The position numbers and the translations under genes are program-made. A model generated the notes under the pieces. The model made no database searches and had not been told where the DNA came from. It saw only the letters and a list, made by a program, of their open reading frames with translations. Positions 1-64,000 of a stretch of DNA of 64,000 bases are shown here, piece by piece. This DNA comes from Desulfovibrio gilichinskyi (lineage in GTDB: Bacteria; Desulfobacterota; Desulfovibrionia; Desulfovibrionales; Desulfovibrionaceae): positions 620,001-684,000 of the forward strand of contig NZ_FWZU01000001.1 in the NCBI RefSeq assembly GCF_900177375.1, given 5' to 3'. Numbering within the stretch: the first letter of the stretch is position 1; each line of letters begins with the position of its first letter.

Positions 1-201
1 TTCAAGTATAGATAGCCGACTGGAAAACTATAACTGTAATTTTTTCAAATATTTTTTAATTTTATATTTATAAATAAAGGTATATTGAATAAAACATCTT
101 AGTGAATTTTTCAGGAAATAAATAGCATCAATTGCAATGATCTTAATAGGCTATTGTGTTGATCAAAAAAATTATAATAATTTATAAAAGAGGATTCTAA
201 C

Positions 202-1761
202 TTGCTAAAAAAATTAATACTATCCATTTTTTTTATGTTTATAACGTCCAGCAGTTATGCTGCTGCGATTACTACTGACAGAGTTGTTTTTTACCCTTCC
301 AGCGCGGATATTTCAAGAGTTGTTACTGCTGAGATCACAGTCGGCACGGATGCTGAAAATTCTGATAAAATTGTGACTTTTATTCTTCCCGGGCAAGCTT
401 TGCCCGATACATTTTCGATAGAACCACGGACAAAACAGATTGTAATTAATGATGTTTCGTGGAGTAGAGATGACTTGGTTCAATCTCCGGCGGCTAGTGA
501 TATCGAAAAAAAAATAAACGTGCTTAATGCAAAATTAATGGCAGTAAAGGCTCAAATTCAAGCAGTTGAAGGAGGTATCCTTTTTTGGAACGAAAGAGCT
601 AAAGTTCAACAAACCAAAGTTGGAGAAGTTGATAAAGTTGCTGATTTAGTTGTTTCAAACCTGTCAAAGCTCTATAATCAATCTGTAGAATTGAACAGTC
701 AAAGCAGAGATATTTCGGTCATTATCACCGAATTGAAAAGAAAGCTTAACGAAGTTTCAGGACAAAGTAAAAGTCGGTGGATTATTACTGTTTCTGTAGC
801 TGGAACAAAAAGCAAGCATGCGGATTTTAAGATAAACTATATGTTGAGTAACTGCGGTTGGCGTCCCAAATATAAACTGGATGCCTATCCTGACCAGAAT
901 AAAGTTAAATTTTCTTTTGATGCTGAGATTTGGCAGGGTAGTGGAATGGATTTTCATAATTTTGATGTAGCCCTTGCGACAGTTAAAGAAAATTCACGTA
1001 TTTTTCCTCCTGAATTAGGACTCTGGACAATTGCTCCGAAGCATGAAGATGAACCGATGCAAAAAAAGTACGCACGTTCAATGATGGTTATGGAATCTGC
1101 TATGACAAATAGTGCTGATAAGGCTGTTGCCGATCCTGCTCCGATACAGGTTAAAAAGTCCACATATTCAATATGGGAACTCGGCACAAAAAATATTATT
1201 GCTGGGCCGGCGCGAAAGTATTCCATATTAAATGAAAACTGGAATGCCGAGTATTCATTTCTATCACGACCATCCGCTACTGCTGATGTATATGTTTCAG
1301 CGAAAATGAAACTTCAAGATGCAAAAGATTTTCCAGTAGGGCAAGCTCTGGTTTTAATGGAAGGAGCTATGATCGGGAAAATTGATTTTTCTTTTTTCGG
1401 TAAGGATAAAACTTTGTTTTTTGGAGCTGACCCCGTACTTAAGGCAGAGCGAAAAACCTTAGAAAAGTATTCAGGAGCAAAAGGTGTTTTCGGATCAAAA
1501 CAGACTTACAAGTGGAAGTATCTAATCAGTTTGATTAATCCAAGGAAAATACCTGTTTTGATAAAAGTTCAGGAGCCTGCGCCGTCTTCAGGAGATGAAA
1601 GAATAAAATTAAGTGATTCTGCTAAGCCTAAAGCAATAGTCAAGGATAATAATTTTGAATGGGATATAACTGTTCCAGCAAATCAAAAAGCTGAAATTCA
1701 GTATGATATTGATTTGAACGCACCCGAAGATATGAAAATTGATCTAGGTCTTGGCAGATAA
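202..1761 (+). CDS. MuiA-like exported protein (DUF4140/DUF4139)
   Basis: Exported protein of 519 residues resembling the 'mucoidy inhibitor A'/DUF4139 family; its biochemical role is unknown. The start is TTG, chosen because an AGAGGA ribosome site lies about 8 nt upstream. Residues 1-21 form a signal peptide (KK, long hydrophobic run, then SSSYAAA). Residues about 25-95 look like the DUF4140 beta domain, about 95-195 a predicted coiled coil rich in K, V, Q and E, and the rest the beta-rich DUF4139 domain. The length is normal for the family. It is a single gene ending in a strong terminator shared with the convergent FadL-like gene. The periplasmic location is inferred from the signal peptide. 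Family call fairly sure, function unknown. Confidence 0.75.
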   Translation: MLKKLILSIFFMFITSSSYAAAITTDRVVFYPSSADISRVVTAEITVGTDAENSDKIVTFILPGQALPDTFSIEPRTKQIVINDVSWSRDDLVQSPAASDIEKKINVLNAKLMAVKAQIQAVEGGILFWNERAKVQQTKVGEVDKVADLVVSNLSKLYNQSVELNSQSRDISVIITELKRKLNEVSGQSKSRWIITVSVAGTKSKHADFKINYMLSNCGWRPKYKLDAYPDQNKVKFSFDAEIWQGSGMDFHNFDVALATVKENSRIFPPELGLWTIAPKHEDEPMQKKYARSMMVMESAMTNSADKAVADPAPIQVKKSTYSIWELGTKNIIAGPARKYSILNENWNAEYSFLSRPSATADVYVSAKMKLQDAKDFPVGQALVLMEGAMIGKIDFSFFGKDKTLFFGADPVLKAERKTLEKYSGAKGVFGSKQTYKWKYLISLINPRKIPVLIKVQEPAPSSGDERIKLSDSAKPKAIVKDNNFEWDITVPANQKAEIQYDIDLNAPEDMKIDLGLGR

Positions 1762-1765
1762 ATTA

Positions 1766-1799
1766 AAAAAAGCCCGTTTCAACCGAAACGGGCTTTTTT
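1766..1799. terminator. Bidirectional rho-independent terminator
   Basis: Nine-bp GC-rich stem GCCCGTTTC/GAAACGGGC with loop AACC, flanked by A-tract on the left and T-tract on the right. It can therefore stop both the MuiA-like gene (plus) and the FadL-like gene (minus). Confidence 0.9.
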
Positions 1800-1820
1800 A
1801 ATTCTCATATGAGTATGAAA

Positions 1821-3107
1821 TTAAAAGTTATATCCGAGGCTCAGTCCTACAACATGGCTCTGGCCGTTTTTAGTGGAAGTATCAAGAACACCTGTTCCGG
1901 CCCTTGCTTTGATATCGCGATCTTTCATCCACAAGTACATGTAAGAAACATCTACTACCAGTTTATCAAATGTCACTCCGAAACCTGTTGAAACTATCTG
2001 TCTATCATTGGTCGGGAGCATGTAGTCCTCATATCCTTCACGGATAGGACTCTGGTCATAAACATAACCGGCCCTTAAAGCTAAATTTTCAATGGGCAGG
2101 TATTCAACACCAAATTGAAACCTCCAAACATCTTCCCATTTTTTGTTTACAGTAACATTTTTTCTTCCGATAGCAGTAGATTTATCAAAGTGATATGTAA
2201 TGTCACTGTATTCGCTCCATTCAGAGTAGATTGCATCGGCTTCAACACTGAAGTTTGGAATCGGCTTATATTCTAATCCGAAAAAAAACATATTAGGCGT
2301 ATTCATAGACATTGTTACGGCAGAATCGTTGAACAGTGTCGTCGGGCTCATACCGGCAGGCAGATTATAGCTTGCAGATCCGTCTGCGTGGTGCAGCATC
2401 TTGCTGCGGTAAGAAAACCCTATAGCCCATTCATCACATGGAGTAATCCTTAAACCTGCGTTAAAGCCGGGAGAGATTCCGTCAACAATGAGACGCTGGT
2501 CAATATCATGTGAAGTGTCATCCGGATCATTAGCACCTGTAGGGTCAAATTTTTTGCGAAGGTCAGCTCTTACGTACATAAGTTCCAACCCCAGTGAAAA
2601 CGAAATATAATCATTATACTTGTAAGCGAGATTAGGATTTATTGAAAATGAGTTCAGTTCTGTACTGTACGAAGAGTATCTTCCCGCCCAGTCTTCTGAA
2701 AAAGTTGTGCCAAGTCCGTAACGTGTAAATGTACCAATTCCAAACCAAAATTTATCATTTAACTGATGTGTGAAATATGAATGAGGTGGAACATAAATTT
2801 TATCTTTAGTGGAGGCTGACTGGGTGTTTCCATTATAGGTGGTTGTTAAATCATTTTCAATCGCAATTCCTGACACACCGGCTAGCACCTGAGTTCCGTT
2901 AAGCTGTGTCATTCCGGCAGCGTTCCAAGCAATGGCAGAAGGGTCGTCTGCGCGGGCAATCATCGCTCCCCCAAGAGCATTACCGCGAGCACTCCATTCA
3001 TATAGGGCGAACCCTGAAGCTTCAGCTCTTTTACAGAGTCCGGAAGACAATGTAACTCCGATCACACAAAGTAGTATACCTACATATACTGTAAACTTGT
3101 TCTTCAT
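1821..3107 (-). CDS. OmpP1/FadL family outer-membrane transport protein
   Basis: Outer-membrane beta-barrel of the FadL/TodX family, which takes up long-chain fatty acids or other hydrophobic compounds. I place the start at the ATG at 3107 because AAGGAG lies 9 nt upstream; an ATG 27 nt further up has no such site. The 428-residue product opens with a signal peptide (KNKFTVYVGILL, then a small-residue cleavage region near AEA). It then has the FadL-type N-terminal segment (GNALGGAMIARADDPSAIAW, followed by NAAGMTQL, a variant of the family NPAGM motif). The body alternates aromatic and polar residues, and the chain ends in Phe as outer-membrane proteins do. It is transcribed alone. The substrate cannot be read from the sequence. 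Confidence 0.85.
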   Translation of the reverse strand: MKNKFTVYVGILLCVIGVTLSSGLCKRAEASGFALYEWSARGNALGGAMIARADDPSAIAWNAAGMTQLNGTQVLAGVSGIAIENDLTTTYNGNTQSASTKDKIYVPPHSYFTHQLNDKFWFGIGTFTRYGLGTTFSEDWAGRYSSYSTELNSFSINPNLAYKYNDYISFSLGLELMYVRADLRKKFDPTGANDPDDTSHDIDQRLIVDGISPGFNAGLRITPCDEWAIGFSYRSKMLHHADGSASYNLPAGMSPTTLFNDSAVTMSMNTPNMFFFGLEYKPIPNFSVEADAIYSEWSEYSDITYHFDKSTAIGRKNVTVNKKWEDVWRFQFGVEYLPIENLALRAGYVYDQSPIREGYEDYMLPTNDRQIVSTGFGVTFDKLVVDVSYMYLWMKDRDIKARAGTGVLDTSTKNGQSHVVGLSLGYNF

Positions 3108-3572
3108 GCACAAACTCCTTAACGCAAGATACAAAAATCTTAGAAGGTAAATTTACCGCAATATCCCCATTTCCATAGTTTAATCGGAGATTTTAGTATA
3201 TCGGCTGATAGTATATGTAAAGATAATTTAGTATGTATTCATTTTAATTAATTATTAAGCAAATATTCGTAATTAACTATATATTATATACATACACGTA
3301 TGTTTGTTATGTTAATAAAATTGAAGTATAAATGTGATTTGTGCATTGATTTTTAATATTCATTTAGTTGCTTACAGTAAAATCAACACAGAAATAAAAA
3401 ATTATATTGTATTATTAAAAATTAGATTGTTAAAATTTGAAGTAGTAAGCAAAATATGTATTATTTATTGTTTCTACTTTGTTTTTAATTTGTTTCTGTG
3501 TCGTTTCTGTATGGGGCCAACAAAAAAAGGCAGCCAAAAGGCTGCCTATAATAAAAAAATATCCATATAATA
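3108..3572. other. AT-rich intergenic region upstream of the FadL-like gene
   Basis: About 465 bases, very AT-rich. They hold the promoter region of the FadL-like gene and the tlyA terminator. A direct repeat AGTATAT occurs at 3195-3201 and 3210-3216, start to start 15 nt, but I can name no regulator for it. A 78-codon open frame on the plus strand (3334-3570) has no ribosome site and low-complexity composition, and I do not accept it as a gene. Confidence 0.6.
3528..3547 (-). terminator. Rho-independent terminator after tlyA
   Basis: Perfect stem AGGCAGCC/GGCTGCCT with loop of four. Read on the minus strand it is followed by seven T residues, so it ends the thrC-tlyA transcript. Confidence 0.85.
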
Positions 3573-4316
3573 TTATCGTATAAAATACGCTAGGTATTCC
3601 TGATTTCCCTTCGGTCCTTTAATGCTTGAAGGAACTAATCCTTTTAGCTTTAATTGAAGCTCAGAAGATGCAAAATCGACAATCATGTCGACGGTTTGTT
3701 GTCTGAGATCTTCATCTCTGACAACTCCTTTGTCTGTTTGTCCTTGAGCCACTTCAAACTGAGGTTTAATTAAACATACAATTTCGCCGGTGTCTTTTAA
3801 AAATCGTACTAACGAAGGAAGTATGTTTTTTAATGAAATAAACGAAACATCACAAACAACGAGGTCTACTTTTTCCGGGATCAGGTCAGGTTCAGCAATC
3901 CGTAAATTAACTCTTTCTAAGTTAATTACACGTTCATCCTGTTGCAGCTTCCAATGCAGCTGCCCGTAACCTACATCCGCTGCGTAGATTTTAAGTGCAC
4001 CGAATTGGAGCATACAATCGGTGAATCCGCCTGTTGAAGCTCCGGCATCCAGTGCTGTTTTACCATTTGGATCAAGTCCAAGTTCTTCTATGGCTGTAAG
4101 TAATTTGTAGCCGCCGCGACTGACAAATCGGTCTTTACCTTTTACAACTATTTCTAAACTCGGGTCTAGTTGCATCCCCGGTTTTTCTATAGGTGTTTTT
4201 TGGCCGTTTTTTAGAAAGTGCGCATGTCCCGCCATGATTATTCGCGTAGCCTGTTCGAGGGTGTCCGAAAGACCTTGCTCATAAAGCATGTGGTCTGCGC
4301 GTTCCTTTTTAGCCAC
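3573..4316 (-). CDS. tlyA: TlyA family rRNA 2'-O-methyltransferase
   Basis: A 247-residue TlyA-family protein, usually annotated 'hemolysin A'. Characterised members are S-adenosylmethionine-dependent ribose methyltransferases acting on 16S/23S rRNA cytidines. The N-terminal S4 RNA-binding domain (about 5-65) includes ERADHMLYEQGL, followed by VSRGGYKL. The FtsJ-like Rossmann domain shows the SAM loop LDAGASTGGFTDCML (about 90-104), then VVCDVSFISL and LIKPQFE, matching the K-D-K-E layout of FtsJ enzymes. The start is GTG, with TTTGGAG upstream. It begins directly after the thrC stop, so the two are probably co-transcribed. Any haemolytic role should not be assumed. Confidence 0.9.
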   Translation of the reverse strand: MAKKERADHMLYEQGLSDTLEQATRIIMAGHAHFLKNGQKTPIEKPGMQLDPSLEIVVKGKDRFVSRGGYKLLTAIEELGLDPNGKTALDAGASTGGFTDCMLQFGALKIYAADVGYGQLHWKLQQDERVINLERVNLRIAEPDLIPEKVDLVVCDVSFISLKNILPSLVRFLKDTGEIVCLIKPQFEVAQGQTDKGVVRDEDLRQQTVDMIVDFASSELQLKLKGLVPSSIKGPKGNQEYLAYFIR

Positions 4317-5768
4317 CTATTTTTTCTCCAAACCCAGCATTGCAACAACATTACTAGCGGCTTTTGAAATGTAATCAGATTCGGACATTGTTTTTTTAAG
4401 TTCAGCACTGATCACAAGCTCAGGTGAGTTTGCTTTGGATGAATCAGGGGTGACTTCATACTCTGCCGGGAATTTGTTTTGATAATACATATCTTGGAAG
4501 CCGACGAATTTGAGTTGATGAGCTGTAGAGTCGAGTACAGCGGATTCAGTGTCACTGATAAGCCCAAGTTCTTTAGCTCTGATCAGTCCAGCAAGGCATT
4601 CCCCGCCTTGAGTACATGCAATGTGACCGTGTGCATTAGCGAGAAGCATGCTGTCCATAATAAGCTGTTCAGAAACTTGGATGACTTGAAATGATTTTTT
4701 GCCACCTATCGCTTCATATTTATCCGCGAAATATTTTACTCTCGGAAATGAAACAGGATTTCCGATCATTGCGGCCTGCGCAACTGAAGGTTGTACGGTA
4801 ACCGGCTTGAATTCGCGTTCTTTCGGATCATCCACAGAGTAGTAGCGGTAAACGGGATCTGCATGTGCAGACTGGACACCGAAGATGCGAGGTAGTTCTT
4901 TAATAATATCAAGCTCGTAAAGTTTCAAAAAACCTGCCATAATCGCAGTTACGTTTCCTGCATTACCTATCGGGACAAAAATACATTTGTTTGTAAGGTC
5001 CCAATCGTACCACTGAGCAACTTCGAACGCATAGGATTCCTGACCGAGAATTCTCCATGAGTTCTTAGAGTTGAGCAGGGCGACTCTATAGTTGTCGGCC
5101 AAGTGCTCAACAACTTTCATGCAGTCATCAAAGACTCCGGGAACTTCCAGCACTTTAGCTCCGCTTCCAAGAGGCTGTGCAAGCTGCTGCGGAGTAACTT
5201 TTCCTTCAGGAAGAATGACAACTGATTTAACGGGGCCGCCGATATATGATGCATAAAGAGCCGCAGCTGCGGAGGTGTCACCGGTTGAAGCACAGACAGT
5301 AAGAATTTCATCCCAGTTATTCTTGGCAAGAAGTGCGTTAATATAACTGAAGGCGCATGCCATGCCTCTGTCTTTGAAAGAAGCACTCGGATTTTGTCCG
5401 TCATTTTTATAAGCGGTCGTAATCCCGATGATTTCATTTAAATTAGGGCTTGAAGCAACAATGGGAGTGTTGCCTTCACCAAGGTATAAAATATCTTTTT
5501 CTTCAATTACAGGCGCAAATAGTTCGTAGAATCTGAAAATGCCTCGGAGGCTGTCTTTTTTGGTGGCAGTACGGGCATCGAACAAGTCGCGCCACTCCTG
5601 ACCGCTGGTTTTCTTTAATTCATCAAAAGTGAGATCTTGAAGAATGAAAACTGATCCGCATTCAGGACAGGTATAATATAATTCATCTATTCCGTAATGC
5701 TGACCGCAACCTAGACAGTGATATTCCATTTTCCCCCTGTACTTAGGGAAAGTATTAGCTTGAGACAT
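4317..5768 (-). CDS. thrC: Threonine synthase
   Basis: PLP enzyme converting O-phosphohomoserine to threonine, the last step of threonine synthesis. The start is the ATG at 5768, preceded by GGAGG; the frame is open 10 codons further but without a ribosome site. Of 483 residues, the first 45 form a zinc ribbon (C18, C21, C34, C37: CLGCG, CPECG) found in the long type of threonine synthase. The PLP lysine lies in NPSASFKDRGM, and phosphate-binding glycines occur in PIGNAGN. TlyA follows with no gap. The N-terminal ribbon and length fit this family better than threonine dehydratase or cysteine synthase. Confidence 0.93.
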   Translation of the reverse strand: MSQANTFPKYRGKMEYHCLGCGQHYGIDELYYTCPECGSVFILQDLTFDELKKTSGQEWRDLFDARTATKKDSLRGIFRFYELFAPVIEEKDILYLGEGNTPIVASSPNLNEIIGITTAYKNDGQNPSASFKDRGMACAFSYINALLAKNNWDEILTVCASTGDTSAAAALYASYIGGPVKSVVILPEGKVTPQQLAQPLGSGAKVLEVPGVFDDCMKVVEHLADNYRVALLNSKNSWRILGQESYAFEVAQWYDWDLTNKCIFVPIGNAGNVTAIMAGFLKLYELDIIKELPRIFGVQSAHADPVYRYYSVDDPKEREFKPVTVQPSVAQAAMIGNPVSFPRVKYFADKYEAIGGKKSFQVIQVSEQLIMDSMLLANAHGHIACTQGGECLAGLIRAKELGLISDTESAVLDSTAHQLKFVGFQDMYYQNKFPAEYEVTPDSSKANSPELVISAELKKTMSESDYISKAASNVVAMLGLEKK

Positions 5769-5802
5769 TATTCCTCCACGAGGTTTTATAAAAAGCAAAG
5801 AA

Positions 5803-6306
5803 TTAAGACGGCCAAATTTTAGGGATGCTTAAGGTAAACATCCACACCCCGAGACTGATTTTGATTGCTAATCCAAATGCTTTCCCCCAGAAAGCTCCCC
5901 ATGCGGAGTGCTGGGCTTCAGCGAAAGTTCTGCCATGAGTAAGTTCAAGAACCAGGCAACCTCCGAATGACCCCAAAAGAGCCCCGGGAAGTGCTCCGAG
6001 TCCGAAAAAAAACGGTGCTCCTAAGATAGCTCCGGCTATTGCACCGACAAAAGCACCTAAGCTGCCACGACCGGTTGCCCCGTATTTTTTCCCGCCGAAG
6101 TATTGTGCTGCAAATTCTAAAATTTCACCGACCACCGCGATTAAAGCTAAAATGGATATAAAGTTCCAGCTCATTGTTGCAGGAAAAAATAATTTCCATC
6201 CGATAACAAAAGCAAGAATAATCCAGTTTGCAGGCAGTCCGAAAATATGCAGGGCTAACGAGCTGAACATAAGCAGAATGATCAGCACAGCCAGAGCTGT
6301 AATCAT
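5803..6306 (-). CDS. DUF456 family membrane protein
   Basis: Small inner-membrane protein of 167 residues in the DUF456 family, function unknown. It has three or four hydrophobic segments: about 1-22, 25-65 (ILAFVIGWKLFF, then ILALIAVVGEILEFAAQ), 82-120 and 145-163. The middle is a glycine/alanine-rich stretch (GAFVGAIAGAILGAPFFFG) with GxxxG-type spacing typical of glycine-zipper membrane proteins. The start has GAGG about 7 nt upstream. It sits between the paaK stop (1 base away) and thrC, so it is probably read from the paaK promoter. Confidence 0.8.
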   Translation of the reverse strand: MITALAVLIILLMFSSLALHIFGLPANWIILAFVIGWKLFFPATMSWNFISILALIAVVGEILEFAAQYFGGKKYGATGRGSLGAFVGAIAGAILGAPFFFGLGALPGALLGSFGGCLVLELTHGRTFAEAQHSAWGAFWGKAFGLAIKISLGVWMFTLSIPKIWPS

Positions 6307-6307
6307 T

Positions 6308-7606
6308 TTAAGCCTCTACTTCTCTAAGGTCCAGAACTCGTTTAGCTTTTCCATCAGATTTTGGAATAGAGTCATGTTGAACCAATTCAACTCGCGGTGT
6401 AACTAGAATCTCATCTCTAAGTTTGTTTGCAATTTTTTTCTGCAGTCCTTGCAACGCTCTCATATCTTCAACAAAATACTGATCTTTAATTTCAACTTTA
6501 ACTTTAATCTGGTCAATGAACCCTTCTCTGAAAAGTTCAATGAGATAGTTCTGTCCGACTTCCGGCATGGCCATAATAATATTTTCAATTTGCATAGGGT
6601 AAATATTTACCCCTTTAATGATGAGCATGTCATCTGCGCGGCCGACTATTCTGTCGATGCGTTTTGATGTCCTGCCGCACTTGCATTGTCCTGGAATGAA
6701 TCTGGTTAAGTCTCTTGTTCTATAGCGGATTATCGGCATCCCTTCGCGGGTAAGGGTCGTCATAACAAGTTCACCTATTTCACCGTCTGGAACAGATTCT
6801 CCGGTTTCCGGATCAATAATTTCAGCGATGTAGGAGTCTTCCCATACATGCATTCCGCTTTGTTCGGTACACTCAAAAGCTACACCGGGACCGTTCATTT
6901 CAGTGAGACCATACGAGTTATAGGCTTTAATATGGAGCTCTTCTTCTATTTTCTGTCTGGTATATTCAGTGTGCGGTTCTGCACCTATGAGGGCAATTTT
7001 CCACGGCATATCTGCTGGGTCATATCCTTCTTCTCTGACTTTGCCTGCAAAGTAGAGCGCGAATGAGGGAATTATGTGCAATGCTGTTACGTTAAAATCG
7101 CGGATAAGTTTGATCTGGCGTTTAGTGTTCCCAGCTCCTGCCGGGATAGTCAAACATCCCAGACGCTCAGAACCGTAATGAATTCCAAGTCCGCCTGTGA
7201 AAAGTCCATATCCTGACATATTTTGTAAAATGTCAGAGCGTCGAACTCCCACAGCGTAAAGAGAGCGAGCCATAAGATCGGCCCATGTATCGAGATCTTT
7301 CTGAGTATAAAAAACAGCAGTAGGGGTTCCGGTTGTTCCGGAGGAGGCATGGAGACGGACAAACTCATCAAGAGGTTTTGTCAACAGTCCGTGGGGGTAT
7401 TGAGAGCGAAGATCATCTTTTGTAGTAAAAGGTAATCTTTTCACATCATCAATAGTTTTGATAACGGAAGAATTAATGTTATTTTTTTTGAAAGATTCGC
7501 TGTAGTATGGAGAGTTTGCGGCTAGATCGATAGTCTTTTTAAGTCGTTCAACTTGTAGTTTTTCAAGTTCACTTCTCTCTAGCACTTCAGCTTTATCGAA
7601 ATACAT
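6308..7606 (-). CDS. Phenylacetate-CoA ligase family protein (PaaK-like)
   Basis: AMP-forming acyl-CoA ligase of 432 residues, the length of PaaK. It has the adenylate-forming P-loop SSGTTGTPTAVFYTQ (about 89-103), the YGLTEMNGPG motif that contacts the acyl-adenylate, and RYRTRDLTRF followed by a C-terminal domain with GRADDMLIIKGVNIYP. A Cys-x-Cys pair (CKCGR) occurs near 308. The start is supported by GGGAGA upstream. Desulfovibrio genomes commonly carry several PaaK-like ligases that probably act on aryl acids such as indoleacetate. No other phenylacetate-catabolism gene is nearby, so the substrate is open. Confidence 0.85.
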   Translation of the reverse strand: MYFDKAEVLERSELEKLQVERLKKTIDLAANSPYYSESFKKNNINSSVIKTIDDVKRLPFTTKDDLRSQYPHGLLTKPLDEFVRLHASSGTTGTPTAVFYTQKDLDTWADLMARSLYAVGVRRSDILQNMSGYGLFTGGLGIHYGSERLGCLTIPAGAGNTKRQIKLIRDFNVTALHIIPSFALYFAGKVREEGYDPADMPWKIALIGAEPHTEYTRQKIEEELHIKAYNSYGLTEMNGPGVAFECTEQSGMHVWEDSYIAEIIDPETGESVPDGEIGELVMTTLTREGMPIIRYRTRDLTRFIPGQCKCGRTSKRIDRIVGRADDMLIIKGVNIYPMQIENIIMAMPEVGQNYLIELFREGFIDQIKVKVEIKDQYFVEDMRALQGLQKKIANKLRDEILVTPRVELVQHDSIPKSDGKAKRVLDLREVEA

Positions 7607-7662
7607 TATATTTCTCCCGCTAATTGTTTATCATTAATCCTCGTCGTTTGTATGAGCTTAAA

Positions 7663-8967
7663 TTATTCATCGCTATACTCAGACGGGTAAGGTTCGGCTG
7701 CAAGATTTTCGAAGGCAGTATAGTTGCCGAAAAAGGCTAATTCAACAATTCCGGTAGGACCGTTTCGCTGTTTACCAATAATGACTTCGGCTTTATTCGT
7801 AATAGGTTTGTCTTCTTTTTTGTTATAAAAATCTTCACGGTAGAGGAATAAAATAATATCAGCATCCTGTTCAATCGCTCCGGATTCTCGAAGGTCGGAC
7901 ATCATAGGTCTTTTGTCCGTACGTTCTTCAACCTTACGGTTAAGCTGTGAAAGTGCGATTACCGGTATTTTTAATTCTTTTGCTAACGCTTTCAATGAAC
8001 GTGAAATATCGGAAATTTCTTGTTCACGGGAGTCTGTGCGCGCACTGGAGCGCATAAGCTGGAGGTAGTCAACCATTACCAGACCAAGATTATGCTGCGA
8101 CTTAAGTCTCCTGCATCTTGCTCTAAGTTCCATTGTGGAAAGAGCTGGAGTATCATCAATAAAAATAGGAGCTTCTGTCAAGTCTTGAGCTGCTTCATAA
8201 AGCTTTGCCCAGTCTTCATCGTCAAGCTGACCTGTTCTTAATCTGGCAAGATCAACTTTACCATGGCAGGCGAGCATTCTTGTCATAAGCTGGCCCATAG
8301 CCATTTCAAGTGAGAATACAGCTGTAGGGACTCCGCTATGAAGAGCTGCGCGCATGGCAACGTTCAAAGCAAAAGCCGTTTTACCCATACTTGGGCGACC
8401 TGCAATAATAATGAGTTCTGAGTTTTGAAGCCCTGCCGTCATTTCATCAAATTTTGTGTATGTAGTCGGTATGCCTGTTACGAGTGATTTTTGCTCGACT
8501 CGATGTTCCAGTTCTTGAAAAACTTCTTTGATAAGTTCTTTACTGCTTTTAATTGTAGTAGTTTTTTTGGCATCAGTAATTTCAAAGATTGCTTGTTCAG
8601 AGTGATCAAGTAATGCTTTAACGTCCTGAGCTTCAAAACTATCAGATATAATTAGGGCGGCAGCATCAATCAAACTGCGCTGAATTTTTTTCTCAGCTAC
8701 AATTTCTGCGTGATGAAGTGCATTCGCAGAACTGATTACAGAATTGGCAAGATCTGCCAGATAAACAGGTCCGCCGACAGTATCAATTTTTCCGCAACTG
8801 GTAAGGTATTCGTTGACGGTAACAATATCTATCGGGACATTTTTAGAATACAGGGCTTCGAAAGCCTGAAATATTTCGTGATGAGCAGGGGAATAAAAAT
8901 CGTCAGAATGGACAATATCGACGAGATCGTTGAATATATTATTGCTTAAAAAAACTCCGCCCAGCAC
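7663..8967 (-). CDS. dnaB: Replicative DNA helicase DnaB
   Basis: Hexameric 5'-3' helicase unwinding DNA at the replication fork. The N-terminal primase-interacting domain is followed by the RecA-like ATPase with Walker A GRPSMGKTAFALN, Walker B VMVDYLQLM and the C-terminal RESGAIEQDAD segment. The only ordinary start codon in frame is GTG at 8967, but it would begin inside the conserved LEAEQAVLGG motif. In-frame codons upstream continue with LLRKVPPHNLEAEQAV, so the real protein must start further up. The open frame reaches to 9105 and overlaps the end of rplI, with CTG at 9091-9093 the best candidate start. The gene ends the rpsF-rpsR-rplI-dnaB cluster. Confidence 0.93.
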   Translation of the reverse strand: MLGGVFLSNNIFNDLVDIVHSDDFYSPAHHEIFQAFEALYSKNVPIDIVTVNEYLTSCGKIDTVGGPVYLADLANSVISSANALHHAEIVAEKKIQRSLIDAAALIISDSFEAQDVKALLDHSEQAIFEITDAKKTTTIKSSKELIKEVFQELEHRVEQKSLVTGIPTTYTKFDEMTAGLQNSELIIIAGRPSMGKTAFALNVAMRAALHSGVPTAVFSLEMAMGQLMTRMLACHGKVDLARLRTGQLDDEDWAKLYEAAQDLTEAPIFIDDTPALSTMELRARCRRLKSQHNLGLVMVDYLQLMRSSARTDSREQEISDISRSLKALAKELKIPVIALSQLNRKVEERTDKRPMMSDLRESGAIEQDADIILFLYREDFYNKKEDKPITNKAEVIIGKQRNGPTGIVELAFFGNYTAFENLAAEPYPSEYSDE

Positions 8968-9014
8968 AGCCTGTTCTGCTTCAAGGTTGTGAGGGGGTAC
9001 TTTCCTTAGAAGAT

Positions 9015-9044
9015 CAGACGGAGCACCTGATGATGCTCCGTCTG
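9015..9044 (-). other. Perfect 11-bp stem-loop at the rplI-dnaB junction
   Basis: CAGACGGAGCA and TGCTCCGTCTG are exact reverse complements separated by 8 bases. On the minus-strand RNA the hairpin lies just after the rplI stop and within the conserved 5' coding part of dnaB. Only a weak T-run follows (ATCTTCT), so it is not a good terminator; it could be an attenuator, an RNA-processing site or a translation control element. Confidence 0.6.
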
Positions 9045-9064
9045 AATTGTAATTCGAGTTAGGC

Positions 9065-9559
9065 TTACGCCTGTTCTGCTTCTGGTTCTGCAGTTTCTTC
9101 TTCTTCTATAATCTGACCGGGTTTAGAAACGATCAGTTTAATTTCACCGCGAACTTCGGGGTGAAGTTTAACTTCAATATTGAAAATTCCAAGTGAACGG
9201 ATAGGATCAGACAACAGAATTTTTCTGCGATCAAGATCAAAACCCTGTTCAACAAGAGCTTCAGCAACATTTGCTGCGGTAACAGAACCGTAAAGTTTAT
9301 CGCCTTCACCTACACGAACTTCGACTTTGACTTCGACTGCAGCCAGTCTTGCTTTAAGTCCTTCAGCCTGAGTGCGCAGATCGTCTGCCTTTTCCTGAAG
9401 CTTTCTTTTTTCAAGTTCAAACTGCTTGAGGTTAGCGGCAGAAGCAGGCATTGCAAATCCCTGAGGAATCAAATAGTTGCGACCGTAACCGGCTTTAACT
9501 GAAACGATATCTCCAAGGCGTCCAAGAGAGTCTATATCGGCACGTAAAATAAGTTTCAT
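9065..9559 (-). CDS. rplI: 50S ribosomal protein L9
   Basis: Large-subunit protein that binds 23S rRNA. The N-terminal domain (MKLILRADIDSLGRLGDIVSVKAGYGRNYLIPQG is the family pattern; only its ends are quoted here: MKLILRAD, GRNYLIPQG) is followed by a long connecting helix at about 42-75 rich in K, E and L, and a C-terminal domain ending about residue 148. The tail EEEETAEPEAEQA is an acidic extension beyond the usual 148-150 residues. AGGAGG precedes the start. Its last codons overlap the open dnaB frame. Confidence 0.96.
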   Translation of the reverse strand: MKLILRADIDSLGRLGDIVSVKAGYGRNYLIPQGFAMPASAANLKQFELEKRKLQEKADDLRTQAEGLKARLAAVEVKVEVRVGEGDKLYGSVTAANVAEALVEQGFDLDRRKILLSDPIRSLGIFNIEVKLHPEVRGEIKLIVSKPGQIIEEEETAEPEAEQA

Positions 9560-9570
9560 ATCATTGCCTC

Positions 9571-9831
9571 CTAGATGCTCTTTTTCTTGACATCAGTGCT
9601 ATGCACAGTGGTGTAAAGCATAAGAGCCATCTGCCTGGAACGTTTGATTTCAGTAGTCAGGCGGCGCTGATGTTTTGCACAAGTACCAGTAATTCTGCGG
9701 GCAATAATTTTGCCGCGTTCGGTAACAAAGTCCTTAAGAATGTCAGGACGTTTATAATCGAGAGGAAGAGCTTTATCTGCGCAGAAACGACAGAACTTCC
9801 TTTTTGGTGTGAATTTTTTCTTGAATGCCAT
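9571..9831 (-). CDS. rpsR: 30S ribosomal protein S18
   Basis: Small-subunit protein of 86 residues that pairs with S6 on the platform of the 30S subunit. It has the CRFCADK segment (Cys pair of the zinc-binding S18 type), then [18 protein letters not shown] and [20 protein letters not shown], the family hallmark. AGGAGG precedes the start. It lies 2 bases after rpsF and 11 bases before rplI, the classical S6 operon order. Confidence 0.97.
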
Positions 9832-9833
9832 GA

Positions 9834-10148
9834 TTATGCTTCCTCCTGTACCTGTGCGTGATCTTCAAGTTTAACAGTAACAAACTTGAAAATTCCGTCT
9901 GTGATACGAATATTGCGTTCGAGCTCTGCAACAACAGGTGCTGGTGCATCAAAAACTACACGAACATAGTATCCACGGGACTGATTTTGGACAGGATAAG
10001 CCAACTGGCGAGAACCCCAATCGTCGATTTCGTCGAGTTTGCCGCCTTCACGTTCGATGATGGCAACAACCCCGTCTACGATGTCCTTACGATTATCATT
10101 CGCAAGTTCGGGGTTTAAAAGCAAAAGTGCTTCATACTTTCTAAGCAT
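9834..10148 (-). CDS. rpsF: 30S ribosomal protein S6
   Basis: Small-subunit protein of 104 residues, the partner of S18. It has the family pattern from [13 protein letters not shown] through [23 protein letters not shown] to [28 protein letters not shown] sits 8 bases upstream of the ATG. It is the first gene of the rpsF-rpsR-rplI-dnaB cluster and has a leader of roughly 60 bases. Confidence 0.97.
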
Positions 10149-10173
10149 TAAAAAAACCTCCTTATGGTCTATG

Positions 10174-10241
10174 GCCCTTTCCTTAAGTTTTAGGGCAAGG
10201 CGAAAGAAGGGATGTTTAGTCCCTTTTCAGGCATCTGTCAA
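10174..10241 (-). promoter_or_regulatory. Probable promoter and leader hairpin of the rpsF operon
   Basis: On the minus strand a perfect TTGACA (10236-10241) is followed after 17 bases by TAAACA (10213-10218), a weak -10. The RNA leader then contains GCCCT...AGGGC (10192-10196 with 10174-10178) around a 13-base loop holding CTTAAG. In many bacteria the S6:S18 pair represses this operon through its leader; whether this hairpin is that site is a guess. Confidence 0.4.
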
Positions 10242-10324
10242 GACGCTCATCATTTATAATAAAATATAAGGCTGGAAACGAATCATCGAATCCAGCTTAA
10301 TATTTATATTCTTTGTTAAAAAAA

Positions 10325-11089
10325 CTAGATTCCCATAATGTTGTAACCGCAGTCAACAAACATAACTTCTCCGGTAATGCCGCTGGACATATCCGAAGCT
10401 AAGAAAGTTGCTGTTTTGCCGACTTCTTCGGTGGTTACGTTCTTATGCAGAGGAGCACGGTCTTCAATATGAGAGAAAATAGTTTTGAATCCGGAAATAC
10501 CGGATGAAGCCAGAGTTTTAATAGGGCCTGCACTGATTGCATTAACTCTGATACCTTTCTCACCAAGGTCGTATGCCAGATAGCGAACGCTGGCTTCGAG
10601 AGCTGCTTTTGCAACACCCATTACATTGTAATTTGTGATTACTTTTGAAGATCCGAGGTAGGTCATTGCCATAACAGATGCCCCCGGCTTCATGAGTGGT
10701 TCATAAGAATTACAAAGTGTGACCAGTGAGTATGCAGATACGTCAAGAGCAAGATGAAATCCGTCACGTGAAGTTTCGAGGTATCTTTTCTTCAAGTCAT
10801 CACGGTTTGCAAAAGCTACTGAATGAACGAGAATATCAATATCTCCCCATTGCTCTCTTACAAATTTAGCTGAGTTCGCAACATCTTCATCACTGCTGAC
10901 ATCACAAGGGAATATAAATTCTCCGCCTAGCTCGTCGCTAATCGGTTCTACGCGTTTTTTAATAGCGTCATTAACATAACTGAAAGCAAGTCTAGCACCT
11001 TGCTTTTTGAATTGTTGAGCAATTCCATAAGCAATGCTTTTTTCATTTGCCACGCCGAAAATAAGTGCTTTTTTTCCTTCCAGCAGCAT
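10325..11089 (-). CDS. fabI: Enoyl-[acyl-carrier-protein] reductase (NADH), FabI
   Basis: Short-chain dehydrogenase-fold enzyme that reduces enoyl-ACP in the last step of each fatty-acid elongation round. The 254-residue product opens with the FabI cofactor pattern IFGVANEKSIAYGIAQQ (the SIAYGIA form separates it from FabG). The catalytic Tyr-x6-Lys pair lies in NYNVMGVAKAALEASVRYLA, followed by RVNAISAGPIKTLASSGI. AAGGAG lies 7 bases before the ATG. It appears to be its own transcription unit. FabI is the triclosan target in other bacteria. Confidence 0.95.
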   Translation of the reverse strand: MLLEGKKALIFGVANEKSIAYGIAQQFKKQGARLAFSYVNDAIKKRVEPISDELGGEFIFPCDVSSDEDVANSAKFVREQWGDIDILVHSVAFANRDDLKKRYLETSRDGFHLALDVSAYSLVTLCNSYEPLMKPGASVMAMTYLGSSKVITNYNVMGVAKAALEASVRYLAYDLGEKGIRVNAISAGPIKTLASSGISGFKTIFSHIEDRAPLHKNVTTEEVGKTATFLASDMSSGITGEVMFVDCGYNIMGI

Positions 11090-11227
11090 TAATTTCTCCT
11101 TGTAGATAAAAGATATGAATTTACAGACAAAAACCTACAACAAAAGATGATCCTGCATAAAAATATTCATACACGAGGATATACCAGTTTGTATGTTTAT
11201 GTCGAATTGATATATTAATAAAAGTTT

Positions 11228-12130
11228 TTAAGCATCAAGTTCGGAACTGGTCAAGAGCTTAAATGCTTCAAGATATTTCTCACGAGTTTTTGAAGCAATA
11301 TTTTCAGGAATTTGAGGAGCTGGAGGCTGTTTATTGAACTTTATTTCTGTGAGCCAGTCACGCAGAAACTGTTTATCAAAGCTGGGCTGTGATTGTCCTG
11401 CTTTATAACCTTCAACTGGCCAGAATCTTGAAGAATCCGGAGTTAAAACTTCATCGATCAGAATGAGTTCTTCACCGATAAGACCGAATTCAAACTTTGT
11501 ATCAGCAATGATTATGCCGCGTTCACGCGCATAATCTCTGGCGCGGCGATAGATTGCAAGGGTCACATTCTGCACTTTTTCAAACAGATCGCTGCCGAGC
11601 ATTTCCATTGCTTTTTCTACAGTAATGTTTTCATCATGCTCGCCTAAATCAGCTTTTGTGGAAGGTGTGAATAAAGGCATTTCAAGCATGTCAGACTCTT
11701 TGAGCCCTTTAGGAAGTTCATGGCCGGATACTTTACCTGTAGCAAGGTAGTCCTTCCATCCTGAACCGGTAATATACCCGCGAACTATACATTCGATGGG
11801 TAATGGTTTTGCTTTTTTTACCAGAACGCTCCGGCCCTGAAGCTCATCTTTATATTTATGCAGTACTTCAGGATAGTCCGCAACATTTGAAGAAATAAGG
11901 TGGTTAGGAATAATATCCTTACACATATCCATCCAGAACAGAGTAATCTGGTTCAGAATTTTCCCCTTATCTTCAATAGGATTGGGCATAATTACGTCAT
12001 ATGCTGATATTCTGTCGGTAGTAATAATCAACAGAGTTTCAGCGTCTACTTCGTAAATATCACGTACTTTTCCTCTGGAGAGAAGTTTCAGTTCTTTGAT
12101 ATCTGTTTCGATAAGATGTTTCTTAGACAT
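11228..12130 (-). CDS. purC: Phosphoribosylaminoimidazole-succinocarboxamide synthase
   Basis: SAICAR synthase joins aspartate to CAIR in purine synthesis. The 300-residue product is the longer yeast-like form rather than the 240-residue E. coli form. It has [14 protein letters not shown] (ATP-binding start), [16 protein letters not shown] and [27 protein letters not shown] in the proper order, the last shown here only by its start DTKFEFG and end TPDSSRF as the signature. AAGAGG precedes the ATG. hisD lies 12 bases upstream, so the two are probably co-transcribed. Confidence 0.95.
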
Positions 12131-12142
12131 TTGAGTTACCTC

Positions 12143-13447
12143 TTATTTATAGCGGGATTCGATGGAACGAGCATGAGCTTCAAGTCCTTCGAGTCTAGCC
12201 AGTCTGGCGATTTTTGCGCCGTTTTTAGCAATATAGTTCTGATCTGTATAAATCAGACTGGATTTTTTACAAAAAGTATCGACGGATAGGGCGGATGAAA
12301 ATCTTGCCGTTCCGACGGTTGGTAATACATGGTTAGGCCCGGCAAAGTAGTCACCAATGGGTTCAGGTGTATGATGTCCCATGAAAATAGCTCCGGCATG
12401 CTTAATTAAACCGATTGCGGACCATGGATCTTCAAATGCCAGTTCAAGATGTTCCGGAGCCATGTTATTAACAAAGTCTATTCCGGTATTTCTATCCGGG
12501 ACTTCAACAATTGCACCCCATGAACTAAGCGATTGGAGAGCTATTTCGCCTCTCGGTAATTTTTTTGCCTGAGTTCTGAGTTCCTCTTTAACTTTTGCGC
12601 CAAGGGTTTTATCCCAAGTTATCAAGATAGACGCCGCTAAAGGATCATGCTCAGCCTGTGAAAGCATATCGGCAGCAAGCCAGACAGGGTTGGCTGATTC
12701 ATCTGCAAGTATTGCTATTTCGCTCGGTCCGGCAATCATGTCTATTCCGACTTCACCGACGAGCTGGCCTTTAGCCGTTGCTACGAAGATATTACCGGGT
12801 CCGGCAATTACATCACATGGAGCAATGGTCTGAGTTCCATAAGCAAGTGCGCCGATGGCCCATGCCGATCCGGATGCGTAAATTTCATTAATTCCAAGTT
12901 CCTGAGCAGTTGCAAGGATATACGGATTTAAGGAACCATCTTTTCTAGGTGGTGAAATCACCGCTATCTGTTTAACTCCGGCAACCTGAGCAGGAACAGC
13001 ATTCATAATCATGCTGGAAAGAAGAGGGGTTTCTCCGCCTTGACCTCCGGGAACATACAAACCTACACGGTCAACAGGTCTAACAAGTTGTCCGAGTATT
13101 GTTCCGTCTTCGCCTGTGGTCCACCATGACTGTTGAACTTGTCTGCGATGAAAATCTTTAACATTGCGGATAGCTTCTTCTATTATTTCAAGATCTTCTG
13201 TTTTAACTTCTGTGTATGCAACACTTCTGTTATCTGCAGAAACCTTAAGCATCTCTTTTGTGAAGTCAGGACAGTCAAATTTTTGGGTGTATTTGATTAA
13301 AGCCTGATCGCCTTCTGACTTAACATTCTCAAGTATCTCTTTAACGAGGCCATTTACTTTTTGATCAGGATTTTTGCGTAAATCCAGCCATTTTTTAATT
13401 TCAGGCCACGAGTCTTGATCCGAGTATTTTATATCCTTGCAAGGCAT
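12143..13447 (-). CDS. hisD: Histidinol dehydrogenase
   Basis: Zinc enzyme carrying out the last two oxidations of histidine synthesis, histidinol to histidine. The 434 residues match HisD length. Visible family motifs are GLYVPGGQGGETPLLSS, DVIAGPGNIFVATAKGQ, IAGPSEIAI, the zinc ligand segment LSQAEHDPLA and the catalytic MAPEHLELA. AAGGAT precedes the ATG. No other his gene is in the window; it is paired with purC instead, a link between two pathways that share AICAR. Confidence 0.95.
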   Translation of the reverse strand: MPCKDIKYSDQDSWPEIKKWLDLRKNPDQKVNGLVKEILENVKSEGDQALIKYTQKFDCPDFTKEMLKVSADNRSVAYTEVKTEDLEIIEEAIRNVKDFHRRQVQQSWWTTGEDGTILGQLVRPVDRVGLYVPGGQGGETPLLSSMIMNAVPAQVAGVKQIAVISPPRKDGSLNPYILATAQELGINEIYASGSAWAIGALAYGTQTIAPCDVIAGPGNIFVATAKGQLVGEVGIDMIAGPSEIAILADESANPVWLAADMLSQAEHDPLAASILITWDKTLGAKVKEELRTQAKKLPRGEIALQSLSSWGAIVEVPDRNTGIDFVNNMAPEHLELAFEDPWSAIGLIKHAGAIFMGHHTPEPIGDYFAGPNHVLPTVGTARFSSALSVDTFCKKSSLIYTDQNYIAKNGAKIARLARLEGLEAHARSIESRYK

Positions 13448-13582
13448 GGAAGTATCCTTAACGTGAAAGGTGTGAAAATTGTGTTTTCGTTACCGAAGTA
13501 TATTAATTCTGATGTGTTTGTCCATTAACTTAATGTGATTTAAAAGTCGAGTATAATAGAATAGAGCAAATGCAACAAAAAA

Positions 13583-13606
13583 GGGCCGGAAGTAAACTTC
13601 CGGCCC
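13583..13606 (-). terminator. Rho-independent terminator after the porin gene
   Basis: Stem GGGCCGGAAG/CTTCCGGCCC with loop TAAA. On the minus strand it is followed by TTTTTT, so it ends porin transcription. Confidence 0.88.
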
Positions 13607-13646
13607 CGGTGTCAGGACTAAATTGCTTTAGATGGTCTAAGAATTC

Positions 13647-15068
13647 TTAGAATTCGTAAACAAGACCAACTGCTAACTTAAATGCTGGATCGGATTTACC
13701 TTCAAGACGTGAACCACCATCGTAGTTCTTCCATGTGTCTTTATCCATATCCATGCCGATGTAACCGAATTCAACGATAGCTGCCAGTTCGTCGTAGATC
13801 TGGTAGTTGGTGTTGAAGTCAATTTCCCAAGCCTGGTCTTTATCAGTCAGGAACTGACCATCGGAGCTGATGTTGGTCAGTTTTGTTCCAGCATTTTTGA
13901 TCAGGTCAGCATCGTTGGTACCCTTGATGTACAAGAAATGTACGTCATGAGTAAGTTTGTCGAGGAAGGAAATTCCTTCGAAAGAAAGACCAAGTGTCCA
14001 GAGACCAACCTGCTGGTTGGTGTCAAGGTCAGAAGAAGTAAGAGCAGAACCACCGAAGTAGTAAGAACCGAATGCCCAGTCATTGTTGATTATTGGAAGA
14101 CGTTCTGAACCGTTGTCAGTTTTGTCATCTTCACCGGAAGTGTAAGCGAAAACAAGTTTAGGCTGTACAAAGTCAAGGCCTGTGTATGCAAGAGAAGCAT
14201 CCATGCCCCAACCGGAACGATCATTCTGTTTCTGGTTAGCATCAACAGAACCGTAAACAACGTCAGCTTTAAGTACGATAGGATCGAAAGCTGTCATAGC
14301 GAAAGAAGTACCTGCCCACCATGCATCAGCATTTTTGTTGAATGCTTTTGCGTTGGCAGCAGTATTCGCAGTAGTCAGACCTTTCATTTTTGCAACGGAA
14401 GAGTATGTGTCTTTTCCGATAGTACCATACATTGCATAAGGGGTAGCTTCAAAGCCATCAATGGTGATAGGAAGAGCTGCGTAGAACAGGTCTAATTCAT
14501 CTTTAGCGTTCTGGCTAGCTACATTAGTAAGTCCAGCACCGGCTGTGTCAGTTGAGTTTTTGTCGAATGCACGAACGTAACCTACTGCAACAGAAATCTG
14601 GTCAGTGATAGGTGAGCTAACAGTCAAAGCGCCAGCATCGATATCAGCGAGAACCATGTTGCCTGCTGCTGCGCCAGGAAGGTTGATAGAGAAGATACCG
14701 GCTGTTGTCAGTACTTCAGTATCAGGGAAGCGGTACTGAATGAATACACGCTTGATTCCGAGAGCACGGTCAGTAGAACCGGAATTAGCATCTGAATCAG
14801 ATGCACCAACGCGAGTTTTGTATTCAACGTACAATTCTGACATCAAGTTTTCGTTTGCAATGAAACGGAACTGTGTACGAGCACGGAACCAGAAGTTGAG
14901 ATCGTCTTCCTGGTTACCACGATGTTTTGCTGAGAGGAAGTCGCTGTTGTCCATGATGTTAGCCTGGAACTGGAATTTACCTTTAGCTTCCAGATCCACC
15001 GCAGAAGCGGTACCAGCCATTCCGAGCACCATAGTGGCGAGGATGGCGAGAATTACCAAACGTTTCAT
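13647..15068 (-). CDS. Outer-membrane homotrimeric porin (Desulfovibrio type)
   Basis: General outer-membrane channel of 473 residues, recognisable as the abundant Desulfovibrio porin family. It has a classical signal peptide (MKRLVILAILATMVLGMAG, cleavage after ASA near residue 23), then VDLEAKGKFQFQANIMDN. The remainder has many amphipathic beta-strands with aromatic girdles, and a terminal Phe (LAVGLVYEF). GAAGGAAA precedes the ATG. A long AT-rich upstream region with a dyad and the strong terminator fit a highly expressed single gene. Specificity unknown. Confidence 0.88.
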   Translation of the reverse strand: MKRLVILAILATMVLGMAGTASAVDLEAKGKFQFQANIMDNSDFLSAKHRGNQEDDLNFWFRARTQFRFIANENLMSELYVEYKTRVGASDSDANSGSTDRALGIKRVFIQYRFPDTEVLTTAGIFSINLPGAAAGNMVLADIDAGALTVSSPITDQISVAVGYVRAFDKNSTDTAGAGLTNVASQNAKDELDLFYAALPITIDGFEATPYAMYGTIGKDTYSSVAKMKGLTTANTAANAKAFNKNADAWWAGTSFAMTAFDPIVLKADVVYGSVDANQKQNDRSGWGMDASLAYTGLDFVQPKLVFAYTSGEDDKTDNGSERLPIINNDWAFGSYYFGGSALTSSDLDTNQQVGLWTLGLSFEGISFLDKLTHDVHFLYIKGTNDADLIKNAGTKLTNISSDGQFLTDKDQAWEIDFNTNYQIYDELAAIVEFGYIGMDMDKDTWKNYDGGSRLEGKSDPAFKLAVGLVYEF

Positions 15069-15372
15069 AATTGTTTTCCTTCTTTTGCTGAATGAATGTA
15101 GTTAATGCACAATTGCCTGACACCTACCTTCAGGAAAGGTTTTATCGCTTCATAAATTTAATTGCAAGTCAAAAATTACATTTTTTTGACTAAAGTTAAA
15201 TTTTTTTTACCGTATAAAAAATTGTACTGTTTGAAATGTTCTAAAACTTTAGATTTTTTCTAGACAGATTAGGTTGTGCTGTAAGTCCTTTATTGACATG
15301 GATCTCTGCTCTGGATAGTCCTGAATATGTGCTTTTAGTGGAAGTATAAAAAATTATACAAGGCTGGTTAAT
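15069..15372. other. Divergent porin-uvrC intergenic region
   Basis: About 300 AT-rich bases between divergent genes. They contain the porin leader and promoter region, a dyad at 15167-15191 (listed separately) and, on the plus strand, a perfect TTGACA at 15293-15298 that could be the -35 of uvrC although the -10 (TAGTCC) is poor. I see no small gene here. Confidence 0.5.
15167..15191. promoter_or_regulatory. Dyad upstream of the porin gene
   Basis: AGTCAAAAA and TTTTTGACT form perfect 9-bp arms separated by 7 bases, about 100 bases before the porin start. On the minus strand the inner arm also supplies a TTGACT resembling a -35 element. A repressor or activator site overlapping the promoter is possible, but no regulator can be named. 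Confidence 0.35.
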
Positions 15373-17175
15373 ATGGGATTTGAGTTTATTAGTGCCGATT
15401 ATCCGACATCACCCGGTGTTTATCTGATGAAGGATTCCACCGGTCTTATTATATATGTAGGTAAAGCTCGAATTCTGCGAAACCGTCTTTCGTCTTACTT
15501 CCGCTCAAGTCAGAATCATACGCCTAAAACTAAGGTCATGGTCTCCAAGATAGCGTCTATTGATATTCTTGTTACAGGAACAGAAAAAGAAGCGCTTCTT
15601 CTGGAAGCCAGTCTGATTAAGAAACATAGACCGCGTTATAATGTAGTTCTGCGCGATGATAAGCAGTATGTCCTTTTTCAGCTGGATAAACGATCTGAGT
15701 ATCCTCGTTTACGATTGACAAGAAAGGTTGTGCGCGATGGATCTGTTTATTTCGGGCCATATACTTCAAGTTATTTTGCCCGAGAGACATGGAAAATTCT
15801 CGGTAAGGTATTTCAATTACGAAAATGTTCAGATTCCGCTTTTAAAAACAGGGTCAGGCCCTGTCTGTATCATGATATAGGACAGTGCTTAGGACCGTGC
15901 GTTAATTTTGTACCGCGCGAACAATATATGGCACTTGTAAAAAAAGTTGAGATGCTGCTCTCAGGCAAAGCACATGATCTGATTTCAGATTTGCGTCACG
16001 AAATGGAAAAAGCTGCCGCAGAACTTGCCTATGAACAGGCTGCGAAGGTACGTGATCAGATCAAAGCAATCAGTAAAACAATCGAAAAACAGGCAGTTGT
16101 TCTTAATGACAGGGCGGATATTGATGTAATTGCCCTTGCGGAATCTTCGCGTGGAATAGGTTTGGGATTACTTTTTGTCCGGCAAGGACGTTTACTCGAT
16201 AAAAAAGATTTCTTCTGGCCCGGGCTCAGTCTTGAAGACGGAGAAGAAATTCTGCATAGTTTTATTTCGCAGTTTTATTCTTCAACAAAATTTATCCCTC
16301 CAAAACTTTTGGTTCCGTTCGAATTTGATATGCATAGCTCGCTGGAAATTCTTACTGAGCGATCCAAATCTGTAGTCCGTATTGCCACTCCACAAACAAG
16401 CGAAGAGAAAAGGTTGCTTGATATTGCCCGTAAGAACGCATCAATAGGCGCAAAAGAGAAGAATAATGAGGATATTCTAGATATTTTGTCTGCTAAATTA
16501 AATTTAGCAACTTCCCCGCAACGGATTGAATGTATCGATGCCTCGCATCTAGGCGGAGAGGGTATGCGTGTCGGAATGGTTGTATATGAGCAAGGTAAAC
16601 CGGAAAAGTCGCAATATCGTACGTATACATTCCCCGAACTTGAATATTCATCTGATGATTATGCAGCTTTATATCATTGGGTCTTGAAACGTATTGAATC
16701 CGGCAGCCCTTGGGCGGATCTTATCTTAATAGATGGAGGTAAGGGGCAGCTCGCAGCGGTTGAAAAAGCTTTTTCCGAGAATTGGAAGGAAACTGAGCCT
16801 GTTCCTGCTTTAGCATCTATAGCAAAAGGTCCGACCAGAAAGGCCGGTGAGCTTGAAGATAGAATTTTTACTCCAGGACGTAAAAATCATCTGCCATTAA
16901 AGGGAGGAAGTCCGGCTCTGCTATATTTACAGCGACTACGTGATGAGGCGCATAGATTTGTAATTGGAAAGCAGCGGAAATCCCGTAAGAAAAAAGCTTT
17001 GCAAAGCGAAGTTCTGAGCCTGCCGGGGATAGGCCCGAAAACAGCACGGTTGCTTTGGGATGAATATGGTTCAGTTCAAAAAATGAGAGAAGCAACAGCC
17101 GCAGAACTTTCAAAAGTTGAGGGAATCGGTAAAGTACGTGCAAAGCAAATTTATGATTCGTTTAGAGATAGTTAA
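15373..17175 (+). CDS. uvrC: UvrABC excinuclease subunit C
   Basis: Makes both incisions around UvrAB-marked DNA damage. The 600 residues carry the GIY-YIG nuclease domain (GVYLMKDSTGLIIYVGKA, about 15-32), the Cys-rich segment RKCSDSAFKNRVRPCLYHD, the UVR helix motif binding UvrB (about 200-235, ending AYEQAAKVRDQIK), the RNase H-like nuclease half (ECIDASHLGG, LILIDGGKGQL), and C-terminal helix-hairpin-helix repeats (LPGIGPKTARLL, VEGIGKVRAKQI). The ribosome site is weak. It is a single gene ending in a hairpin. Confidence 0.96.
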   Translation: MGFEFISADYPTSPGVYLMKDSTGLIIYVGKARILRNRLSSYFRSSQNHTPKTKVMVSKIASIDILVTGTEKEALLLEASLIKKHRPRYNVVLRDDKQYVLFQLDKRSEYPRLRLTRKVVRDGSVYFGPYTSSYFARETWKILGKVFQLRKCSDSAFKNRVRPCLYHDIGQCLGPCVNFVPREQYMALVKKVEMLLSGKAHDLISDLRHEMEKAAAELAYEQAAKVRDQIKAISKTIEKQAVVLNDRADIDVIALAESSRGIGLGLLFVRQGRLLDKKDFFWPGLSLEDGEEILHSFISQFYSSTKFIPPKLLVPFEFDMHSSLEILTERSKSVVRIATPQTSEEKRLLDIARKNASIGAKEKNNEDILDILSAKLNLATSPQRIECIDASHLGGEGMRVGMVVYEQGKPEKSQYRTYTFPELEYSSDDYAALYHWVLKRIESGSPWADLILIDGGKGQLAAVEKAFSENWKETEPVPALASIAKGPTRKAGELEDRIFTPGRKNHLPLKGGSPALLYLQRLRDEAHRFVIGKQRKSRKKKALQSEVLSLPGIGPKTARLLWDEYGSVQKMREATAAELSKVEGIGKVRAKQIYDSFRDS

Positions 17176-17251
17176 TAGATTTTAAAAACATATTTTCTTA
17201 CAGTTTCTATTTAAGGTACTTAGCTGTATTTTAATAAATAAAAGTTTTGGG

Positions 17252-17288
17252 AGGTTCTTAGGAACCTTTTTTCAAAAAGGTTCCTAAG
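17252..17288. terminator. Terminator after uvrC, overlapping a larger palindrome
   Basis: AGGTTC-TTAG-GAACCT followed by T-run makes a simple terminator (17252-17267). The right arm also belongs to a 15-bp perfect palindrome, CTTAGGAACCTTTTT/AAAAAGGTTCCTAAG with a 2-base loop (17257-17288), followed by GCCGCCGGAGGC. The two hairpins exclude one another. The second could also serve the converging minus-strand gene. Confidence 0.75.
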
Positions 17289-17329
17289 CCGCCGGAGGCA
17301 TATAGAAAGCTGCTTTTTAATTATAAATC

Positions 17330-18019
17330 TCAAGCTTTAATTTCAGTTTCTACACCCAAAGCTAATTCAATAACTTTGCACTCAGGCGCAGTTTTGGCAA
17401 CTTCAGCAACAAAGTTAGATGTGTCCTGTTCTAAAATCGGGAATGTTCCCCAGTGCATAGGTATCGCATATTTGCATCCGAGCAGCTTGCAGGCATATGC
17501 CGCGTCGCTAGAATCCATTGTGAACCATCCTCCGGTCGGGAGTATTGCAACATCAATATCATTCATTTTCCCAAAAAGTTCCATGCTGGCAAATAATCCC
17601 GTATCTCCGGCAAAATATACACAGAAATTATCTTCATAAGTTAAGATGTATCCGGCAGGGGCTCCTTCGTTTGAGGAATGCATGGCTTGAACCATTTTAA
17701 TTTTTATTCCCGCGGCTTCAACTGTCCCGCCTATATTCATCCCGATAATGTTATTTCCGCTTACTCCTTGCGCGATCATACTCTCGACAAAATCAAAGAT
17801 GCAGACAAGGGTTGCACCTGTAGCGCAACATATTTCAGCCGCCTGCCCGACATGATCTCCATGATCATGCGTGACTAAAACAACATCAGCTTCTTTGACA
17901 GAATTCCAAGAGACAGGAGATTTCGGATTGCCTTCAAAAAAAGGATCAATAATTATTGTTTTGTCGCCTGATTTAATCTTAAAGTTTGAATGTCCATTCC
18001 ATGTAAAAATATGATTCAT
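17330..18019 (-). CDS. Metal-dependent hydrolase, beta-lactamase fold (UPF0173-like)
   Basis: Probable zinc hydrolase of the metallo-beta-lactamase superfamily, 229 residues, substrate unknown. The start is the ATG at 18019 with CGGAGGT 5 bases upstream; the frame is open 9 codons further into ubiX without a ribosome site. The metal motif HDHGDHVG lies near residue 54, with later ligands in MQAMHSSNEG, FAGDTGLF and PMHWGTFP. The compact layout matches the UPF0173/UlaG-like group. It begins 2 bases after the ubiX stop, so the two genes are one operon. Confidence 0.85.
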   Translation of the reverse strand: MNHIFTWNGHSNFKIKSGDKTIIIDPFFEGNPKSPVSWNSVKEADVVLVTHDHGDHVGQAAEICCATGATLVCIFDFVESMIAQGVSGNNIIGMNIGGTVEAAGIKIKMVQAMHSSNEGAPAGYILTYEDNFCVYFAGDTGLFASMELFGKMNDIDVAILPTGGWFTMDSSDAAYACKLLGCKYAIPMHWGTFPILEQDTSNFVAEVAKTAPECKVIELALGVETEIKA

Positions 18020-18021
18020 AA

Positions 18022-18600
18022 TTACCTCCGTGAGTTTTCTCCCCAACGTTTGTATAAATCGTGGGGAATGCTTAGCTGTTCAAGGATACGTCCTGTCATA
18101 TGTTCTGCAATATCATTTATTGTTCTAGGGCTGTGATAGAATCCCGGAGAAGCCGGCATCACCGTCCCGCCTGCCAAAGTCACTGTCTCCATGTTCCTGA
18201 TATGTATAAGATTCAATGGTGTTTCGCGTGTTATAAGAATAAGTTTACGGCGTTCTTTAAGTGAAACATCAGCAGCTCTATGAATTAAATTAGAACCCAT
18301 ACCATTTGCTATTGCAGCTAAAGAGCTCATTGAACACGGGCATATGATCATGCCGTCATGTTGCCATGAGCCGCTGGCAGGAGGGGCTGAGATAAGATTT
18401 TGCTGATAGACGAAATCTGCATGAACTGTGAGATCTTCCGGCTTGAAATCTGTTTCAAGTTCCATAACTTTAAGCGCGGCGTCAGAAATAATAAGATGAA
18501 GTTCAATCTCATTCCGTTTTCCTAGCTCCTTAGCAAGGCTGAGGGTATAAATTGTTCCACTCGCGCCGGTAGCTGCAAGTATAATTCGTTTTTTATCCAT
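18022..18600 (-). CDS. ubiX: UbiX/Pad1 family flavin prenyltransferase
   Basis: Makes prenylated FMN, the cofactor of UbiD-type decarboxylases, from FMN and dimethylallyl phosphate. The 192-residue length is normal. The FMN-binding start AATGASGTIYTLSLAKEL, the CPCSMSSLAAIANGMG segment and RRKLILITRETPLNLIHIRNM (family motif; start RRKLILI, end NLIHIRNM) are all present. UbiD itself is not in the window. Desulfovibrio lack aerobic ubiquinone synthesis, so it more likely serves menaquinone (futalosine route) or aromatic acid decarboxylation; this is inference. Confidence 0.9.
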   Translation of the reverse strand: MDKKRIILAATGASGTIYTLSLAKELGKRNEIELHLIISDAALKVMELETDFKPEDLTVHADFVYQQNLISAPPASGSWQHDGMIICPCSMSSLAAIANGMGSNLIHRAADVSLKERRKLILITRETPLNLIHIRNMETVTLAGGTVMPASPGFYHSPRTINDIAEHMTGRILEQLSIPHDLYKRWGENSRR

Positions 18601-18861
18601 AAAATAAGCCTGAATCCTTTAACTTTGTTTCAAATTAATGCATTATATTTTTAAAAGTTAGAATATTTTTTGTAATTAAGTTAAGTACAACAGGGGACAA
18701 ATGTTGACAAGTCTTGCAAAATAGATGGCAAATTTTAAATATTATTTTATAACATATTCTTAATTTCTTGAATTTTGAACTCTCATATGAGAGTAGAGAC
18801 AAATCTTAACCCGATACTTGAAGAAAGTACTTACATAATTTTATCAGACGGAGATAAAGCA

Positions 18862-20043
18862 ATGGTAACTCTTGGCACAGCCGGAACAAGTTCTGCCGGT
18901 AAAATGATGCTGCTTGGCGGCGGAGAACTTGGCAAAGAAGTAGTGATTGAGGCCCAGCGTTTAGGCGTAGAGGTTATTGTCGTTGACAGATACGAAAATA
19001 CTCCCGCTATGCAGGTTGCACATCGCAGCTATGTAATTTCTATGCTGGATGCTGACGAACTTCGCAGAGTTGTTGAAATAGAGAAACCGGATTTTATCGT
19101 GCCGGAAATTGAAGCCATTGCAACCAAGACTCTTATTGAACTCGAAAATGAAGGGTTTACAGTTATTCCTACAGCCAGAGCAGCGCGGCTGACTATGGAC
19201 CGGGAAGGTATCAGAAGGTTGGCCGCTGAAGAAGTCGGCCTCAAAACATCTCCATACAAGTTTGCCGACACCAAAGAAGAATACCTCGCAGCAGTTAAAG
19301 AAATAGGTATTCCATGCGTAGTGAAGCCTGTTATGAGTTCATCCGGAAAAGGGCAGAGCACTGTTAAAAGTGAAAGTGACATAGATCATTCATGGGAATA
19401 TTCTCAATCCGGCGGTAGAACGGGGCAAGGACGTATCATCGTAGAAAAATTTATTAAATTTGATTACGAAATTACTTTACTCACAGTTCGTCACAAGGAC
19501 GGAACTTCCTACTGCGCTCCGATCGGGCACAGGCAGGAGGATGGTGATTACCGCGAATCATGGCAGCCGCAGCCTATGACTGAAACTGCGCTGAATAAAG
19601 CACAGGAATACGCCCTCAAAATTACGGATGCTCTTGGGGGCAGAGGGCTTTTCGGCGTAGAACTATTTATTAAAGGTGAAGAAATTTATTTCAGTGAAGT
19701 TTCACCGCGTCCTCATGATACCGGACTCGTGACAGTAATTTCTCAGGACCTCAGTGAATTTGCACTGCATGTGCGCGCTATTTTAGGATTGCCTGTTCCA
19801 GCGATCCGTCAATATGGACCTGCTGCCTCAAGCGTTATTCTTTCAAACGGTAAATCAACTTCTCCTTCTTTTGCCAATGTTGATAAAGCTCTGGAAGAAG
19901 CTGACACAAAAGTTCTCATCTTCGGAAAAGGCGAATGTAACGGTGTGCGCCGTCTCGGAGTTGCTTTAGCTCTGGGAAAAGATGTTGATGATGCAAAAAA
20001 ACGCGCTATTAAAGCTTCCACAGCCGTTGAAGTTTTGTATTAA
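18862..20043 (+). CDS. purT: Formate-dependent phosphoribosylglycinamide formyltransferase
   Basis: GAR transformylase 2 uses formate and ATP to formylate GAR in purine synthesis. I place the start at the ATG at 18862 (product begins [11 protein letters not shown], 393 residues, the usual size), with ACGGAG 8 bases upstream. The frame is open 29 codons further, but those residues do not fit the family. Motifs: [18 protein letters not shown] (N-terminal Rossmann-like), ATP-grasp loop [26 protein letters not shown] and [16 protein letters not shown]. Having formate both as PurT substrate and as fuel for the nearby formate dehydrogenase is natural in a sulfate reducer. Confidence 0.95.
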
Positions 20044-20067
20044 TTATTTCAATTGCTAGATTGTAAA

Positions 20068-20107
20068 GACAGCCCCGTGAGTATTAAATGTTACTCACGG
20101 GGCTGTC
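20068..20107 (+). terminator. Rho-independent terminator after purT
   Basis: A 16-bp perfect stem, GACAGCCCCGTGAGTA with TACTCACGGGGCTGTC, and an 8-base loop, followed by TTTTG. Confidence 0.92.
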
Positions 20108-20322
20108 TTTTGTTTAATCGTATTTTTAGCTCTGCTGAGATTGACAAATCAGTTCTAAAAGAGGCATTTGTTTTGCTCTTATTTGTTAAAAGCGAAAATA
20201 TATCGGAGAAATTCGCTCTATCTTAGTATAAAGTTATCAATTTTTTCTTTTTTATTAAGATTTGTTCGTTAGCTGTTTAATGTGTTTATGAAGATTAGAA
20301 TTTAATTATTAGCTGTGAATTT

Positions 20323-20357
20323 ATTAAGTAAAAAGACTCTGATCATTTTTACTTAAT
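20323..20357 (+). promoter_or_regulatory. Perfect 12-bp inverted repeat in the nhaC leader
   Basis: ATTAAGTAAAAA and TTTTTACTTAAT are exact reverse complements around 11 bases (GACTCTGATCA). The element ends 10 bases before the AAAGGA ribosome site of nhaC and is followed by TTTTC. It could be an operator or an AT-rich leader hairpin. Confidence 0.5.
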
Positions 20358-20380
20358 TTTTCTGTAAAGGATAAGTCGTT

Positions 20381-21685
20381 ATGAAATACGAAGCTAATGG
20401 GTGGGCGTTAGCCCCTCTTGCCTTATTTTTAGTGATATTTATAGGTACTGGTCTTTCCCTTACTATGAACGGAACAAACATGGCGTTCTATCAATTGTCC
20501 GCCACTGTTGCCATTCTTCCTGCGATTGCATGGGCTGTCTGGATGGGGAAAGGGAAAATAAAAGATAAAATAAATATTTTCCTCAGTGGTGCCGGAGAAT
20601 CCGGAATCATTACAATGTGTATGATTTACTTGCTTGCCGGAGGATTCGCTTCAGTTGCAAAGGCAATCGGGGGCGTTGAGTCTACAGTTAATTTAGGTTT
20701 ATCAATAATTCCGGCTTCAATGGTTCTTCCCGGTTTGTTTATCATTGCGGCATTCATTGCAACTGCAATGGGTACTTCAATGGGAACCATTGCCGCCATT
20801 GCTCCGATTGCGGTCGGCGTAGCGGATAAAACAGATATAGCTTCAGCTCTGCTTATGGGAGCGGTTGTCGGCGGCGCAATGTTCGGAGATAACTTGTCCA
20901 TGATTTCTGATACGACTATTGCGGCAACCCGTACGCAAGGTTGTGAGATGGGCGATAAATTTAAATTGAATTTTATGATTGCTATCCCCGCAGCGGTTTT
21001 GACGGTAGTTATTTTATATATGCTCGGTGAAGGCGGTCAGGTCTTGCAGCAGGGGACATACAGCCTAGTTAAAGTTTTGCCGTACATTATTATTCTCGTA
21101 ATGGCGGTTGTAGGGATTAATGTATTTATTGTTCTTGGCGCAGGGATTGTTTTTACTGGAATTGTCGGTTTATTCGCAGTTGCTGATTTTAGCGTGCTTA
21201 AATTTTCTCAAGATATTTATTCCGGTTTCACGGGAATGCAGGAAATTTTAGTTCTGTCATTGATGATTGGCGGACTTGGAGAATTGATTAAATACCATGG
21301 CGGGATTACCTATATTATCAGTTTTATAGGTAAGTTGACACGCGGGACTAAGTCAACTCGCGCAGGAGAGTTCAGCATCAGTGCTTTGTCCGTTTTATCT
21401 GACCTATGTACTGCAAATAACACTGTAGCAATCATTCTGACTGGTGGAATGGCAAAAGAAATTGCAAAAAGCCATAATGTAGATCCGCGTCGCAGTGCCA
21501 GCCTTTTGGATATTTTTTCCTGTGTTATTCAGGGATTGATTCCTTATGGTGCGCAAATTCTGCTTGCAGGTTCCATATCACAGCTATCTCCGTTAGAAAT
21601 TGTCGGAAACATGTACTATTGCTTCATACTGGCGTTTGTTGCGATAATCAGTATTCTCACCGGATTTCCACGGATTAAAAAATAG
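20381..21685 (+). CDS. nhaC: Na+/H+ antiporter, NhaC family
   Basis: Inner-membrane antiporter that expels Na+ in exchange for H+, as expected in a marine organism. The 434 residues form about 11-12 hydrophobic segments. The NhaC signature region GAMFGDNLSMISDTTIAATR lies near 165-184, and LSDLCTANNTVAIILTGG near 345. AAAGGATAA precedes the ATG. It is a single gene that shares a bidirectional terminator with the convergent fdh operon. Some NhaC-family members exchange other ions or malate/lactate, so the substrate is inferred. Confidence 0.88.
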   Translation: MKYEANGWALAPLALFLVIFIGTGLSLTMNGTNMAFYQLSATVAILPAIAWAVWMGKGKIKDKINIFLSGAGESGIITMCMIYLLAGGFASVAKAIGGVESTVNLGLSIIPASMVLPGLFIIAAFIATAMGTSMGTIAAIAPIAVGVADKTDIASALLMGAVVGGAMFGDNLSMISDTTIAATRTQGCEMGDKFKLNFMIAIPAAVLTVVILYMLGEGGQVLQQGTYSLVKVLPYIIILVMAVVGINVFIVLGAGIVFTGIVGLFAVADFSVLKFSQDIYSGFTGMQEILVLSLMIGGLGELIKYHGGITYIISFIGKLTRGTKSTRAGEFSISALSVLSDLCTANNTVAIILTGGMAKEIAKSHNVDPRRSASLLDIFSCVIQGLIPYGAQILLAGSISQLSPLEIVGNMYYCFILAFVAIISILTGFPRIKK

Positions 21686-21709
21686 ATTCGTTTTCAAATA
21701 TTAAGCAAG

Positions 21710-21746
21710 AAAGCCCCCGTAACTTTTAATAAGTTGCGGGGGCTTT
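21710..21746. terminator. Bidirectional terminator between nhaC and the fdh operon
   Basis: AAAGCCCCCG...CGGGGGCTTT, extended inward through a T-G pair and AACTT/AAGTT to a 16-bp stem with loop TTAAT. T-rich sequence follows in both directions. Confidence 0.88.
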
Positions 21747-21805
21747 CATGTGGAAGGACTACAGGACCTTAAAGGTCATATGCAGTTTTTAGACTGTAAC
21801 TTCGG

Positions 21806-22231
21806 TTATCTGATTCCTTTAGGATGACATACGGAGGCTGTGCATCCAGTCATTTTAGGATCATTTCCGAATTCTTTAACGTGACACGATAAGCATGAAT
21901 TACGCTTTGTGTTGTTGCGTTTAATATGCATTGCCTTGAAGTAAGACTTGTAACCTTTGACAGGGACCGGTTCAAAGTTTGTGTGACAGGTCGCACAACT
22001 TGTAGGAACCTTGGTTTTTTTCAGAGCATGGTGGCAATCAACACATTCATAATTTTCATGATTTGCGTGATTGAAACTAACTCCGATATTGCTTTTGCTG
22101 TTACCCTTAATGAAGTTGATCATAAGATCACCTTCAGGAGCTTCAACCGCTTTTTTGTCACCTGCGTTTGCTGCGATAGCTAAAACCGTCATGCCTAGAC
22201 AGATGAGGCACACGATAAATAAGTTTTTCAT
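21806..22231 (-). CDS. Tetraheme cytochrome c3 family protein (formate dehydrogenase partner)
   Basis: Periplasmic electron carrier of 141 residues with a signal peptide (about 1-23, ending ANAG). Four haem-binding sites are visible: CVDCH (63-67), CATCH (79-83), CLSCH (113-117) and the longer CTASVCH (130-136), the mix of CX2CH and CX4CH seen in cytochrome c3. His55, His58, His68 and His102 are candidate distal ligands. AAGAGGAAA precedes the ATG. It follows fdhB by 24 bases and ends the operon, so it is the probable third subunit of an FdhABc3-type enzyme passing formate electrons to the periplasmic cytochrome pool. Confidence 0.9.
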   Translation of the reverse strand: MKNLFIVCLICLGMTVLAIAANAGDKKAVEAPEGDLMINFIKGNSKSNIGVSFNHANHENYECVDCHHALKKTKVPTSCATCHTNFEPVPVKGYKSYFKAMHIKRNNTKRNSCLSCHVKEFGNDPKMTGCTASVCHPKGIR

Positions 22232-22255
22232 TTTATTTCCTCTTTGTGTGCCCAG

Positions 22256-23011
22256 TTAGGCTTTGTTGTTTTTACCGACAGCCGCTTTCAAAAAACCGCG
22301 ACGTGATTGCTTTGTAGAAACAGGGCCATGAGCCATCATAGTATTACGCTGTTCAGCTGAAGCCAGAAGATGATCATGATAATTTTCCGGTGCTGATTCG
22401 CACAGGTAGATAACCCGAACATCTTCAGGGTCGGCAAGGAAAGCTTTCGGCTTGGTCTTTTGAACCTCTGCCAGACGCTTATTCGCAAGCGCGAGCATAT
22501 CATCACGATCACCGAAGTTCATGGTTCCGGTCGGACAGCTCTTCACACACGAAGGAAGCATACCCATTTCAACTCTGTCTATGCACATGTCACATTTGTT
22601 CCACAGACCTGTTTTCGGGTCTTGACGCGGTACATTGTAAGGGCAGATCTCTTCACTTGTAATTTTACCCGGTATGATGACGGCCTTATCCGTCATTACA
22701 ACTGCGCCGGTTTCAGGGTCTTGAGTTACTCCTCCGGGCGCATACATATTGATCATGTATTTACATGGAGGCTCAATACAATGCCGGCACTGTTCAGGAA
22801 AGAACAGCCAGCTCAGCTTACCTTTATCATCATGCACTTCATTAAAGCGTACAAGGCGAATAGTTTTAGAAGACAAGTCCTGCGGGTTCTGATGTGATCC
22901 CACATTACGAGTATGTTCCGCAGGCAGTTTTTTCCACTGCTTGCAGGCTACCTGACAACCGCGGCAGGCGGTACAGAGAGTGAGGTCTACAAAAAAGGAT
23001 TTACCGTTCAT
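22256..23011 (-). CDS. fdhB: Formate dehydrogenase iron-sulfur (beta) subunit
   Basis: Electron-transfer subunit of 251 residues. Twelve cysteines, arranged CTACRGCQVAC (13, 16, 19, 23), CRHCIEPPC (75, 78, 83), C123, CDMC (140, 143) and CVKSC (155, 159), fit three [4Fe-4S] clusters as in periplasmic Desulfovibrio FdhB; C204 is extra. It lacks a signal peptide and a C-terminal membrane helix, so it should be carried across the membrane by the Tat signal of FdhA. The start overlaps the fdhA stop (TAATG), with AAGGAGG upstream. Oddity: SRRGFLK at 236-242 near the C-terminus looks like a twin-arginine motif in the wrong place. Confidence 0.93.
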   Translation of the reverse strand: MNGKSFFVDLTLCTACRGCQVACKQWKKLPAEHTRNVGSHQNPQDLSSKTIRLVRFNEVHDDKGKLSWLFFPEQCRHCIEPPCKYMINMYAPGGVTQDPETGAVVMTDKAVIIPGKITSEEICPYNVPRQDPKTGLWNKCDMCIDRVEMGMLPSCVKSCPTGTMNFGDRDDMLALANKRLAEVQKTKPKAFLADPEDVRVIYLCESAPENYHDHLLASAEQRNTMMAHGPVSTKQSRRGFLKAAVGKNNKA

Positions 23012-26000
23012 TATCTGTCACCCTCCTTCCACTTGCGCAGATTCACCATAAAGGCTTTATATTCAGGAATACCGGTATTCGGGTCGCCGACGTTCGGAGT
23101 AACTATATTAGCGGAGTCTCCGCCGTTGATAGGTGTTACCCATCCGAAATGCCATGGCATACCGACCATATGAATCTGTTGCCCTTGAATTAAGTAAGGG
23201 CTGATTCGTTCGGTAACCATTGCAATAGCCCACAGTGAACCGCGAATACTTTCAATTGTGACTTTGTCACCGTTTTCAATTCCGCGAAGTTTAGCCAGTT
23301 CCGGGCTGATTTCTACAAACATCTGCGGCTCAGCTTCAACGAGCCATGATTGCCAGCGGGTCATTGAGCCAGTCTGCCAATGTTCGGTGACACGATAAGT
23401 TGTTCCGACAAATGGATAGCGCGGGTTACAAACTGCTTTTTTCTCACTTAGAATCTGCACAGCTGTCGGGCTGTGAAGACGCTTGGAGAATGGATGGTCT
23501 GCAACCGGACATTCCAGCGGTTCATAGTATTCAGGAAGCGGTCCATCAGCGCGACCTGGGCCGAACAGCTGTCCGAAGCCATTTTTCTGCATGATAAATG
23601 GATGTTTTGTTCCGGGCTTCCATCCGCCATCAGGAACATCGCCGATCCATTTTGTGCCGTTCCATGCAATGACAGGTTTTTCCGGATTCCAAGGATTACC
23701 GTTGGAGTCTACAGATGCACGGTTATATAGAATACGACGGTTAACAGGCCAGCACCATGTCCAGTTAGGGAACAAACCGATTTTTGCCTGTTCTTTAGTC
23801 TGAGAAGCATCATGCCGTTCAGCTTTATTGCCTTCATCGGTTACGGAGTTGCAATACAGCCAGTTACCGGAAGTTGTTGAACCGTCAGCCTGTAAGAAAG
23901 CAAAGCTCGGAACCTGCTGCCCTTTTTTAAATGATTTACCGTTTACGACAGTATCTTTTGTGAACCATCCGTTTGCAAGTTTAGCTGTCTGCTGAGCACT
24001 GAATTCGTACTTACCTTCTTCATTCTTTTCACACATATTATTGAAACTTAAATGTGTGATCGGTTCAGGGTATGCACCGCCTTCGGCTTCATAAAGGTGA
24101 ACAAGCTCTTCCCATATTTCGTGGAAGTAATGACCGTCAGTCTTTACATCACCAAAGGTGTCAGGTCCCTTGTAACGCCATTGCATCCAGCGACCTGAGT
24201 TGGAGACTGATCCTTCTTTTTCAATAGCAGAAGCACACGGGATAAAGAATGTTTCAGTCTTGACCTTCTTTGGGTCCATGTCCGGACCTTTCCAGAAGTC
24301 ACTTGTTTCACAGCGGAAAAGGTTTACGTTGACCATCCAGTCCAGTTTGCTGAGAGCCTTACGGGTTTTAAATGAGTCAGAACTCGAACACGCAGGGTTC
24401 ATTCCCCATACAAGACCGCCGCTAAATCCGCCTTCATACATTCTGTCGATCAGTGGAATCCATGAATAGACACTGGCTTTATGTGAATCCAGACGAGGAA
24501 GATATTGATATCCTTCTTCCGGTGTGTCCTCAGAATACATCGCCTTTATAAGGCTGGCAGAGTACTTAGGATAATTCTGCCACCAGTTGGCACTTTCCGG
24601 GTCCTTGCTGGCAGGAGTATAAGTATTGTTGTATTGCTCAAGAGTATCTTGACCTGCAAGCGGAGTTTTAAGATAGCCGGGAAGGATATGGTAAAGGAGA
24701 GCGTAGTCAGTTGAACCCTGAACGTTACATTCACCGCGAAGTGCGTTAACACCTCCGCCGGCAATACCTATGTTACCAAGCATTAGCTGGATCATTGCCA
24801 TGGCGCGAATGTTCTGAACTCCGACTGAATGCTGCGTCCAGCCCATTGCGTACATGATAGTTCCGGCTTTATCTTTCACGCCGGTAGCTGTGTATGTCTT
24901 GTAGAGTAATTCAAGATCCTTAGTTGAAACACCGGAAATAGATGAAACTTTTTCAGGTGTATACCGTGAGTAGTGATCTTTAAGAATCTGGAATACACAA
25001 CGAGGATTTTTCAAACTCTTATCTTGTTTCGGAACACCATTTTCATCAAGTTCAAAAGCCCACTTTGACTGGTCGTATGAATTGGTGGTGTGGTTGAATC
25101 CGCTGAATAAACCGTCGTTAAATCCGTAATCTTTGCCAACTATAAAAGCTGCATTGGTATAGTTGACCATGTATTCAAGGAAATACTTTTTATTATTGAT
25201 GATATAGTTGATCATACCGCCGAGGACAGCGATATCAGTACCTGAGCGTAAAGCAATATAAGCATCAGATCTGGCTGATGTGCGTGTGAAGCGTGGGTCG
25301 ACATGTATGATTTTGCCGCCGCGCTGCTGTGCTTTTACAGCCCATTTAAAGGAAATTGGATGATTTTCGGCAGCGTTACTGCCCATTATCAAAATACAAT
25401 CACTGTTTTGTAAATCGTTCCAGTGATTTGTCATCGCGCCGCGTCCGAACGACTCTACCAGAGCCGCAACTGTTGCGCTGTGTCAGATCCTTGCCTGATG
25501 TTCAACATAGACCAGGCCTAAAGAACGCATGAAGCTGTGCATAGCTAGACATTCTTCATTATCCAGCGCAGCTGAACCAAGAGAAGCGATTCCCATGGTG
25601 CGGTTAACGACCTGACCTTTATCATTCTTTTCCTGAAAAGATTTGTCGCGAGAATCTTTTATAAGACGGGCAATACGTTTTTTGCAAAAGTCCCAATCTT
25701 TTTCTACAAATTCTTCACCGTAAGGTGCGCGGTACAGAAATTTTCCGGGACGATCCGGATTTTCTGTCATCTGAATAGAGCTTGCTCCCTTAGCGCAAAG
25801 CGAGCCTTCATTAATAGGGTGATCAGGATCACCTTCAACGTTGACTGCCCGTTTGGTTTCAAGTGAGGTGTTTACTAAAAGACCGCAACCGACAGAGCAG
25901 AAAGCACAGACTGAAGTGGTTTGTTTGGTCCATTTAGGATCAAGGTTTTTAGCCCGATCAACAGCCGGAGCTGCAAAAGCCTTACTGAGTCCGCCGAAAG

Positions 26001-26073
26001 CCGGAACAGCAGCAAGCCCGGCGGCTGCAACCGTTGTAAGTTTCACAAAATCTCTACGATTAATTCTCATCAT
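23011..26073 (-). CDS. fdhA: Selenocysteine-containing formate dehydrogenase alpha subunit
   Basis: Catalytic subunit oxidising formate to CO2 with a bis-MGD molybdenum or tungsten cofactor. One gene of 1020 residues, interrupted at codon 197 by UGA (25483-25485) in the context ARI-U-HSATV, where formate dehydrogenases have Sec or Cys. Sequence on both sides is in one frame and a SECIS-like hairpin follows, so this is recoding, not a broken gene. The N-terminus has a Tat signal (INRRDFVKL, then a hydrophobic run to AFA). One [4Fe-4S] cluster is held by C56, C59, C63 and C93. The C-terminal molybdopterin domain includes KRLHSPTAVQ and HFGWVTPINGG. AAGGAG lies just before tandem ATGs; the second ATG has better spacing. 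Confidence 0.95.
25450..25466 (-). promoter_or_regulatory. SECIS hairpin candidate in fdhA
   Basis: Starting 16 bases after the UGA, CGGCTCT pairs with AGAGTCG (one G-T pair) around the loop GGT. Bacterial SECIS elements sit directly downstream of UGA with an apical loop containing GGU/GU that SelB binds, about 16-37 bases from the codon; here the loop begins 23 bases after it. Confidence 0.8.
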
Positions 26074-26095
26074 CGCTCCTTAAATTTTGTTCTGG

Positions 26096-26398
26096 TTATC
26101 TTCCACGAATTTCTCGCCCTTGAGTGACTTGCAAATGGTAGCCGGATAAATTGACATGAGCAGGGCGGTTAAAAAAGTCCCCAAGCATTAGAGGTGCGTG
26201 AGAATGAGAATATGTAAAATAGCATATTTCCATTTCCTCCGCTGCCGCAGCGCAAATTTCCAGCGAAATGCCAAGACCATTAAAGGGCAATTGAAACGTT
26301 ATGACCTCAATTGATTTGTTTGAACTGTTCAGATTTTTCATGAATTCATTCATCTCTGATCGATTAAGGTTAAGATGTTTTAATCCTTCAAATGTCAC
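26096..26398 (-). CDS. Hypothetical protein upstream of fdhA
   Basis: Open frame of 100 codons ending 22 bases before fdhA, same strand. I do not recognise it. The start shown is GTG with no ribosome site; an internal ATG at codon 16 is also poor. The composition looks protein-like (SLEICAAAAEEMEICYF, then YSHSHAP and FFNRP), with two Cys and several His but no clear motif and no membrane segment. The position suggests an Fdh-associated small protein or simply leader DNA. It may be spurious. Confidence 0.4.
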   Translation of the reverse strand: MTFEGLKHLNLNRSEMNEFMKNLNSSNKSIEVITFQLPFNGLGISLEICAAAAEEMEICYFTYSHSHAPLMLGDFFNRPAHVNLSGYHLQVTQGREIRGR

Positions 26399-26527
26399 TT
26401 AAAAACAGTACAGTTCAGAAAAAACTAATAATTGAAAGGTTTAAAAATAAAAAACAGTCAAAAAAAAGAAAATTTCAATTCTCGTAAATTCAAACTATAC
26501 ACATAGCTAAAAAGATTAAAAAAAAAC

Positions 26528-26559
26528 TTGCTTGTTGTGCGACTGACACAATTGCAAGT
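26528..26559. promoter_or_regulatory. Imperfect dyad upstream of the fdh operon
   Basis: CTTGC..TTGTG and CACAA..GCAAG face each other around CGACTGA. The inner TTGTG-N7-CACAA resembles CRP/FNR/HcpR-type sites (TTGTGA-N6-TCACAA), but its spacing is one base off. A regulatory site for anaerobic or redox control is possible, not shown. Confidence 0.3.
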
Positions 26560-26780
26560 TTTAGTGATTAATCAGAAATGAATAATTGTTATTCTAAGTA
26601 TATGGTATTTAAGGATATATACAATAAAAGAGTGTTTGAGGAGTTAAAACTTTTAAAATCCAAAAGGCGGTATGAAACAGAATTAATCTGTTTTATTGTG
26701 ACTTAATATACTAAATTAATTGTTTAATTGTATTTTAAATGACTGGCAGAAAACTATTGTTTCATTTTCGACATAATAAA

Positions 26781-26815
26781 AACTCCCGCAAACATTTTAA
26801 ATGAATGCGGGAGTT
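26781..26815 (-). terminator. Rho-independent terminator after gcvT
   Basis: Stem AACTCCCGCA/TGCGGGAGTT with a 15-base loop. On the minus strand it is followed by TTTATTAT. Confidence 0.85.
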
Positions 26816-26851
26816 CGTAAGCATAATGATTAAGATTTATCTTTGTAAGCT

Positions 26852-27913
26852 TTAATCAAGTTTTTTGCGTGCAGTTCCAGCTTTATAGAATGGAAGTTCA
26901 CTTTTCACAGCAGTCAGGTCTGTGCGTGTTCCTTTGACTATAAATGTTTCTGCATCTGCAACTTCGGCCTTAACATAAGCAAGAGCTACTGAATACCCTA
27001 AAGTCGGAGAGAAAGAGCCGCTGGTAACAATTCCGACTTCTTTACCATCAAGAAGAACTTTGTCTCCATGTCTTGCTGAGCGACGGCCTTCAATGGTTAA
27101 AGGAATCAACATTTCTTTAACGTCCGTGAAAGCATCGTCAGAAAGTACGAAGGAGTAACCGCCTTCACGCGGATTATGATCAGTATCCAAATCTTGACCG
27201 TAGAGTGGATATCCGAGTTCAAGGCGTAAAGTATCACGTGCTCCGAGTCCTATGGGTTCGACACTGTCTACAGCAACAAGTTTTTCCCAAAGGGATTGAG
27301 CCTTGTCAGCAGGGAGGTAGAATTCATAGCCAAGTTCGCCTGTATAACCTGTACGGCTGATAATGAGCTTATAACCGTCAAATTCAGTTTGTTCAAAGTT
27401 GAAATATTTAAGATGTTTAAATTCTCTACCAAATACTTTTTCAAGGACATCTAAAGAAAGTGGACCTTGTAAGTCAATTTTAGCTGTTTCGTAAGAAATG
27501 TTTTCGAAATTAACTCCATCTGGAAGATGACTGTCTATCCAGTTGAAATCGCCTTCTTCACAGGCTCCGTTAACAACAAGCATGTAGGAATCTTCAGCAA
27601 GGCAGTAGATAATAAGGTCGTCTAGAACTCCGCCTTTTTCGTTTGGCAAAAAACCATAGCGGCATTTACCGGGGGCGAGTGTGTCAAGATTTTGCGTTAC
27701 CAGTTTATTGAGAGCATCCTTTGCTCCTTTTCCGGAGAGTAAGAATTCGCCCATATGGCTGATATCGAAGACACCTGCTTTTTCGCGGGTATGTTTGTGC
27801 TCTATGATAATACCTTGATATTGAACAGGCATTTCAAAACCGGCGAAAGGAACAAGTTTAGCTCCATTTTCACGGTGCCATTCAGTAAGGGGGGTAGTGC
27901 GTAAAGATGACAA
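26852..27913 (-). CDS. gcvT: Aminomethyltransferase (glycine cleavage T protein)
   Basis: Moves the one-carbon unit from aminomethyl-lipoyl H protein to tetrahydrofolate. The 353-residue product has the family start (LVPFAGFEMPVQYQGI), VFDISHMGEF, DLQGPLS, SRTGYTGELGYEFY and IGLGARDTLRLELGYPLYGQD (21 residues in the family; the core is GARDTLRLELG). The start is TTG, supported by GGAGGATAAT just upstream. No gcvH or gcvP is in the window. The orphan gene upstream is 66 bases away and may be co-transcribed. Confidence 0.94.
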   Translation of the reverse strand: MSSLRTTPLTEWHRENGAKLVPFAGFEMPVQYQGIIIEHKHTREKAGVFDISHMGEFLLSGKGAKDALNKLVTQNLDTLAPGKCRYGFLPNEKGGVLDDLIIYCLAEDSYMLVVNGACEEGDFNWIDSHLPDGVNFENISYETAKIDLQGPLSLDVLEKVFGREFKHLKYFNFEQTEFDGYKLIISRTGYTGELGYEFYLPADKAQSLWEKLVAVDSVEPIGLGARDTLRLELGYPLYGQDLDTDHNPREGGYSFVLSDDAFTDVKEMLIPLTIEGRRSARHGDKVLLDGKEVGIVTSGSFSPTLGYSVALAYVKAEVADAETFIVKGTRTDLTAVKSELPFYKAGTARKKLD

Positions 27914-27979
27914 ATTATCCTCCAGTTCAAAACTGATAGTTTATTTAGGCTTGAAACAGCCTATTCTTTTGGGTTGAGA

Positions 27980-29725
27980 TTAAAACATTCCGCTTACAAC
28001 TGTTCCGTCCTCGTATTTAGTACGACTTTTCCGAATTGATTTAAATTCATCTAGAAGAACGACTAAACGTCCATAATATTTTTTTATTTTAAGACCATAT
28101 TCAGTAAGGGTATCTTCAGGGCAGGTGATATATGTACGCCTGAGATAAGGGTCATTTAGAACTCTGTCACCTATACTTAGAGTTGTTGCCACAAGTTTGT
28201 CAAAATAGTTTACTATTTCAAACTTAAGATCATTCATAATCCCGGTCATTTCTTGAAGCATTTCCAGATAGGAAATTTTTTTACCCCGGAATACTCGGCC
28301 CTTAAGATCTTCTAAGATTTTCAGCTTTCTTGCCTGCTGGATGTAACTGTATTTAGACCATACTTCTTGATATAAATCTGACAGATCGTTGAACTGTTCA
28401 TAATTATCCGGTGTAAGCAGATAACTGTCCAGAACTTTAACAACACCGGAATAGAATTCTTCGGAATAACCGACAATTCTGCGCTGATGTTTGGAAAGCC
28501 ATGCAAAAAGGAATTTTAAGCGTCGTTCGTGTGTTTCTGTATCCTGAATAAGCTCATTTCGTTTATAAACAATACTGCCTGCATATTCACCGCGTACAAT
28601 ATCGTTTAACAGCAGAGTCATGCTGCTGGCATCTTTAATAATATTGAATTTGGTAGAGCATTCACCGGTTAAAGGGTGAATTACTTCCTGCTTGTAAACA
28701 GATAATGCACGATCTTCACGGACGTTTTCCATATTAAATTTGTGCTGGCGGTATCTGACTTTTAGAATAACTACACGTTTTTTGACATCAACAAAAAATC
28801 CGCCTTTTTTCAGTTCAGCTAAAGTTTCCTTATTTTCAGGGCTTACTTGCACTAAAGCAATTTTTTCAACACGTGGATAATGCTTTGCTTTCGGATGTGA
28901 GAATAAGGATGTTATGGTTCTATCTGATTGTCCAAGTACCCTGACCATAAATCTTTCACCCATCCTGAAAAGGCGGCGGGCGAAAAGCGCTGATGATGTT
29001 CTCCGTTCAGAAACAATTGGAAAACCATGAAGTTCCATAAGGAAAGTGTAAACAAAAAGTCTGTTCAACTCATATAAATTATTGCTGCCGGGTTTAAACT
29101 TCCTGATTTTGATTCCGAATCGTTTAAGTTCTGTGTCCAAATCGGAGGGCAGAGATCCAAAGATACCTGAAAGATAAAATTTGCCTGTTTCATCTTGTGC
29201 CATAACATGCGCACGTTCAATTTCAAGCAGATACGGAAGGATTTTTCCGTAGTTTTCAATAGTAGAAATATCGGAAGAGCCGAACTCATTCAAAAAATCT
29301 TTATGTGATCTTTTAGGAAGTCTGCTTTCAAAGGTTTCAATATTGTTTTTTTTAATAAAATTAAAACGCGGGCATGAGTTTGACTCTTTAGAGTCATTTT
29401 CAAGAACAGGCTTGTGCAGTATGTCAAATTGAAAAGTTTCGTGGAAGTAATTAATCGGACGCTCAAGCACTACCATGCTGAAACCCGGCAATTTTTTGTA
29501 TTCGTATAAATCTACTTCAAAAGAAGGGAGCAGTTCGCGTGCATCAACAAGGGGGTAAGAATCGCGTTGTTCAAAATACGGACGCAGGAGACAGTTTTTT
29601 ATGTGAACATGATCAAGGTAGAGTCTAATCCCATCAAGGGATTTAAGATTATAGAGTTCATCACTGTTAACAGCCGTTTCTTCGGGACTCACTCCCATAA
29701 ATTTGGAAAAAGCTTCCTGCCACAT
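27980..29725 (-). CDS. Conserved-looking orphan protein, 581 residues
   Basis: I do not recognise this protein. It is soluble-looking, with no signal peptide or membrane segment, and basic in the middle (RRTSSALFARRLFRMGERF, about 243-261). It has a beta-rich part near 285-345 (VEKIALVQVSPENKE, VVILKVRYRQHKF) and a mainly helical C-terminal half (about 390-560) with many charged residues. The start has AGGG upstream. It lies directly upstream of gcvT on the same strand, but nothing in it suggests one-carbon metabolism. Full length, with normal codon use, so it is a real gene. Confidence 0.8.
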   Translation of the reverse strand: MWQEAFSKFMGVSPEETAVNSDELYNLKSLDGIRLYLDHVHIKNCLLRPYFEQRDSYPLVDARELLPSFEVDLYEYKKLPGFSMVVLERPINYFHETFQFDILHKPVLENDSKESNSCPRFNFIKKNNIETFESRLPKRSHKDFLNEFGSSDISTIENYGKILPYLLEIERAHVMAQDETGKFYLSGIFGSLPSDLDTELKRFGIKIRKFKPGSNNLYELNRLFVYTFLMELHGFPIVSERRTSSALFARRLFRMGERFMVRVLGQSDRTITSLFSHPKAKHYPRVEKIALVQVSPENKETLAELKKGGFFVDVKKRVVILKVRYRQHKFNMENVREDRALSVYKQEVIHPLTGECSTKFNIIKDASSMTLLLNDIVRGEYAGSIVYKRNELIQDTETHERRLKFLFAWLSKHQRRIVGYSEEFYSGVVKVLDSYLLTPDNYEQFNDLSDLYQEVWSKYSYIQQARKLKILEDLKGRVFRGKKISYLEMLQEMTGIMNDLKFEIVNYFDKLVATTLSIGDRVLNDPYLRRTYITCPEDTLTEYGLKIKKYYGRLVVLLDEFKSIRKSRTKYEDGTVVSGMF

Positions 29726-30010
29726 AAATAAACCCTACAGATATCGAAGGTTTGAAAACTTAATCAGTTCCATTTTTCTAAAAAAAATTATTTGTTAAAA
29801 AAGTAAACTATATTAATAACTATTTTATGAGTTAATGAATATATCGAACCGTAAAGAATTACAATGAATTTTTTCTAGATTTTGTATAGAAATTCTGCCT
29901 GACAAAAGCATAGCTTATTGACCGCAATGAGTCTTTCAAATAAGACTAGTAAGAATTTGATTTAAAATTAAAATAATGTACTGGAATCTTAATATAAGGG
30001 ATTGATAGCA

Positions 30011-30217
30011 GTGAGTTTTGATAAATGTAACAACCAAGAAAAGAAAGATTTTGAGTGTCCATGTACATACGCAGGTTGCCCGAGGCATGGCCGTTGCTGC
30101 GACTGCGTGCATTATCATCGTAAGAAAGATCAGTTGCCCGCGTGCTATTTCACTGCCGAGCAAGAAAAAACATATAATAGAAGTATAGACTTTTTTATTG
30201 AGTGCAGGGATAAATAG
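30011..30217 (+). CDS. DUF6485 family small cysteine-rich protein
   Basis: Small protein of 68 residues, function unknown. The start is taken as GTG at 30011, 10 bases after AAGGG; a TTG at 30002 sits too close to that site. Seven cysteines, mostly in the pattern CPCTYAGCPRHGRCCDCVHYH, suggest a metal (zinc or Fe-S) site, and the YHRKK..LPACYF ending fits the DUF6485 family of anaerobes. It ends 3 bases before the GAF protein, so the two are translated from one message. Confidence 0.75.
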   Translation: MSFDKCNNQEKKDFECPCTYAGCPRHGRCCDCVHYHRKKDQLPACYFTAEQEKTYNRSIDFFIECRDK

Positions 30218-30220
30218 ACG

Positions 30221-31249
30221 ATGCCTAGAAATGAAATTTTGATAAATATTCTCAGCATTGTCTGCAATGTATTTGAAGCGCATACTGTTGTATTGTACCT
30301 GCCTGACGGACAACACGGTTATGGACTTTCGACATTTTTCAGCCTTGGCGATGATGTAAATCCCATTGGTAGTCCATTGCAGATTAAGAGTCTGTCCGGA
30401 ATTGTTCTTAACAAAAAAGAGCCTCTTTTTATCAATAACATGGATAAAAAAGGGGCAACCCCGCTCGGTTATTACGGTACAAAGGAAGATGGAAAGATTA
30501 AAGCATTCATGGGAACTCCGCTTGATAATGCACTTGGAGTTATCTGTTTAGACAGTAAACGGACATATTCTTTCAGTACCAAGGATTTAAAAATTCTTTC
30601 TCAATTCGGTAAAATGATAGCTTCGATACTTACGTGCATCAGTTCTGCCGATGCTGAAGGCAAGAAGAATGAGTATTTTTTGACTTTAAAATTGCTTCAT
30701 GACCTTCGGAAAAGACAGCCTAAATGGGATGCCTTTTTAAATAATCTTTTAGAAATGACGGTTGCAGCCAGTACTTATTCTCATGCCTTTTTAACGGTTA
30801 TTGATCAACGAGGAACTTCGTTTTATGTTGAAGGTGAGAATAAACCTATACTCCACAAAGGAGACTCTAAATCAATTGCATTTCCGATAGGAAGTGGTCT
30901 TGTCGGTTGGGTGTATAAAAATCAAGAATCTATTTTTATTGATGAAAACAGTCAGGGACAGGCATGCTCAAGATTGCTGGGAGCCAGTGCCGCTACTAAG
31001 GAATTTTTAAGTGTAATTTGCCTACCGCTTGTTTTTCAGAAAAAAACACGAGGTGTTTTAGTTCTGGCAAATGAAAGCCCGTTAAAAATTTCTGAAGATC
31101 TTAAAGACTTTTTGTTTATGGTTTCTGAATATTTAACGCAATTTCTCGAGAATCTTTTTTTAAAAAGTAAGCTCGTTGAAGCGCGGACAGCTTTGCAGAA
31201 GGTAACCCCTGCAAAGAATAACGCTACTATCTTGATAAATGACAATTAA
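30221..31249 (+). CDS. Protein with two GAF domains
   Basis: Cytoplasmic sensor-like protein of 342 residues. The first GAF-like domain covers about 5-140 (VVLYLPDGQHGYGL, then AFMGTPLDNALGVICLDS) and the second about 165-320 (SHAFLTVIDQRGTSF, IGSGLVGWVYKN, LSVICLPLVFQKKTRGVLVLA). There is no kinase, cyclase or DNA-binding domain, so any output must come through a partner. It sits 26 bases before mreB and 3 after the DUF6485 gene. The ligand is unknown. Confidence 0.8.
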   Translation: MPRNEILINILSIVCNVFEAHTVVLYLPDGQHGYGLSTFFSLGDDVNPIGSPLQIKSLSGIVLNKKEPLFINNMDKKGATPLGYYGTKEDGKIKAFMGTPLDNALGVICLDSKRTYSFSTKDLKILSQFGKMIASILTCISSADAEGKKNEYFLTLKLLHDLRKRQPKWDAFLNNLLEMTVAASTYSHAFLTVIDQRGTSFYVEGENKPILHKGDSKSIAFPIGSGLVGWVYKNQESIFIDENSQGQACSRLLGASAATKEFLSVICLPLVFQKKTRGVLVLANESPLKISEDLKDFLFMVSEYLTQFLENLFLKSKLVEARTALQKVTPAKNNATILINDN

Positions 31250-31275
31250 TCCCTTCACAGAAGAGGCTATATTAT

Positions 31276-32301
31276 ATGTTATGGGCTAGATTTATAAGCT
31301 TTTTGGGCAAAGATCTTGCCATGGACCTTGGTACTGCCAATACACTTCTTTATACACCTAAAGACGGTATTGTTTTAAATGAACCGTCTGTTGTTGCACT
31401 TGATGCACGTGATGATTCCGTTATTGCGGTAGGAAAGGAAGCAAAAGAGTACCTTGGAAGAACTCCGGATAAAATCAGAGCCATACGTCCTATGAAAGAC
31501 GGAGTTATTGCTGATTTTGAGGTTACAAAAAAAATGATATCTTTCTTTATCCAGAAAGTTATCAATAAACGTAATCTTATTAAGCCGAAGATCATTATTT
31601 GTGTTCCGACAGGAATTACACAGGTTGAAAAGCGGGCGGTTATTGAATCGGGTCAACAGGCCGGAGCGCGTGAAGTCCGCCTCATTGAAGAGCCGATGGC
31701 CGCAGCAATCGGTGCCGGACTTAATATTCATGAGCCGGAAGGTAACATGGTTGTTGATATCGGCGGCGGAACAACTGAAGTTGCCGTTATTACCCTTTCA
31801 TCTATTGCTCACAGTCAGTCCGTGCGAGTTGCTGGTGACGAAATGAATTTAGCTATCATGCGCTACGTTCAGGATGAATTTAAATTACTGATCGGTGAAA
31901 ATACAGCAGAGCGGGCTAAAATAACTATCGGTTCAGCAATTGAACTTCCTGAAATTCTTACTATGACAATTTCTGGAAGAAATTTAATTGATGGAAAGCC
32001 TAAAGCTATTGAAATTACTGATGCTCATGTAAGGGAAGCCATTTCTGATCCTGTTGCTGCCATTGTCACAGCAGTTAAGATTGCTCTTGAAAATACTCAA
32101 CCTGAACTGGTTAGTGATATTGCTACCAACGGGCTGCTTTTAGCCGGTGGTGGAGCTCTTTTAAAAGGTCTTGATATTTTGATAAATCGTGAAACAACGC
32201 TTAAAGTTATTATTGATGATGATCCTCTGACAACGGTTGTCCGCGGTACAGGACTAAGTCTGCAAAAAGATAAAGGTTTTGAAAAAGTTTATATAAATTA
32301 A
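31276..32301 (+). CDS. mreB: Rod shape-determining protein MreB
   Basis: Actin-like cytoskeletal ATPase guiding lateral wall synthesis. The 341 residues show the actin-fold phosphate loops AMDLGTANTLLY (about 15-26) and VVDIGGGTTEVAVITL (about 158-173), and the adenosine loop LLLAGGGALLKGLD near 290. An N-terminal amphipathic stretch (LWARFISFLGKDL) fits membrane binding. The usual partners mreC and mreD do not follow; suhB does, 23 bases on. Many deltaproteobacteria have more than one MreB, so this could be a second copy. Confidence 0.94.
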   Translation: MLWARFISFLGKDLAMDLGTANTLLYTPKDGIVLNEPSVVALDARDDSVIAVGKEAKEYLGRTPDKIRAIRPMKDGVIADFEVTKKMISFFIQKVINKRNLIKPKIIICVPTGITQVEKRAVIESGQQAGAREVRLIEEPMAAAIGAGLNIHEPEGNMVVDIGGGTTEVAVITLSSIAHSQSVRVAGDEMNLAIMRYVQDEFKLLIGENTAERAKITIGSAIELPEILTMTISGRNLIDGKPKAIEITDAHVREAISDPVAAIVTAVKIALENTQPELVSDIATNGLLLAGGGALLKGLDILINRETTLKVIIDDDPLTTVVRGTGLSLQKDKGFEKVYIN

Positions 32302-32324
32302 TTTTAATCATTCGGCTGTAAATA

Positions 32325-33101
32325 ATGAATTCTATTCTTAAAAAAGCATCATCGGCTGTTCTTGAAGCTGGAGACATTATTAAGGAAGGGTGGAAAAAAC
32401 CCAAAAATATTAAGCATAAAGGCCGGATTGATCTTGTTACTGAGACCGATTTGGCCGTTGAGCTTTTTCTTAAAGAAGAACTTTCAAAAATACTTCCCGG
32501 ATCTTCTTTTTTAGCAGAAGAAACCGCCGGAAATGCTAAACTCGGTGACCGGACGTGGATAATTGATCCTATTGATGGAACAACTAATTTTGCTCACGGT
32601 CTGCCCATGATAGCAACGTCTGTTGCCTTATGGGTTGATGGTTCTATTGCTCTCGGGATAATTAACCTGCCAATTTTAAATGAACTTTTCACCGCAGTTA
32701 AAGGCGGCGGAGCGTTTATGAATGCTGAACCCATTCATGTTTCGGACTGCGTAAGTCTGGAGGATTCGCTTGTCGCAACAGGTTTTCCTTACGCTATTGA
32801 AGAGCATGTTGATTTCATTACCAAGGCACTGAGTAAAGTTCTTTTAAGTACTCAGGGCGTGCGTCGACCTGGAGCAGCCGCTCTTGATCTGGCTTATCTG
32901 GCATGCGGTAGATATGACGGTTATTATGAAAATGCTTTAAAGCCATGGGATACAGCCTCAGGGTGGTTGCTTGTTGAAGAAGCAGGCGGAACTGTTTCAG
33001 ATTATAAGAATAACGAGTTTAACCTTTTCTCATCCAGTATTCTTGCAACCAATTCTAAACTTCATGAACCACTTGGTAAAATCTTAAGATCTTGCTTATA
33101 G
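32325..33101 (+). CDS. suhB: Inositol monophosphatase family protein
   Basis: Mg2+-dependent phosphatase of 258 residues, SuhB/IMPase type. Metal and phosphate motifs: FLAEETAG (about 63-70), the hallmark IDPIDGTTNFAHG (about 81-93) and the C-terminal KPWDTASGWLLVEEAGG. The ribosome site is weak; translation may depend on mreB just upstream. In E. coli SuhB also affects rRNA transcription; whether that applies here is unknown. Confidence 0.9.
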   Translation: MNSILKKASSAVLEAGDIIKEGWKKPKNIKHKGRIDLVTETDLAVELFLKEELSKILPGSSFLAEETAGNAKLGDRTWIIDPIDGTTNFAHGLPMIATSVALWVDGSIALGIINLPILNELFTAVKGGGAFMNAEPIHVSDCVSLEDSLVATGFPYAIEEHVDFITKALSKVLLSTQGVRRPGAAALDLAYLACGRYDGYYENALKPWDTASGWLLVEEAGGTVSDYKNNEFNLFSSSILATNSKLHEPLGKILRSCL

Positions 33102-33141
33102 CTTTCACCTATATCGGGCACATTGCATTTTAGCGTGAAAA

Positions 33142-33657
33142 CTATTTCATTTTGTATAACATTTTTATGTCGTTCAGATATACAAGTTTCGGAGCAAGAA
33201 GTTCACGACATTCTTTAAGAAGCCACCCCAATTCATTCATAGAGTAGAAGAATCCGGATTCAACTTCGTTTGGATTGGGTGGCGAAACTGTGTTTAATTT
33301 ATCCAGTATAAATAGTTTGATAAATTCGTATCCAGTTTCAGATGAAGCCTTCAGTTCAGTAAGTTCTTTGATATTAGCGTGTTCTATTCCCAGTTTTGTT
33401 TTTAAGACTCTTAAAGCCGCATCTTCAAATGATTCTTTAACATATACATGACCGCTGGCTGAAAGATCCCATCGTCCCGGATAATGTTTTTTTTCTGCAC
33501 TTCTTTTTTGTAAATAGAGTTTTCCTTTGTTATCATATATAAGAACGATCACTGATCTGTGTTTCAATGACTGTCTATGAACTTCAGTAAGATTCATTCT
33601 TGCAAATGGACAATTTTTAATATCGACAACTTCGACATGATTCGGTTTATTTTTCAT
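33142..33657 (-). CDS. Nudix-fold protein with degenerate catalytic box
   Basis: Nudix-superfamily protein of 171 residues, closest in layout to the Idi/YfcD type (QKRSAEKKHYPGRWDLSASGHV). The Nudix box G-x5-E-x7-REUxEExGU keeps G69, E75, R83, L85, G90 and I91, but the three metal-binding/catalytic glutamates are replaced: V84, T87 and K88. The enzyme is therefore probably inactive as a normal hydrolase or has another role. The ORF is intact and the fold residues are conserved. The ATG has no good ribosome site. Confidence 0.8.
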   Translation of the reverse strand: MKNKPNHVEVVDIKNCPFARMNLTEVHRQSLKHRSVIVLIYDNKGKLYLQKRSAEKKHYPGRWDLSASGHVYVKESFEDAALRVLKTKLGIEHANIKELTELKASSETGYEFIKLFILDKLNTVSPPNPNEVESGFFYSMNELGWLLKECRELLAPKLVYLNDIKMLYKMK

Positions 33658-33790
33658 TTTTTTTAAATTACTGTTTTTTAATAGATTGCGTGTTCTTCCA
33701 ATTCAACTGAATTGCGTGTAAAAGAATCAAGTCCGTGTTATTTACAAATTTAACCTTCTAGTTCTGTTTTACTGACAGATAGTTTACAAT

Positions 33791-34255
33791 ATGAAAAGCA
33801 CAGAAGTCACTACTTGTGACCAAATGATAATCGAAGTAGGGCTGGAATCAATTGATGAGATTCGGAATCTTGAAAGGGTGTGTTTTGATTACCACTGGAC
33901 AGAGGAACAGTTTAAACTTGGACTTGAACGACGAGCCTTTTATATACTTGGATATGTATTAGAGGGTCTTCTGGTCGGCTATCTGGCGTATTCAATAGTT
34001 CTTGATGAAATGGAGGTACTCAATTTAGGAGTTCATCCAGATTTCAGGAAGCAGGGAATTGCCAGAGGGTTGATGCTGGCTTTGTTAAAACAATGCCGCG
34101 ATATAGATGTTGTGAAAGGTCTGCTTGATGTCAAAAGATCTAATATTCCTGCTATATCCCTTTATGAAAGTTTAGGTTTTAAGCAGGTTGGAGTTCGCAA
34201 AAAATATTATCCGGATACTAATGAAGATGCTCTTCTTTATGATCTGGATATGTAA
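33791..34255 (+). CDS. rimI: Ribosomal protein S18-alanine N-acetyltransferase (GNAT)
   Basis: GNAT acetyltransferase of 154 residues, RimI type. It has the acetyl-CoA loop VHPDFRKQGIARGLMLALL (about 78-96; the R-x-x-G-I/A pattern), the preceding strand MEVLNLGV, and the C-terminal NIPAISLYESLGFKQVGVRKKYY typical of RimI (core AISLYESLGF, ending KKYY). RimI acetylates the N-terminus of ribosomal protein S18, whose gene is also in this window. Other GNAT targets cannot be excluded. Confidence 0.85.
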   Translation: MKSTEVTTCDQMIIEVGLESIDEIRNLERVCFDYHWTEEQFKLGLERRAFYILGYVLEGLLVGYLAYSIVLDEMEVLNLGVHPDFRKQGIARGLMLALLKQCRDIDVVKGLLDVKRSNIPAISLYESLGFKQVGVRKKYYPDTNEDALLYDLDM

Positions 34256-34301
34256 ATTTTGTTTAACTATTTAATATAACATCATAAAATACGGAGTGAG
34301 T

Positions 34302-35495
34302 ATGCGCTTCATTAACGAACTCGACATTTCAGGTAAAAAATTACTTATAAGAGTGGATTTTAATGTCCCTCTTGATGGTGAAACTATTACCGATGATAAC
34401 CGCATTAAAGCCGCAATCCCAACTATTAAATATGCGTTGGATAATGGAGCTGCTGTTATCATAATGGCTCACCTTGGTAAGCCTAAAGGTAAAAAAGTCG
34501 CAGAATTAAGCCTTAAACCTGTAGCCAAACGTTTGGCTGAATATCTCGGAATAGATGTTCCTCTTGCGCCGGATTGTATCGGGGCTGAAGTTGAAAAAAT
34601 GGCTGCAGCTCTTAATCCAGGTCATGTTTTAATGCTTGAAAACTTACGTTTTCATCCTGAAGAAGAAGGTAAAACCCCTGAATCTAGAGGTGATTTCGGT
34701 GCAAAGCTGGCAGCCCTTGCAGATGTATATGTGAATGATGCATTCGGGGTAGCTCACAGACCTAACTCCTCAGTTGTTGATGTCCCTTACCATGCAAAAA
34801 AATGCTGCGCAGGCTTTTTACTGAAGCTCGAATGGGAAAATCTCGGCGAAGCTCTTAAGAATCCTGAAAAACCTTATATTGCGATTTCCGGCGGTGCAAA
34901 AGTTTCGACAAAACTCGGTATTCTTAATAATTTGATCGGTAAAGTTGATCATTTTATTATAGGTGGAGCCATGGCCAACACATTCCTTCTTGCACAAGGT
35001 AAGAATGTGGGTAAGTCTCTTGTCGAAGACGGTCTTGTTGATATAGCCCGTGACATTATGACTAAAGCTGCTGCTTCCGGGACAACTCTTCACCTTCCCG
35101 AAGATTTTGTCTGGGGTAAAAATATCGAGGAAGCTGCCGGAATTTGTGATGCCGACCATGTTCCAGCTGATGGAATGCTTCTAGATATCGGCCCGGTAAG
35201 TACTCAAAAATTTTGTGATGTTATTTCAGAAGCCAAGACAATAGTCTGGAACGGCCCTATGGGACTTTTTGAAAAACCTGCTTTTGCAGAAGGGTCATTA
35301 AAAGTTTGTAAAGCTATGGCCGAATCTGATGGTATTACCATCGTTGGAGGGGGAGATACCGATGCAGTTGTTCACAAGGCTGGACTGCAGGACGACTTCA
35401 CTTTCATATCCACAGGAGGCGGTTCGTTCCTTGAATTCCTAGAAGGAAAAGAACTTCCCGCCTTCAAAGCCTTGAAGGAGAACTTGGATAAATGA
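34302..35495 (+). CDS. pgk: Phosphoglycerate kinase
   Basis: Glycolytic/gluconeogenic kinase interconverting 1,3-bisphosphoglycerate and 3-phosphoglycerate. The start is the ATG at 34302 with ACGGAG 5 bases upstream; the GTG two codons earlier lies inside that site. The 397-residue product shows LLIRVDFNVPLDG, MAHLGKPKG, LENLRFHPEE, NDAFGVAHR, ISGGAKVSTKLG and the nucleotide motif WNGPMGLFE followed by GGGDTDAV. Its stop overlaps the tpiA start (ATGA). Confidence 0.97.
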   Translation: MRFINELDISGKKLLIRVDFNVPLDGETITDDNRIKAAIPTIKYALDNGAAVIIMAHLGKPKGKKVAELSLKPVAKRLAEYLGIDVPLAPDCIGAEVEKMAAALNPGHVLMLENLRFHPEEEGKTPESRGDFGAKLAALADVYVNDAFGVAHRPNSSVVDVPYHAKKCCAGFLLKLEWENLGEALKNPEKPYIAISGGAKVSTKLGILNNLIGKVDHFIIGGAMANTFLLAQGKNVGKSLVEDGLVDIARDIMTKAAASGTTLHLPEDFVWGKNIEEAAGICDADHVPADGMLLDIGPVSTQKFCDVISEAKTIVWNGPMGLFEKPAFAEGSLKVCKAMAESDGITIVGGGDTDAVVHKAGLQDDFTFISTGGGSFLEFLEGKELPAFKALKENLDK

Positions 35496-36247
35496 AAAAA
35501 TTAATGGCCGCTAACTGGAAAATGTATAAAACCCGTGCAGAAGCCAAGGCGACTGCTGAGGATTTTATTTCACGAATTGACGGTAAACTGCCAAGTGATA
35601 GAGAAGTCTTAATTGCCGCGCCGTTTACGGCTCTTGAAAGCGTCGGTTCTGCTCTAGCCGGCAAAGCCGGATGCCATCTTTGTGCGGAAAATATGTATCC
35701 AGCCAAGGAAGGTGCCTTTACCGGAGAAATATCACCGGATATGCTTAAAGACGTTGGTTGCGGATTTGCCCTTGCAGGACATTCTGAACGCAGACATGTG
35801 TTAGGGGAGTCCAGTAAATTTGTGGGTGAAAAAGTTGCATTTGGATTGAAAGCCGGACTTTCGATGATTCTTTGCATCGGTGAAACCATCGAAGAAAGAA
35901 AAGCTGGAAAAGTTCAGAAGGTAATTGATGAACAGCTTGAAGTTGGATTAGCTGAAATTCCTGCTGATTTTTTACCTGAATCAATTGTAATTGCTTATGA
36001 ACCTGTGTGGGCTATTGGAACCGGAGAAGTGGCTGGAACGACAGAAATAGTCGAAGCTCATAGTTTTGTACGAAATAAATTAAAAAGTATTTTCCCTGAT
36101 AAAGCTAATGAAATCAGGATATTGTATGGTGGAAGTGTCAAACCTGCTAACTGCGCCCAAATAATAGCACTTGACAATGTGGACGGAGTATTGGTAGGAG
36201 GCGCGAGCTTGGACGGCGAAAGTTTCAGTCAGATTGCTCTGGCATAA
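35492..36247 (+). CDS. tpiA: Triosephosphate isomerase
   Basis: Interconverts dihydroxyacetone phosphate and glyceraldehyde 3-phosphate. The 251 residues have the substrate lysine in NWKMYKT (about 8-14), catalytic His in AGHSERRH, catalytic Glu in AYEPVWAIGTG (flexible loop) and phosphate loops YGGSVKP and DGVLVGGASL. It overlaps pgk by 4 bases and is followed 43 bases later by secG, the common pgk-tpiA-secG order. Confidence 0.97.
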   Translation: MKKLMAANWKMYKTRAEAKATAEDFISRIDGKLPSDREVLIAAPFTALESVGSALAGKAGCHLCAENMYPAKEGAFTGEISPDMLKDVGCGFALAGHSERRHVLGESSKFVGEKVAFGLKAGLSMILCIGETIEERKAGKVQKVIDEQLEVGLAEIPADFLPESIVIAYEPVWAIGTGEVAGTTEIVEAHSFVRNKLKSIFPDKANEIRILYGGSVKPANCAQIIALDNVDGVLVGGASLDGESFSQIALA

Positions 36248-36289
36248 AAAACGCCTTAATCCGAGTTTAAAAAAAAGGAAAAAAAAGCT

Positions 36290-36655
36290 TTGCAAACGCT
36301 CGTAATTACTGTACACATTATCGCCTGCGTGTTTCTGATCATCTTTGTTCTTTTACAGAGTGGTAAGGAAGACATGGGGGTAATCTTCGGCGGAGGAAGT
36401 GGCTCTGTTTTCGGTAGTACCGGAGCTGGAGGGGTTTTAGTTAAAATAACCTCTTTTCTCGCAGCGATTTTTTTGATTACATCGCTCAGTTATAACTACC
36501 TTGCCGGCAACAGAATGTCAGATGATTCTATCATGCTTCAAGGTGACGGAGTTGTGACCCCGATGCCAGAAGTTGACAAGCCAGCGGTTACTTTTGAAAA
36601 GACAGAATCTGCTAAGCCTGAAGCTGTTAAAACAGAAGCTGCCAAGACTGAATAG
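36290..36655 (+). CDS. secG: Preprotein translocase subunit SecG
   Basis: Small inner-membrane subunit of the SecYEG channel, 121 residues. Two membrane segments (about 3-22 and 52-71) flank the family loop LLQSGKEDMGVIFGGGSGSVFG. The start is TTG with AAAGGA about 9 bases upstream. The tail from about residue 90 is a low-complexity K/E/A/T/P repeat (AKPEAVKTEAAKTE), a common variable end. Confidence 0.92.
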   Translation: MQTLVITVHIIACVFLIIFVLLQSGKEDMGVIFGGGSGSVFGSTGAGGVLVKITSFLAAIFLITSLSYNYLAGNRMSDDSIMLQGDGVVTPMPEVDKPAVTFEKTESAKPEAVKTEAAKTE

Positions 36656-36709
36656 AAAAAATAGTCAGTTTAAAGATCTTTGATAATATAGGTTCAGTTT
36701 TTTTTCAGA

Positions 36710-36797
36710 GCCGAGGTGGTGGAATTGGTAGACACGCTAGCTTGAGGGGCTAGTGGAAGTTAATTCCGTGGGGGTTCGAGTCCCCCCCTCGGCACCA
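36710..36797 (+). tRNA. tRNA-Leu (anticodon GAG), copy 1
   Basis: An 88-base cloverleaf: acceptor GCCGAGG/CCTCGGC, anticodon stem CTAGC/GCTAG around TTGAGGG (anticodon GAG, reads CUC and CUU), a long class II variable arm (TGGAAGTTAATTCCG), T-arm GGGGG-TTCGAGT-CCCCC, and encoded CCA. It is identical to the second copy. Confidence 0.96.
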
Positions 36798-36960
36798 TCT
36801 GAAAAATTATATTCAGACTAATAAGTCTAAATATTCTGGACAATTATTTGCAAAAACATCTTGCAAATAAATTCAAAACTCGGTAAACCCTCTTTTACCG
36901 AAGCGGTTGCAGACATTGCATCCCTCTAAGTCGAATCGCTCTTTGAATAATTCACCTCTT

Positions 36961-37048
36961 GCCGAGGTGGTGGAATTGGTAGACACGCTAGCTTGAGGGG
37001 CTAGTGGAAGTTAATTCCGTGGGGGTTCGAGTCCCCCCCTCGGCACCA
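36961..37048 (+). tRNA. tRNA-Leu (anticodon GAG), copy 2
   Basis: Exact 88-base copy of the gene 251 bases upstream, again with encoded CCA; flanking sequences differ, so only the tRNA is duplicated. It is followed 11 bases on by a terminator, so both copies are probably made from one transcript. Confidence 0.96.
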
Positions 37049-37059
37049 TGAAGTGCATA

Positions 37060-37087
37060 AAGCCGCAACTTGTAAGAGTTGCGGCTT
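37060..37087 (+). terminator. Rho-independent terminator after the tRNA-Leu pair
   Basis: Stem AAGCCGCAACT/AGTTGCGGCTT with a 6-base loop followed by TTTT. Confidence 0.88.
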
Positions 37088-37173
37088 TTTTGTGTTGTAG
37101 TGTTTTTCGGAAATAAATACGTTTCCTTAATCTTATCCGATAAAGAGTATGGAACAGTGTATAAGCAACTAAA

Positions 37174-37203
37174 AAAGCCGCAGTTCTTAGGAACTGCGGC
37201 TTT
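37174..37203 (-). terminator. Rho-independent terminator after menA
   Basis: Stem AAAGCCGCAGTTC/GAACTGCGGCTTT with a 4-base loop. On the minus strand a T-run follows. It stands about 65 bases beyond the menA stop and faces the tRNA terminator. Confidence 0.82.
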
Positions 37204-37268
37204 AAAATTAATAGTAAACCTTAATAAGTACTTTTTGCTTTAAGAGGAATGTAACTTACTTATATTTC

Positions 37269-38150
37269 TTAGCTTAAAAACAATCCAACACTCATCAAAA
37301 GACAATACAGAACCAATATTGCGGCGGTTTTACCAAGCATACGTATGTAGACTGGACCTGTTTGCGGCAGTCCTATCATTTTGCAGAGCTTTATACCCAG
37401 CGGTAAAACAGCCAAAGGCAGAAGCATCCAGAAAGATTTTAAAAGTACGGCCATTATTAGAGTACAGAGTAGGGCGATAGCAAACCAGACCCGGTATTCA
37501 AGTGCGGAAAAAACCCGCCCGAAACGAACGGCCAGAGTGCGTTTGTTTGCTTTGATATCTGTTTCAACATCCCGGTGGTTATTCACCACCAGCAGGTTGG
37601 TGCTCAATGCTCCGACTGCCGTGCCCGCCAAAAGGACTATGGCATTGAATCCTCCCGCCTGCACCATATAGGTGCAGCCTACTGCAACCCATCCGAAAAA
37701 AATCATTACAAAGATTTCGCCAAGACCCAGGTAAGCCAGAGGGAATGGTCCTCCGGTATAGCCGTAGCCCAGCAAAATAGAAAGAATGCCTACGGCCAGC
37801 AACCACCATCCGCCAAAGGGAAGAAGCCCGACTCCAACCATGAATGCCAGAAAGAAGATCACGGCGGTCATGAGTTTCATCCTTTTTAATGATATCAAAC
37901 CGGAGGCAGTCATCCGTTTAGGGCCTTGACGCTCTTCCGTATCCGCACCTTTTATAAAATCATAGTAGTCGTTTGCGAAATTAGTTCCGATCTGAATAAG
38001 CAGGGCAAATAACAGGCAGAGCAAAGCCGGTAGCCATTGAAAACTTTCTGCTTGGAATGCCAGTGCGCTGGCAACCAATACCGGGCATATTGCTGCTGGA
38101 AGAGTTTTAGGGCGAATAGCAAGAATCCATGAGTACAAGTTGGTTTTCAT
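37269..38150 (-). CDS. menA: 1,4-dihydroxy-2-naphthoate polyprenyltransferase (MenA, UbiA family)
   Basis: Integral membrane prenyltransferase of 293 residues with about eight or nine hydrophobic helices. The two Asp-rich motifs of the UbiA superfamily are present: NFANDYYDFIKGAD (about 56-69, prenyl diphosphate and Mg2+) and NNHRDVETDIKANKRTLAV (about 192-210). MenA attaches the prenyl tail in menaquinone synthesis, and the start TNLYSWILAIRPKTLPAA fits MenA. Related UbiA enzymes act on other aromatics, so the exact acceptor is inferred from the quinone type expected in sulfate reducers. Confidence 0.88.
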   Translation of the reverse strand: MKTNLYSWILAIRPKTLPAAICPVLVASALAFQAESFQWLPALLCLLFALLIQIGTNFANDYYDFIKGADTEERQGPKRMTASGLISLKRMKLMTAVIFFLAFMVGVGLLPFGGWWLLAVGILSILLGYGYTGGPFPLAYLGLGEIFVMIFFGWVAVGCTYMVQAGGFNAIVLLAGTAVGALSTNLLVVNNHRDVETDIKANKRTLAVRFGRVFSALEYRVWFAIALLCTLIMAVLLKSFWMLLPLAVLPLGIKLCKMIGLPQTGPVYIRMLGKTAAILVLYCLLMSVGLFLS

Positions 38151-38273
38151 AGTTTTCGGTATAATTCCTTAAATGATTCAGAACGTGCTCCTCCCAAACA
38201 GACCTTTCGATTAAATTTTGGAAACAGACTTGGATTAAACCTGATTGGGAGGGGCGGGAAAAAAAGAAAGAAT

Positions 38274-38624
38274 CTAGGGCTTAATATAAGCAAAACCTTC
38301 AGCTTGCCGTTTACACAGCTCAACAACACCTGCTGGAACTATTTCGCAAACGTCTACCATATTTTCAGGTTTATACTTGAGCTTTTTGAGCGAATTATTG
38401 CAGATACAAAATTTAACGCCGTTTGAATGAAGCTCTCTCATGCGGGGAAGGAAATTACCGCAAAACTCAGTTCTGAAAAGTCGTACTGAGTCGCCGTTCG
38501 CTACTAGCAGAATTTCTGAAGAATCAACTGAAGGATCTTTCAATAAATTTTCCATATTTCCGAGAGCCATATTCAAAACCTGACCGTCATCCCAATCGAT
38601 GTGAAAAACAACTTTATAATTCAC
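38274..38624 (-). CDS. DsrE/DsrF-like family protein
   Basis: Small cytoplasmic protein of 116 residues with a DsrE-type alpha/beta fold: KVVFHIDWDD at the start, EILLVANGDSVRLF in the middle, GVKFCICNNSLKKL (the conserved Cys region, C72 and C74) and a C-terminal IVPAGVVELCKRQAEGFAYIKP (the family G-V-x-E-L..Q..G-x-x-Y-I pattern; core VVELCKRQAEG). DsrE-family proteins handle sulfane sulfur, but many single-domain members have no known role. It stands alone, divergent from the next small gene. Confidence 0.8.
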   Translation of the reverse strand: MNYKVVFHIDWDDGQVLNMALGNMENLLKDPSVDSSEILLVANGDSVRLFRTEFCGNFLPRMRELHSNGVKFCICNNSLKKLKYKPENMVDVCEIVPAGVVELCKRQAEGFAYIKP

Positions 38625-38746
38625 AGCAAACCTCGCATGTAAAAGTATTTAATTTGTAAAAAGAACAATTATTCATAGACATCAGCTGGTCGTACTAATA
38701 CAATTTTGACGCTTGCCTGTATATAATTTTATCCAAGGAGACAAGA

Positions 38747-38941
38747 ATGAGTGATGTTAAAAAAAGTGTAGATTATATTTTTCATGGACTTGATGCACTT
38801 GATATCCTGCTTTGTTCCAAAGAAGCCGAAAATCTTAATGTACGTAATATTGTCGGTCTTCTGCACCCGCTTATTGAAGACGCTAAAAGGCGTGCTCACA
38901 CAGAAGTTACCGCAAGAAGTTCAAGTAAAGATAACGATTAA
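38747..38941 (+). CDS. Small hypothetical protein, 64 residues
   Basis: Not recognised. AAGGAGACAAGA before the ATG is a strong ribosome site, so it is likely a real gene. The product is predicted helical and soluble, with a single Cys (LLCSKEAENL) and a charged C-terminus ending SSSKDND. It lies 30 bases upstream of the M20 amidohydrolase and is probably co-transcribed with it. No function proposed. Confidence 0.7.
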   Translation: MSDVKKSVDYIFHGLDALDILLCSKEAENLNVRNIVGLLHPLIEDAKRRAHTEVTARSSSKDND

Positions 38942-38971
38942 CAATTATTAGTTTATAAGGATTTTCAGGAT

Positions 38972-40234
38972 ATGGACTTAAAATCTCTTGTTTTAACACA
39001 GCTGTCCCCTTTGGTAGAGTTGTATAAGCATTTTCACTCAAATCCAGAACTTTCCGGACAGGAAAATAATACTTCGCGTGTGCTTGGTGATCAACTTGAG
39101 ACTTGCGGGATTAAAGTTGTCCGTAATATCGGTGGATTAGGAATTGTCGGAATTCTTGAAAATGGAGAAGGGCCGACAATTATGATTCGTGCAGATATGG
39201 ATGCACTGCCGATTATTGAAAATTCAGAAGCTGATTATGCCAGTTCTGTTACAGTACAGGATAGTTCCGGTAATTCTGTAGGGGTTATGCATGCATGCGG
39301 TCATGATTTACATATGACTGCTCTTGTAGGAACCGCAAAAACTTTATCAAAACTGAAAGAGAATTGGAGTGGTAAGGTTCTGTTTGTTGGTCAGCCTGCT
39401 GAGGAGCCGATGTCCGGAGCAAAAGCCATGATTGAAGACGGCTTATTTAAAAGATTTGGACGTCCGGATTATTGTATTGCTACACATGTTTATCCTAAAC
39501 TTCATGCCGGATCAATTGCTGTTAAACCTGGTCCGATAATGGCCGGGGTTTTTCAACTGAAAATAGTAGTTCGCGGCGTAGGCGGGCATGGCGCTTTTCC
39601 GCATGAAACTCGTGATCCAGTTGTGCTTGCTGCCAGAATAATTTCTTCTCTTCAAACAATAGTAAGCAGGGAACTCAGTCCTCTCAGTCCGGCTGTAGTT
39701 ACAGTTGGTTCGATCCACGGCGGGACCAGAGCTAATATTATTCCTGAAGAAGTTGTTATGGAATTGACCTCAAGATTTTTTGATGCGGAAAGCCGTAATC
39801 GTATCATGAACGCGATTAAACGTATCTGTCGCAATGAAGCATTGGCTATGAATGTTCCTGAAAATCTTTTGCCGATTATCACTTTGAAAGATGGTGATGA
39901 ACTACCTGCTACTATCAACGACGCTAATCTCTACGCAATAGTTAAGGATGCCGTAATAGAGCATTTGGGCGCAGATCATTTTGTTGAGTCAGCTATGGTC
40001 ATGGGTAGCGAAGATTTCGCGCTCTACAGAAATTCAGATGGGGTTGAAATTCCCAGTTGTCTGTTTTTTACAGGAGCAACCAGCCATTCAGATATGGAAT
40101 TATTTGAAACAGAATCAATTGATCCGCCCAGCATTCATAATAGTAAATTTCTTCCACCACCTGAAGAAACTATTGCTACCGCTGTTACAACATTGGCAGC
40201 TACAGCATTAAAATTATTAGATCTGCATAAATAA
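38972..40234 (+). CDS. M20 family amidohydrolase (HipO-like)
   Basis: Probable zinc or manganese aminoacylase/carboxypeptidase of 420 residues, of the hippurate hydrolase/IAA-amino-acid hydrolase group. Motifs in order: LYKHFHSNPELSGQE (about 17-31), RADMDALPI, the metal motif MHACGHDLHM (about 109-118), GQPAEEP, VGGHGAFPHE in the lid domain and MVMGSEDFALY near the end. AAGGA precedes the ATG. The substrate is unknown. Confidence 0.88.
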   Translation: MDLKSLVLTQLSPLVELYKHFHSNPELSGQENNTSRVLGDQLETCGIKVVRNIGGLGIVGILENGEGPTIMIRADMDALPIIENSEADYASSVTVQDSSGNSVGVMHACGHDLHMTALVGTAKTLSKLKENWSGKVLFVGQPAEEPMSGAKAMIEDGLFKRFGRPDYCIATHVYPKLHAGSIAVKPGPIMAGVFQLKIVVRGVGGHGAFPHETRDPVVLAARIISSLQTIVSRELSPLSPAVVTVGSIHGGTRANIIPEEVVMELTSRFFDAESRNRIMNAIKRICRNEALAMNVPENLLPIITLKDGDELPATINDANLYAIVKDAVIEHLGADHFVESAMVMGSEDFALYRNSDGVEIPSCLFFTGATSHSDMELFETESIDPPSIHNSKFLPPPEETIATAVTTLAATALKLLDLHK

Positions 40235-40300
40235 TTAATAAATTTAATTTTAAAATTTTAGACAGATATTAAAAATAGAAACGGTGAGTTCTGTTTATAA

Positions 40301-40332
40301 AAAAGGCTGTGAGATTAACCTCACAGCCTTTT
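40301..40332. terminator. Bidirectional terminator between M20 gene and nadB
   Basis: AAAAGGCTGTGAG/CTCACAGCCTTTT with a 6-base loop. The A/T arms give a U-run in both directions, serving the M20 gene and the nad operon. Confidence 0.88.
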
Positions 40333-40365
40333 GATTTAATGATAAATTCTCAGCAGATTTCAATT

Positions 40366-41958
40366 TTAATCAACTCTATAGTGGCAGCCTATACTTTCTT
40401 TGTTTTTTACCGCTGCTGCGGTGACAGAAAGCGCGGCCTGGCAGCCATGGAATAAATCAACAATCGGACGACTGACAGGGGTCCTTTTGTAAAAGGATCT
40501 CAAGTCTCTGTTAAGATTTTGCAGGTCGTACATTGCGCGGCTTAGACGTGCTGTTGATCTTGTTATTCCGACATAATTCCACATGATACTCCGAATTAAC
40601 ATCCAGTCCTGAGCAATCAAAGCCGGATCTTCATTTTCATTTGTACCGGAATTTTCCCAGTCCGGGATTGCATTCATCAATTTTTTGCTGATAGATGTTT
40701 TGCTTGAAACCTTTGCGCCTATATCTTTACCAGCTTCAAAACCCCAGAACATTCCTTCGAGCAGTGATGTTGATGCAAGCCTGTTTCCACCGTGCAGTCC
40801 TGTGCAGGAACATTCTCCGACTGCGTATAATCTGTCTAAGGTTGTTCTTCCTTTTTCGTCTACAAGAACACCCCCGCAGAAGTAGTGGGCAGCTGGAACA
40901 ACGGGAATAGGTGACTTGGTAATATCAGTACCAGCTTCAGCGCAAGTTCCGTAAATTGTAGGAAATCTCTCTTTTAAATCATGCTTAACAAAGTTTGCAG
41001 CATCAAGATAAACGCATTCTTCTCCGGTTCTGAGCATTTCTTCCTGAATTGAACGGGTTACGATGTCACGCGGTGCAAGGTCTGCTCTAGGATCATAGCG
41101 CGGCATAAATGCCTCACCATAACAGTTGACCAGTTTGGCTCCCTCGCCGCGGACTGCTTCAGAGATCAAAAATCTACGGCTCGCTCTTGAGCGTGTGCCC
41201 TGATAAAAGGCTGTTGGATGAAATTGAACCATTTCTGAATTTATTACTCTGACTTTTGCGCGGGTAGCCATTGCTACACCGGACCCTATTGAACCGGTAG
41301 AGTTAGTCGTATGTAAAAAGATCTGACCGAGACCGCCTGTTGCTAATATGGTATAATCGGCCAGTATTGTTTCTACTGCATCTATCGCTTCATTATAAAC
41401 ATACGCTCCAAGGCATTTATTGCTTAGGCAATATTTAAAATCTGTTTGTCTTGCATGGTGATGGTTGGTCAAAAGGTCAACAGCAGTTCGCTGAGTGCAG
41501 ATAGTAATATTAGGAGTGTTTTCTACCGCTTTTGCAAGGACTTCCATTATAGAATATCCAGTATGATCAGCGCAGTAGAGTATGCGCGGGACAGCGTGAC
41601 CACCTTCACGCGTCAGGCTGTATTCACCATCACTGTGAGCAAAAGGCACAGGATATTTATCCATAAGCAGATGCTTCAAAGCTTCCGGAGCATTTTTTGT
41701 CAAGGTACGGATTGCTTTGATGTTATTATAGTTCCAGCCTGCGGTCAGAATGTCTTTTTCAAGAACTTTAGGAGAATCGCCGGGACCGGTATATACAATA
41801 CCTCCTTGCGCGAGTCTTGTGTTACCGGTGAAAAGGTCTTCACCCTGAGTTAACAGTGTAACTTCGATACCTTTTTCCGCTAGAGTTAAAGCTGATATGC
41901 AACCGGATATTCCTGCTCCGATAATTAAAACATCAGTTTTCATACGGTTATCTTGCAT
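40366..41958 (-). CDS. nadB: L-aspartate oxidase
   Basis: FAD enzyme oxidising aspartate to iminoaspartate, the first step of NAD synthesis; in anaerobes fumarate replaces oxygen. The 530 residues have the FAD loop DVLIIGAGISGCISALTLAE (about 9-28), NTRLAQGGIVY, MVQFHPTAF, EAVRGEGAKLVN, RYDPRADLAPRDIVTR and the C-terminal helical domain. A slightly later ATG (codon 6) is an alternative start. It is the last gene of nadC-nadA-nadB. Confidence 0.95.
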   Translation of the reverse strand: MQDNRMKTDVLIIGAGISGCISALTLAEKGIEVTLLTQGEDLFTGNTRLAQGGIVYTGPGDSPKVLEKDILTAGWNYNNIKAIRTLTKNAPEALKHLLMDKYPVPFAHSDGEYSLTREGGHAVPRILYCADHTGYSIMEVLAKAVENTPNITICTQRTAVDLLTNHHHARQTDFKYCLSNKCLGAYVYNEAIDAVETILADYTILATGGLGQIFLHTTNSTGSIGSGVAMATRAKVRVINSEMVQFHPTAFYQGTRSRASRRFLISEAVRGEGAKLVNCYGEAFMPRYDPRADLAPRDIVTRSIQEEMLRTGEECVYLDAANFVKHDLKERFPTIYGTCAEAGTDITKSPIPVVPAAHYFCGGVLVDEKGRTTLDRLYAVGECSCTGLHGGNRLASTSLLEGMFWGFEAGKDIGAKVSSKTSISKKLMNAIPDWENSGTNENEDPALIAQDWMLIRSIMWNYVGITRSTARLSRAMYDLQNLNRDLRSFYKRTPVSRPIVDLFHGCQAALSVTAAAVKNKESIGCHYRVD

Positions 41959-42019
41959 TCGATTTATCTCGATTGACGGTTGCCATGATGGTTTCCGGCT
42001 AAAGGTTAATTAATTTGAA

Positions 42020-43042
42020 TCACGCGCAGACCTTAAGCATCCTTTCAAGGGCAACTTTGGCAGGAATTCTGATGTCGTCTGAAACGTCTTCAAATTTTGC
42101 AGTCTCAATATTCTTGAGAAGTTCGGCAAGTTTCTGTTCAGTAATTTTGGCCATATTACTGCAAAAACTCACACTTAAAGGAATGATGTTTTTGTCATGA
42201 AACCGTTTAGCCAATCTGTTTACCAAATTGGTTTCAGTTCCGACAATTATAGTTGAACCGAGTGGAGCTTCGGTTACATACTTTATGAGATAGGAGGTCG
42301 AACCGTTACCGTCGGCCGCCTTAACCAGTTCCGGAGGACATTCAGGATGCACAATAACTTTTGCGCCCGGATGTTCCTGACGAAGTTTTTCAATTTGAGA
42401 AAGTTTAAATCTTTGGTGGATTGCACAGAGACCCGGCCATATTAAAAGCTGCTTATCCATAGTCTCTTTAGTATCAAAATTTGCGCCTTTATTCCGAATA
42501 TCTAAAATTAATCTTTTTTCCTCTGGAATGCCAAGTTTGTCCGCTGTATTCAGGGCAAGATTTTTATCAGGAAGAAAAAGAACCCCGTCACCTCTTTCAA
42601 GTGCCCATTTCAGCATTTTTTCGGCATTTGCAGAGGTGCAGACCGATCCGCCATGTTTACCGCAAACGGCTTTTACGGCTGCGGGAGTGTTAACATAAGC
42701 AAGCGGAATAATCTTCCGTCCGGTTTCGTTAAGTATTTTGGATAAAACAGTGTCGACCAGTTCCGCGGGGGCCATATTCGCCATTACGCATCCCGCTGAA
42801 GAGTCCGGTATGTATACTTTTTGATTATCTTTACGGACTATGGCCGCAGATTCAGCCATGAAATGTACACCGCAAAAAACAATGTATTCGGCATCAAGTT
42901 TTTCAATCTGTCTAGCCAGCTCAAGTGAATCACCTTTTAGATCAGTGTGTCTGATTATTTCATCAGCCTGATAATGATGCCCGAGAATTGCCAGATTTTT
43001 TCCGAACTTCGCCCTTAAATCGCTGATAGTTTTGGAATACAT
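42020..43042 (-). CDS. nadA: Quinolinate synthase
   Basis: Oxygen-sensitive [4Fe-4S] enzyme that condenses iminoaspartate with dihydroxyacetone phosphate to quinolinate. The 340 residues show LAILGHHYQADEI (about 18-30), the Cys ligand regions VFCGVHFMAESA and CTSANA, VIVHPECPPELV and the C-terminal SFCSNMAKIT. The order fits the family. It lies 61 bases before nadB and 10 after nadC. Confidence 0.96.
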   Translation of the reverse strand: MYSKTISDLRAKFGKNLAILGHHYQADEIIRHTDLKGDSLELARQIEKLDAEYIVFCGVHFMAESAAIVRKDNQKVYIPDSSAGCVMANMAPAELVDTVLSKILNETGRKIIPLAYVNTPAAVKAVCGKHGGSVCTSANAEKMLKWALERGDGVLFLPDKNLALNTADKLGIPEEKRLILDIRNKGANFDTKETMDKQLLIWPGLCAIHQRFKLSQIEKLRQEHPGAKVIVHPECPPELVKAADGNGSTSYLIKYVTEAPLGSTIIVGTETNLVNRLAKRFHDKNIIPLSVSFCSNMAKITEQKLAELLKNIETAKFEDVSDDIRIPAKVALERMLKVCA

Positions 43043-43052
43043 TATATAAGCC

Positions 43053-43925
43053 TTAGATTGAATATATTTGCATGCTCATGTCTGAACATTTTGCAGAATG
43101 CGTGATTCTTCCAACAGAAATATAGTCCGGTCCAGCTTCCGCCAGATGCGCAATTGTTTCAAGAGTTACATTTCCACTTATTTCAGTTTCAATAGAATCC
43201 GGAATAGTTTCTATGGCAGCTTTTGCTTCATCAAAAGTCATATTATCAAGCATGATACGCTCAACATTGCAAGATACAGCTTCATCAACTTCCTGCTGCG
43301 TGCGGCATTCAACTTCAATTGGAGGGCATGGTTCATATTTACGGCGGAGTTTTTCAACTGCAAGCGTGATGGAACCGGCTCTATCTATATGATTGTCTTT
43401 CAGCATCAACATTTCAACAAGATTTAAACGATGATTTTTCGCGCCGCCAATCAGAACCGCATATTTCTCAGGATAGCGAAGACCAGGAATAGTTTTTCTT
43501 GTGTCCAGCAAAATTGTTTCACAATGGTCAAGCGCCTGAACATATTTATTGGTAAGAGTCGCAATCCCGGATAGGTGGGAAACAAAATTAAGAATGACTC
43601 TTTCGGCTTTGAGGAGTAGAGCAGCAGGACCTTGGATAGCCGCAATCATTGTTCCGGCAGAGACTCTATCTCCCTCATCAACATTTAAATGAACTTTGCA
43701 GACTTTTTCTTTGTCCGTGAATTCAAGTATGAGAGGTATGAGCGGAAGTCCGGCAACAATTGTTTCTTCTTTCGCAATGATCTGAGCATTCGCCAGATCT
43801 TCAGGTTCAAATAACCCCTGTGAAGTCAGATCCGGTCCATCTTCACTAAGTGCTATTCTAATTGTTGCTAAAAGGAAGAGTTTTGCTTCAGCCTGAAAAA
43901 ATGTATCAAATGTATTATCAGTCAT
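43053..43925 (-). CDS. nadC: Nicotinate-nucleotide pyrophosphorylase (carboxylating)
   Basis: Quinolinate phosphoribosyltransferase, third step of de novo NAD synthesis. The 290 residues have the family motifs ALSEDGPDLTSQGLF, NFVSHLSGIAT, LDTRKTIPGLR followed by EKYAVLIGGAKNHR, MLKDNHI, EVECRTQQEVDEA and MLDNMTFDEAK. First gene of the nadCAB operon; no NiaR or NrtR-type site is evident upstream to my eye. Confidence 0.96.
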   Translation of the reverse strand: MTDNTFDTFFQAEAKLFLLATIRIALSEDGPDLTSQGLFEPEDLANAQIIAKEETIVAGLPLIPLILEFTDKEKVCKVHLNVDEGDRVSAGTMIAAIQGPAALLLKAERVILNFVSHLSGIATLTNKYVQALDHCETILLDTRKTIPGLRYPEKYAVLIGGAKNHRLNLVEMLMLKDNHIDRAGSITLAVEKLRRKYEPCPPIEVECRTQQEVDEAVSCNVERIMLDNMTFDEAKAAIETIPDSIETEISGNVTLETIAHLAEAGPDYISVGRITHSAKCSDMSMQIYSI

Positions 43926-44096
43926 ATTTTACCTGTAAAGATTTTATAACATAAGGTTTAAGAACGATTAGCACTTTTTTGGTATCTGTTTTTTCTCGTA
44001 GACACAAGAGCTGGGAAGTTTTTCACAAGGTGTTATTTTAAAAGTACATACTTAGATATTTTGACCTTTGGGTGTATTTAAGATAGTTGGAGCGCA

Positions 44097-45449
44097 ATGC
44101 GAAAGGAAAAAGGAATACCTGAACACCTCAGGAAATGGCAGGAACACGGCAAAGGACTCGGCGGTGAAGTAGACCAACGGGTTATAGATGCAATGCATCC
44201 TGCGGATGCTGCTGACCATATCGAAGAATTAGGGCTGGAAGAACAGGTCAAGTTCATTAAACAGCTTCCAATTCGCGATGCCGCTGACTCTATTGCTGAG
44301 ATGGAAAGATATGATCAGCGTGAATTGATCGAAAGGCTTAACATCGGTATGTCTGCGCGTATTTTGGAGTATATGTCTCCAGATGATGCGGCAGATATTC
44401 TTGAAGAGCTCGATGATGATTTACGTGAAAGTTTGTTGCGTCAAATAAAAGCAGAAGACAGAGAAGAAATTTCAACGCTGCTTACTTTTGACCCTGATAC
44501 CGCCGGTGGTGTTATGAACACTGAGGTGGCAATTCTTCTTGAAGATCTTACTGTCGATCAGGCAATTACCTCTATCAGGGCGGAAGTTGAAGATAAAAGT
44601 ATTCCTTATTATGCATACCTTGTTGACCGAAGAAATCATCTGACCGGAGCAGTTTCCTTACGTGATCTTCTTGTTGCCCGTCCCGGTAAAAAAATTAAAG
44701 AACTTATTCATAATCAGCATTTAATTTCGGTTACTTATGAAGTTGATAAGGAAGAAGTTGCCAGACTTATAGGGCATTATAATTTTCTTGCAATGCCTGT
44801 TACAGATTTTGACCATAGATTACTTGGCGTTGTTACTGTTGATGATGTTATTGACATTCTCAATGAAGAAGCCAGTGAAGACATGCAGTCAATGGTTGGT
44901 GCCGGTACTGATGAAACTATTGATTCACCATGGGCTTATTCGGTTAAAAAACGTCTTCCTTGGCTTGTTTTAAACGTTGCAAACTCGGCTATTTCTGCTT
45001 GGGTTGTGCATCTGTTTGAAGGAAATATTGCAAAAATGGCTATTTTGGCTGTTTTGATGCCGATTGTTGCAAATCAGGCAGGTAATACAGGGCAGCAGGC
45101 TCTTGCTGTTATGATAAGGCAATTTGCAACCGAAAAATTTGATCGTGTAAAATCTTGGACCGCAGTTTTCCGTGAACTTAAAATCGGCCTTGTGAATGGT
45201 TTCTGCGTCGCTTTGCTGGTTCTTTTTGCAGTTTACATGTTTACGCAAAATGCACCACTTGCAATGGTAATGTCCGGGGCATTGTTTCTTGATATGATAA
45301 TAGGAGCGGTCGTCGGTGGAGCTATCCCGATCATTCTTAAAGAATTCGGCCGCGATCCTGCGCAGGCGTCTTCGATATTTCTTACGACAATTACCGACAG
45401 TTTAGGCTTTTTTTCATTACTCGGTCTAGCCGGTATCTTTTTACTCTAA
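44097..45449 (+). CDS. mgtE: Magnesium transporter MgtE
   Basis: Mg2+ channel/transporter of 450 residues. The N-terminal MgtE_N domain (about 25-130: MHPADAADHIEEL, YMSPDDAADILEEL) is followed by two CBS domains (about 135-260, including FDPDTAGGVMN and LLGVVTVDDVIDIL) that close the pore when Mg2+ is plentiful, and a C-terminal membrane domain with five helices including MPIVANQAGNTGQQALAVMIR (core NQAGNTGQQ). GGAGCGC precedes the ATG. Single gene with its own terminator. Confidence 0.95.
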   Translation: MRKEKGIPEHLRKWQEHGKGLGGEVDQRVIDAMHPADAADHIEELGLEEQVKFIKQLPIRDAADSIAEMERYDQRELIERLNIGMSARILEYMSPDDAADILEELDDDLRESLLRQIKAEDREEISTLLTFDPDTAGGVMNTEVAILLEDLTVDQAITSIRAEVEDKSIPYYAYLVDRRNHLTGAVSLRDLLVARPGKKIKELIHNQHLISVTYEVDKEEVARLIGHYNFLAMPVTDFDHRLLGVVTVDDVIDILNEEASEDMQSMVGAGTDETIDSPWAYSVKKRLPWLVLNVANSAISAWVVHLFEGNIAKMAILAVLMPIVANQAGNTGQQALAVMIRQFATEKFDRVKSWTAVFRELKIGLVNGFCVALLVLFAVYMFTQNAPLAMVMSGALFLDMIIGAVVGGAIPIILKEFGRDPAQASSIFLTTITDSLGFFSLLGLAGIFLL

Positions 45450-45481
45450 ACCACCCATATTTTTTAATAAGCTTAAATGAA

Positions 45482-45513
45482 AAGCCCCTCTACCTGATGG
45501 AAGAGGGGCTTTA
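45482..45513. terminator. Bidirectional terminator between mgtE and adk
   Basis: AAAGCCCCTCT/AGAGGGGCTTT with a 10-base loop, lying between converging genes. Confidence 0.85.
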
Positions 45514-45537
45514 AAATTTAATCCGGTATAAACGGGA

Positions 45538-46209
45538 TTATACGAGTTGAGCCATAAGAGTTTCTTTAATAGAATCAATAGAACCTTCGCCGTTGAGTTC
45601 AATATATTTGAAGCCGGCTTTAGGTGCGAGGTCTTTATAGAAGTATGCAGCTGCAATAGTTCCGGTCTTTTCATCATAGTAGATGTCATGACGTTTGTTG
45701 ATAGCATCAGCATCCTGGTCATCAGCGCGTTCGGTAAGAGCACCGCCGCATACGCGACATTTGTCTCCATCAGGTTTGATAGCGTCGATGAATTTGTTGT
45801 TAGGATGGTTAGGATCATTTGCACAAAGGCGGCGACCCATGATGCGGTTTTTAGCAACTTCACGAGGAAGAAGAATTTCGATAACGTAATCAAGTTTTAC
45901 GCCGTCTTTTTCCAGAGCTTCCCAAAGTTTCTGAGCCTGCACGATAGAACGGGGGAAGCCGTCAAGCAACCAGCCGTTTTCATCAGAAGACTGAAGAACG
46001 TCAAGAACCATAGGAATAGTGATATCATCAGGTACGAGCTCACCCTTTTCAATGAATGCCTTAGCTTTCATTCCAAGTTCAGTTCCGCCACCGATATGTT
46101 TACGGAAGATAGCTCCGGATTCGATATGATCAAGGTTAAATTTCTTTTTAGCAAGCGCACCCTGAGTTCCTTTACCACTACCGTTAGGTCCAAAAATAAG
46201 AATATTCAT
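45538..46209 (-). CDS. adk: Adenylate kinase
   Basis: Converts AMP and ATP to two ADP. The 223 residues show the P-loop GPNGSGKGTQG (about 7-17), the AMP-binding GFPRSIVQAQKL and the LID region GRRLCANDPNHP...CRVCGG, whose cysteines suggest a zinc-stabilised LID. The LID is longer than in E. coli, as in a Desulfovibrio/Geobacter-type enzyme. AGGAGG lies upstream. tilS is 62 bases upstream on the same strand. Confidence 0.95.
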   Translation of the reverse strand: MNILIFGPNGSGKGTQGALAKKKFNLDHIESGAIFRKHIGGGTELGMKAKAFIEKGELVPDDITIPMVLDVLQSSDENGWLLDGFPRSIVQAQKLWEALEKDGVKLDYVIEILLPREVAKNRIMGRRLCANDPNHPNNKFIDAIKPDGDKCRVCGGALTERADDQDADAINKRHDIYYDEKTGTIAAAYFYKDLAPKAGFKYIELNGEGSIDSIKETLMAQLV

Positions 46210-46271
46210 TGTAGTCCTCCTAATGAATTAGTAACAAATTTCACAAGGTTTAAACCCTGCCGCTTACACTG

Positions 46272-47306
46272 TCAATATCTCTTAAGAATTTTGAACAGTA
46301 TACCTTGTTTTGTTATGGTAGCAGTTTTCCCAGCGGGGAATTGGAAGACGGATCCTGTTTTTCGAGCGGAGTATGCATTCTCAAGAAGATTTATGGTATC
46401 GGCGAGGGCATGTCCTTTGCCGAGCATTTCAATAATTTTCTTAAAAAGTCGACATCTTACGGCAGAGTGGCTTTTATTGAGCAACGAACTGGGAGCTAAT
46501 ATTTCGCCGGATTCAGATCTTTCCAGTTTATTTAAGCACTTCGATATTTCATGGTTCCAGTAATCCATATCTTGATCAGCCTGATTTTTCAGACGTGAAA
46601 CAGTGGTTCCGAAATTAGGATTTTCTTCCATCAGTAACGGAATAATCCGGTTACGGACGCGGTTTCTGGTCCATGCGTTTGAAGAATTGCTTTTATCTTC
46701 CCGCCACGTGCAGTCAATGCTTTCCAGCAGATCTTTAAGTTGCTGTTTCTCAGTTGTAAGCAGAGGTCGAAGGAGTTTTCGATCAGGATCATAGGCATCC
46801 ATCCCGCCGAGCGCAGGCCAGCCTGCACCGCGGATAAGACGCATTATCACGTCTTCACCAAGATCCCCGAGGTGATGTGCGAGTAGTAGGAATGATGTAT
46901 CAAATTTCTTCATGCATTGGTTGAAGAAATCGTACCGCAGAATTCTGCCGGCTTCCTCAAGTCCCATTGAATTTTTGCTGGCATAGTCACTTACATTTTC
47001 AGACTTACATGCGCATGGAACGTCGATATCTAAGCATAAATTTTCGACAAACTCTCTATCCTTATGAGATTCATCCCGAAGATTATGATCCACATGCGCG
47101 CAAAAAACCCTGCCACCGCATTTTCGGGTTAGCAGGGTTGAGATGATCAGAAGAGCTGTAGAGTCTATTCCGCCTGAAACAGCTACAAGCAGTTTTTTTG
47201 ATGCAAAGTTTGTGTTTGATTTCAGATTACCAAACTTTTCAATATCAAGGCATAATCTTGCATGCACAGAATCAAGTTCTTGAATTGATACAGGTAGTTT
47301 TATCAT
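46272..47306 (-). CDS. tilS: tRNA(Ile)-lysidine synthase
   Basis: Attaches lysine to C34 of the CAU-anticodon tRNA-Ile so it reads AUA. The 344 residues have the PP-loop VSGGIDSTALL (about 43-53), HVDHNLRDES, LLAHHLGDLGEDVIMRLIRG and the WREDKSNSSNAWTRNRVRN motif (core REDKSN.....RNRVR). The C-terminal domain is short compared with the E. coli enzyme. The ribosome site is weak. Confidence 0.93.
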   Translation of the reverse strand: MIKLPVSIQELDSVHARLCLDIEKFGNLKSNTNFASKKLLVAVSGGIDSTALLIISTLLTRKCGGRVFCAHVDHNLRDESHKDREFVENLCLDIDVPCACKSENVSDYASKNSMGLEEAGRILRYDFFNQCMKKFDTSFLLLAHHLGDLGEDVIMRLIRGAGWPALGGMDAYDPDRKLLRPLLTTEKQQLKDLLESIDCTWREDKSNSSNAWTRNRVRNRIIPLLMEENPNFGTTVSRLKNQADQDMDYWNHEISKCLNKLERSESGEILAPSSLLNKSHSAVRCRLFKKIIEMLGKGHALADTINLLENAYSARKTGSVFQFPAGKTATITKQGILFKILKRY

Positions 47307-47357
47307 TATTAAGAACTCATATAAAATTGTCTGCCTTGATCGGATGAGAAATCATAA

Positions 47358-47693
47358 TTATAAAGAAACTTCGAGATCATTGATGAAATTATCAAGATAA
47401 TCGAGCATATGGTTACGCTGCTCTGGTGTAGCATAACAAACGCAGGAACACCGCAGCTTATTCCGTGCACGAACAAGAAGCTCAAGTTTAAGTTCGTTCT
47501 CAAGTACTTCTAATGCCATGAAGTAGGGACCGCACTCTCCAAGGTGTTCTTTCTGTTCATCCTGCAAAAGGCTGTCAGGTACCGGAATATAGAAAATTCC
47601 GTCCAGTCCGCCTGTAAATTCAAGTTCTTTAAGAGCGTCAGTTATTTTTTTAAGATCTTCTTCATATATGTCTTCAAGCAGGTAATTTCTCAT
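47358..47693 (-). CDS. Hypothetical protein between tilS and hemA
   Basis: Not recognised; 111 residues. It has no signal or membrane segment, is acidic (pI clearly low) and is well supported by TAGGAAGATC upstream of the ATG. Notable are GGLDGIFYIPVP and the KLRCSCVCYAT segment with three cysteines in four-residue reach (C81, C83, C85). Probably co-transcribed with hemA, 18 bases upstream. Confidence 0.7.
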   Translation of the reverse strand: MRNYLLEDIYEEDLKKITDALKELEFTGGLDGIFYIPVPDSLLQDEQKEHLGECGPYFMALEVLENELKLELLVRARNKLRCSCVCYATPEQRNHMLDYLDNFINDLEVSL

Positions 47694-47711
47694 TTGTGAT
47701 CTTCCTAAAAT

Positions 47712-49022
47712 TTAATCTTTTGATTTCTTGCGTTTACAGTGAGCATCAGGTGGAATTGTATCATTATCAAGATTAAACATGCGCCGTGCTAAATCAATAA
47801 ATCTTTCAGCCGCGCCTTCTTCTTCTGTTCTGCGTTTTAAAAATATAACAGGTTCATGAACAAGTTTTTTGCCGATTGAAAGGGCCATGGTTTCAATCGC
47901 ATCACGTGTTTCGTCATCTATATTTCCAAGTCTTTTTAAAGTCTTGGCTAATTCTTTTCTGGCTACATTTTCACTGCGATCGAAGAGATCAACAATGGTT
48001 GGTTGCAGATCAAGAGAATTCAGCCAGTTGCCGAAAGAGAGCGTTTCCGATTCAACAATGGAGCTTGCTTTGACTGCTTCATCTTCACGCTGAGACATGT
48101 TTTCTTCAACAACATCTTTAAGATCATCAATATCGTAAAGATAAACGTTGTCGAGGCCATTAACATCAGGATCTATGTCACGCGGAACGGCAATATCAAT
48201 AAAGAACATAGGTTTAGACTTACGTTTTTTGATTACCGCTTTCATGTCCTTAGCTTTAATGACAGCATACGGGGCTCCTGTGGAACTTATGATGATGTCA
48301 GTATCGCTTAGACAGTCGTAAAGATTTTCAAACGGCACAGCTTCACCGTTCATAGTTTCTGCAAGTTCTTCAGCTCTGGCAAAGGTTCTATTGGTGATGC
48401 GGATCTTTTCGACACCGCTTTTAAGCAGGTGAGTTGCAGCTAATTCTGCCATTTCGCCAGCTCCGATAAGCATGGCTTTTTGTCCTTTGAGTTCGCCGAA
48501 AATCTTCTTGGCAAGTTCAACCGCTGCGTAACTTATTGATACTGCGCTTGAAGCAATTGATGTTTCTGTGCGTACTCTTTTAGCCACAAAAAAAGACTTA
48601 TGCAGGAGTCTGTTGATTATGACTCTGGCGGCTCCGGCTTCAACAGCTTTTCGATATGATTTTTTAAGCTGTCCGAGAATTTGCGGTTCGCCGACGATCA
48701 TTGAATCAAGACTGCTGGCAACTCTGAACAGGTGATTAACTGCTTTTAAATTTTTATAACAATATGTGTTTGGTTCGAGGTCAATTTTTGAACCGCAGCA
48801 TTTGTCAGCCCAGTATGCGAGGATTTCATTTTCAGTGAATTCTTCTGAACATACGACAAGGATTTCAACTCTATTACAAGTGGAAAGAGCCATGACCTCG
48901 CGAATTCCCATATCAAGGAGTCCATTTTCAAACTCATCAATATTGGTCAGTGCGTAGCGTTCACGGACATCAACACCTGCAGATTTGTGGTTGAGCCCAA
49001 TAAGGTAAATATTTTGGTCCAT
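47712..49022 (-). CDS. hemA: Glutamyl-tRNA reductase
   Basis: NADPH enzyme reducing glutamyl-tRNA(Glu) to glutamate-1-semialdehyde, the first step of tetrapyrrole synthesis. The 436 residues contain the catalytic Cys in ALSTCNRVEI (C49), GEPQILGQLK, the Rossmann loop AMLIGAGEMAEL (about 182-193) and a long C-terminal dimerisation helix. It lies 5 bases after ccsA. Siroheme and alternative haem synthesis of sulfate reducers start here. Confidence 0.95.
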   Translation of the reverse strand: MDQNIYLIGLNHKSAGVDVRERYALTNIDEFENGLLDMGIREVMALSTCNRVEILVVCSEEFTENEILAYWADKCCGSKIDLEPNTYCYKNLKAVNHLFRVASSLDSMIVGEPQILGQLKKSYRKAVEAGAARVIINRLLHKSFFVAKRVRTETSIASSAVSISYAAVELAKKIFGELKGQKAMLIGAGEMAELAATHLLKSGVEKIRITNRTFARAEELAETMNGEAVPFENLYDCLSDTDIIISSTGAPYAVIKAKDMKAVIKKRKSKPMFFIDIAVPRDIDPDVNGLDNVYLYDIDDLKDVVEENMSQREDEAVKASSIVESETLSFGNWLNSLDLQPTIVDLFDRSENVARKELAKTLKRLGNIDDETRDAIETMALSIGKKLVHEPVIFLKRRTEEEGAAERFIDLARRMFNLDNDTIPPDAHCKRKKSKD

Positions 49023-49027
49023 AAAAA

Positions 49028-49858
49028 TTAGACTTTAAAGCTATGGTGAGTAGGTACAAAAAAGTTGATGCCCCACAATGAGATCATGGTGATGAGGAAA
49101 ACTATTATCACCAGAATTGCCGGTTTTCGACCTCTCCAACCAGCGACTAAACGCTGATGAAAGAGAATTGCAAATAAAAACCAGACCACTATCGTTACTA
49201 CTTCCTTCGGGTCCCACGAAAAAGTCTTATTGAAGGTTTTGCTGGCCCAGAGGAATCCTGCGGCAAGTCCCAGTGTATAAAGAGGAAATCCTACCATGAT
49301 GGACCAGTGATTTACTCTGTCAAAGGTATTAAGAGAAGGCATTTCTTTACCTAAATTGGAAAGATTCGCTTTCGTTTTAATTTTATTATTTAAGTAAAGG
49401 AAGGCAACACCTGCTCCTGCAGCCATTGCCATCAAAGCAATACTCAAAAAGATGGTTCCGATATGGAGACCGATAAAGAGGCCTACAAGGTGAGCCGGTA
49501 GCTGCTGAACTTTTAAACTTTGCGTCGCAAGGGAAGCGATAAAAAGCAAAAGAGCCAGCGGAGAGGCCGTTAAGGCAAAAAAAGTATTTCTGACTTTCCA
49601 CCACAGGGCAAAGTAGACAAGAATGAAACTCCACCCAAGCAGGCTTAAATAAAAGAAACCGTCTGTAAAAACAGTAAATTTATAAAGTGTCACTGCAAGC
49701 AGCAGGTCGACCGAATGCAGTGCAAAACCTCCGATAGCGCAGAGGTTGCCCAGCTTTCCCATGATCTTATTATTCTTCAGGGTACCTCCGATAAAGAAGA
49801 TCATTCCCATCAAATATAAGGCGATGATTAAATATTGGAAAAACTCAAATAAAGTCAT
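49028..49858 (-). CDS. CcsA/HemX-like cytochrome c assembly protein
   Basis: Membrane protein of 276 residues with about eight hydrophobic helices. It has conserved histidines (ALHSVDL, GLHIGTIF, NHWSI, FHQRL) and the family segment FSWDPKEVVTIVVW (the haem-handling WD region). This CcsA/CcmC/HemX family handles haem for cytochrome c maturation; in HemX the role is to tune HemA levels. The place between hemA and the siroheme gene fits either reading. The start overlaps the upstream stop by 14 bases and has GGAG. Confidence 0.85.
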   Translation of the reverse strand: MTLFEFFQYLIIALYLMGMIFFIGGTLKNNKIMGKLGNLCAIGGFALHSVDLLLAVTLYKFTVFTDGFFYLSLLGWSFILVYFALWWKVRNTFFALTASPLALLLFIASLATQSLKVQQLPAHLVGLFIGLHIGTIFLSIALMAMAAGAGVAFLYLNNKIKTKANLSNLGKEMPSLNTFDRVNHWSIMVGFPLYTLGLAAGFLWASKTFNKTFSWDPKEVVTIVVWFLFAILFHQRLVAGWRGRKPAILVIIVFLITMISLWGINFFVPTHHSFKV

Positions 49859-50522
49859 CAGTTAACTCCGGAATGTGTGAAACAAGTTCATCCGGCAGGA
49901 TTTCAGCCAATAATTCATTAACACGGCTTAAATTTCCTGCTTCCAGTTCATCTAAAATCGGAGACGCAACAAGATGTCTGAACAAAGCCGTGTTTTGGCT
50001 TGTTTCCTCGCCAAGGTCAAGGACCATAGGTCGTAATCTTCCCATTAAAGTAAGAAATTTTGCGTAGTGATCACCGAAAATACCTTGTAGATCACTGCGT
50101 ATTTTTTTTGTAAATGCAGGGCTGTTGCCACCTGTAGATACAGCAAGAGTAAGATCTCCCTGCCTTATTACCGATGGAACGATAAAGTTGCTACCTTCAG
50201 GGTAGTCCGCAATATTACACAGAATTTTTTTTTGCAGACAAAGATCCGCAATCATCTTGTTTACACCTGCATTGCTGGTGCAGGCGAATACCATAAACAT
50301 TTCATCTAAATCAGAAGGATCAAATGCACGTTTTTCTATGAAAACACGAGGATCTTCCCCAATGCGCAGCATTTCAGGAGAAGGGTCGCAAGTGTCAACA
50401 ACTCTGATTTCATCTGGATTACACTGCAAAAGAGATTTAAGCTTGCGAAGCCCGACTTCTCCTGCACCGATAAGCAGACATTTCTGATTTTCCACTTTAA
50501 GTAAAATAGGGTAGTACGTCAT
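49845..50522 (-). CDS. Precorrin-2 dehydrogenase/sirohydrochlorin ferrochelatase (siroheme synthase N-domain)
   Basis: NAD enzyme making sirohydrochlorin from precorrin-2 (Met8/SirC/CysG-N type), feeding siroheme for sulfite reductase. I start at the ATG at 50522 (MTYYPILLKVENQKC), since the family begins so; the frame is open 20 codons further without a ribosome site. The 225-residue product has the Rossmann loop CLLIGAGEVGLRKLKSLL, then ACTSNAGVNKMIADLC and the helical C-terminal part (FTKKIRSDLQGIFGDHYAKF; the conserved PxxxxxIRxxxE-like region). It heads the sirC-ccsA-hemA operon. The ferrochelatase activity is uncertain. Confidence 0.88.
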   Translation of the reverse strand: MTYYPILLKVENQKCLLIGAGEVGLRKLKSLLQCNPDEIRVVDTCDPSPEMLRIGEDPRVFIEKRAFDPSDLDEMFMVFACTSNAGVNKMIADLCLQKKILCNIADYPEGSNFIVPSVIRQGDLTLAVSTGGNSPAFTKKIRSDLQGIFGDHYAKFLTLMGRLRPMVLDLGEETSQNTALFRHLVASPILDELEAGNLSRVNELLAEILPDELVSHIPELTDDFI

Positions 50523-50626
50523 AGAGCTTGGGTATAGCAAAATGGAGCCCTCATTGTAAAATGACAAAGCACAGATAAACATATATATTTTTAGGCGGAA
50601 TAATTCTGAAACAAATGGAAATTTTT

Positions 50627-51862
50627 ATGAAACGAGCACTCGTTGTACAACTTACAAGGTTTGGTGACCTTGTCCAGACCAAGCGGCTTATCCTTACACT
50701 AACGCGTCGTGGATTTGAAGTTCATCTCTGTGTCGACCGTTCGCTTAAAGATCTGGCTGAAATCATTTATCCTGATTGTGTCGTCCATGCTCTGATTGCG
50801 CACGGTACCGGGGTTAATGATAATGGTATATCCTCGACTTTTACAGTTAACTACAAAATTTTTCAGGTTCTTGAAAATATTAATTTTGATCAGATTTACA
50901 ATTTAAATTTTTCATCGATGAACTACGCGCTGTCTTCGCTTTTTGATTCTAAAAAAGTAGTGGGACATAAAATGATTAATGGACAGACTGTTAAGGATCC
51001 TTGGTTTGACCTGGCATTTCGCTTTGCAACGGAAAGACGTAGTAACATAAATATCGTAGATTACTGGGCTGCACTAAGTCCTGAAATGATTCCGGCTTCA
51101 GATGTTAACCCGGTTGCTATTCCCGGAAACGGCGGAATAGGGGTAGTAATGGCTGGACGTGAATCACGTCGCTCACTTCCGTTTGATGTTTTTGCTCCGC
51201 TGATTTTAGCTGCAAGGTCGGCTAATAAAAATAAAAAGATATTTTTACTAGGTGGTTCCTCAGAAAAAAAAGCCGGCGAAAAACTTCTTAGTAAACTCCC
51301 TCCATCTATAATTAAAGATACCGTTAATCTTATAGGTAAAACAGATTGGAAAGAACTTGTAGAATCTGTTTCAAATCTTGATTTGTTAATGACACCGGAT
51401 ACCGGAACCATGCACTTGGCAGCACATTTAGGAACCCCGGTTTTAGGTTTCTTCCTTTCCTCTGCATGGTGCAGTGAAACTGGACCTTATGGAAAAGGGC
51501 ATACCGTAATTCAGGCTGATTTTGATTGCTCTCCGTGTGTTGAATCTCAGCCTTGCTATAATGATTTAAAATGTCTTGGGCCATTTAATAACTCAAACTT
51601 GGCGAGATTTATTGTTACACGTAAAGCAGAGCATTTACCGCACGGGTTGTCTGTTTTTGAATCTGAGTGTGATTTTTTAGGAACTAATTACGTTTTAAAA
51701 GCAGGGCAAGACATCGGTTCCAAACGTCGTGATAGAATACGGCAGTTTATTGGTTGTCATCTTGGTATACTTGATCTCGGTGAACATGGACCTTTTCCTG
51801 AACTGGCGGAAAAGTTTTATAAAGAAAAAGACTGGGTAACAGGATCGAGGTTAGTATGTTGA
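50627..51862 (+). CDS. Glycosyltransferase family 9 (heptosyltransferase-like)
   Basis: Sugar transferase of 411 residues related to LPS heptosyltransferases. The start is the second ATG (50627) with GGAA 6 bases upstream. It has the GT9 start RALVVQLTRFGDLVQTKRL (about 3-21) and the donor-binding C-half with FLLGGSSEKKAG, LIGKTDWKELVE, LLMTPDTGTMHLAAHLGTPVLG. A Cys-rich segment (CSPCVESQPC) follows. Its end overlaps the next gene by 7 bases, so the pair work together. Acceptor may be LPS or, by context with cheR, a flagellar protein. Confidence 0.83.
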   Translation: MKRALVVQLTRFGDLVQTKRLILTLTRRGFEVHLCVDRSLKDLAEIIYPDCVVHALIAHGTGVNDNGISSTFTVNYKIFQVLENINFDQIYNLNFSSMNYALSSLFDSKKVVGHKMINGQTVKDPWFDLAFRFATERRSNINIVDYWAALSPEMIPASDVNPVAIPGNGGIGVVMAGRESRRSLPFDVFAPLILAARSANKNKKIFLLGGSSEKKAGEKLLSKLPPSIIKDTVNLIGKTDWKELVESVSNLDLLMTPDTGTMHLAAHLGTPVLGFFLSSAWCSETGPYGKGHTVIQADFDCSPCVESQPCYNDLKCLGPFNNSNLARFIVTRKAEHLPHGLSVFESECDFLGTNYVLKAGQDIGSKRRDRIRQFIGCHLGILDLGEHGPFPELAEKFYKEKDWVTGSRLVC

Positions 51863-53148
51863 AAGAAAAAATTATGAATTCAAAAAAAGTATTGAGAATA
51901 TTGGTTGTGCTGCCGCTTTATGGTGGATCTTTGCCGGTTGGAAGGTTTTGCGTCGCCGCGCTTAAAGAGATGGGGCATCTCGTCGAAACTTTTGAAGCCC
52001 CTGAATTCTACGATGCCTACAATGCTCTTGATAACCTCAAAGTCACTTCTGACAGGCATCAATACTTACAGAACAGTTTTCTGCAAGTGTTGTCACAAGC
52101 CGTTTTGGCCAAGACTGAAACATTTGAGCCGGACATGGTGCTTTCCATGGCCCAGGCTCCGCTTACCCATCAGGCTCTTAAAAGGCTTCGCCGCGATAAC
52201 GTTTTAACGGCCATGTGGTTTGTTGAAGACTTCAGACTTTTTACTTATTGGCAGAGTTTCGCGCCGCTTTATGATATTTTTGCAGTGATTCAGAAAGATC
52301 ATTTTTTTGATAAACTTAAGGATATAGGAGTTGAAAACACTCTTTATCTCCCTTTGGCGGCGCATCCTGAATTTCACAGGCCGCTTGATATTAATTCAAT
52401 TGATACACGTAAGTATGGCTCTGATGTCTCGTTCATGGGGGCTGGGTACCCTAACAGGCGTATGGCTTTTAGAACTCTTATCCACCACGGCCTCAAAATT
52501 TGGGGTTCTGAATGGGAAGGAGATCACGTCCTTGATAAGTATATTCAGCTTGGCGGCCGTAGAGTGTCGTCAGAGGAATGCGTAAAAATATTCAATGCGA
52601 CAAAGATTAATTTAAACCTTCACTCTTCTATCAATGTGGATAATATTGTCAGTGATGGAGATTTTATCAACCCACGAACTTTTGAGATTGCCGCTTGCGG
52701 AGCCTTTCAATTAGTGGATCGTCGAAAGCTTATGCCTGAAGCTTTCAAGGATGGCGAACTCGCCTATTTTGATAATCTTAAGGATCTTGATGATAAAATC
52801 AGCTATTTTCTGGATCATCCGGAAGAAAGAAAGTCTTATGCTGAAAAAGGGCGCAAAAGGGTTCTTGCTGATCATACGTACGTAATCCGAATGCAGACAC
52901 TGATTAATTTCGCTACGGAAAAAATTTTAGGATGGCCGAAAGAAAGAGAGTCTGATACATTTTTTGGACAGGATTTCCCTGAGGATATAAAAAATAATGT
53001 GATACAACTGATAGAGAAGTTAGGATTGCCCCTAAGCGTTAATTTTGAAGATCTTGTCAGTGCAGTTCGAATGCAGCATGGTGAATTAAGTCCTCTTGAT
53101 ACGGCAATTTTATTCTTGGACGAATGGAAAAAAACATACAAAAGATAA
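51856..53148 (+). CDS. CgeB-like glycosyltransferase
   Basis: Protein of 430 residues of the CgeB/DUF3880 plus glycosyltransferase group 1 type. The N-terminal half (LRILVVLPLYGGSLPVGRF, AMWFVEDFRLFTYW) resembles the DUF3880 domain. The C-terminal half has the GT-B donor region SFMGAGYPNRRMA, TKINLNLHSSIN, NPRTFEIAACGAFQLVDRR and a terminal helical extension (about 345-430). It overlaps the GT9 gene by 7 bases. Such proteins are often in flagellin or envelope glycosylation loci; the target is not known. Confidence 0.8.
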   Translation: MLKEKIMNSKKVLRILVVLPLYGGSLPVGRFCVAALKEMGHLVETFEAPEFYDAYNALDNLKVTSDRHQYLQNSFLQVLSQAVLAKTETFEPDMVLSMAQAPLTHQALKRLRRDNVLTAMWFVEDFRLFTYWQSFAPLYDIFAVIQKDHFFDKLKDIGVENTLYLPLAAHPEFHRPLDINSIDTRKYGSDVSFMGAGYPNRRMAFRTLIHHGLKIWGSEWEGDHVLDKYIQLGGRRVSSEECVKIFNATKINLNLHSSINVDNIVSDGDFINPRTFEIAACGAFQLVDRRKLMPEAFKDGELAYFDNLKDLDDKISYFLDHPEERKSYAEKGRKRVLADHTYVIRMQTLINFATEKILGWPKERESDTFFGQDFPEDIKNNVIQLIEKLGLPLSVNFEDLVSAVRMQHGELSPLDTAILFLDEWKKTYKR

Positions 53149-53226
53149 GCATTATGTTTTTTTATAATATAACAATTATTCAATTAATGCTCTTATTTTG
53201 TAATTAAATTTTAGAGAGACAAATTT

Positions 53227-54102
53227 ATGGCGGCACTTTTTTCAAATAGAGGCTTTAGTGGCGGAATTAAAATTTCCATGCTGGAGTTTACTCAATTAAG
53301 AGATATTATTTATGAATTATTCGGTATTTTCCTGAACGATAACAGAAAATATCTTGTGGAAAACAGATTTTCCGCTCGCATAAATGAGTTAAATTTAAAA
53401 AGCTTTAAAGAATACATTGATTATATAAAATATGATAAAAACCGGGTAGTTGAATTAAATAAACTTGCTGACCTCATTACAACAAATGAAACAAGTTTTT
53501 TCAGAGATAACCCGCAGCTTAAAGTTTTTACAAATGATTCATTGATGGAAATTCTTGATGCCAAACGTAAGTCAGGGCGTTTGGAACTCAAGATTTGGTC
53601 CGCAGGATGCTCATCAGGTGAAGAACCCTACACATTATCAATGATTCTACATGAAGTGCTGAAAACAGAGCTTCCTAAATGGCGTATTCAAATTACTGCC
53701 ACGGATATTTCATCTTCTGTAATCGAAAAAGCTAAAAAAGGTGAATATACAAAATATGCGTTGAAAACGACAGAAGCTGCTATTACAAAAAAGTATTTTA
53801 CAGAAAGTGAAGAAGGAGTTTATCAGATCAGCCCTGAAATCAAACGTCTGGTAAGGTTTGATAAGATCAATCTGAATGATCTTACCGCGCTAAAAAAAGT
53901 GCCTAAATCTGATATTATTTTTTGCAGAAATGTGATAATATATTTTGATAAAGAAATGAAAAAAAGAGTACTTAGAGCTTTTTACGACAATTTAATAGAA
54001 AGTGGACATTTATATGTCGGCCACTCTGAGTCTTTACATACGATAACAAATACCTTTAAAGCCAAACATCACACGGGTGCTATCTCTTACAGAAAGGTAT
54101 AA
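53227..54102 (+). CDS. cheR: Chemotaxis protein methyltransferase CheR
   Basis: SAM-dependent enzyme that methylates glutamates on chemoreceptors. The 291-residue product has the helical N-terminal domain (about 20-85), TNETSFFRDN, the SAM-binding IWSAGCSSGEEPYTLSMIL (about 134-152), TATDISSSVIEKAKKGEY and IIFCRNVIIYFD. The usual start of CheR would be near the second Met (codon 18, MLEFTQLRD), but the first ATG has GAGAGAC upstream. No other che gene is near, so it is an isolated CheR, as Desulfovibrio often have. Confidence 0.92.
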   Translation: MAALFSNRGFSGGIKISMLEFTQLRDIIYELFGIFLNDNRKYLVENRFSARINELNLKSFKEYIDYIKYDKNRVVELNKLADLITTNETSFFRDNPQLKVFTNDSLMEILDAKRKSGRLELKIWSAGCSSGEEPYTLSMILHEVLKTELPKWRIQITATDISSSVIEKAKKGEYTKYALKTTEAAITKKYFTESEEGVYQISPEIKRLVRFDKINLNDLTALKKVPKSDIIFCRNVIIYFDKEMKKRVLRAFYDNLIESGHLYVGHSESLHTITNTFKAKHHTGAISYRKV

Positions 54103-54137
54103 AATCTGGCTTTAACTTTATTTTATGAGGTGTTGCG

Positions 54138-55358
54138 ATGCGTACTGTAGGCATTGATGATCTTGAACCGGGCATGATTTTAGCTAGAGACTTACTTCAA
54201 TCAGGGAGATTGCTGCTTCCGAAAGGTTCAGTAATAACAAACAGTAATATAACTTTTTTTCAGCGGCAGGGTATAGGAAAAATTACTGTTTACAGTTCCC
54301 CTAAATCTGAACCTGATGAAGAAACTCTCAAAAAATCATTCGGATATGTTCGTGATTACTTTATGTTTGTAAACCATGATCATCCTGCGATGATTAAGAT
54401 GTTTGATATAGCCGTTTACAGAACTGCCATAAAACTTATGGAAGGGTGGACTCTTCCTACGTATGAAGAGCAAACTGTTTCAGAACTTGATGACATGCGA
54501 GATCTTTTCTTCCGTGATGAAGGTAAAGTTGAAGATGTTGTTGATGCTGAAATTAAAATTGCTTCTTTTCCGGATATTTTCTTTAAAGTAAAAAAAGTTG
54601 TTGATAATCCGAAAGCTTCTGCTCAAGAGATTGCAGCTGTTGTCGGGCTTGATGTAGGTATTTCCACTCAGCTGTTGAAACTCGTAAATAGTCCTCTTTA
54701 TGGATTCCCTTCCGAGGTCAACTCACTTGTACGCGCTGTTACTCTTGTCGGCAGCAGAGAGCTTTGCACTCTTGCTTTGGGGCTTTCAACTATAAGTTAT
54801 TTTAAAGACATTCCGCCTGAACTTATTGATATGCGAACATTTTGGATGCATTCATTAACTTGCGGAGTTTTTTCTAAAATTATTGCTGAAAAGGTGAAAG
54901 GAGTTATTCCTGAAGTAATGTTTACCGCCGGATTACTGCATGATGTCGGTAAACTTATCATTTTTAAAAAAATGCCGTGCAGCTCTATTCAGGCAATGCT
55001 TTCTGCTCGTGAAAATTTTATTCCACTTGTTGAAGCAGAAGATATGACTTTGGGATTTAACCATACTCAAGTAGCAAAAGACATGCTGAGAAAATGGAAT
55101 TTTCCTACAGAATTAACTGAAATTATTAGTAATCATCATTATCCGCACACGGAGGAGTATAAACTTCAGGCAACAATTCTTCAAGTTGCGGATAATTTAG
55201 CGAATGCTATCGGTATTTCTGACGGCGGAATGTATGTGCTTCCCGGGATTGAAGACGGAGCATGGGAATTGCTCGGAATTGACGCGGAAAGCCTGACAGG
55301 TATTGTTGAAGATTACGACCTCCAGATTGAGGAACTTTTCCAAGCTTTTTTTTGCTGA
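54138..55358 (+). CDS. HDOD domain signalling protein
   Basis: Cytoplasmic regulator of 406 residues. The N-terminal 50 residues (VGIDDLEPGMILARDLLQSG, LLPKGSVI) resemble the domain that precedes HD-GYP/HDOD domains (DUF3391-like). The HDOD domain covers about 140-335 (LASFPDIFFKVKKVV-type start, LLKLVNSPLYGFP, AGLLHDVGKLIIF). Unlike active HD phosphodiesterases, HDOD domains usually lack full metal ligands. It lies 36 bases after cheR. Likely in the control of motility or signalling, but the output is unknown. Confidence 0.85.
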   Translation: MRTVGIDDLEPGMILARDLLQSGRLLLPKGSVITNSNITFFQRQGIGKITVYSSPKSEPDEETLKKSFGYVRDYFMFVNHDHPAMIKMFDIAVYRTAIKLMEGWTLPTYEEQTVSELDDMRDLFFRDEGKVEDVVDAEIKIASFPDIFFKVKKVVDNPKASAQEIAAVVGLDVGISTQLLKLVNSPLYGFPSEVNSLVRAVTLVGSRELCTLALGLSTISYFKDIPPELIDMRTFWMHSLTCGVFSKIIAEKVKGVIPEVMFTAGLLHDVGKLIIFKKMPCSSIQAMLSARENFIPLVEAEDMTLGFNHTQVAKDMLRKWNFPTELTEIISNHHYPHTEEYKLQATILQVADNLANAIGISDGGMYVLPGIEDGAWELLGIDAESLTGIVEDYDLQIEELFQAFFC

Positions 55359-55369
55359 TAATAACAAGA

Positions 55370-56485
55370 TTACGAGTAACAACTGCCGTTACCGTTTGAG
55401 CTTGGCAGATAAATTGTTACGGTTGTCCCTTTAAGTTCTCCGGCACTTTCAATGGAGATTTTTCCGTGATGTTCGAAAATAATTTTTTTAACAAGCGAAA
55501 GTCCCATGCCGATTCCTTTCGCTTTTGTTGAGAAGAAAGGATCGAGTACATAAGGTAGGTATTGAGCTTCAATTCCCATCCCGTGATCAATTATTTTAAT
55601 TGATATAATGTCTTTTATTTGGGAAATTTTAATTCTGACATCAGTTGAAAGTTCCGGTGTAAAATTACTGCAATTCAGTAAAAGTTCAATAATAGCAGAA
55701 ATAAACAAATCATGGTCTACTCTTAGAAAAGGTATATTACTTTCCAGTTTAACGGTAATATCTTCACCTATTTCTGATAATATTTTATTCGTAATTTCAA
55801 CTGCGTGTCTGAAAATAACATCAGTTTCAACTTCTGTAGTATTTGCTGTTGGAATAGTGGAGTAGCTTCTTACAGCCTTTACCAGTTCTTCCAATTTCTT
55901 TGCTTCTTCAGCAATTACCTTAATATCTCGATTCAAAGGATCATCTGAAGGTAGTTTTCTGGAAATTAAATTCGCAAGTCCACCGATGACTGTTGTGGGG
56001 TTTAAAACTTGGTGAGCAACGGCTTGTGCGAGACTATCAAGCCCCGCTGCACGTTCTTTTTGCAGTTCAACATTTCTGGATAACATCTTCTTTTCCCGTT
56101 CTTCAGAAAGATAAATATCTGTAACGTCTTCAAAAAGAAAAACCATTCCTAACGTGTTTTCATCTTCTGTAAGAAAAGAGGAGGTTATTGATAATCTTTT
56201 AGTGCACTTTTTATTATTAAGACTGAAAAAAACATTATGCTTCCGTCCGACTTCCTGCTCTGTAATAGCGTCAATAATAACCTGATTAAATTCTATATTA
56301 TGAATATCATCAGTAATAAACAATTCACCCCAGCCGCTTCCGATATGTTCCTCAAGAGTAAGCCCGAGTATTTCGCATGCGGATCTGTTCAGAAAAATAA
56401 TTTTCCCTATATTGGAAATAACCATTAATCCGGCGCTAAGACTGGTGAGAATATTTTCGATAATAATTTTTTTTAACGATGACAT
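55370..56485 (-). CDS. PAS domain sensor histidine kinase
   Basis: Soluble two-component kinase of 371 residues (start at the ATG at 56485, 6 bases after AGGA; an ATG two codons earlier abuts that site). A PAS domain (about 8-125: SLSAGLMVISNIGKIIFLNRS, core GLMVISNIGKI) is followed by the phosphoacceptor region AVAHQVLNPTTVIGG (His near 158) and the HATPase domain with N-box LLNCSNFTP, DHGMGIE and GIGMGLSLVKKII. It has no membrane helix or response-regulator partner next door. It converges with the HDOD gene 11 bases away without a clear terminator. Confidence 0.88.
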   Translation of the reverse strand: MSSLKKIIIENILTSLSAGLMVISNIGKIIFLNRSACEILGLTLEEHIGSGWGELFITDDIHNIEFNQVIIDAITEQEVGRKHNVFFSLNNKKCTKRLSITSSFLTEDENTLGMVFLFEDVTDIYLSEEREKKMLSRNVELQKERAAGLDSLAQAVAHQVLNPTTVIGGLANLISRKLPSDDPLNRDIKVIAEEAKKLEELVKAVRSYSTIPTANTTEVETDVIFRHAVEITNKILSEIGEDITVKLESNIPFLRVDHDLFISAIIELLLNCSNFTPELSTDVRIKISQIKDIISIKIIDHGMGIEAQYLPYVLDPFFSTKAKGIGMGLSLVKKIIFEHHGKISIESAGELKGTTVTIYLPSSNGNGSCYS

Positions 56486-56570
56486 AGCCATTCCTGAGAT
56501 AGAGTTTTATTTATAATAATACACTCCACATCGAAAACTGGCAATATATAACACTAAAGAAGCAGAGAAG

Positions 56571-57836
56571 TTATTTTTTAGAATTCCGGCTGGAAGGAGG
56601 TTCCATTCTTGGGTGCGCAGATCTTTTCTGACCTTTTACCCATGCGTTAAGACGAGGTTCTTCACCTTGATCTTTCGATTGATAGAAAGAACGTTCAGAA
56701 AGTTCAGGCGGCAGATAACTCTGCTCAACCCAAGCCTTGGGAAACGAGTGCGGATATTTATAATTGCGGCCATATCCCCATTCTTTTTGGATAGCAGATG
56801 TGGCATTTCTAAGATGAAGTGGAACAGGGAGCATTCCGTTTTGCCTTATTTCCTGCTTCACTGTATGATAGGCCGCATAGGTTGTATTACTTTTGGGAGC
56901 AAGCGCGAGGTATACAACTGTTTCCGAAAGAGGAATAAATCCTTCAGGCATACCAATAAATTCAACAGCTTGCTGACATGATACGGCCAATGTAAGAGCT
57001 GAAGGATCAGCAAGACCTACATCTTCACCGGCAGAAATTATCAGCCTGCGGGTGATAAATTTTGGATCTTCACCGCTTTCAAGCAAACACCCCAAATAAT
57101 AAAGGGCCGCATCCGGATCACTCCCGCGTATTGATTTAATCATGGCTGAAGCTAATTCATAATGTGAATCACCATCACGATCACCGCGGATAATTGTTTC
57201 CGGCAGGATTGCTCTGAGTTTTTCAGGTTCTCTTTTTTCTTCAGGAAGCTGTGACGTGTACTCAAGCAGATTAAGAAGAGTTCGACCGTCTCCGCCTGAC
57301 ATTGAAGAAATAAGATTCAAACTTTCATCCTTTAATTCAAAGCCCAGTTCCTCAGTTGCTCTTTTAGCAATATTTACTAAATCCAGCTTAGTCAGAGGAC
57401 GAAGCCGTAGAACATGAAGTCGTGATAAAAGCTGCTTTGTAACGCTGAACGAAGGATTTTCAGTTGTTGTAGCCAGTAAAGTTATTTCCCCGGATTCTAG
57501 AATCGGGAGGAAAAAATCCTGTTGAGCTTTTGAAAAACGGTGAAGCTCATCAAGAATGAGAATATCCATTCCGGCAAGTTGCTTTCTAAGTGCAGCAATC
57601 CCGGCTTCCGGCGCACTTAGTCGCATATAATGCCGACCTGTTGACTGAGCGAGAAGCAATGCCAGTGTAGACTTTCCGCATCCGGGAGGACCGAAAAGCA
57701 ATAAACTCGGTAATCTTTTTGATCTTTCAAAGGCTTCAATGCGTTCACGAAGATGCACCTGTCCTACAAATTGAGATAAAGTAGTAGGGCGTATACGATC
57801 GGCAAGGGGCTGGTTATCAGTTAGCTCAAGCTTCAC
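56571..57836 (-). CDS. rarA: Replication-associated recombination protein A (RarA/MgsA)
   Basis: AAA+ ATPase acting at stalled replication forks. The 421 residues have RPTTLSQFVGQ (about 16-26), the Walker A LLFGPPGCGKSTLALLLA (about 46-63), Walker B ILILDELHRFSKAQQDFFLP, sensor TTTENPSF, and the RarA C-terminal region GDRDGDSHYELASAMIKSIRGSDPDAALYYL (core HYELASAMIKSIRGSD). The start is GTG with CGGAG upstream. It is followed in the same direction after rsmE. Confidence 0.95.
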   Translation of the reverse strand: MKLELTDNQPLADRIRPTTLSQFVGQVHLRERIEAFERSKRLPSLLLFGPPGCGKSTLALLLAQSTGRHYMRLSAPEAGIAALRKQLAGMDILILDELHRFSKAQQDFFLPILESGEITLLATTTENPSFSVTKQLLSRLHVLRLRPLTKLDLVNIAKRATEELGFELKDESLNLISSMSGGDGRTLLNLLEYTSQLPEEKREPEKLRAILPETIIRGDRDGDSHYELASAMIKSIRGSDPDAALYYLGCLLESGEDPKFITRRLIISAGEDVGLADPSALTLAVSCQQAVEFIGMPEGFIPLSETVVYLALAPKSNTTYAAYHTVKQEIRQNGMLPVPLHLRNATSAIQKEWGYGRNYKYPHSFPKAWVEQSYLPPELSERSFYQSKDQGEEPRLNAWVKGQKRSAHPRMEPPSSRNSKK

Positions 57837-57863
57837 TGGAGAATCTCCGTAGGGGATGAAATT

Positions 57864-58592
57864 TTATGAGGATTGCTTTTGTTTTTCAAGGTAGGCCGCT
57901 CCAAGACATAAGAGAGCCGCAGTTTCCCACCGTAGAATACTGTCCCCGAGACTGCATTTTTTAAATTCGTTATTTAGCAGTAATTCTGCTTCATGTGCAC
58001 TGAATCCGCCTTCCGGCCCAATTACTGCCAAAGTCGATTCTTGCGCAAAAACGCCATAGTCCGGTACAGTTTCTATTTCAGCCTTTTCCCATAAAATAAT
58101 TTTATTAGAGAACTCTTTGGATTTTTCAATCAAAGCTTCAATATTTCCCGACAATGTTTCAATTTTAGGAAGCCAAACATTTCCGCATTGCTTAGCCGCA
58201 GCAACATTCTTTTCATGCCACGTATCTTTGGGAATTTCAGGAACTTTGCCCTGACTGAATTCACTCTGGAAAAAAATAAGCCCACGTGCTTGAAGTTCAA
58301 CACTTTTTTCCAGTAACCAATTTCTTCTATTAGATTTATTCCAGCCGATAGCCAGAGTGAGACCGCGAGAATCATTTTGAATGCTTTCACTATCAAGCTG
58401 TAATATTACGCGGTTTTTAGAAATGCTTTCAACTTTGAAGAGACCTTCTCTGCCGATCCCGTCAAAAAGCCGTACAGAGTCACCTTCGCGGGTGCGAAGG
58501 ACTTTGCACATATGTCTGGCTTCACTACCTTCAAGTATAAAAGGTGAAATCCAATTTTCCGGTGAGATATAAAATGAATTTAGGCGGGCCAT
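57864..58592 (-). CDS. rsmE: 16S rRNA m3U1498 methyltransferase RsmE
   Basis: SPOUT-fold enzyme methylating U1498 of 16S rRNA. The 242 residues have an N-terminal PUA-like part (HMCKVLRTREGDSVRLFDG, about 27-45) and the knotted SAM site with LAVIGPEGGFSAHEAELL (about 187-204) and LGDSILRWETAALLCLGA. The usual length. It lies 28 bases before rarA on the same strand. Confidence 0.94.
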   Translation of the reverse strand: MARLNSFYISPENWISPFILEGSEARHMCKVLRTREGDSVRLFDGIGREGLFKVESISKNRVILQLDSESIQNDSRGLTLAIGWNKSNRRNWLLEKSVELQARGLIFFQSEFSQGKVPEIPKDTWHEKNVAAAKQCGNVWLPKIETLSGNIEALIEKSKEFSNKIILWEKAEIETVPDYGVFAQESTLAVIGPEGGFSAHEAELLLNNEFKKCSLGDSILRWETAALLCLGAAYLEKQKQSS

Positions 58593-58615
58593 TTTTTTAG
58601 TTAACCTGTTAAAAA

Positions 58616-58643
58616 CTGGAGGCCGGATTTTTCCGGCCTCCAG
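58616..58643 (-). terminator. Rho-independent terminator after lysA
   Basis: Perfect 12-bp stem CTGGAGGCCGGA/TCCGGCCTCCAG with a 4-base loop; on the minus strand TTTTT follows. Confidence 0.9.
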
Positions 58644-58648
58644 TAAAA

Positions 58649-59887
58649 TTAAGATTCCAGATTAAGAAGATCCTCGTATGTCTCTCTTCTGCGTGCAACG
58701 ATAATATCATCTCCATCAACAATAATCTCAGCAGCTCTGAGGCGTGAGTTATAGTTGGATGACATTGTGAAGCCATAAGCTCCGGCGGAATATACGGCAA
58801 GAAGTTCACCCTGTTTCATTTCAGGCAGTTCGCGATCATGAGCAAGAAAATCACCGGATTCACAAATAGGGCCGACAACATCAACTTCTACATTTGACCG
58901 ATCGTGTTTCACAACTTCGGATATGTTGTGGAACGACTGATAAAGAGAAGGGCGGATGAGATCATTCATTCCGGCATCTACGATAAGGAAATTCTTTGTA
59001 GGGGTGCTCTTGGTATAAATTACTTCAGTAACCAAAATCCCTGCATTTCCGGAAATAACTCTACCGGGTTCAAGTATAACTTTAAGGTTTCGACCTTCAA
59101 GTGCTTTTGTTAATGCTTCACCAAATTCTTTAGGGTGAGGAGGCTGTTCATCATCATAAGTGATACCGAGTCCGCCGCCAAGGTCAAAATGACTGATTTC
59201 AATGCCAATATCGGAAAGTTTATCTTTAAATGCCAGAAGTTTATCAAGAGCTTCGAGGAAAGGCTCAATGGTTGTCAGCTGTGAACCGATGTGACAATCC
59301 ATTCCGATTGGTTCGATATTAGATAATTTTTTTGCTGTTTGATAAGCAGTAAGAGCGGTCTCCATATCAAGGCCGAATTTATTCTTTTTCATTCCGGTAG
59401 AAATGTAAGGATGAGTCTTTGGATCAACGTCAGGGTTGATACGGAAACTGATTCTGGCCGTTTTATTCATAGAGATTGCGACTTCATTGATATTATGAAG
59501 TTCCGCAACAGACTCAACGTTGAACATAAGTATGTCGGCTTTAAGAGCTTCAGCAATTTCGTATGCTTTTTTACCTACGCCGGAGTAAACAATGCGGTTA
59601 GCAGGAACACCTGCTTTAAGAGCTCTGTATAATTCTCCGCCGGAAACAATATCCATCCCTGCGCCTTGTTCGGCAAGCAACTTAAGAAGGCTTAAGTTGG
59701 AATTAGCTTTTACTGAGAAACATGTGAGGTGATCCAAACCATTAAAAGCTGAATCAAAAGCTTTAAAATGTCTGCGAAAAGTTGCAGCAGAATAGACATA
59801 GAGTGGTGTGCCGTACTCTTTCGCCAATTCTGAAATATTTACATTTTCTGCGAAAAGTTCATTATTTTTAAATTCGAAATGATTCAT
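58649..59887 (-). CDS. lysA: Diaminopimelate decarboxylase
   Basis: PLP enzyme that makes lysine from meso-diaminopimelate. The 412 residues have the PLP Lys in TCFSVKANSNLSLL (about 55-68), SGGELYRA, HFDLGGGLGITYDDEQ, LEPGRVISGNAG, GPICESGDFLAHDR (the Cys of the second active-site half) and GAYGFTMSSNYN. GGAG precedes the ATG. The lipoprotein gene upstream is 24 bases away, as in the common lptM-lysA arrangement. Confidence 0.96.
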   Translation of the reverse strand: MNHFEFKNNELFAENVNISELAKEYGTPLYVYSAATFRRHFKAFDSAFNGLDHLTCFSVKANSNLSLLKLLAEQGAGMDIVSGGELYRALKAGVPANRIVYSGVGKKAYEIAEALKADILMFNVESVAELHNINEVAISMNKTARISFRINPDVDPKTHPYISTGMKKNKFGLDMETALTAYQTAKKLSNIEPIGMDCHIGSQLTTIEPFLEALDKLLAFKDKLSDIGIEISHFDLGGGLGITYDDEQPPHPKEFGEALTKALEGRNLKVILEPGRVISGNAGILVTEVIYTKSTPTKNFLIVDAGMNDLIRPSLYQSFHNISEVVKHDRSNVEVDVVGPICESGDFLAHDRELPEMKQGELLAVYSAGAYGFTMSSNYNSRLRAAEIIVDGDDIIVARRRETYEDLLNLES

Positions 59888-59911
59888 GATCCAAGAACTC
59901 CATTCTCTAAA

Positions 59912-60364
59912 TTAGGGGGTGACTATATATACGTCAGAAATGACGACTCCAAGAGCTTCATAGATATTTCGTCCGACAACTCTGTAGCGGTAGCTTTTAT
60001 TCGGATCAAGTCCGCATTGACTGAATACGAAAGTAGAACCGTCTGATTGGATACCTTCTGAACCGGGGGTGAATTGCTTGCGAATAGCAGGGAAGAAAGG
60101 ACAGGTAGGACAACCTTCTCCCGGACCGTCTCCGTCAGCTTGAAACTGGAGGCTTAAATTGTCAACATTTTTAAAAGCACCGTTAATCTTAACCGCTACC
60201 TTAAGACATTCACCGGTTCTACGGCCTGTAATCGAAGCAAAACTGAAAATATCCTCATTATTCTGAGGAGAAGGCCACATTTTTACTCCGCAACCGGTTA
60301 CAGAAAGTAACGTAACCATTAAAAGAGTCAGCAAAAAACATTTTTTAAAGGAAAAACTTTTCAT
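59912..60364 (-). CDS. Lipoprotein upstream of lysA
   Basis: Probable outer-membrane or periplasmic lipoprotein of 150 residues. The start is the ATG at 60364, overlapping the mutS stop (ATGA) with GGGAG upstream; a TTG one codon earlier is less likely. It has a signal peptide with lipobox VTGC near residue 25 (LLSVTGCGVK). The mature part contains GCPTCPFFP (Cys pair) and a beta-rich end (SYRYRVVGRN), perhaps a fibronectin-like fold. A short lipoprotein beside lysA recalls LptM (YifL), but this one is much longer and I do not assert it. Confidence 0.75.
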   Translation of the reverse strand: MKSFSFKKCFLLTLLMVTLLSVTGCGVKMWPSPQNNEDIFSFASITGRRTGECLKVAVKINGAFKNVDNLSLQFQADGDGPGEGCPTCPFFPAIRKQFTPGSEGIQSDGSTFVFSQCGLDPNKSYRYRVVGRNIYEALGVVISDVYIVTP

Positions 60365-63030
60365 CAATTATCTCCCAGTGATTTTTTCCACTGATTCAGC
60401 AGAGTAATAGCTTCAATCGGTGATAATCCATTTATATCAAGATGACGAAGTTCTTTAATTATTTCGTGATCTTCAGGTGGAATATCCTTTTTATCATTTG
60501 TGCCGGAAGCAATCATTCCCGGCAGTATGCTTTGCACAATAGTAGTCTGTGTGCCGGAGCGCAAGTTGCTATCATGTGATTTTTCTTCGAGATTCGCAAG
60601 AATTTCTCTTGCCCGTGAAACAACAGGTTTTGGAACACCTGCTAGTTTAGCGACTTCAATACCATAACTTTTGTCAGCAGGTCCCGGAACAAGGCGTCTT
60701 AAAAAAAGAATATCACCTTTCCATTCCCTGACAGCAATATTGAAGTTCCTAAGCCCGTCAATAACACCTTCAAGAGAAGTCAGTTCATGATAATGCGTTG
60801 CGAAAAGTGTGCGAATACCACCGCGAGCTCTTTTTGAAAGTTCTTCCACAACAGCCCATGCTAAAGCAAGCCCGTCAAAGGTACTCGTTCCGCGTCCTAT
60901 TTCATCAAGAATAACAAGACTGCGTTTTGAAGCCTGTCTTAAAATGCGAGCTGTTTCCATCATTTCAACCATGAATGTGGATTGCCCTTGCGCTAGATTA
61001 TCCGATGCTCCAACCCTTGAAAAAACGCGGTCCATAAGTCCGATTCGCCCACTTGAAGCAGGGATGTAGGAACCCATCTGGGCCATTATTCCCATAAGTG
61101 CAATTTGCCGAAGAACAGTTGATTTACCAGCCATATTCGGACCGGTAATAAGCAAAATACGGCGTTTTTCATCAATTGTAAGGTTGTTGGGAATATAGTT
61201 TGCAGAACCTTGCACAGCTTCAACAACAGGGTGACGACCTTCTGATACGACAACTTCCATTCCGGCATGTACTTCCGGGCACACCCACCTATTGATGCGG
61301 GCAGCTTCAGCGAGTCCTTGCCAGAAATCTATTGCTGATATGGCATCAGCCATGAACATAAAACGGCTGCGATTTTTGGCGACTTCATCTCGTATAGCTT
61401 GGAAAAGATTATATTCCAGCTTCTTACGCTGTTCAGATGCTGAAATAAGTTTATCTTCAAGCTCTTTTAGCTGAGGAGAAATATATCTTTCACAGTTTAC
61501 AAGGGTCTGGCGTCGTTCAAAGTAATCAGGCACCTGTCCTTTGAATGCTTTTGATATTTCAAAATAATATCCGAAAACTTTATTATACCCGATTTTAAGC
61601 TTCGGCAGATCGCAACTTTCTTTTTCATGCTCAAGCAGCTCTGCAAGTTTAGCTTCGCCGTGCTCTGTCAGCTCAATAAATTCGTCAAGTTCAGCGTTGT
61701 AGCCAAGCTTGAAAAGACCTCCCTCCGTAATCACCGGAGGCGGGGAGTCTACCATTGCTTTTTCTAAAAGGTCCGTAACGTCAGACATTGAATCCCATTT
61801 GGCGACAATAGTCCTAAGAGCCTGCGCAACTGCGATAGAATTAGTTTCTTCAACTGACGTAATTGCTGTTTGCAGTTCATACTGCATCGGAGGTAAATTT
61901 TTAAGACTCTCTTTGAGACTTATAAAATCTTTAGGATTGGCTCTACCGAGAACAACACGTGTCGAAAGGCGTTCCAGATCGTAAATAGTATCTAAAAGTT
62001 TACGGATCGTTGCGCGTACAGAATCATTCTCATAAAAAAAAGTTACCGCTTTTTGATTATGTTCGATCGGTGCCAAATCGCGCCAAGGCTGCTTTAAGCG
62101 GGTAGAAAGAAGTCTTCCGCCCATAGGAGTCATTGTTTTATCTAAAACAGCTAAAAGTGTGCCTTTGCCTGTTTTTCCGTCAAGGCGTCTGAACAGCTCA
62201 AGGTTTCTTTCGGTTACTTCATCCAGTATCATATATTTAGATAAGCTTAGAGGTCTAAACTCACCTAAATGGCTGAGCTCCTGCATCTGTGTCTGACGAA
62301 GGTAAGCAATAAGTGCGCCGCAAGCCTGTGTCAGTTGCGGTTTATCTTCAAGATCAAGTGCTTCCAGATCAGCAACATTTTGAACTTCTAAAATATTATC
62401 ACGGGCTGTTTTCAGATTAAAAAATCCGGCAGACGGGGCAGGGGTTATGCGTGCATCTATCTCCCCATAATGGGTAGGAACAACTTTGCCCTGCTGAAGA
62501 ATAAGTTCTTTCGGGCCGACCTTTATAGCCCACTGCCATAAATCGGCTTCCGTTTTACTTAAAACTCCACTCCATTGCCCTGTAGAAAAATCTATCCAGG
62601 CAAGACCGCCGGCAGACTTTGCTTCGTCCCAGATAAGGGCGGCAAGAAAATTGTTCGCTTTAGCACTTAGCGTAGAATCTTCAACAACCGTTCCGGGTGT
62701 GAAAATTCGTGTTACAGCTCTTTTAACTAATCCTTTTGCTAACTTAGGGTCTTCAATTTGATCGCAAAGCGCAATTTTGTAACCTTTTTCAAGAAGACGT
62801 GAAAGATATGCATCTACAGCATGATGCGGAACACCGCACATGGGTGTTTTCACTTCGGAGTTAGGATTTCTACAGGTAAGCGAAATCTGCAGCTCACGGG
62901 CAGCGATCTCCGCATCTTCAAAAAAAAGTTCGTAAAAGTCGCCCATCCTGTAAAAAAGGAGTGAGTCGGGATGATCTTCCTTAATCTGGAGATACTGCTC
63001 GAACATCGGGGTGAGTTTAGGTGTGCTCAC
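60364..63030 (-). CDS. mutS: DNA mismatch repair protein MutS
   Basis: Recognises base mismatches and starts their repair. I place the start at GTG 63030 (product begins STPKLTPMFEQYL after the start, 888 residues), since an ATG 22 codons upstream would overlap the lapB-like gene by 49 bases. Motifs: the mismatch-reading FYRMGDFYELFFEDA (Phe-x-Glu), MCGVPHHAVDAYL, the lever and clamp, then the Walker A TGPNMAGKST, FMVEMMETARIL and the DEIGRGTSTFDG ATPase motif, and the HTH-containing end GIEVAKLAGVP. The length is normal; no mutL follows. Confidence 0.95.
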   Translation of the reverse strand: MSTPKLTPMFEQYLQIKEDHPDSLLFYRMGDFYELFFEDAEIAARELQISLTCRNPNSEVKTPMCGVPHHAVDAYLSRLLEKGYKIALCDQIEDPKLAKGLVKRAVTRIFTPGTVVEDSTLSAKANNFLAALIWDEAKSAGGLAWIDFSTGQWSGVLSKTEADLWQWAIKVGPKELILQQGKVVPTHYGEIDARITPAPSAGFFNLKTARDNILEVQNVADLEALDLEDKPQLTQACGALIAYLRQTQMQELSHLGEFRPLSLSKYMILDEVTERNLELFRRLDGKTGKGTLLAVLDKTMTPMGGRLLSTRLKQPWRDLAPIEHNQKAVTFFYENDSVRATIRKLLDTIYDLERLSTRVVLGRANPKDFISLKESLKNLPPMQYELQTAITSVEETNSIAVAQALRTIVAKWDSMSDVTDLLEKAMVDSPPPVITEGGLFKLGYNAELDEFIELTEHGEAKLAELLEHEKESCDLPKLKIGYNKVFGYYFEISKAFKGQVPDYFERRQTLVNCERYISPQLKELEDKLISASEQRKKLEYNLFQAIRDEVAKNRSRFMFMADAISAIDFWQGLAEAARINRWVCPEVHAGMEVVVSEGRHPVVEAVQGSANYIPNNLTIDEKRRILLITGPNMAGKSTVLRQIALMGIMAQMGSYIPASSGRIGLMDRVFSRVGASDNLAQGQSTFMVEMMETARILRQASKRSLVILDEIGRGTSTFDGLALAWAVVEELSKRARGGIRTLFATHYHELTSLEGVIDGLRNFNIAVREWKGDILFLRRLVPGPADKSYGIEVAKLAGVPKPVVSRAREILANLEEKSHDSNLRSGTQTTIVQSILPGMIASGTNDKKDIPPEDHEIIKELRHLDINGLSPIEAITLLNQWKKSLGDN

Positions 63031-63047
63031 AATATTATCACTAGGGG

Positions 63048-64000
63048 TTATTGGTTCAATTCTTTGCGAAACGTTATTGAATGCCAACTGCGGCATCTGG
63101 GACAGACAAAGAAAATTCGATCACGTTTGAAACCGCAACTTGAACAGGTGAATCGCTTAATGTTGTGGGCAATGTTAACAAAAAAATCCAGCTGATTTTT
63201 AAATGACGGAGTTAACTGCTGTTGCTCCTGAGCAAGATTAAAAAGTTCAAGTCTGGCTAGCCAGAAATTTTGATTAAGAATCAGCGTCTTTTCAAGCCAA
63301 AGGCTGGCTTCTTCATCTTTTTTGCATAGCTGGAGAAGTTTTGCTCCGTAATAATGCATACTGACATCAGGGTCGGCAGCTTCGATTTCTTGAACCATCA
63401 CTTCATAAAACGAATAATTCTTAACTGTGTCAGCGGTTGAAATACTTGTTGGAGTATCTCCGAAAATTGTTGATTCACTCAGAAGCCCTTCAACCAGTAC
63501 AAAGCGTAGATGTCTGGGAATGCTTTGAAGTGCTTCACGAAATTTTTTTCTGAATTTATCAAGTGAACCGTTTTTCTTGAGTCTTGCCAGAATTAACAAC
63601 CATGACTCAGTAGAGCTAGGATAAATTCGCAATGCTTTTTTAAGAGTATCAAGTGCAATGTTTTCATCACCGTAGCTGAATTCAGCTTCTGCACATCTGG
63701 CTAAATAGTGGGATTCCTGAAGTGGCTGGTTGAGTTTAGAATAGTAGAATGCCGCTTTTTCAAATTCTCTGCTTCCAGCAGCAATGATGGCCAGTTCAGT
63801 TAAAATTTCCGGAGATTCTCCTTCAATTTCCTGAGCCTTTTCAAAGGCACTTACCGCACGATCTAGAAAACCGCCGCGACTGAAATCTCTTCCAAGCTCA
63901 TAAAGAGCACGTGCTTTGGTTGCAGGGGCCAGCCCCGGGCGTACAATCAAGCTGTTTCGGATTTGCGCGGCCCTTTCAATCTCGCCTTGAGACCTGTAAA
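63048..64000 (-). CDS. lapB: LapB/YciM-like TPR and rubredoxin-type protein (5' part outside window)
   Basis: Partial gene. On the edge the open frame continues past position 64000 with residues fitting the LapB family (GEIERAAQIRNSLIVRPGL, then ARALYELGRDFSRGGFLDRA). The visible part holds TPR repeats to about residue 270 and ends in the rubredoxin-like metal site FTCSSCGFKRDR...CPRCRSWHSI. LapB works with FtsH to adjust LPS synthesis through LpxC. A TTG at 63950 is an apparent but false start. mutS lies just downstream, 17 bases away from its likely start. Confidence 0.85.
   Translation of the reverse strand, partial: YRSQGEIERAAQIRNSLIVRPGLAPATKARALYELGRDFSRGGFLDRAVSAFEKAQEIEGESPEILTELAIIAAGSREFEKAAFYYSKLNQPLQESHYLARCAEAEFSYGDENIALDTLKKALRIYPSSTESWLLILARLKKNGSLDKFRKKFREALQSIPRHLRFVLVEGLLSESTIFGDTPTSISTADTVKNYSFYEVMVQEIEAADPDVSMHYYGAKLLQLCKKDEEASLWLEKTLILNQNFWLARLELFNLAQEQQQLTPSFKNQLDFFVNIAHNIKRFTCSSCGFKRDRIFFVCPRCRSWHSITFRKELNQ

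Follow-up and report, generated by a model that had tools for sequence, protein, structure and literature searches.

We found that, in a bacterium of the sulfate-reducer type, fdhA, a formate dehydrogenase gene in the window (the whole stretch of 64,000 nucleotides that was analysed), contains an internal stop codon that is very probably read as selenocysteine (Sec). The product would be a Mo/W formate dehydrogenase with Sec as metal ligand, its UGA decoded through SelB and a hairpin, and with an electron route of the FdhABC3 type; we give this reading a probability of roughly 0.97. SelB binding, actual Sec insertion, export, assembly of the complex and the metal used are what we infer for this gene.

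The fdhA locus

With translation table 11, the fdhA region falls into one ORF of 196 aa and another of 807 aa. When the UGA is read through, a single frame of 1020 residues is obtained, with U at position 197. The first-pass annotation had reported a single TGA at codon 197 in the context ARI-U-HSATV, with coordinates 25450-25485, and a 7-bp stem (CGGCTCT/AGAGTCG) starting 16 bases past the TGA. All of this was confirmed on the minus strand, the hairpin running from 25466 to 25450. The locus contains the following features:

23011..26073, minus strand: fdhA, catalytic subunit of a Sec-containing formate dehydrogenase, 1020 aa when the UGA is read through
25765..25926, minus strand: [4Fe-4S]-binding domain of FdhA (Molybdop_Fe4S4, PF04879), residues 50-103, coordinates derived from residue numbers
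25483..25485, minus strand: in-frame UGA, codon 197, at the Mo/W-ligand position (Sec)
25467..25482, minus strand: 16-nt spacer between the UGA and the hairpin, variable
25450..25466, minus strand: predicted bacterial SECIS hairpin, supported by conservation, 7-bp stem CGGCUCU/AGAGUCG, apical loop GGU
22256..23011, minus strand: fdhB-like iron-sulfur electron-transfer subunit, 251 aa (PF13247, E = 8e-37)
21806..22231, minus strand: tetraheme cytochrome c3-like subunit, 141 aa (PF02085 Cytochrom_CIII, E = 1.3e-16)

FdhA scored 1399.7 bits against TIGR01553 (formate dehydrogenase-N alpha), exceeding the curated cut-off of 814.2. The best group of solved chains (1485-1496 bits) carries the name selenocysteine-containing formate dehydrogenase alpha, and lower scores were obtained for 1h0h (1395.6 bits) and 1kqf (901.9 bits). 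Both 30gj and 6sdv show X (non-standard) as the residue aligned to the UGA. Against the Sec reading stands the solved chain with the highest score, 9qm0_A, in which this residue is C. By eye, the N-terminus contains a Tat-type motif, RRDFVK, and the protein is probably exported. When the window was searched for other single in-frame TGAs flanked on both sides by 70 codons or more, two sites came up; each is antisense to a longer ORF, fdhB in one case and an ORF of 473 aa in the other.

The FdhB-like and tetraheme c3-like genes adjoin fdhA downstream, an order and content of genes of the FdhABC3 type. The FdhB-like protein reached 142.2 bits against TIGR01582, under the cut-off of 334.7; three CxxCH and one CxxxxCH heme motifs were read from the sequence of the c3-like protein. 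After export, FdhA would pair with the adjacent Fe-S subunit and the c3 cytochrome, and electrons from formate would pass through the FdhA complex to the periplasmic cytochrome pool. Elsewhere in the window, two tRNA-Leu genes, both with anticodon gag, were found at 36710-36797 and 36961-37048, spaced by 163 bases.

Relatives with a name indicate Desulfovibrionaceae; among those listed, the nearest is Desulfovibrio sp. UBA2564 at 88%, and Maridesulfovibrio is a possible genus. We compared this locus with known systems. According to PMC13397495, 6SDV is FdhAB from Nitratidesulfovibrio (Desulfovibrio) vulgaris Hildenborough, and the enzyme in 1H0H comes from M. gigas. FdhA aligned almost end to end with the N. 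vulgaris enzyme (6SDV, 1491.0 bits), which has Sec at the UGA position and an FdhB-like partner; the window locus differs by its additional downstream c3-like cytochrome gene and by Ala instead of Pro three residues after Sec. The same source gives FdhABC3 of N. vulgaris and D. desulfuricans as an alpha subunit, a beta subunit and a tetraheme cytochrome c, its structure not resolved; our locus resembles it in gene content. The major subunit of E. coli Fdh-N (1KQF) gave the 901.9-bit match, and FdhA belongs to the formate dehydrogenase-N alpha family TIGR01553, but the window fdhA has fdhB-like and c3-like genes as its neighbours.

Conservation of the UGA and its hairpin

Limits for bSECIS elements have been published (PMC13188914, Figure 2): a loop of 3-9 nt, a stem of 4-16 bp, G as the first and second loop base, a distance of 16-37 nt from UGA to loop, and a minimum free energy of at most -7.5 kcal/mol. 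The fdhA hairpin lies within these limits in its loop (3 nt), stem (7 bp), GG and UGA-loop distance (23 nt), and resembles the published model in these respects. For the energy limit in that figure the outcome depends on the stretch folded: -11.4 kcal/mol was obtained for 40 nt, -10.5 for 36 nt from the UGA and -7.1 for the bare 17-nt hairpin, which is just short. One of its seven pairs is a G-U wobble.

Folding of the 40 bases after the UGA had been proposed as a check in the first-pass annotation. The fold obtained was not clearly beyond chance, since 27/200 shuffles folded equally well (z = -1.15); the corresponding values were 51/200 (z = -0.64) for 43 nt and 79/200 (z = -0.25) for 61 nt. 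The bare 17-nt hairpin gave z = -3.19 with 4/200 shuffles, for a stretch that was selected because it pairs. Hairpins with 7 bp and a 3-nt loop are common, with 188 starts in the window on both strands and 4 within the fdhA coding sequence. Folding energy is thus not exceptional and alone proves no hairpin. When 5001 bases were searched with E limited to 1, the Rfam family SECIS_3 (RF01989) alone matched, at 28.2 bits (E = 0.003), below the gathering score of 63, and it pairs the stretch differently; the hairpin was not assigned to SECIS_3. As neither the z-scores of longer stretches nor the Rfam threshold lent support, we relied upon comparative evidence instead.

Sec and Cys genes were drawn from the matches listed, and the numbers of Cys copies are to be read as 'at least'. 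The codon-identity set consisted of 109 Sec genes (window included; seven Sec pairs are >98% identical) and 17 Cys genes, leaving out L061, L072, L098, L136 and L137, which were unplaced or too short. A set of 154 rows was made without L061 (too short) and after removal of 10 near-duplicates (at least 99.5% identical). Addition of 43 rows gave the widest set of 197, with L222 unplaced and six new near-duplicates removed. One partial copy in genome G034, which covers the site and is without TGA, was left out of the comparison. The peptide patterns used to fetch loci from named genomes do not overlap with the hairpin.

Among the matches listed, 15/15 same-genus orthologs (16 genomes, 85-97% identity) have the UGA and all 7 pairs. 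A base-calling error, with the TGA really being TGC or TGT, had been named earlier as a possible objection and is excluded by this conservation. A lone stop within a frame usually points to a sequencing error or a nonsense mutation, and a decayed fdhA fragment does exist in this genome. Nevertheless, for fdhA to be a broken or mis-read Cys gene is exceedingly improbable: the TGA recurs in 161/197 dereplicated rows as well (among the matches listed), the protein alignment continues past it to residue 1020, the hairpin accompanies TGA and not TGC or TGT, and the Sec machinery is present. Conservation in independent genomes refutes this explanation.

Synonymous codons downstream of the UGA were then compared. 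At codons +6 to +11, synonymous identity in the 109 Sec genes was 1.00, 1.00, 1.00, 1.00, 1.00 and 0.98 (among the matches listed), against a gene mean of 0.445 (sd 0.14); at distances above 24 codons, the highest value for any stretch of 12 codons was 0.55. The 17 Cys genes had no raised synonymous identity at the same codons (0.42 vs an average of 0.51). All 7 pairs were found in 123/124 Sec and 2/30 Cys genes of the 154-row set, and in 151/161 Sec vs 2/36 Cys genes of the widest dereplicated set, in both cases among the matches listed. Two Sec rows (L084 and L212) carry a compensatory change at the base of the stem, from C-G to A-U. The spacer is variable, with 38 distinct sequences in the 109 Sec genes (among the matches listed). 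Judged by comparison, the predicted FdhA hairpin is clearly real, with strong Sec-specific conservation.

The hairpin might also be a by-product of protein conservation with no SECIS function, given that AALxES is conserved as a peptide and that the longer stretches have weak fold z-scores. Cys genes, however, have a similar peptide and are mostly without the pairing (among the matches listed, all 7 pairs in 2/36, and six in one), and they also lack the codon conservation. Moreover, just 12 of the 4608 synonymous encodings of AALVES are able to form 7 pairs, and 4 of these have the GG loop as well. At this site the 7 pairs arose in 0/5000 synonymous recodings weighted by codon usage, while 59/5000 were as stable by any fold. 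An origin from protein constraint alone was rejected on the loss of pairing in Cys genes and the 12/4608 encodings; we consider it highly implausible.

The loop had been described as of the GGU type. The window loop is GGU and the GG is invariant, but the third base is free: 152 Sec genes with at least 6/7 pairs have GGC (119), GGG (18) or GGU (15), among the matches listed. GG rather than GGU is therefore the conserved part. In the stem, the sequence is identical in 149/161 Sec genes among the matches listed, a point of difference from the bSECIS model. Each stem pair involves a codon position fixed by AALxES, and because the constraints of coding and pairing overlap, most of the near-invariance is explained without sequence-specific reading of the stem. 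That just one of the four possible encodings is in use suggests a further preference, perhaps for Watson-Crick pairs over wobbles.

In 9/161 Sec genes, all from distant members of the phylum, this hairpin is absent and other folds are predicted. These nine were chosen from the lower part of the match list, so 151/161 is no natural frequency. Three Cys copies (L038, L098 and L122) retain 6-7 stem pairs, which probably persist from a Sec that was lost recently. SECIS remnants of this kind, and Sec-to-Cys conversion in FdhA, have already been described (PMC1794560, section 9). In three genomes, Cys and Sec copies of fdhA lie 1.2-1.5 kb apart (L169/L181 in G075, L135/L036 in G028, L131/L145 in G041), which suggests that they are alternative isoenzymes.

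Selenium machinery in the genome

The first-pass annotation had predicted selA, selB, selC and selD at other places in the genome, and all four were detected above cut-off. In a genome search selB scored 386.6 bits, above its cut-off of 242.25, and selA 602.3 bits, above its cut-off of 267.9; a single ORF lies between the two. tRNA-Sec scored 80.1 bits (gathering score 47) and was also called by ARAGORN as tRNA-SeC with anticodon tca. selD (L011, C2:36409-37326) scored 328.4 bits (cut-off 125). All 14 control genomes gave weak matches to tRNA-Sec and selD, with five genomes exceeding the cut-off for tRNA-Sec and two that for selD; for this reason only above-cut-off matches were counted. In the predicted pathway, SelA would produce Sec-tRNA from tRNA-Sec with a selenium donor supplied by SelD. 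SelB with Sec-tRNA would bind the hairpin just 3' of the UGA and deliver Sec in place of termination. The claim that this enzyme uses selenocysteine finds support in the sel set, the conserved UGA and the Sec-specific conservation of the hairpin.

The presence of selA, selB, tRNA-Sec and selD also bears on whether the UGA is bypassed without SelB or Sec, for instance by a near-cognate tRNA, or whether the two ORFs are separate proteins. The table-11 ORFs of 196 and 807 aa do flank the stop, but the metal-ligand position would then be wrong or missing, and the hairpin is within most SECIS limits. We regard such a bypass as extremely unlikely, and two separate proteins were rejected, given the lost metal ligand and the sel set.

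selD carries a UGA of its own within the frame, in the context UAAK, which makes the synthase of the selenium donor a probable selenoprotein too. This context agrees with UxxK, the motif that PMC13188914 lists for SelD. In total, at least four genes of the genome, three for FdhA and one for SelD, have an in-frame UGA where Sec is likely. The second fdhA (C4:396043) has a stem identical to that of the window gene and the loop GGC. The third (L017, C1:1040379-1041080) is FdhF-like and lies near an [FeFe] hydrogenase gene; its predicted hairpin has the loop GGUCU 18 nt past the UGA, vs 23 nt in the window fdhA. The SECIS loop of E. coli is a few nt closer to the UGA than that of the window fdhA, and the GGUCU loop resembles it. 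With a window-type and a GGUCU-type hairpin in one genome, two hairpin layouts appear to exist in one organism.

The genome also contains a decayed short fdhA fragment (L016, positions 1384-1866; C4:430991-431320 plus flanks) from which the active-site stretch is gone. Its four closest relatives among the matches listed are Cys copies from same-genus genomes, 88-90% identical over 107-110 residues. The fragment and its relatives suggest that the window lineage has lost a Cys isoenzyme of FdhA.

Residue 200 and the exchange of Sec for Cys

A second position was found to vary with the Sec/Cys state. Residue 200 of FdhA, three after the Sec (window 25474-25476, minus strand), is Ala in the window gene. 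The coupling was first noticed in 105 Sec and 16 Cys rows (among the matches listed). In the 154-row set, again among the matches listed, Sec genes have Ala (119), Pro (4) or Ser (1) at this position, and Cys genes have Ser in 30/30. Residue 200 was by a wide margin the most informative column, giving 0.67 of 0.71 bits, with 0.32 for the next one. A FastTree tree from which this stretch had been left out showed 14 Sec/Cys changes, and residue 200 co-switched in 12-13 of 13 independent pairs.

The coupling was weaker in the 43 added rows, which were intended as held-out but were in part hand-chosen from the match list, and two of whose six Cys rows belong to the window's own family. Among the matches listed, Sec genes of these rows have Ala (27), Ser (6) or Pro (4) and Cys genes Ser (4), Pro (1) or Ala (1). 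Over all 197 rows, the exceptions are Ser in 7/161 Sec genes and a residue other than Ser in 2/36 Cys genes (among the matches listed). With FastTree on the widest set, 14-16 of 17 independent Sec/Cys pairs agreed on the switch and none opposed it. Ser-200 was found in 6/9 Sec genes with the other hairpin type vs 1/152 with the window-type hairpin, and this concentration may reflect an RNA-level cause.

We tentatively propose, at somewhat less than even odds, that exchange of Sec for Cys is accompanied by a change from Ala/Pro to Ser at residue 200, either because Ser adjusts the active site to a working thiolate ligand or because Ala/Pro is required only together with the downstream type of SECIS. 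The data are compatible with a protein-level or an RNA-level cause. A limited literature search, covering parts of PMC13188914, PMC13397495, PMC12013277, PMC10779653 and PMC1794560, gave no report of this switch, which may still have been published.

FdhA is an ordinary, already known selenoprotein arrangement; its hairpin fits the published SECIS limits on loop, stem and spacing, and the finding is therefore correct and ordinary. Its value lies in correct annotation, as the plain code breaks the enzyme into two ORFs. If it holds, the residue-200 switch would provide a concrete, cheap test of what lets Cys replace Sec in formate dehydrogenases, enzymes that are of interest as CO2-reducing catalysts.
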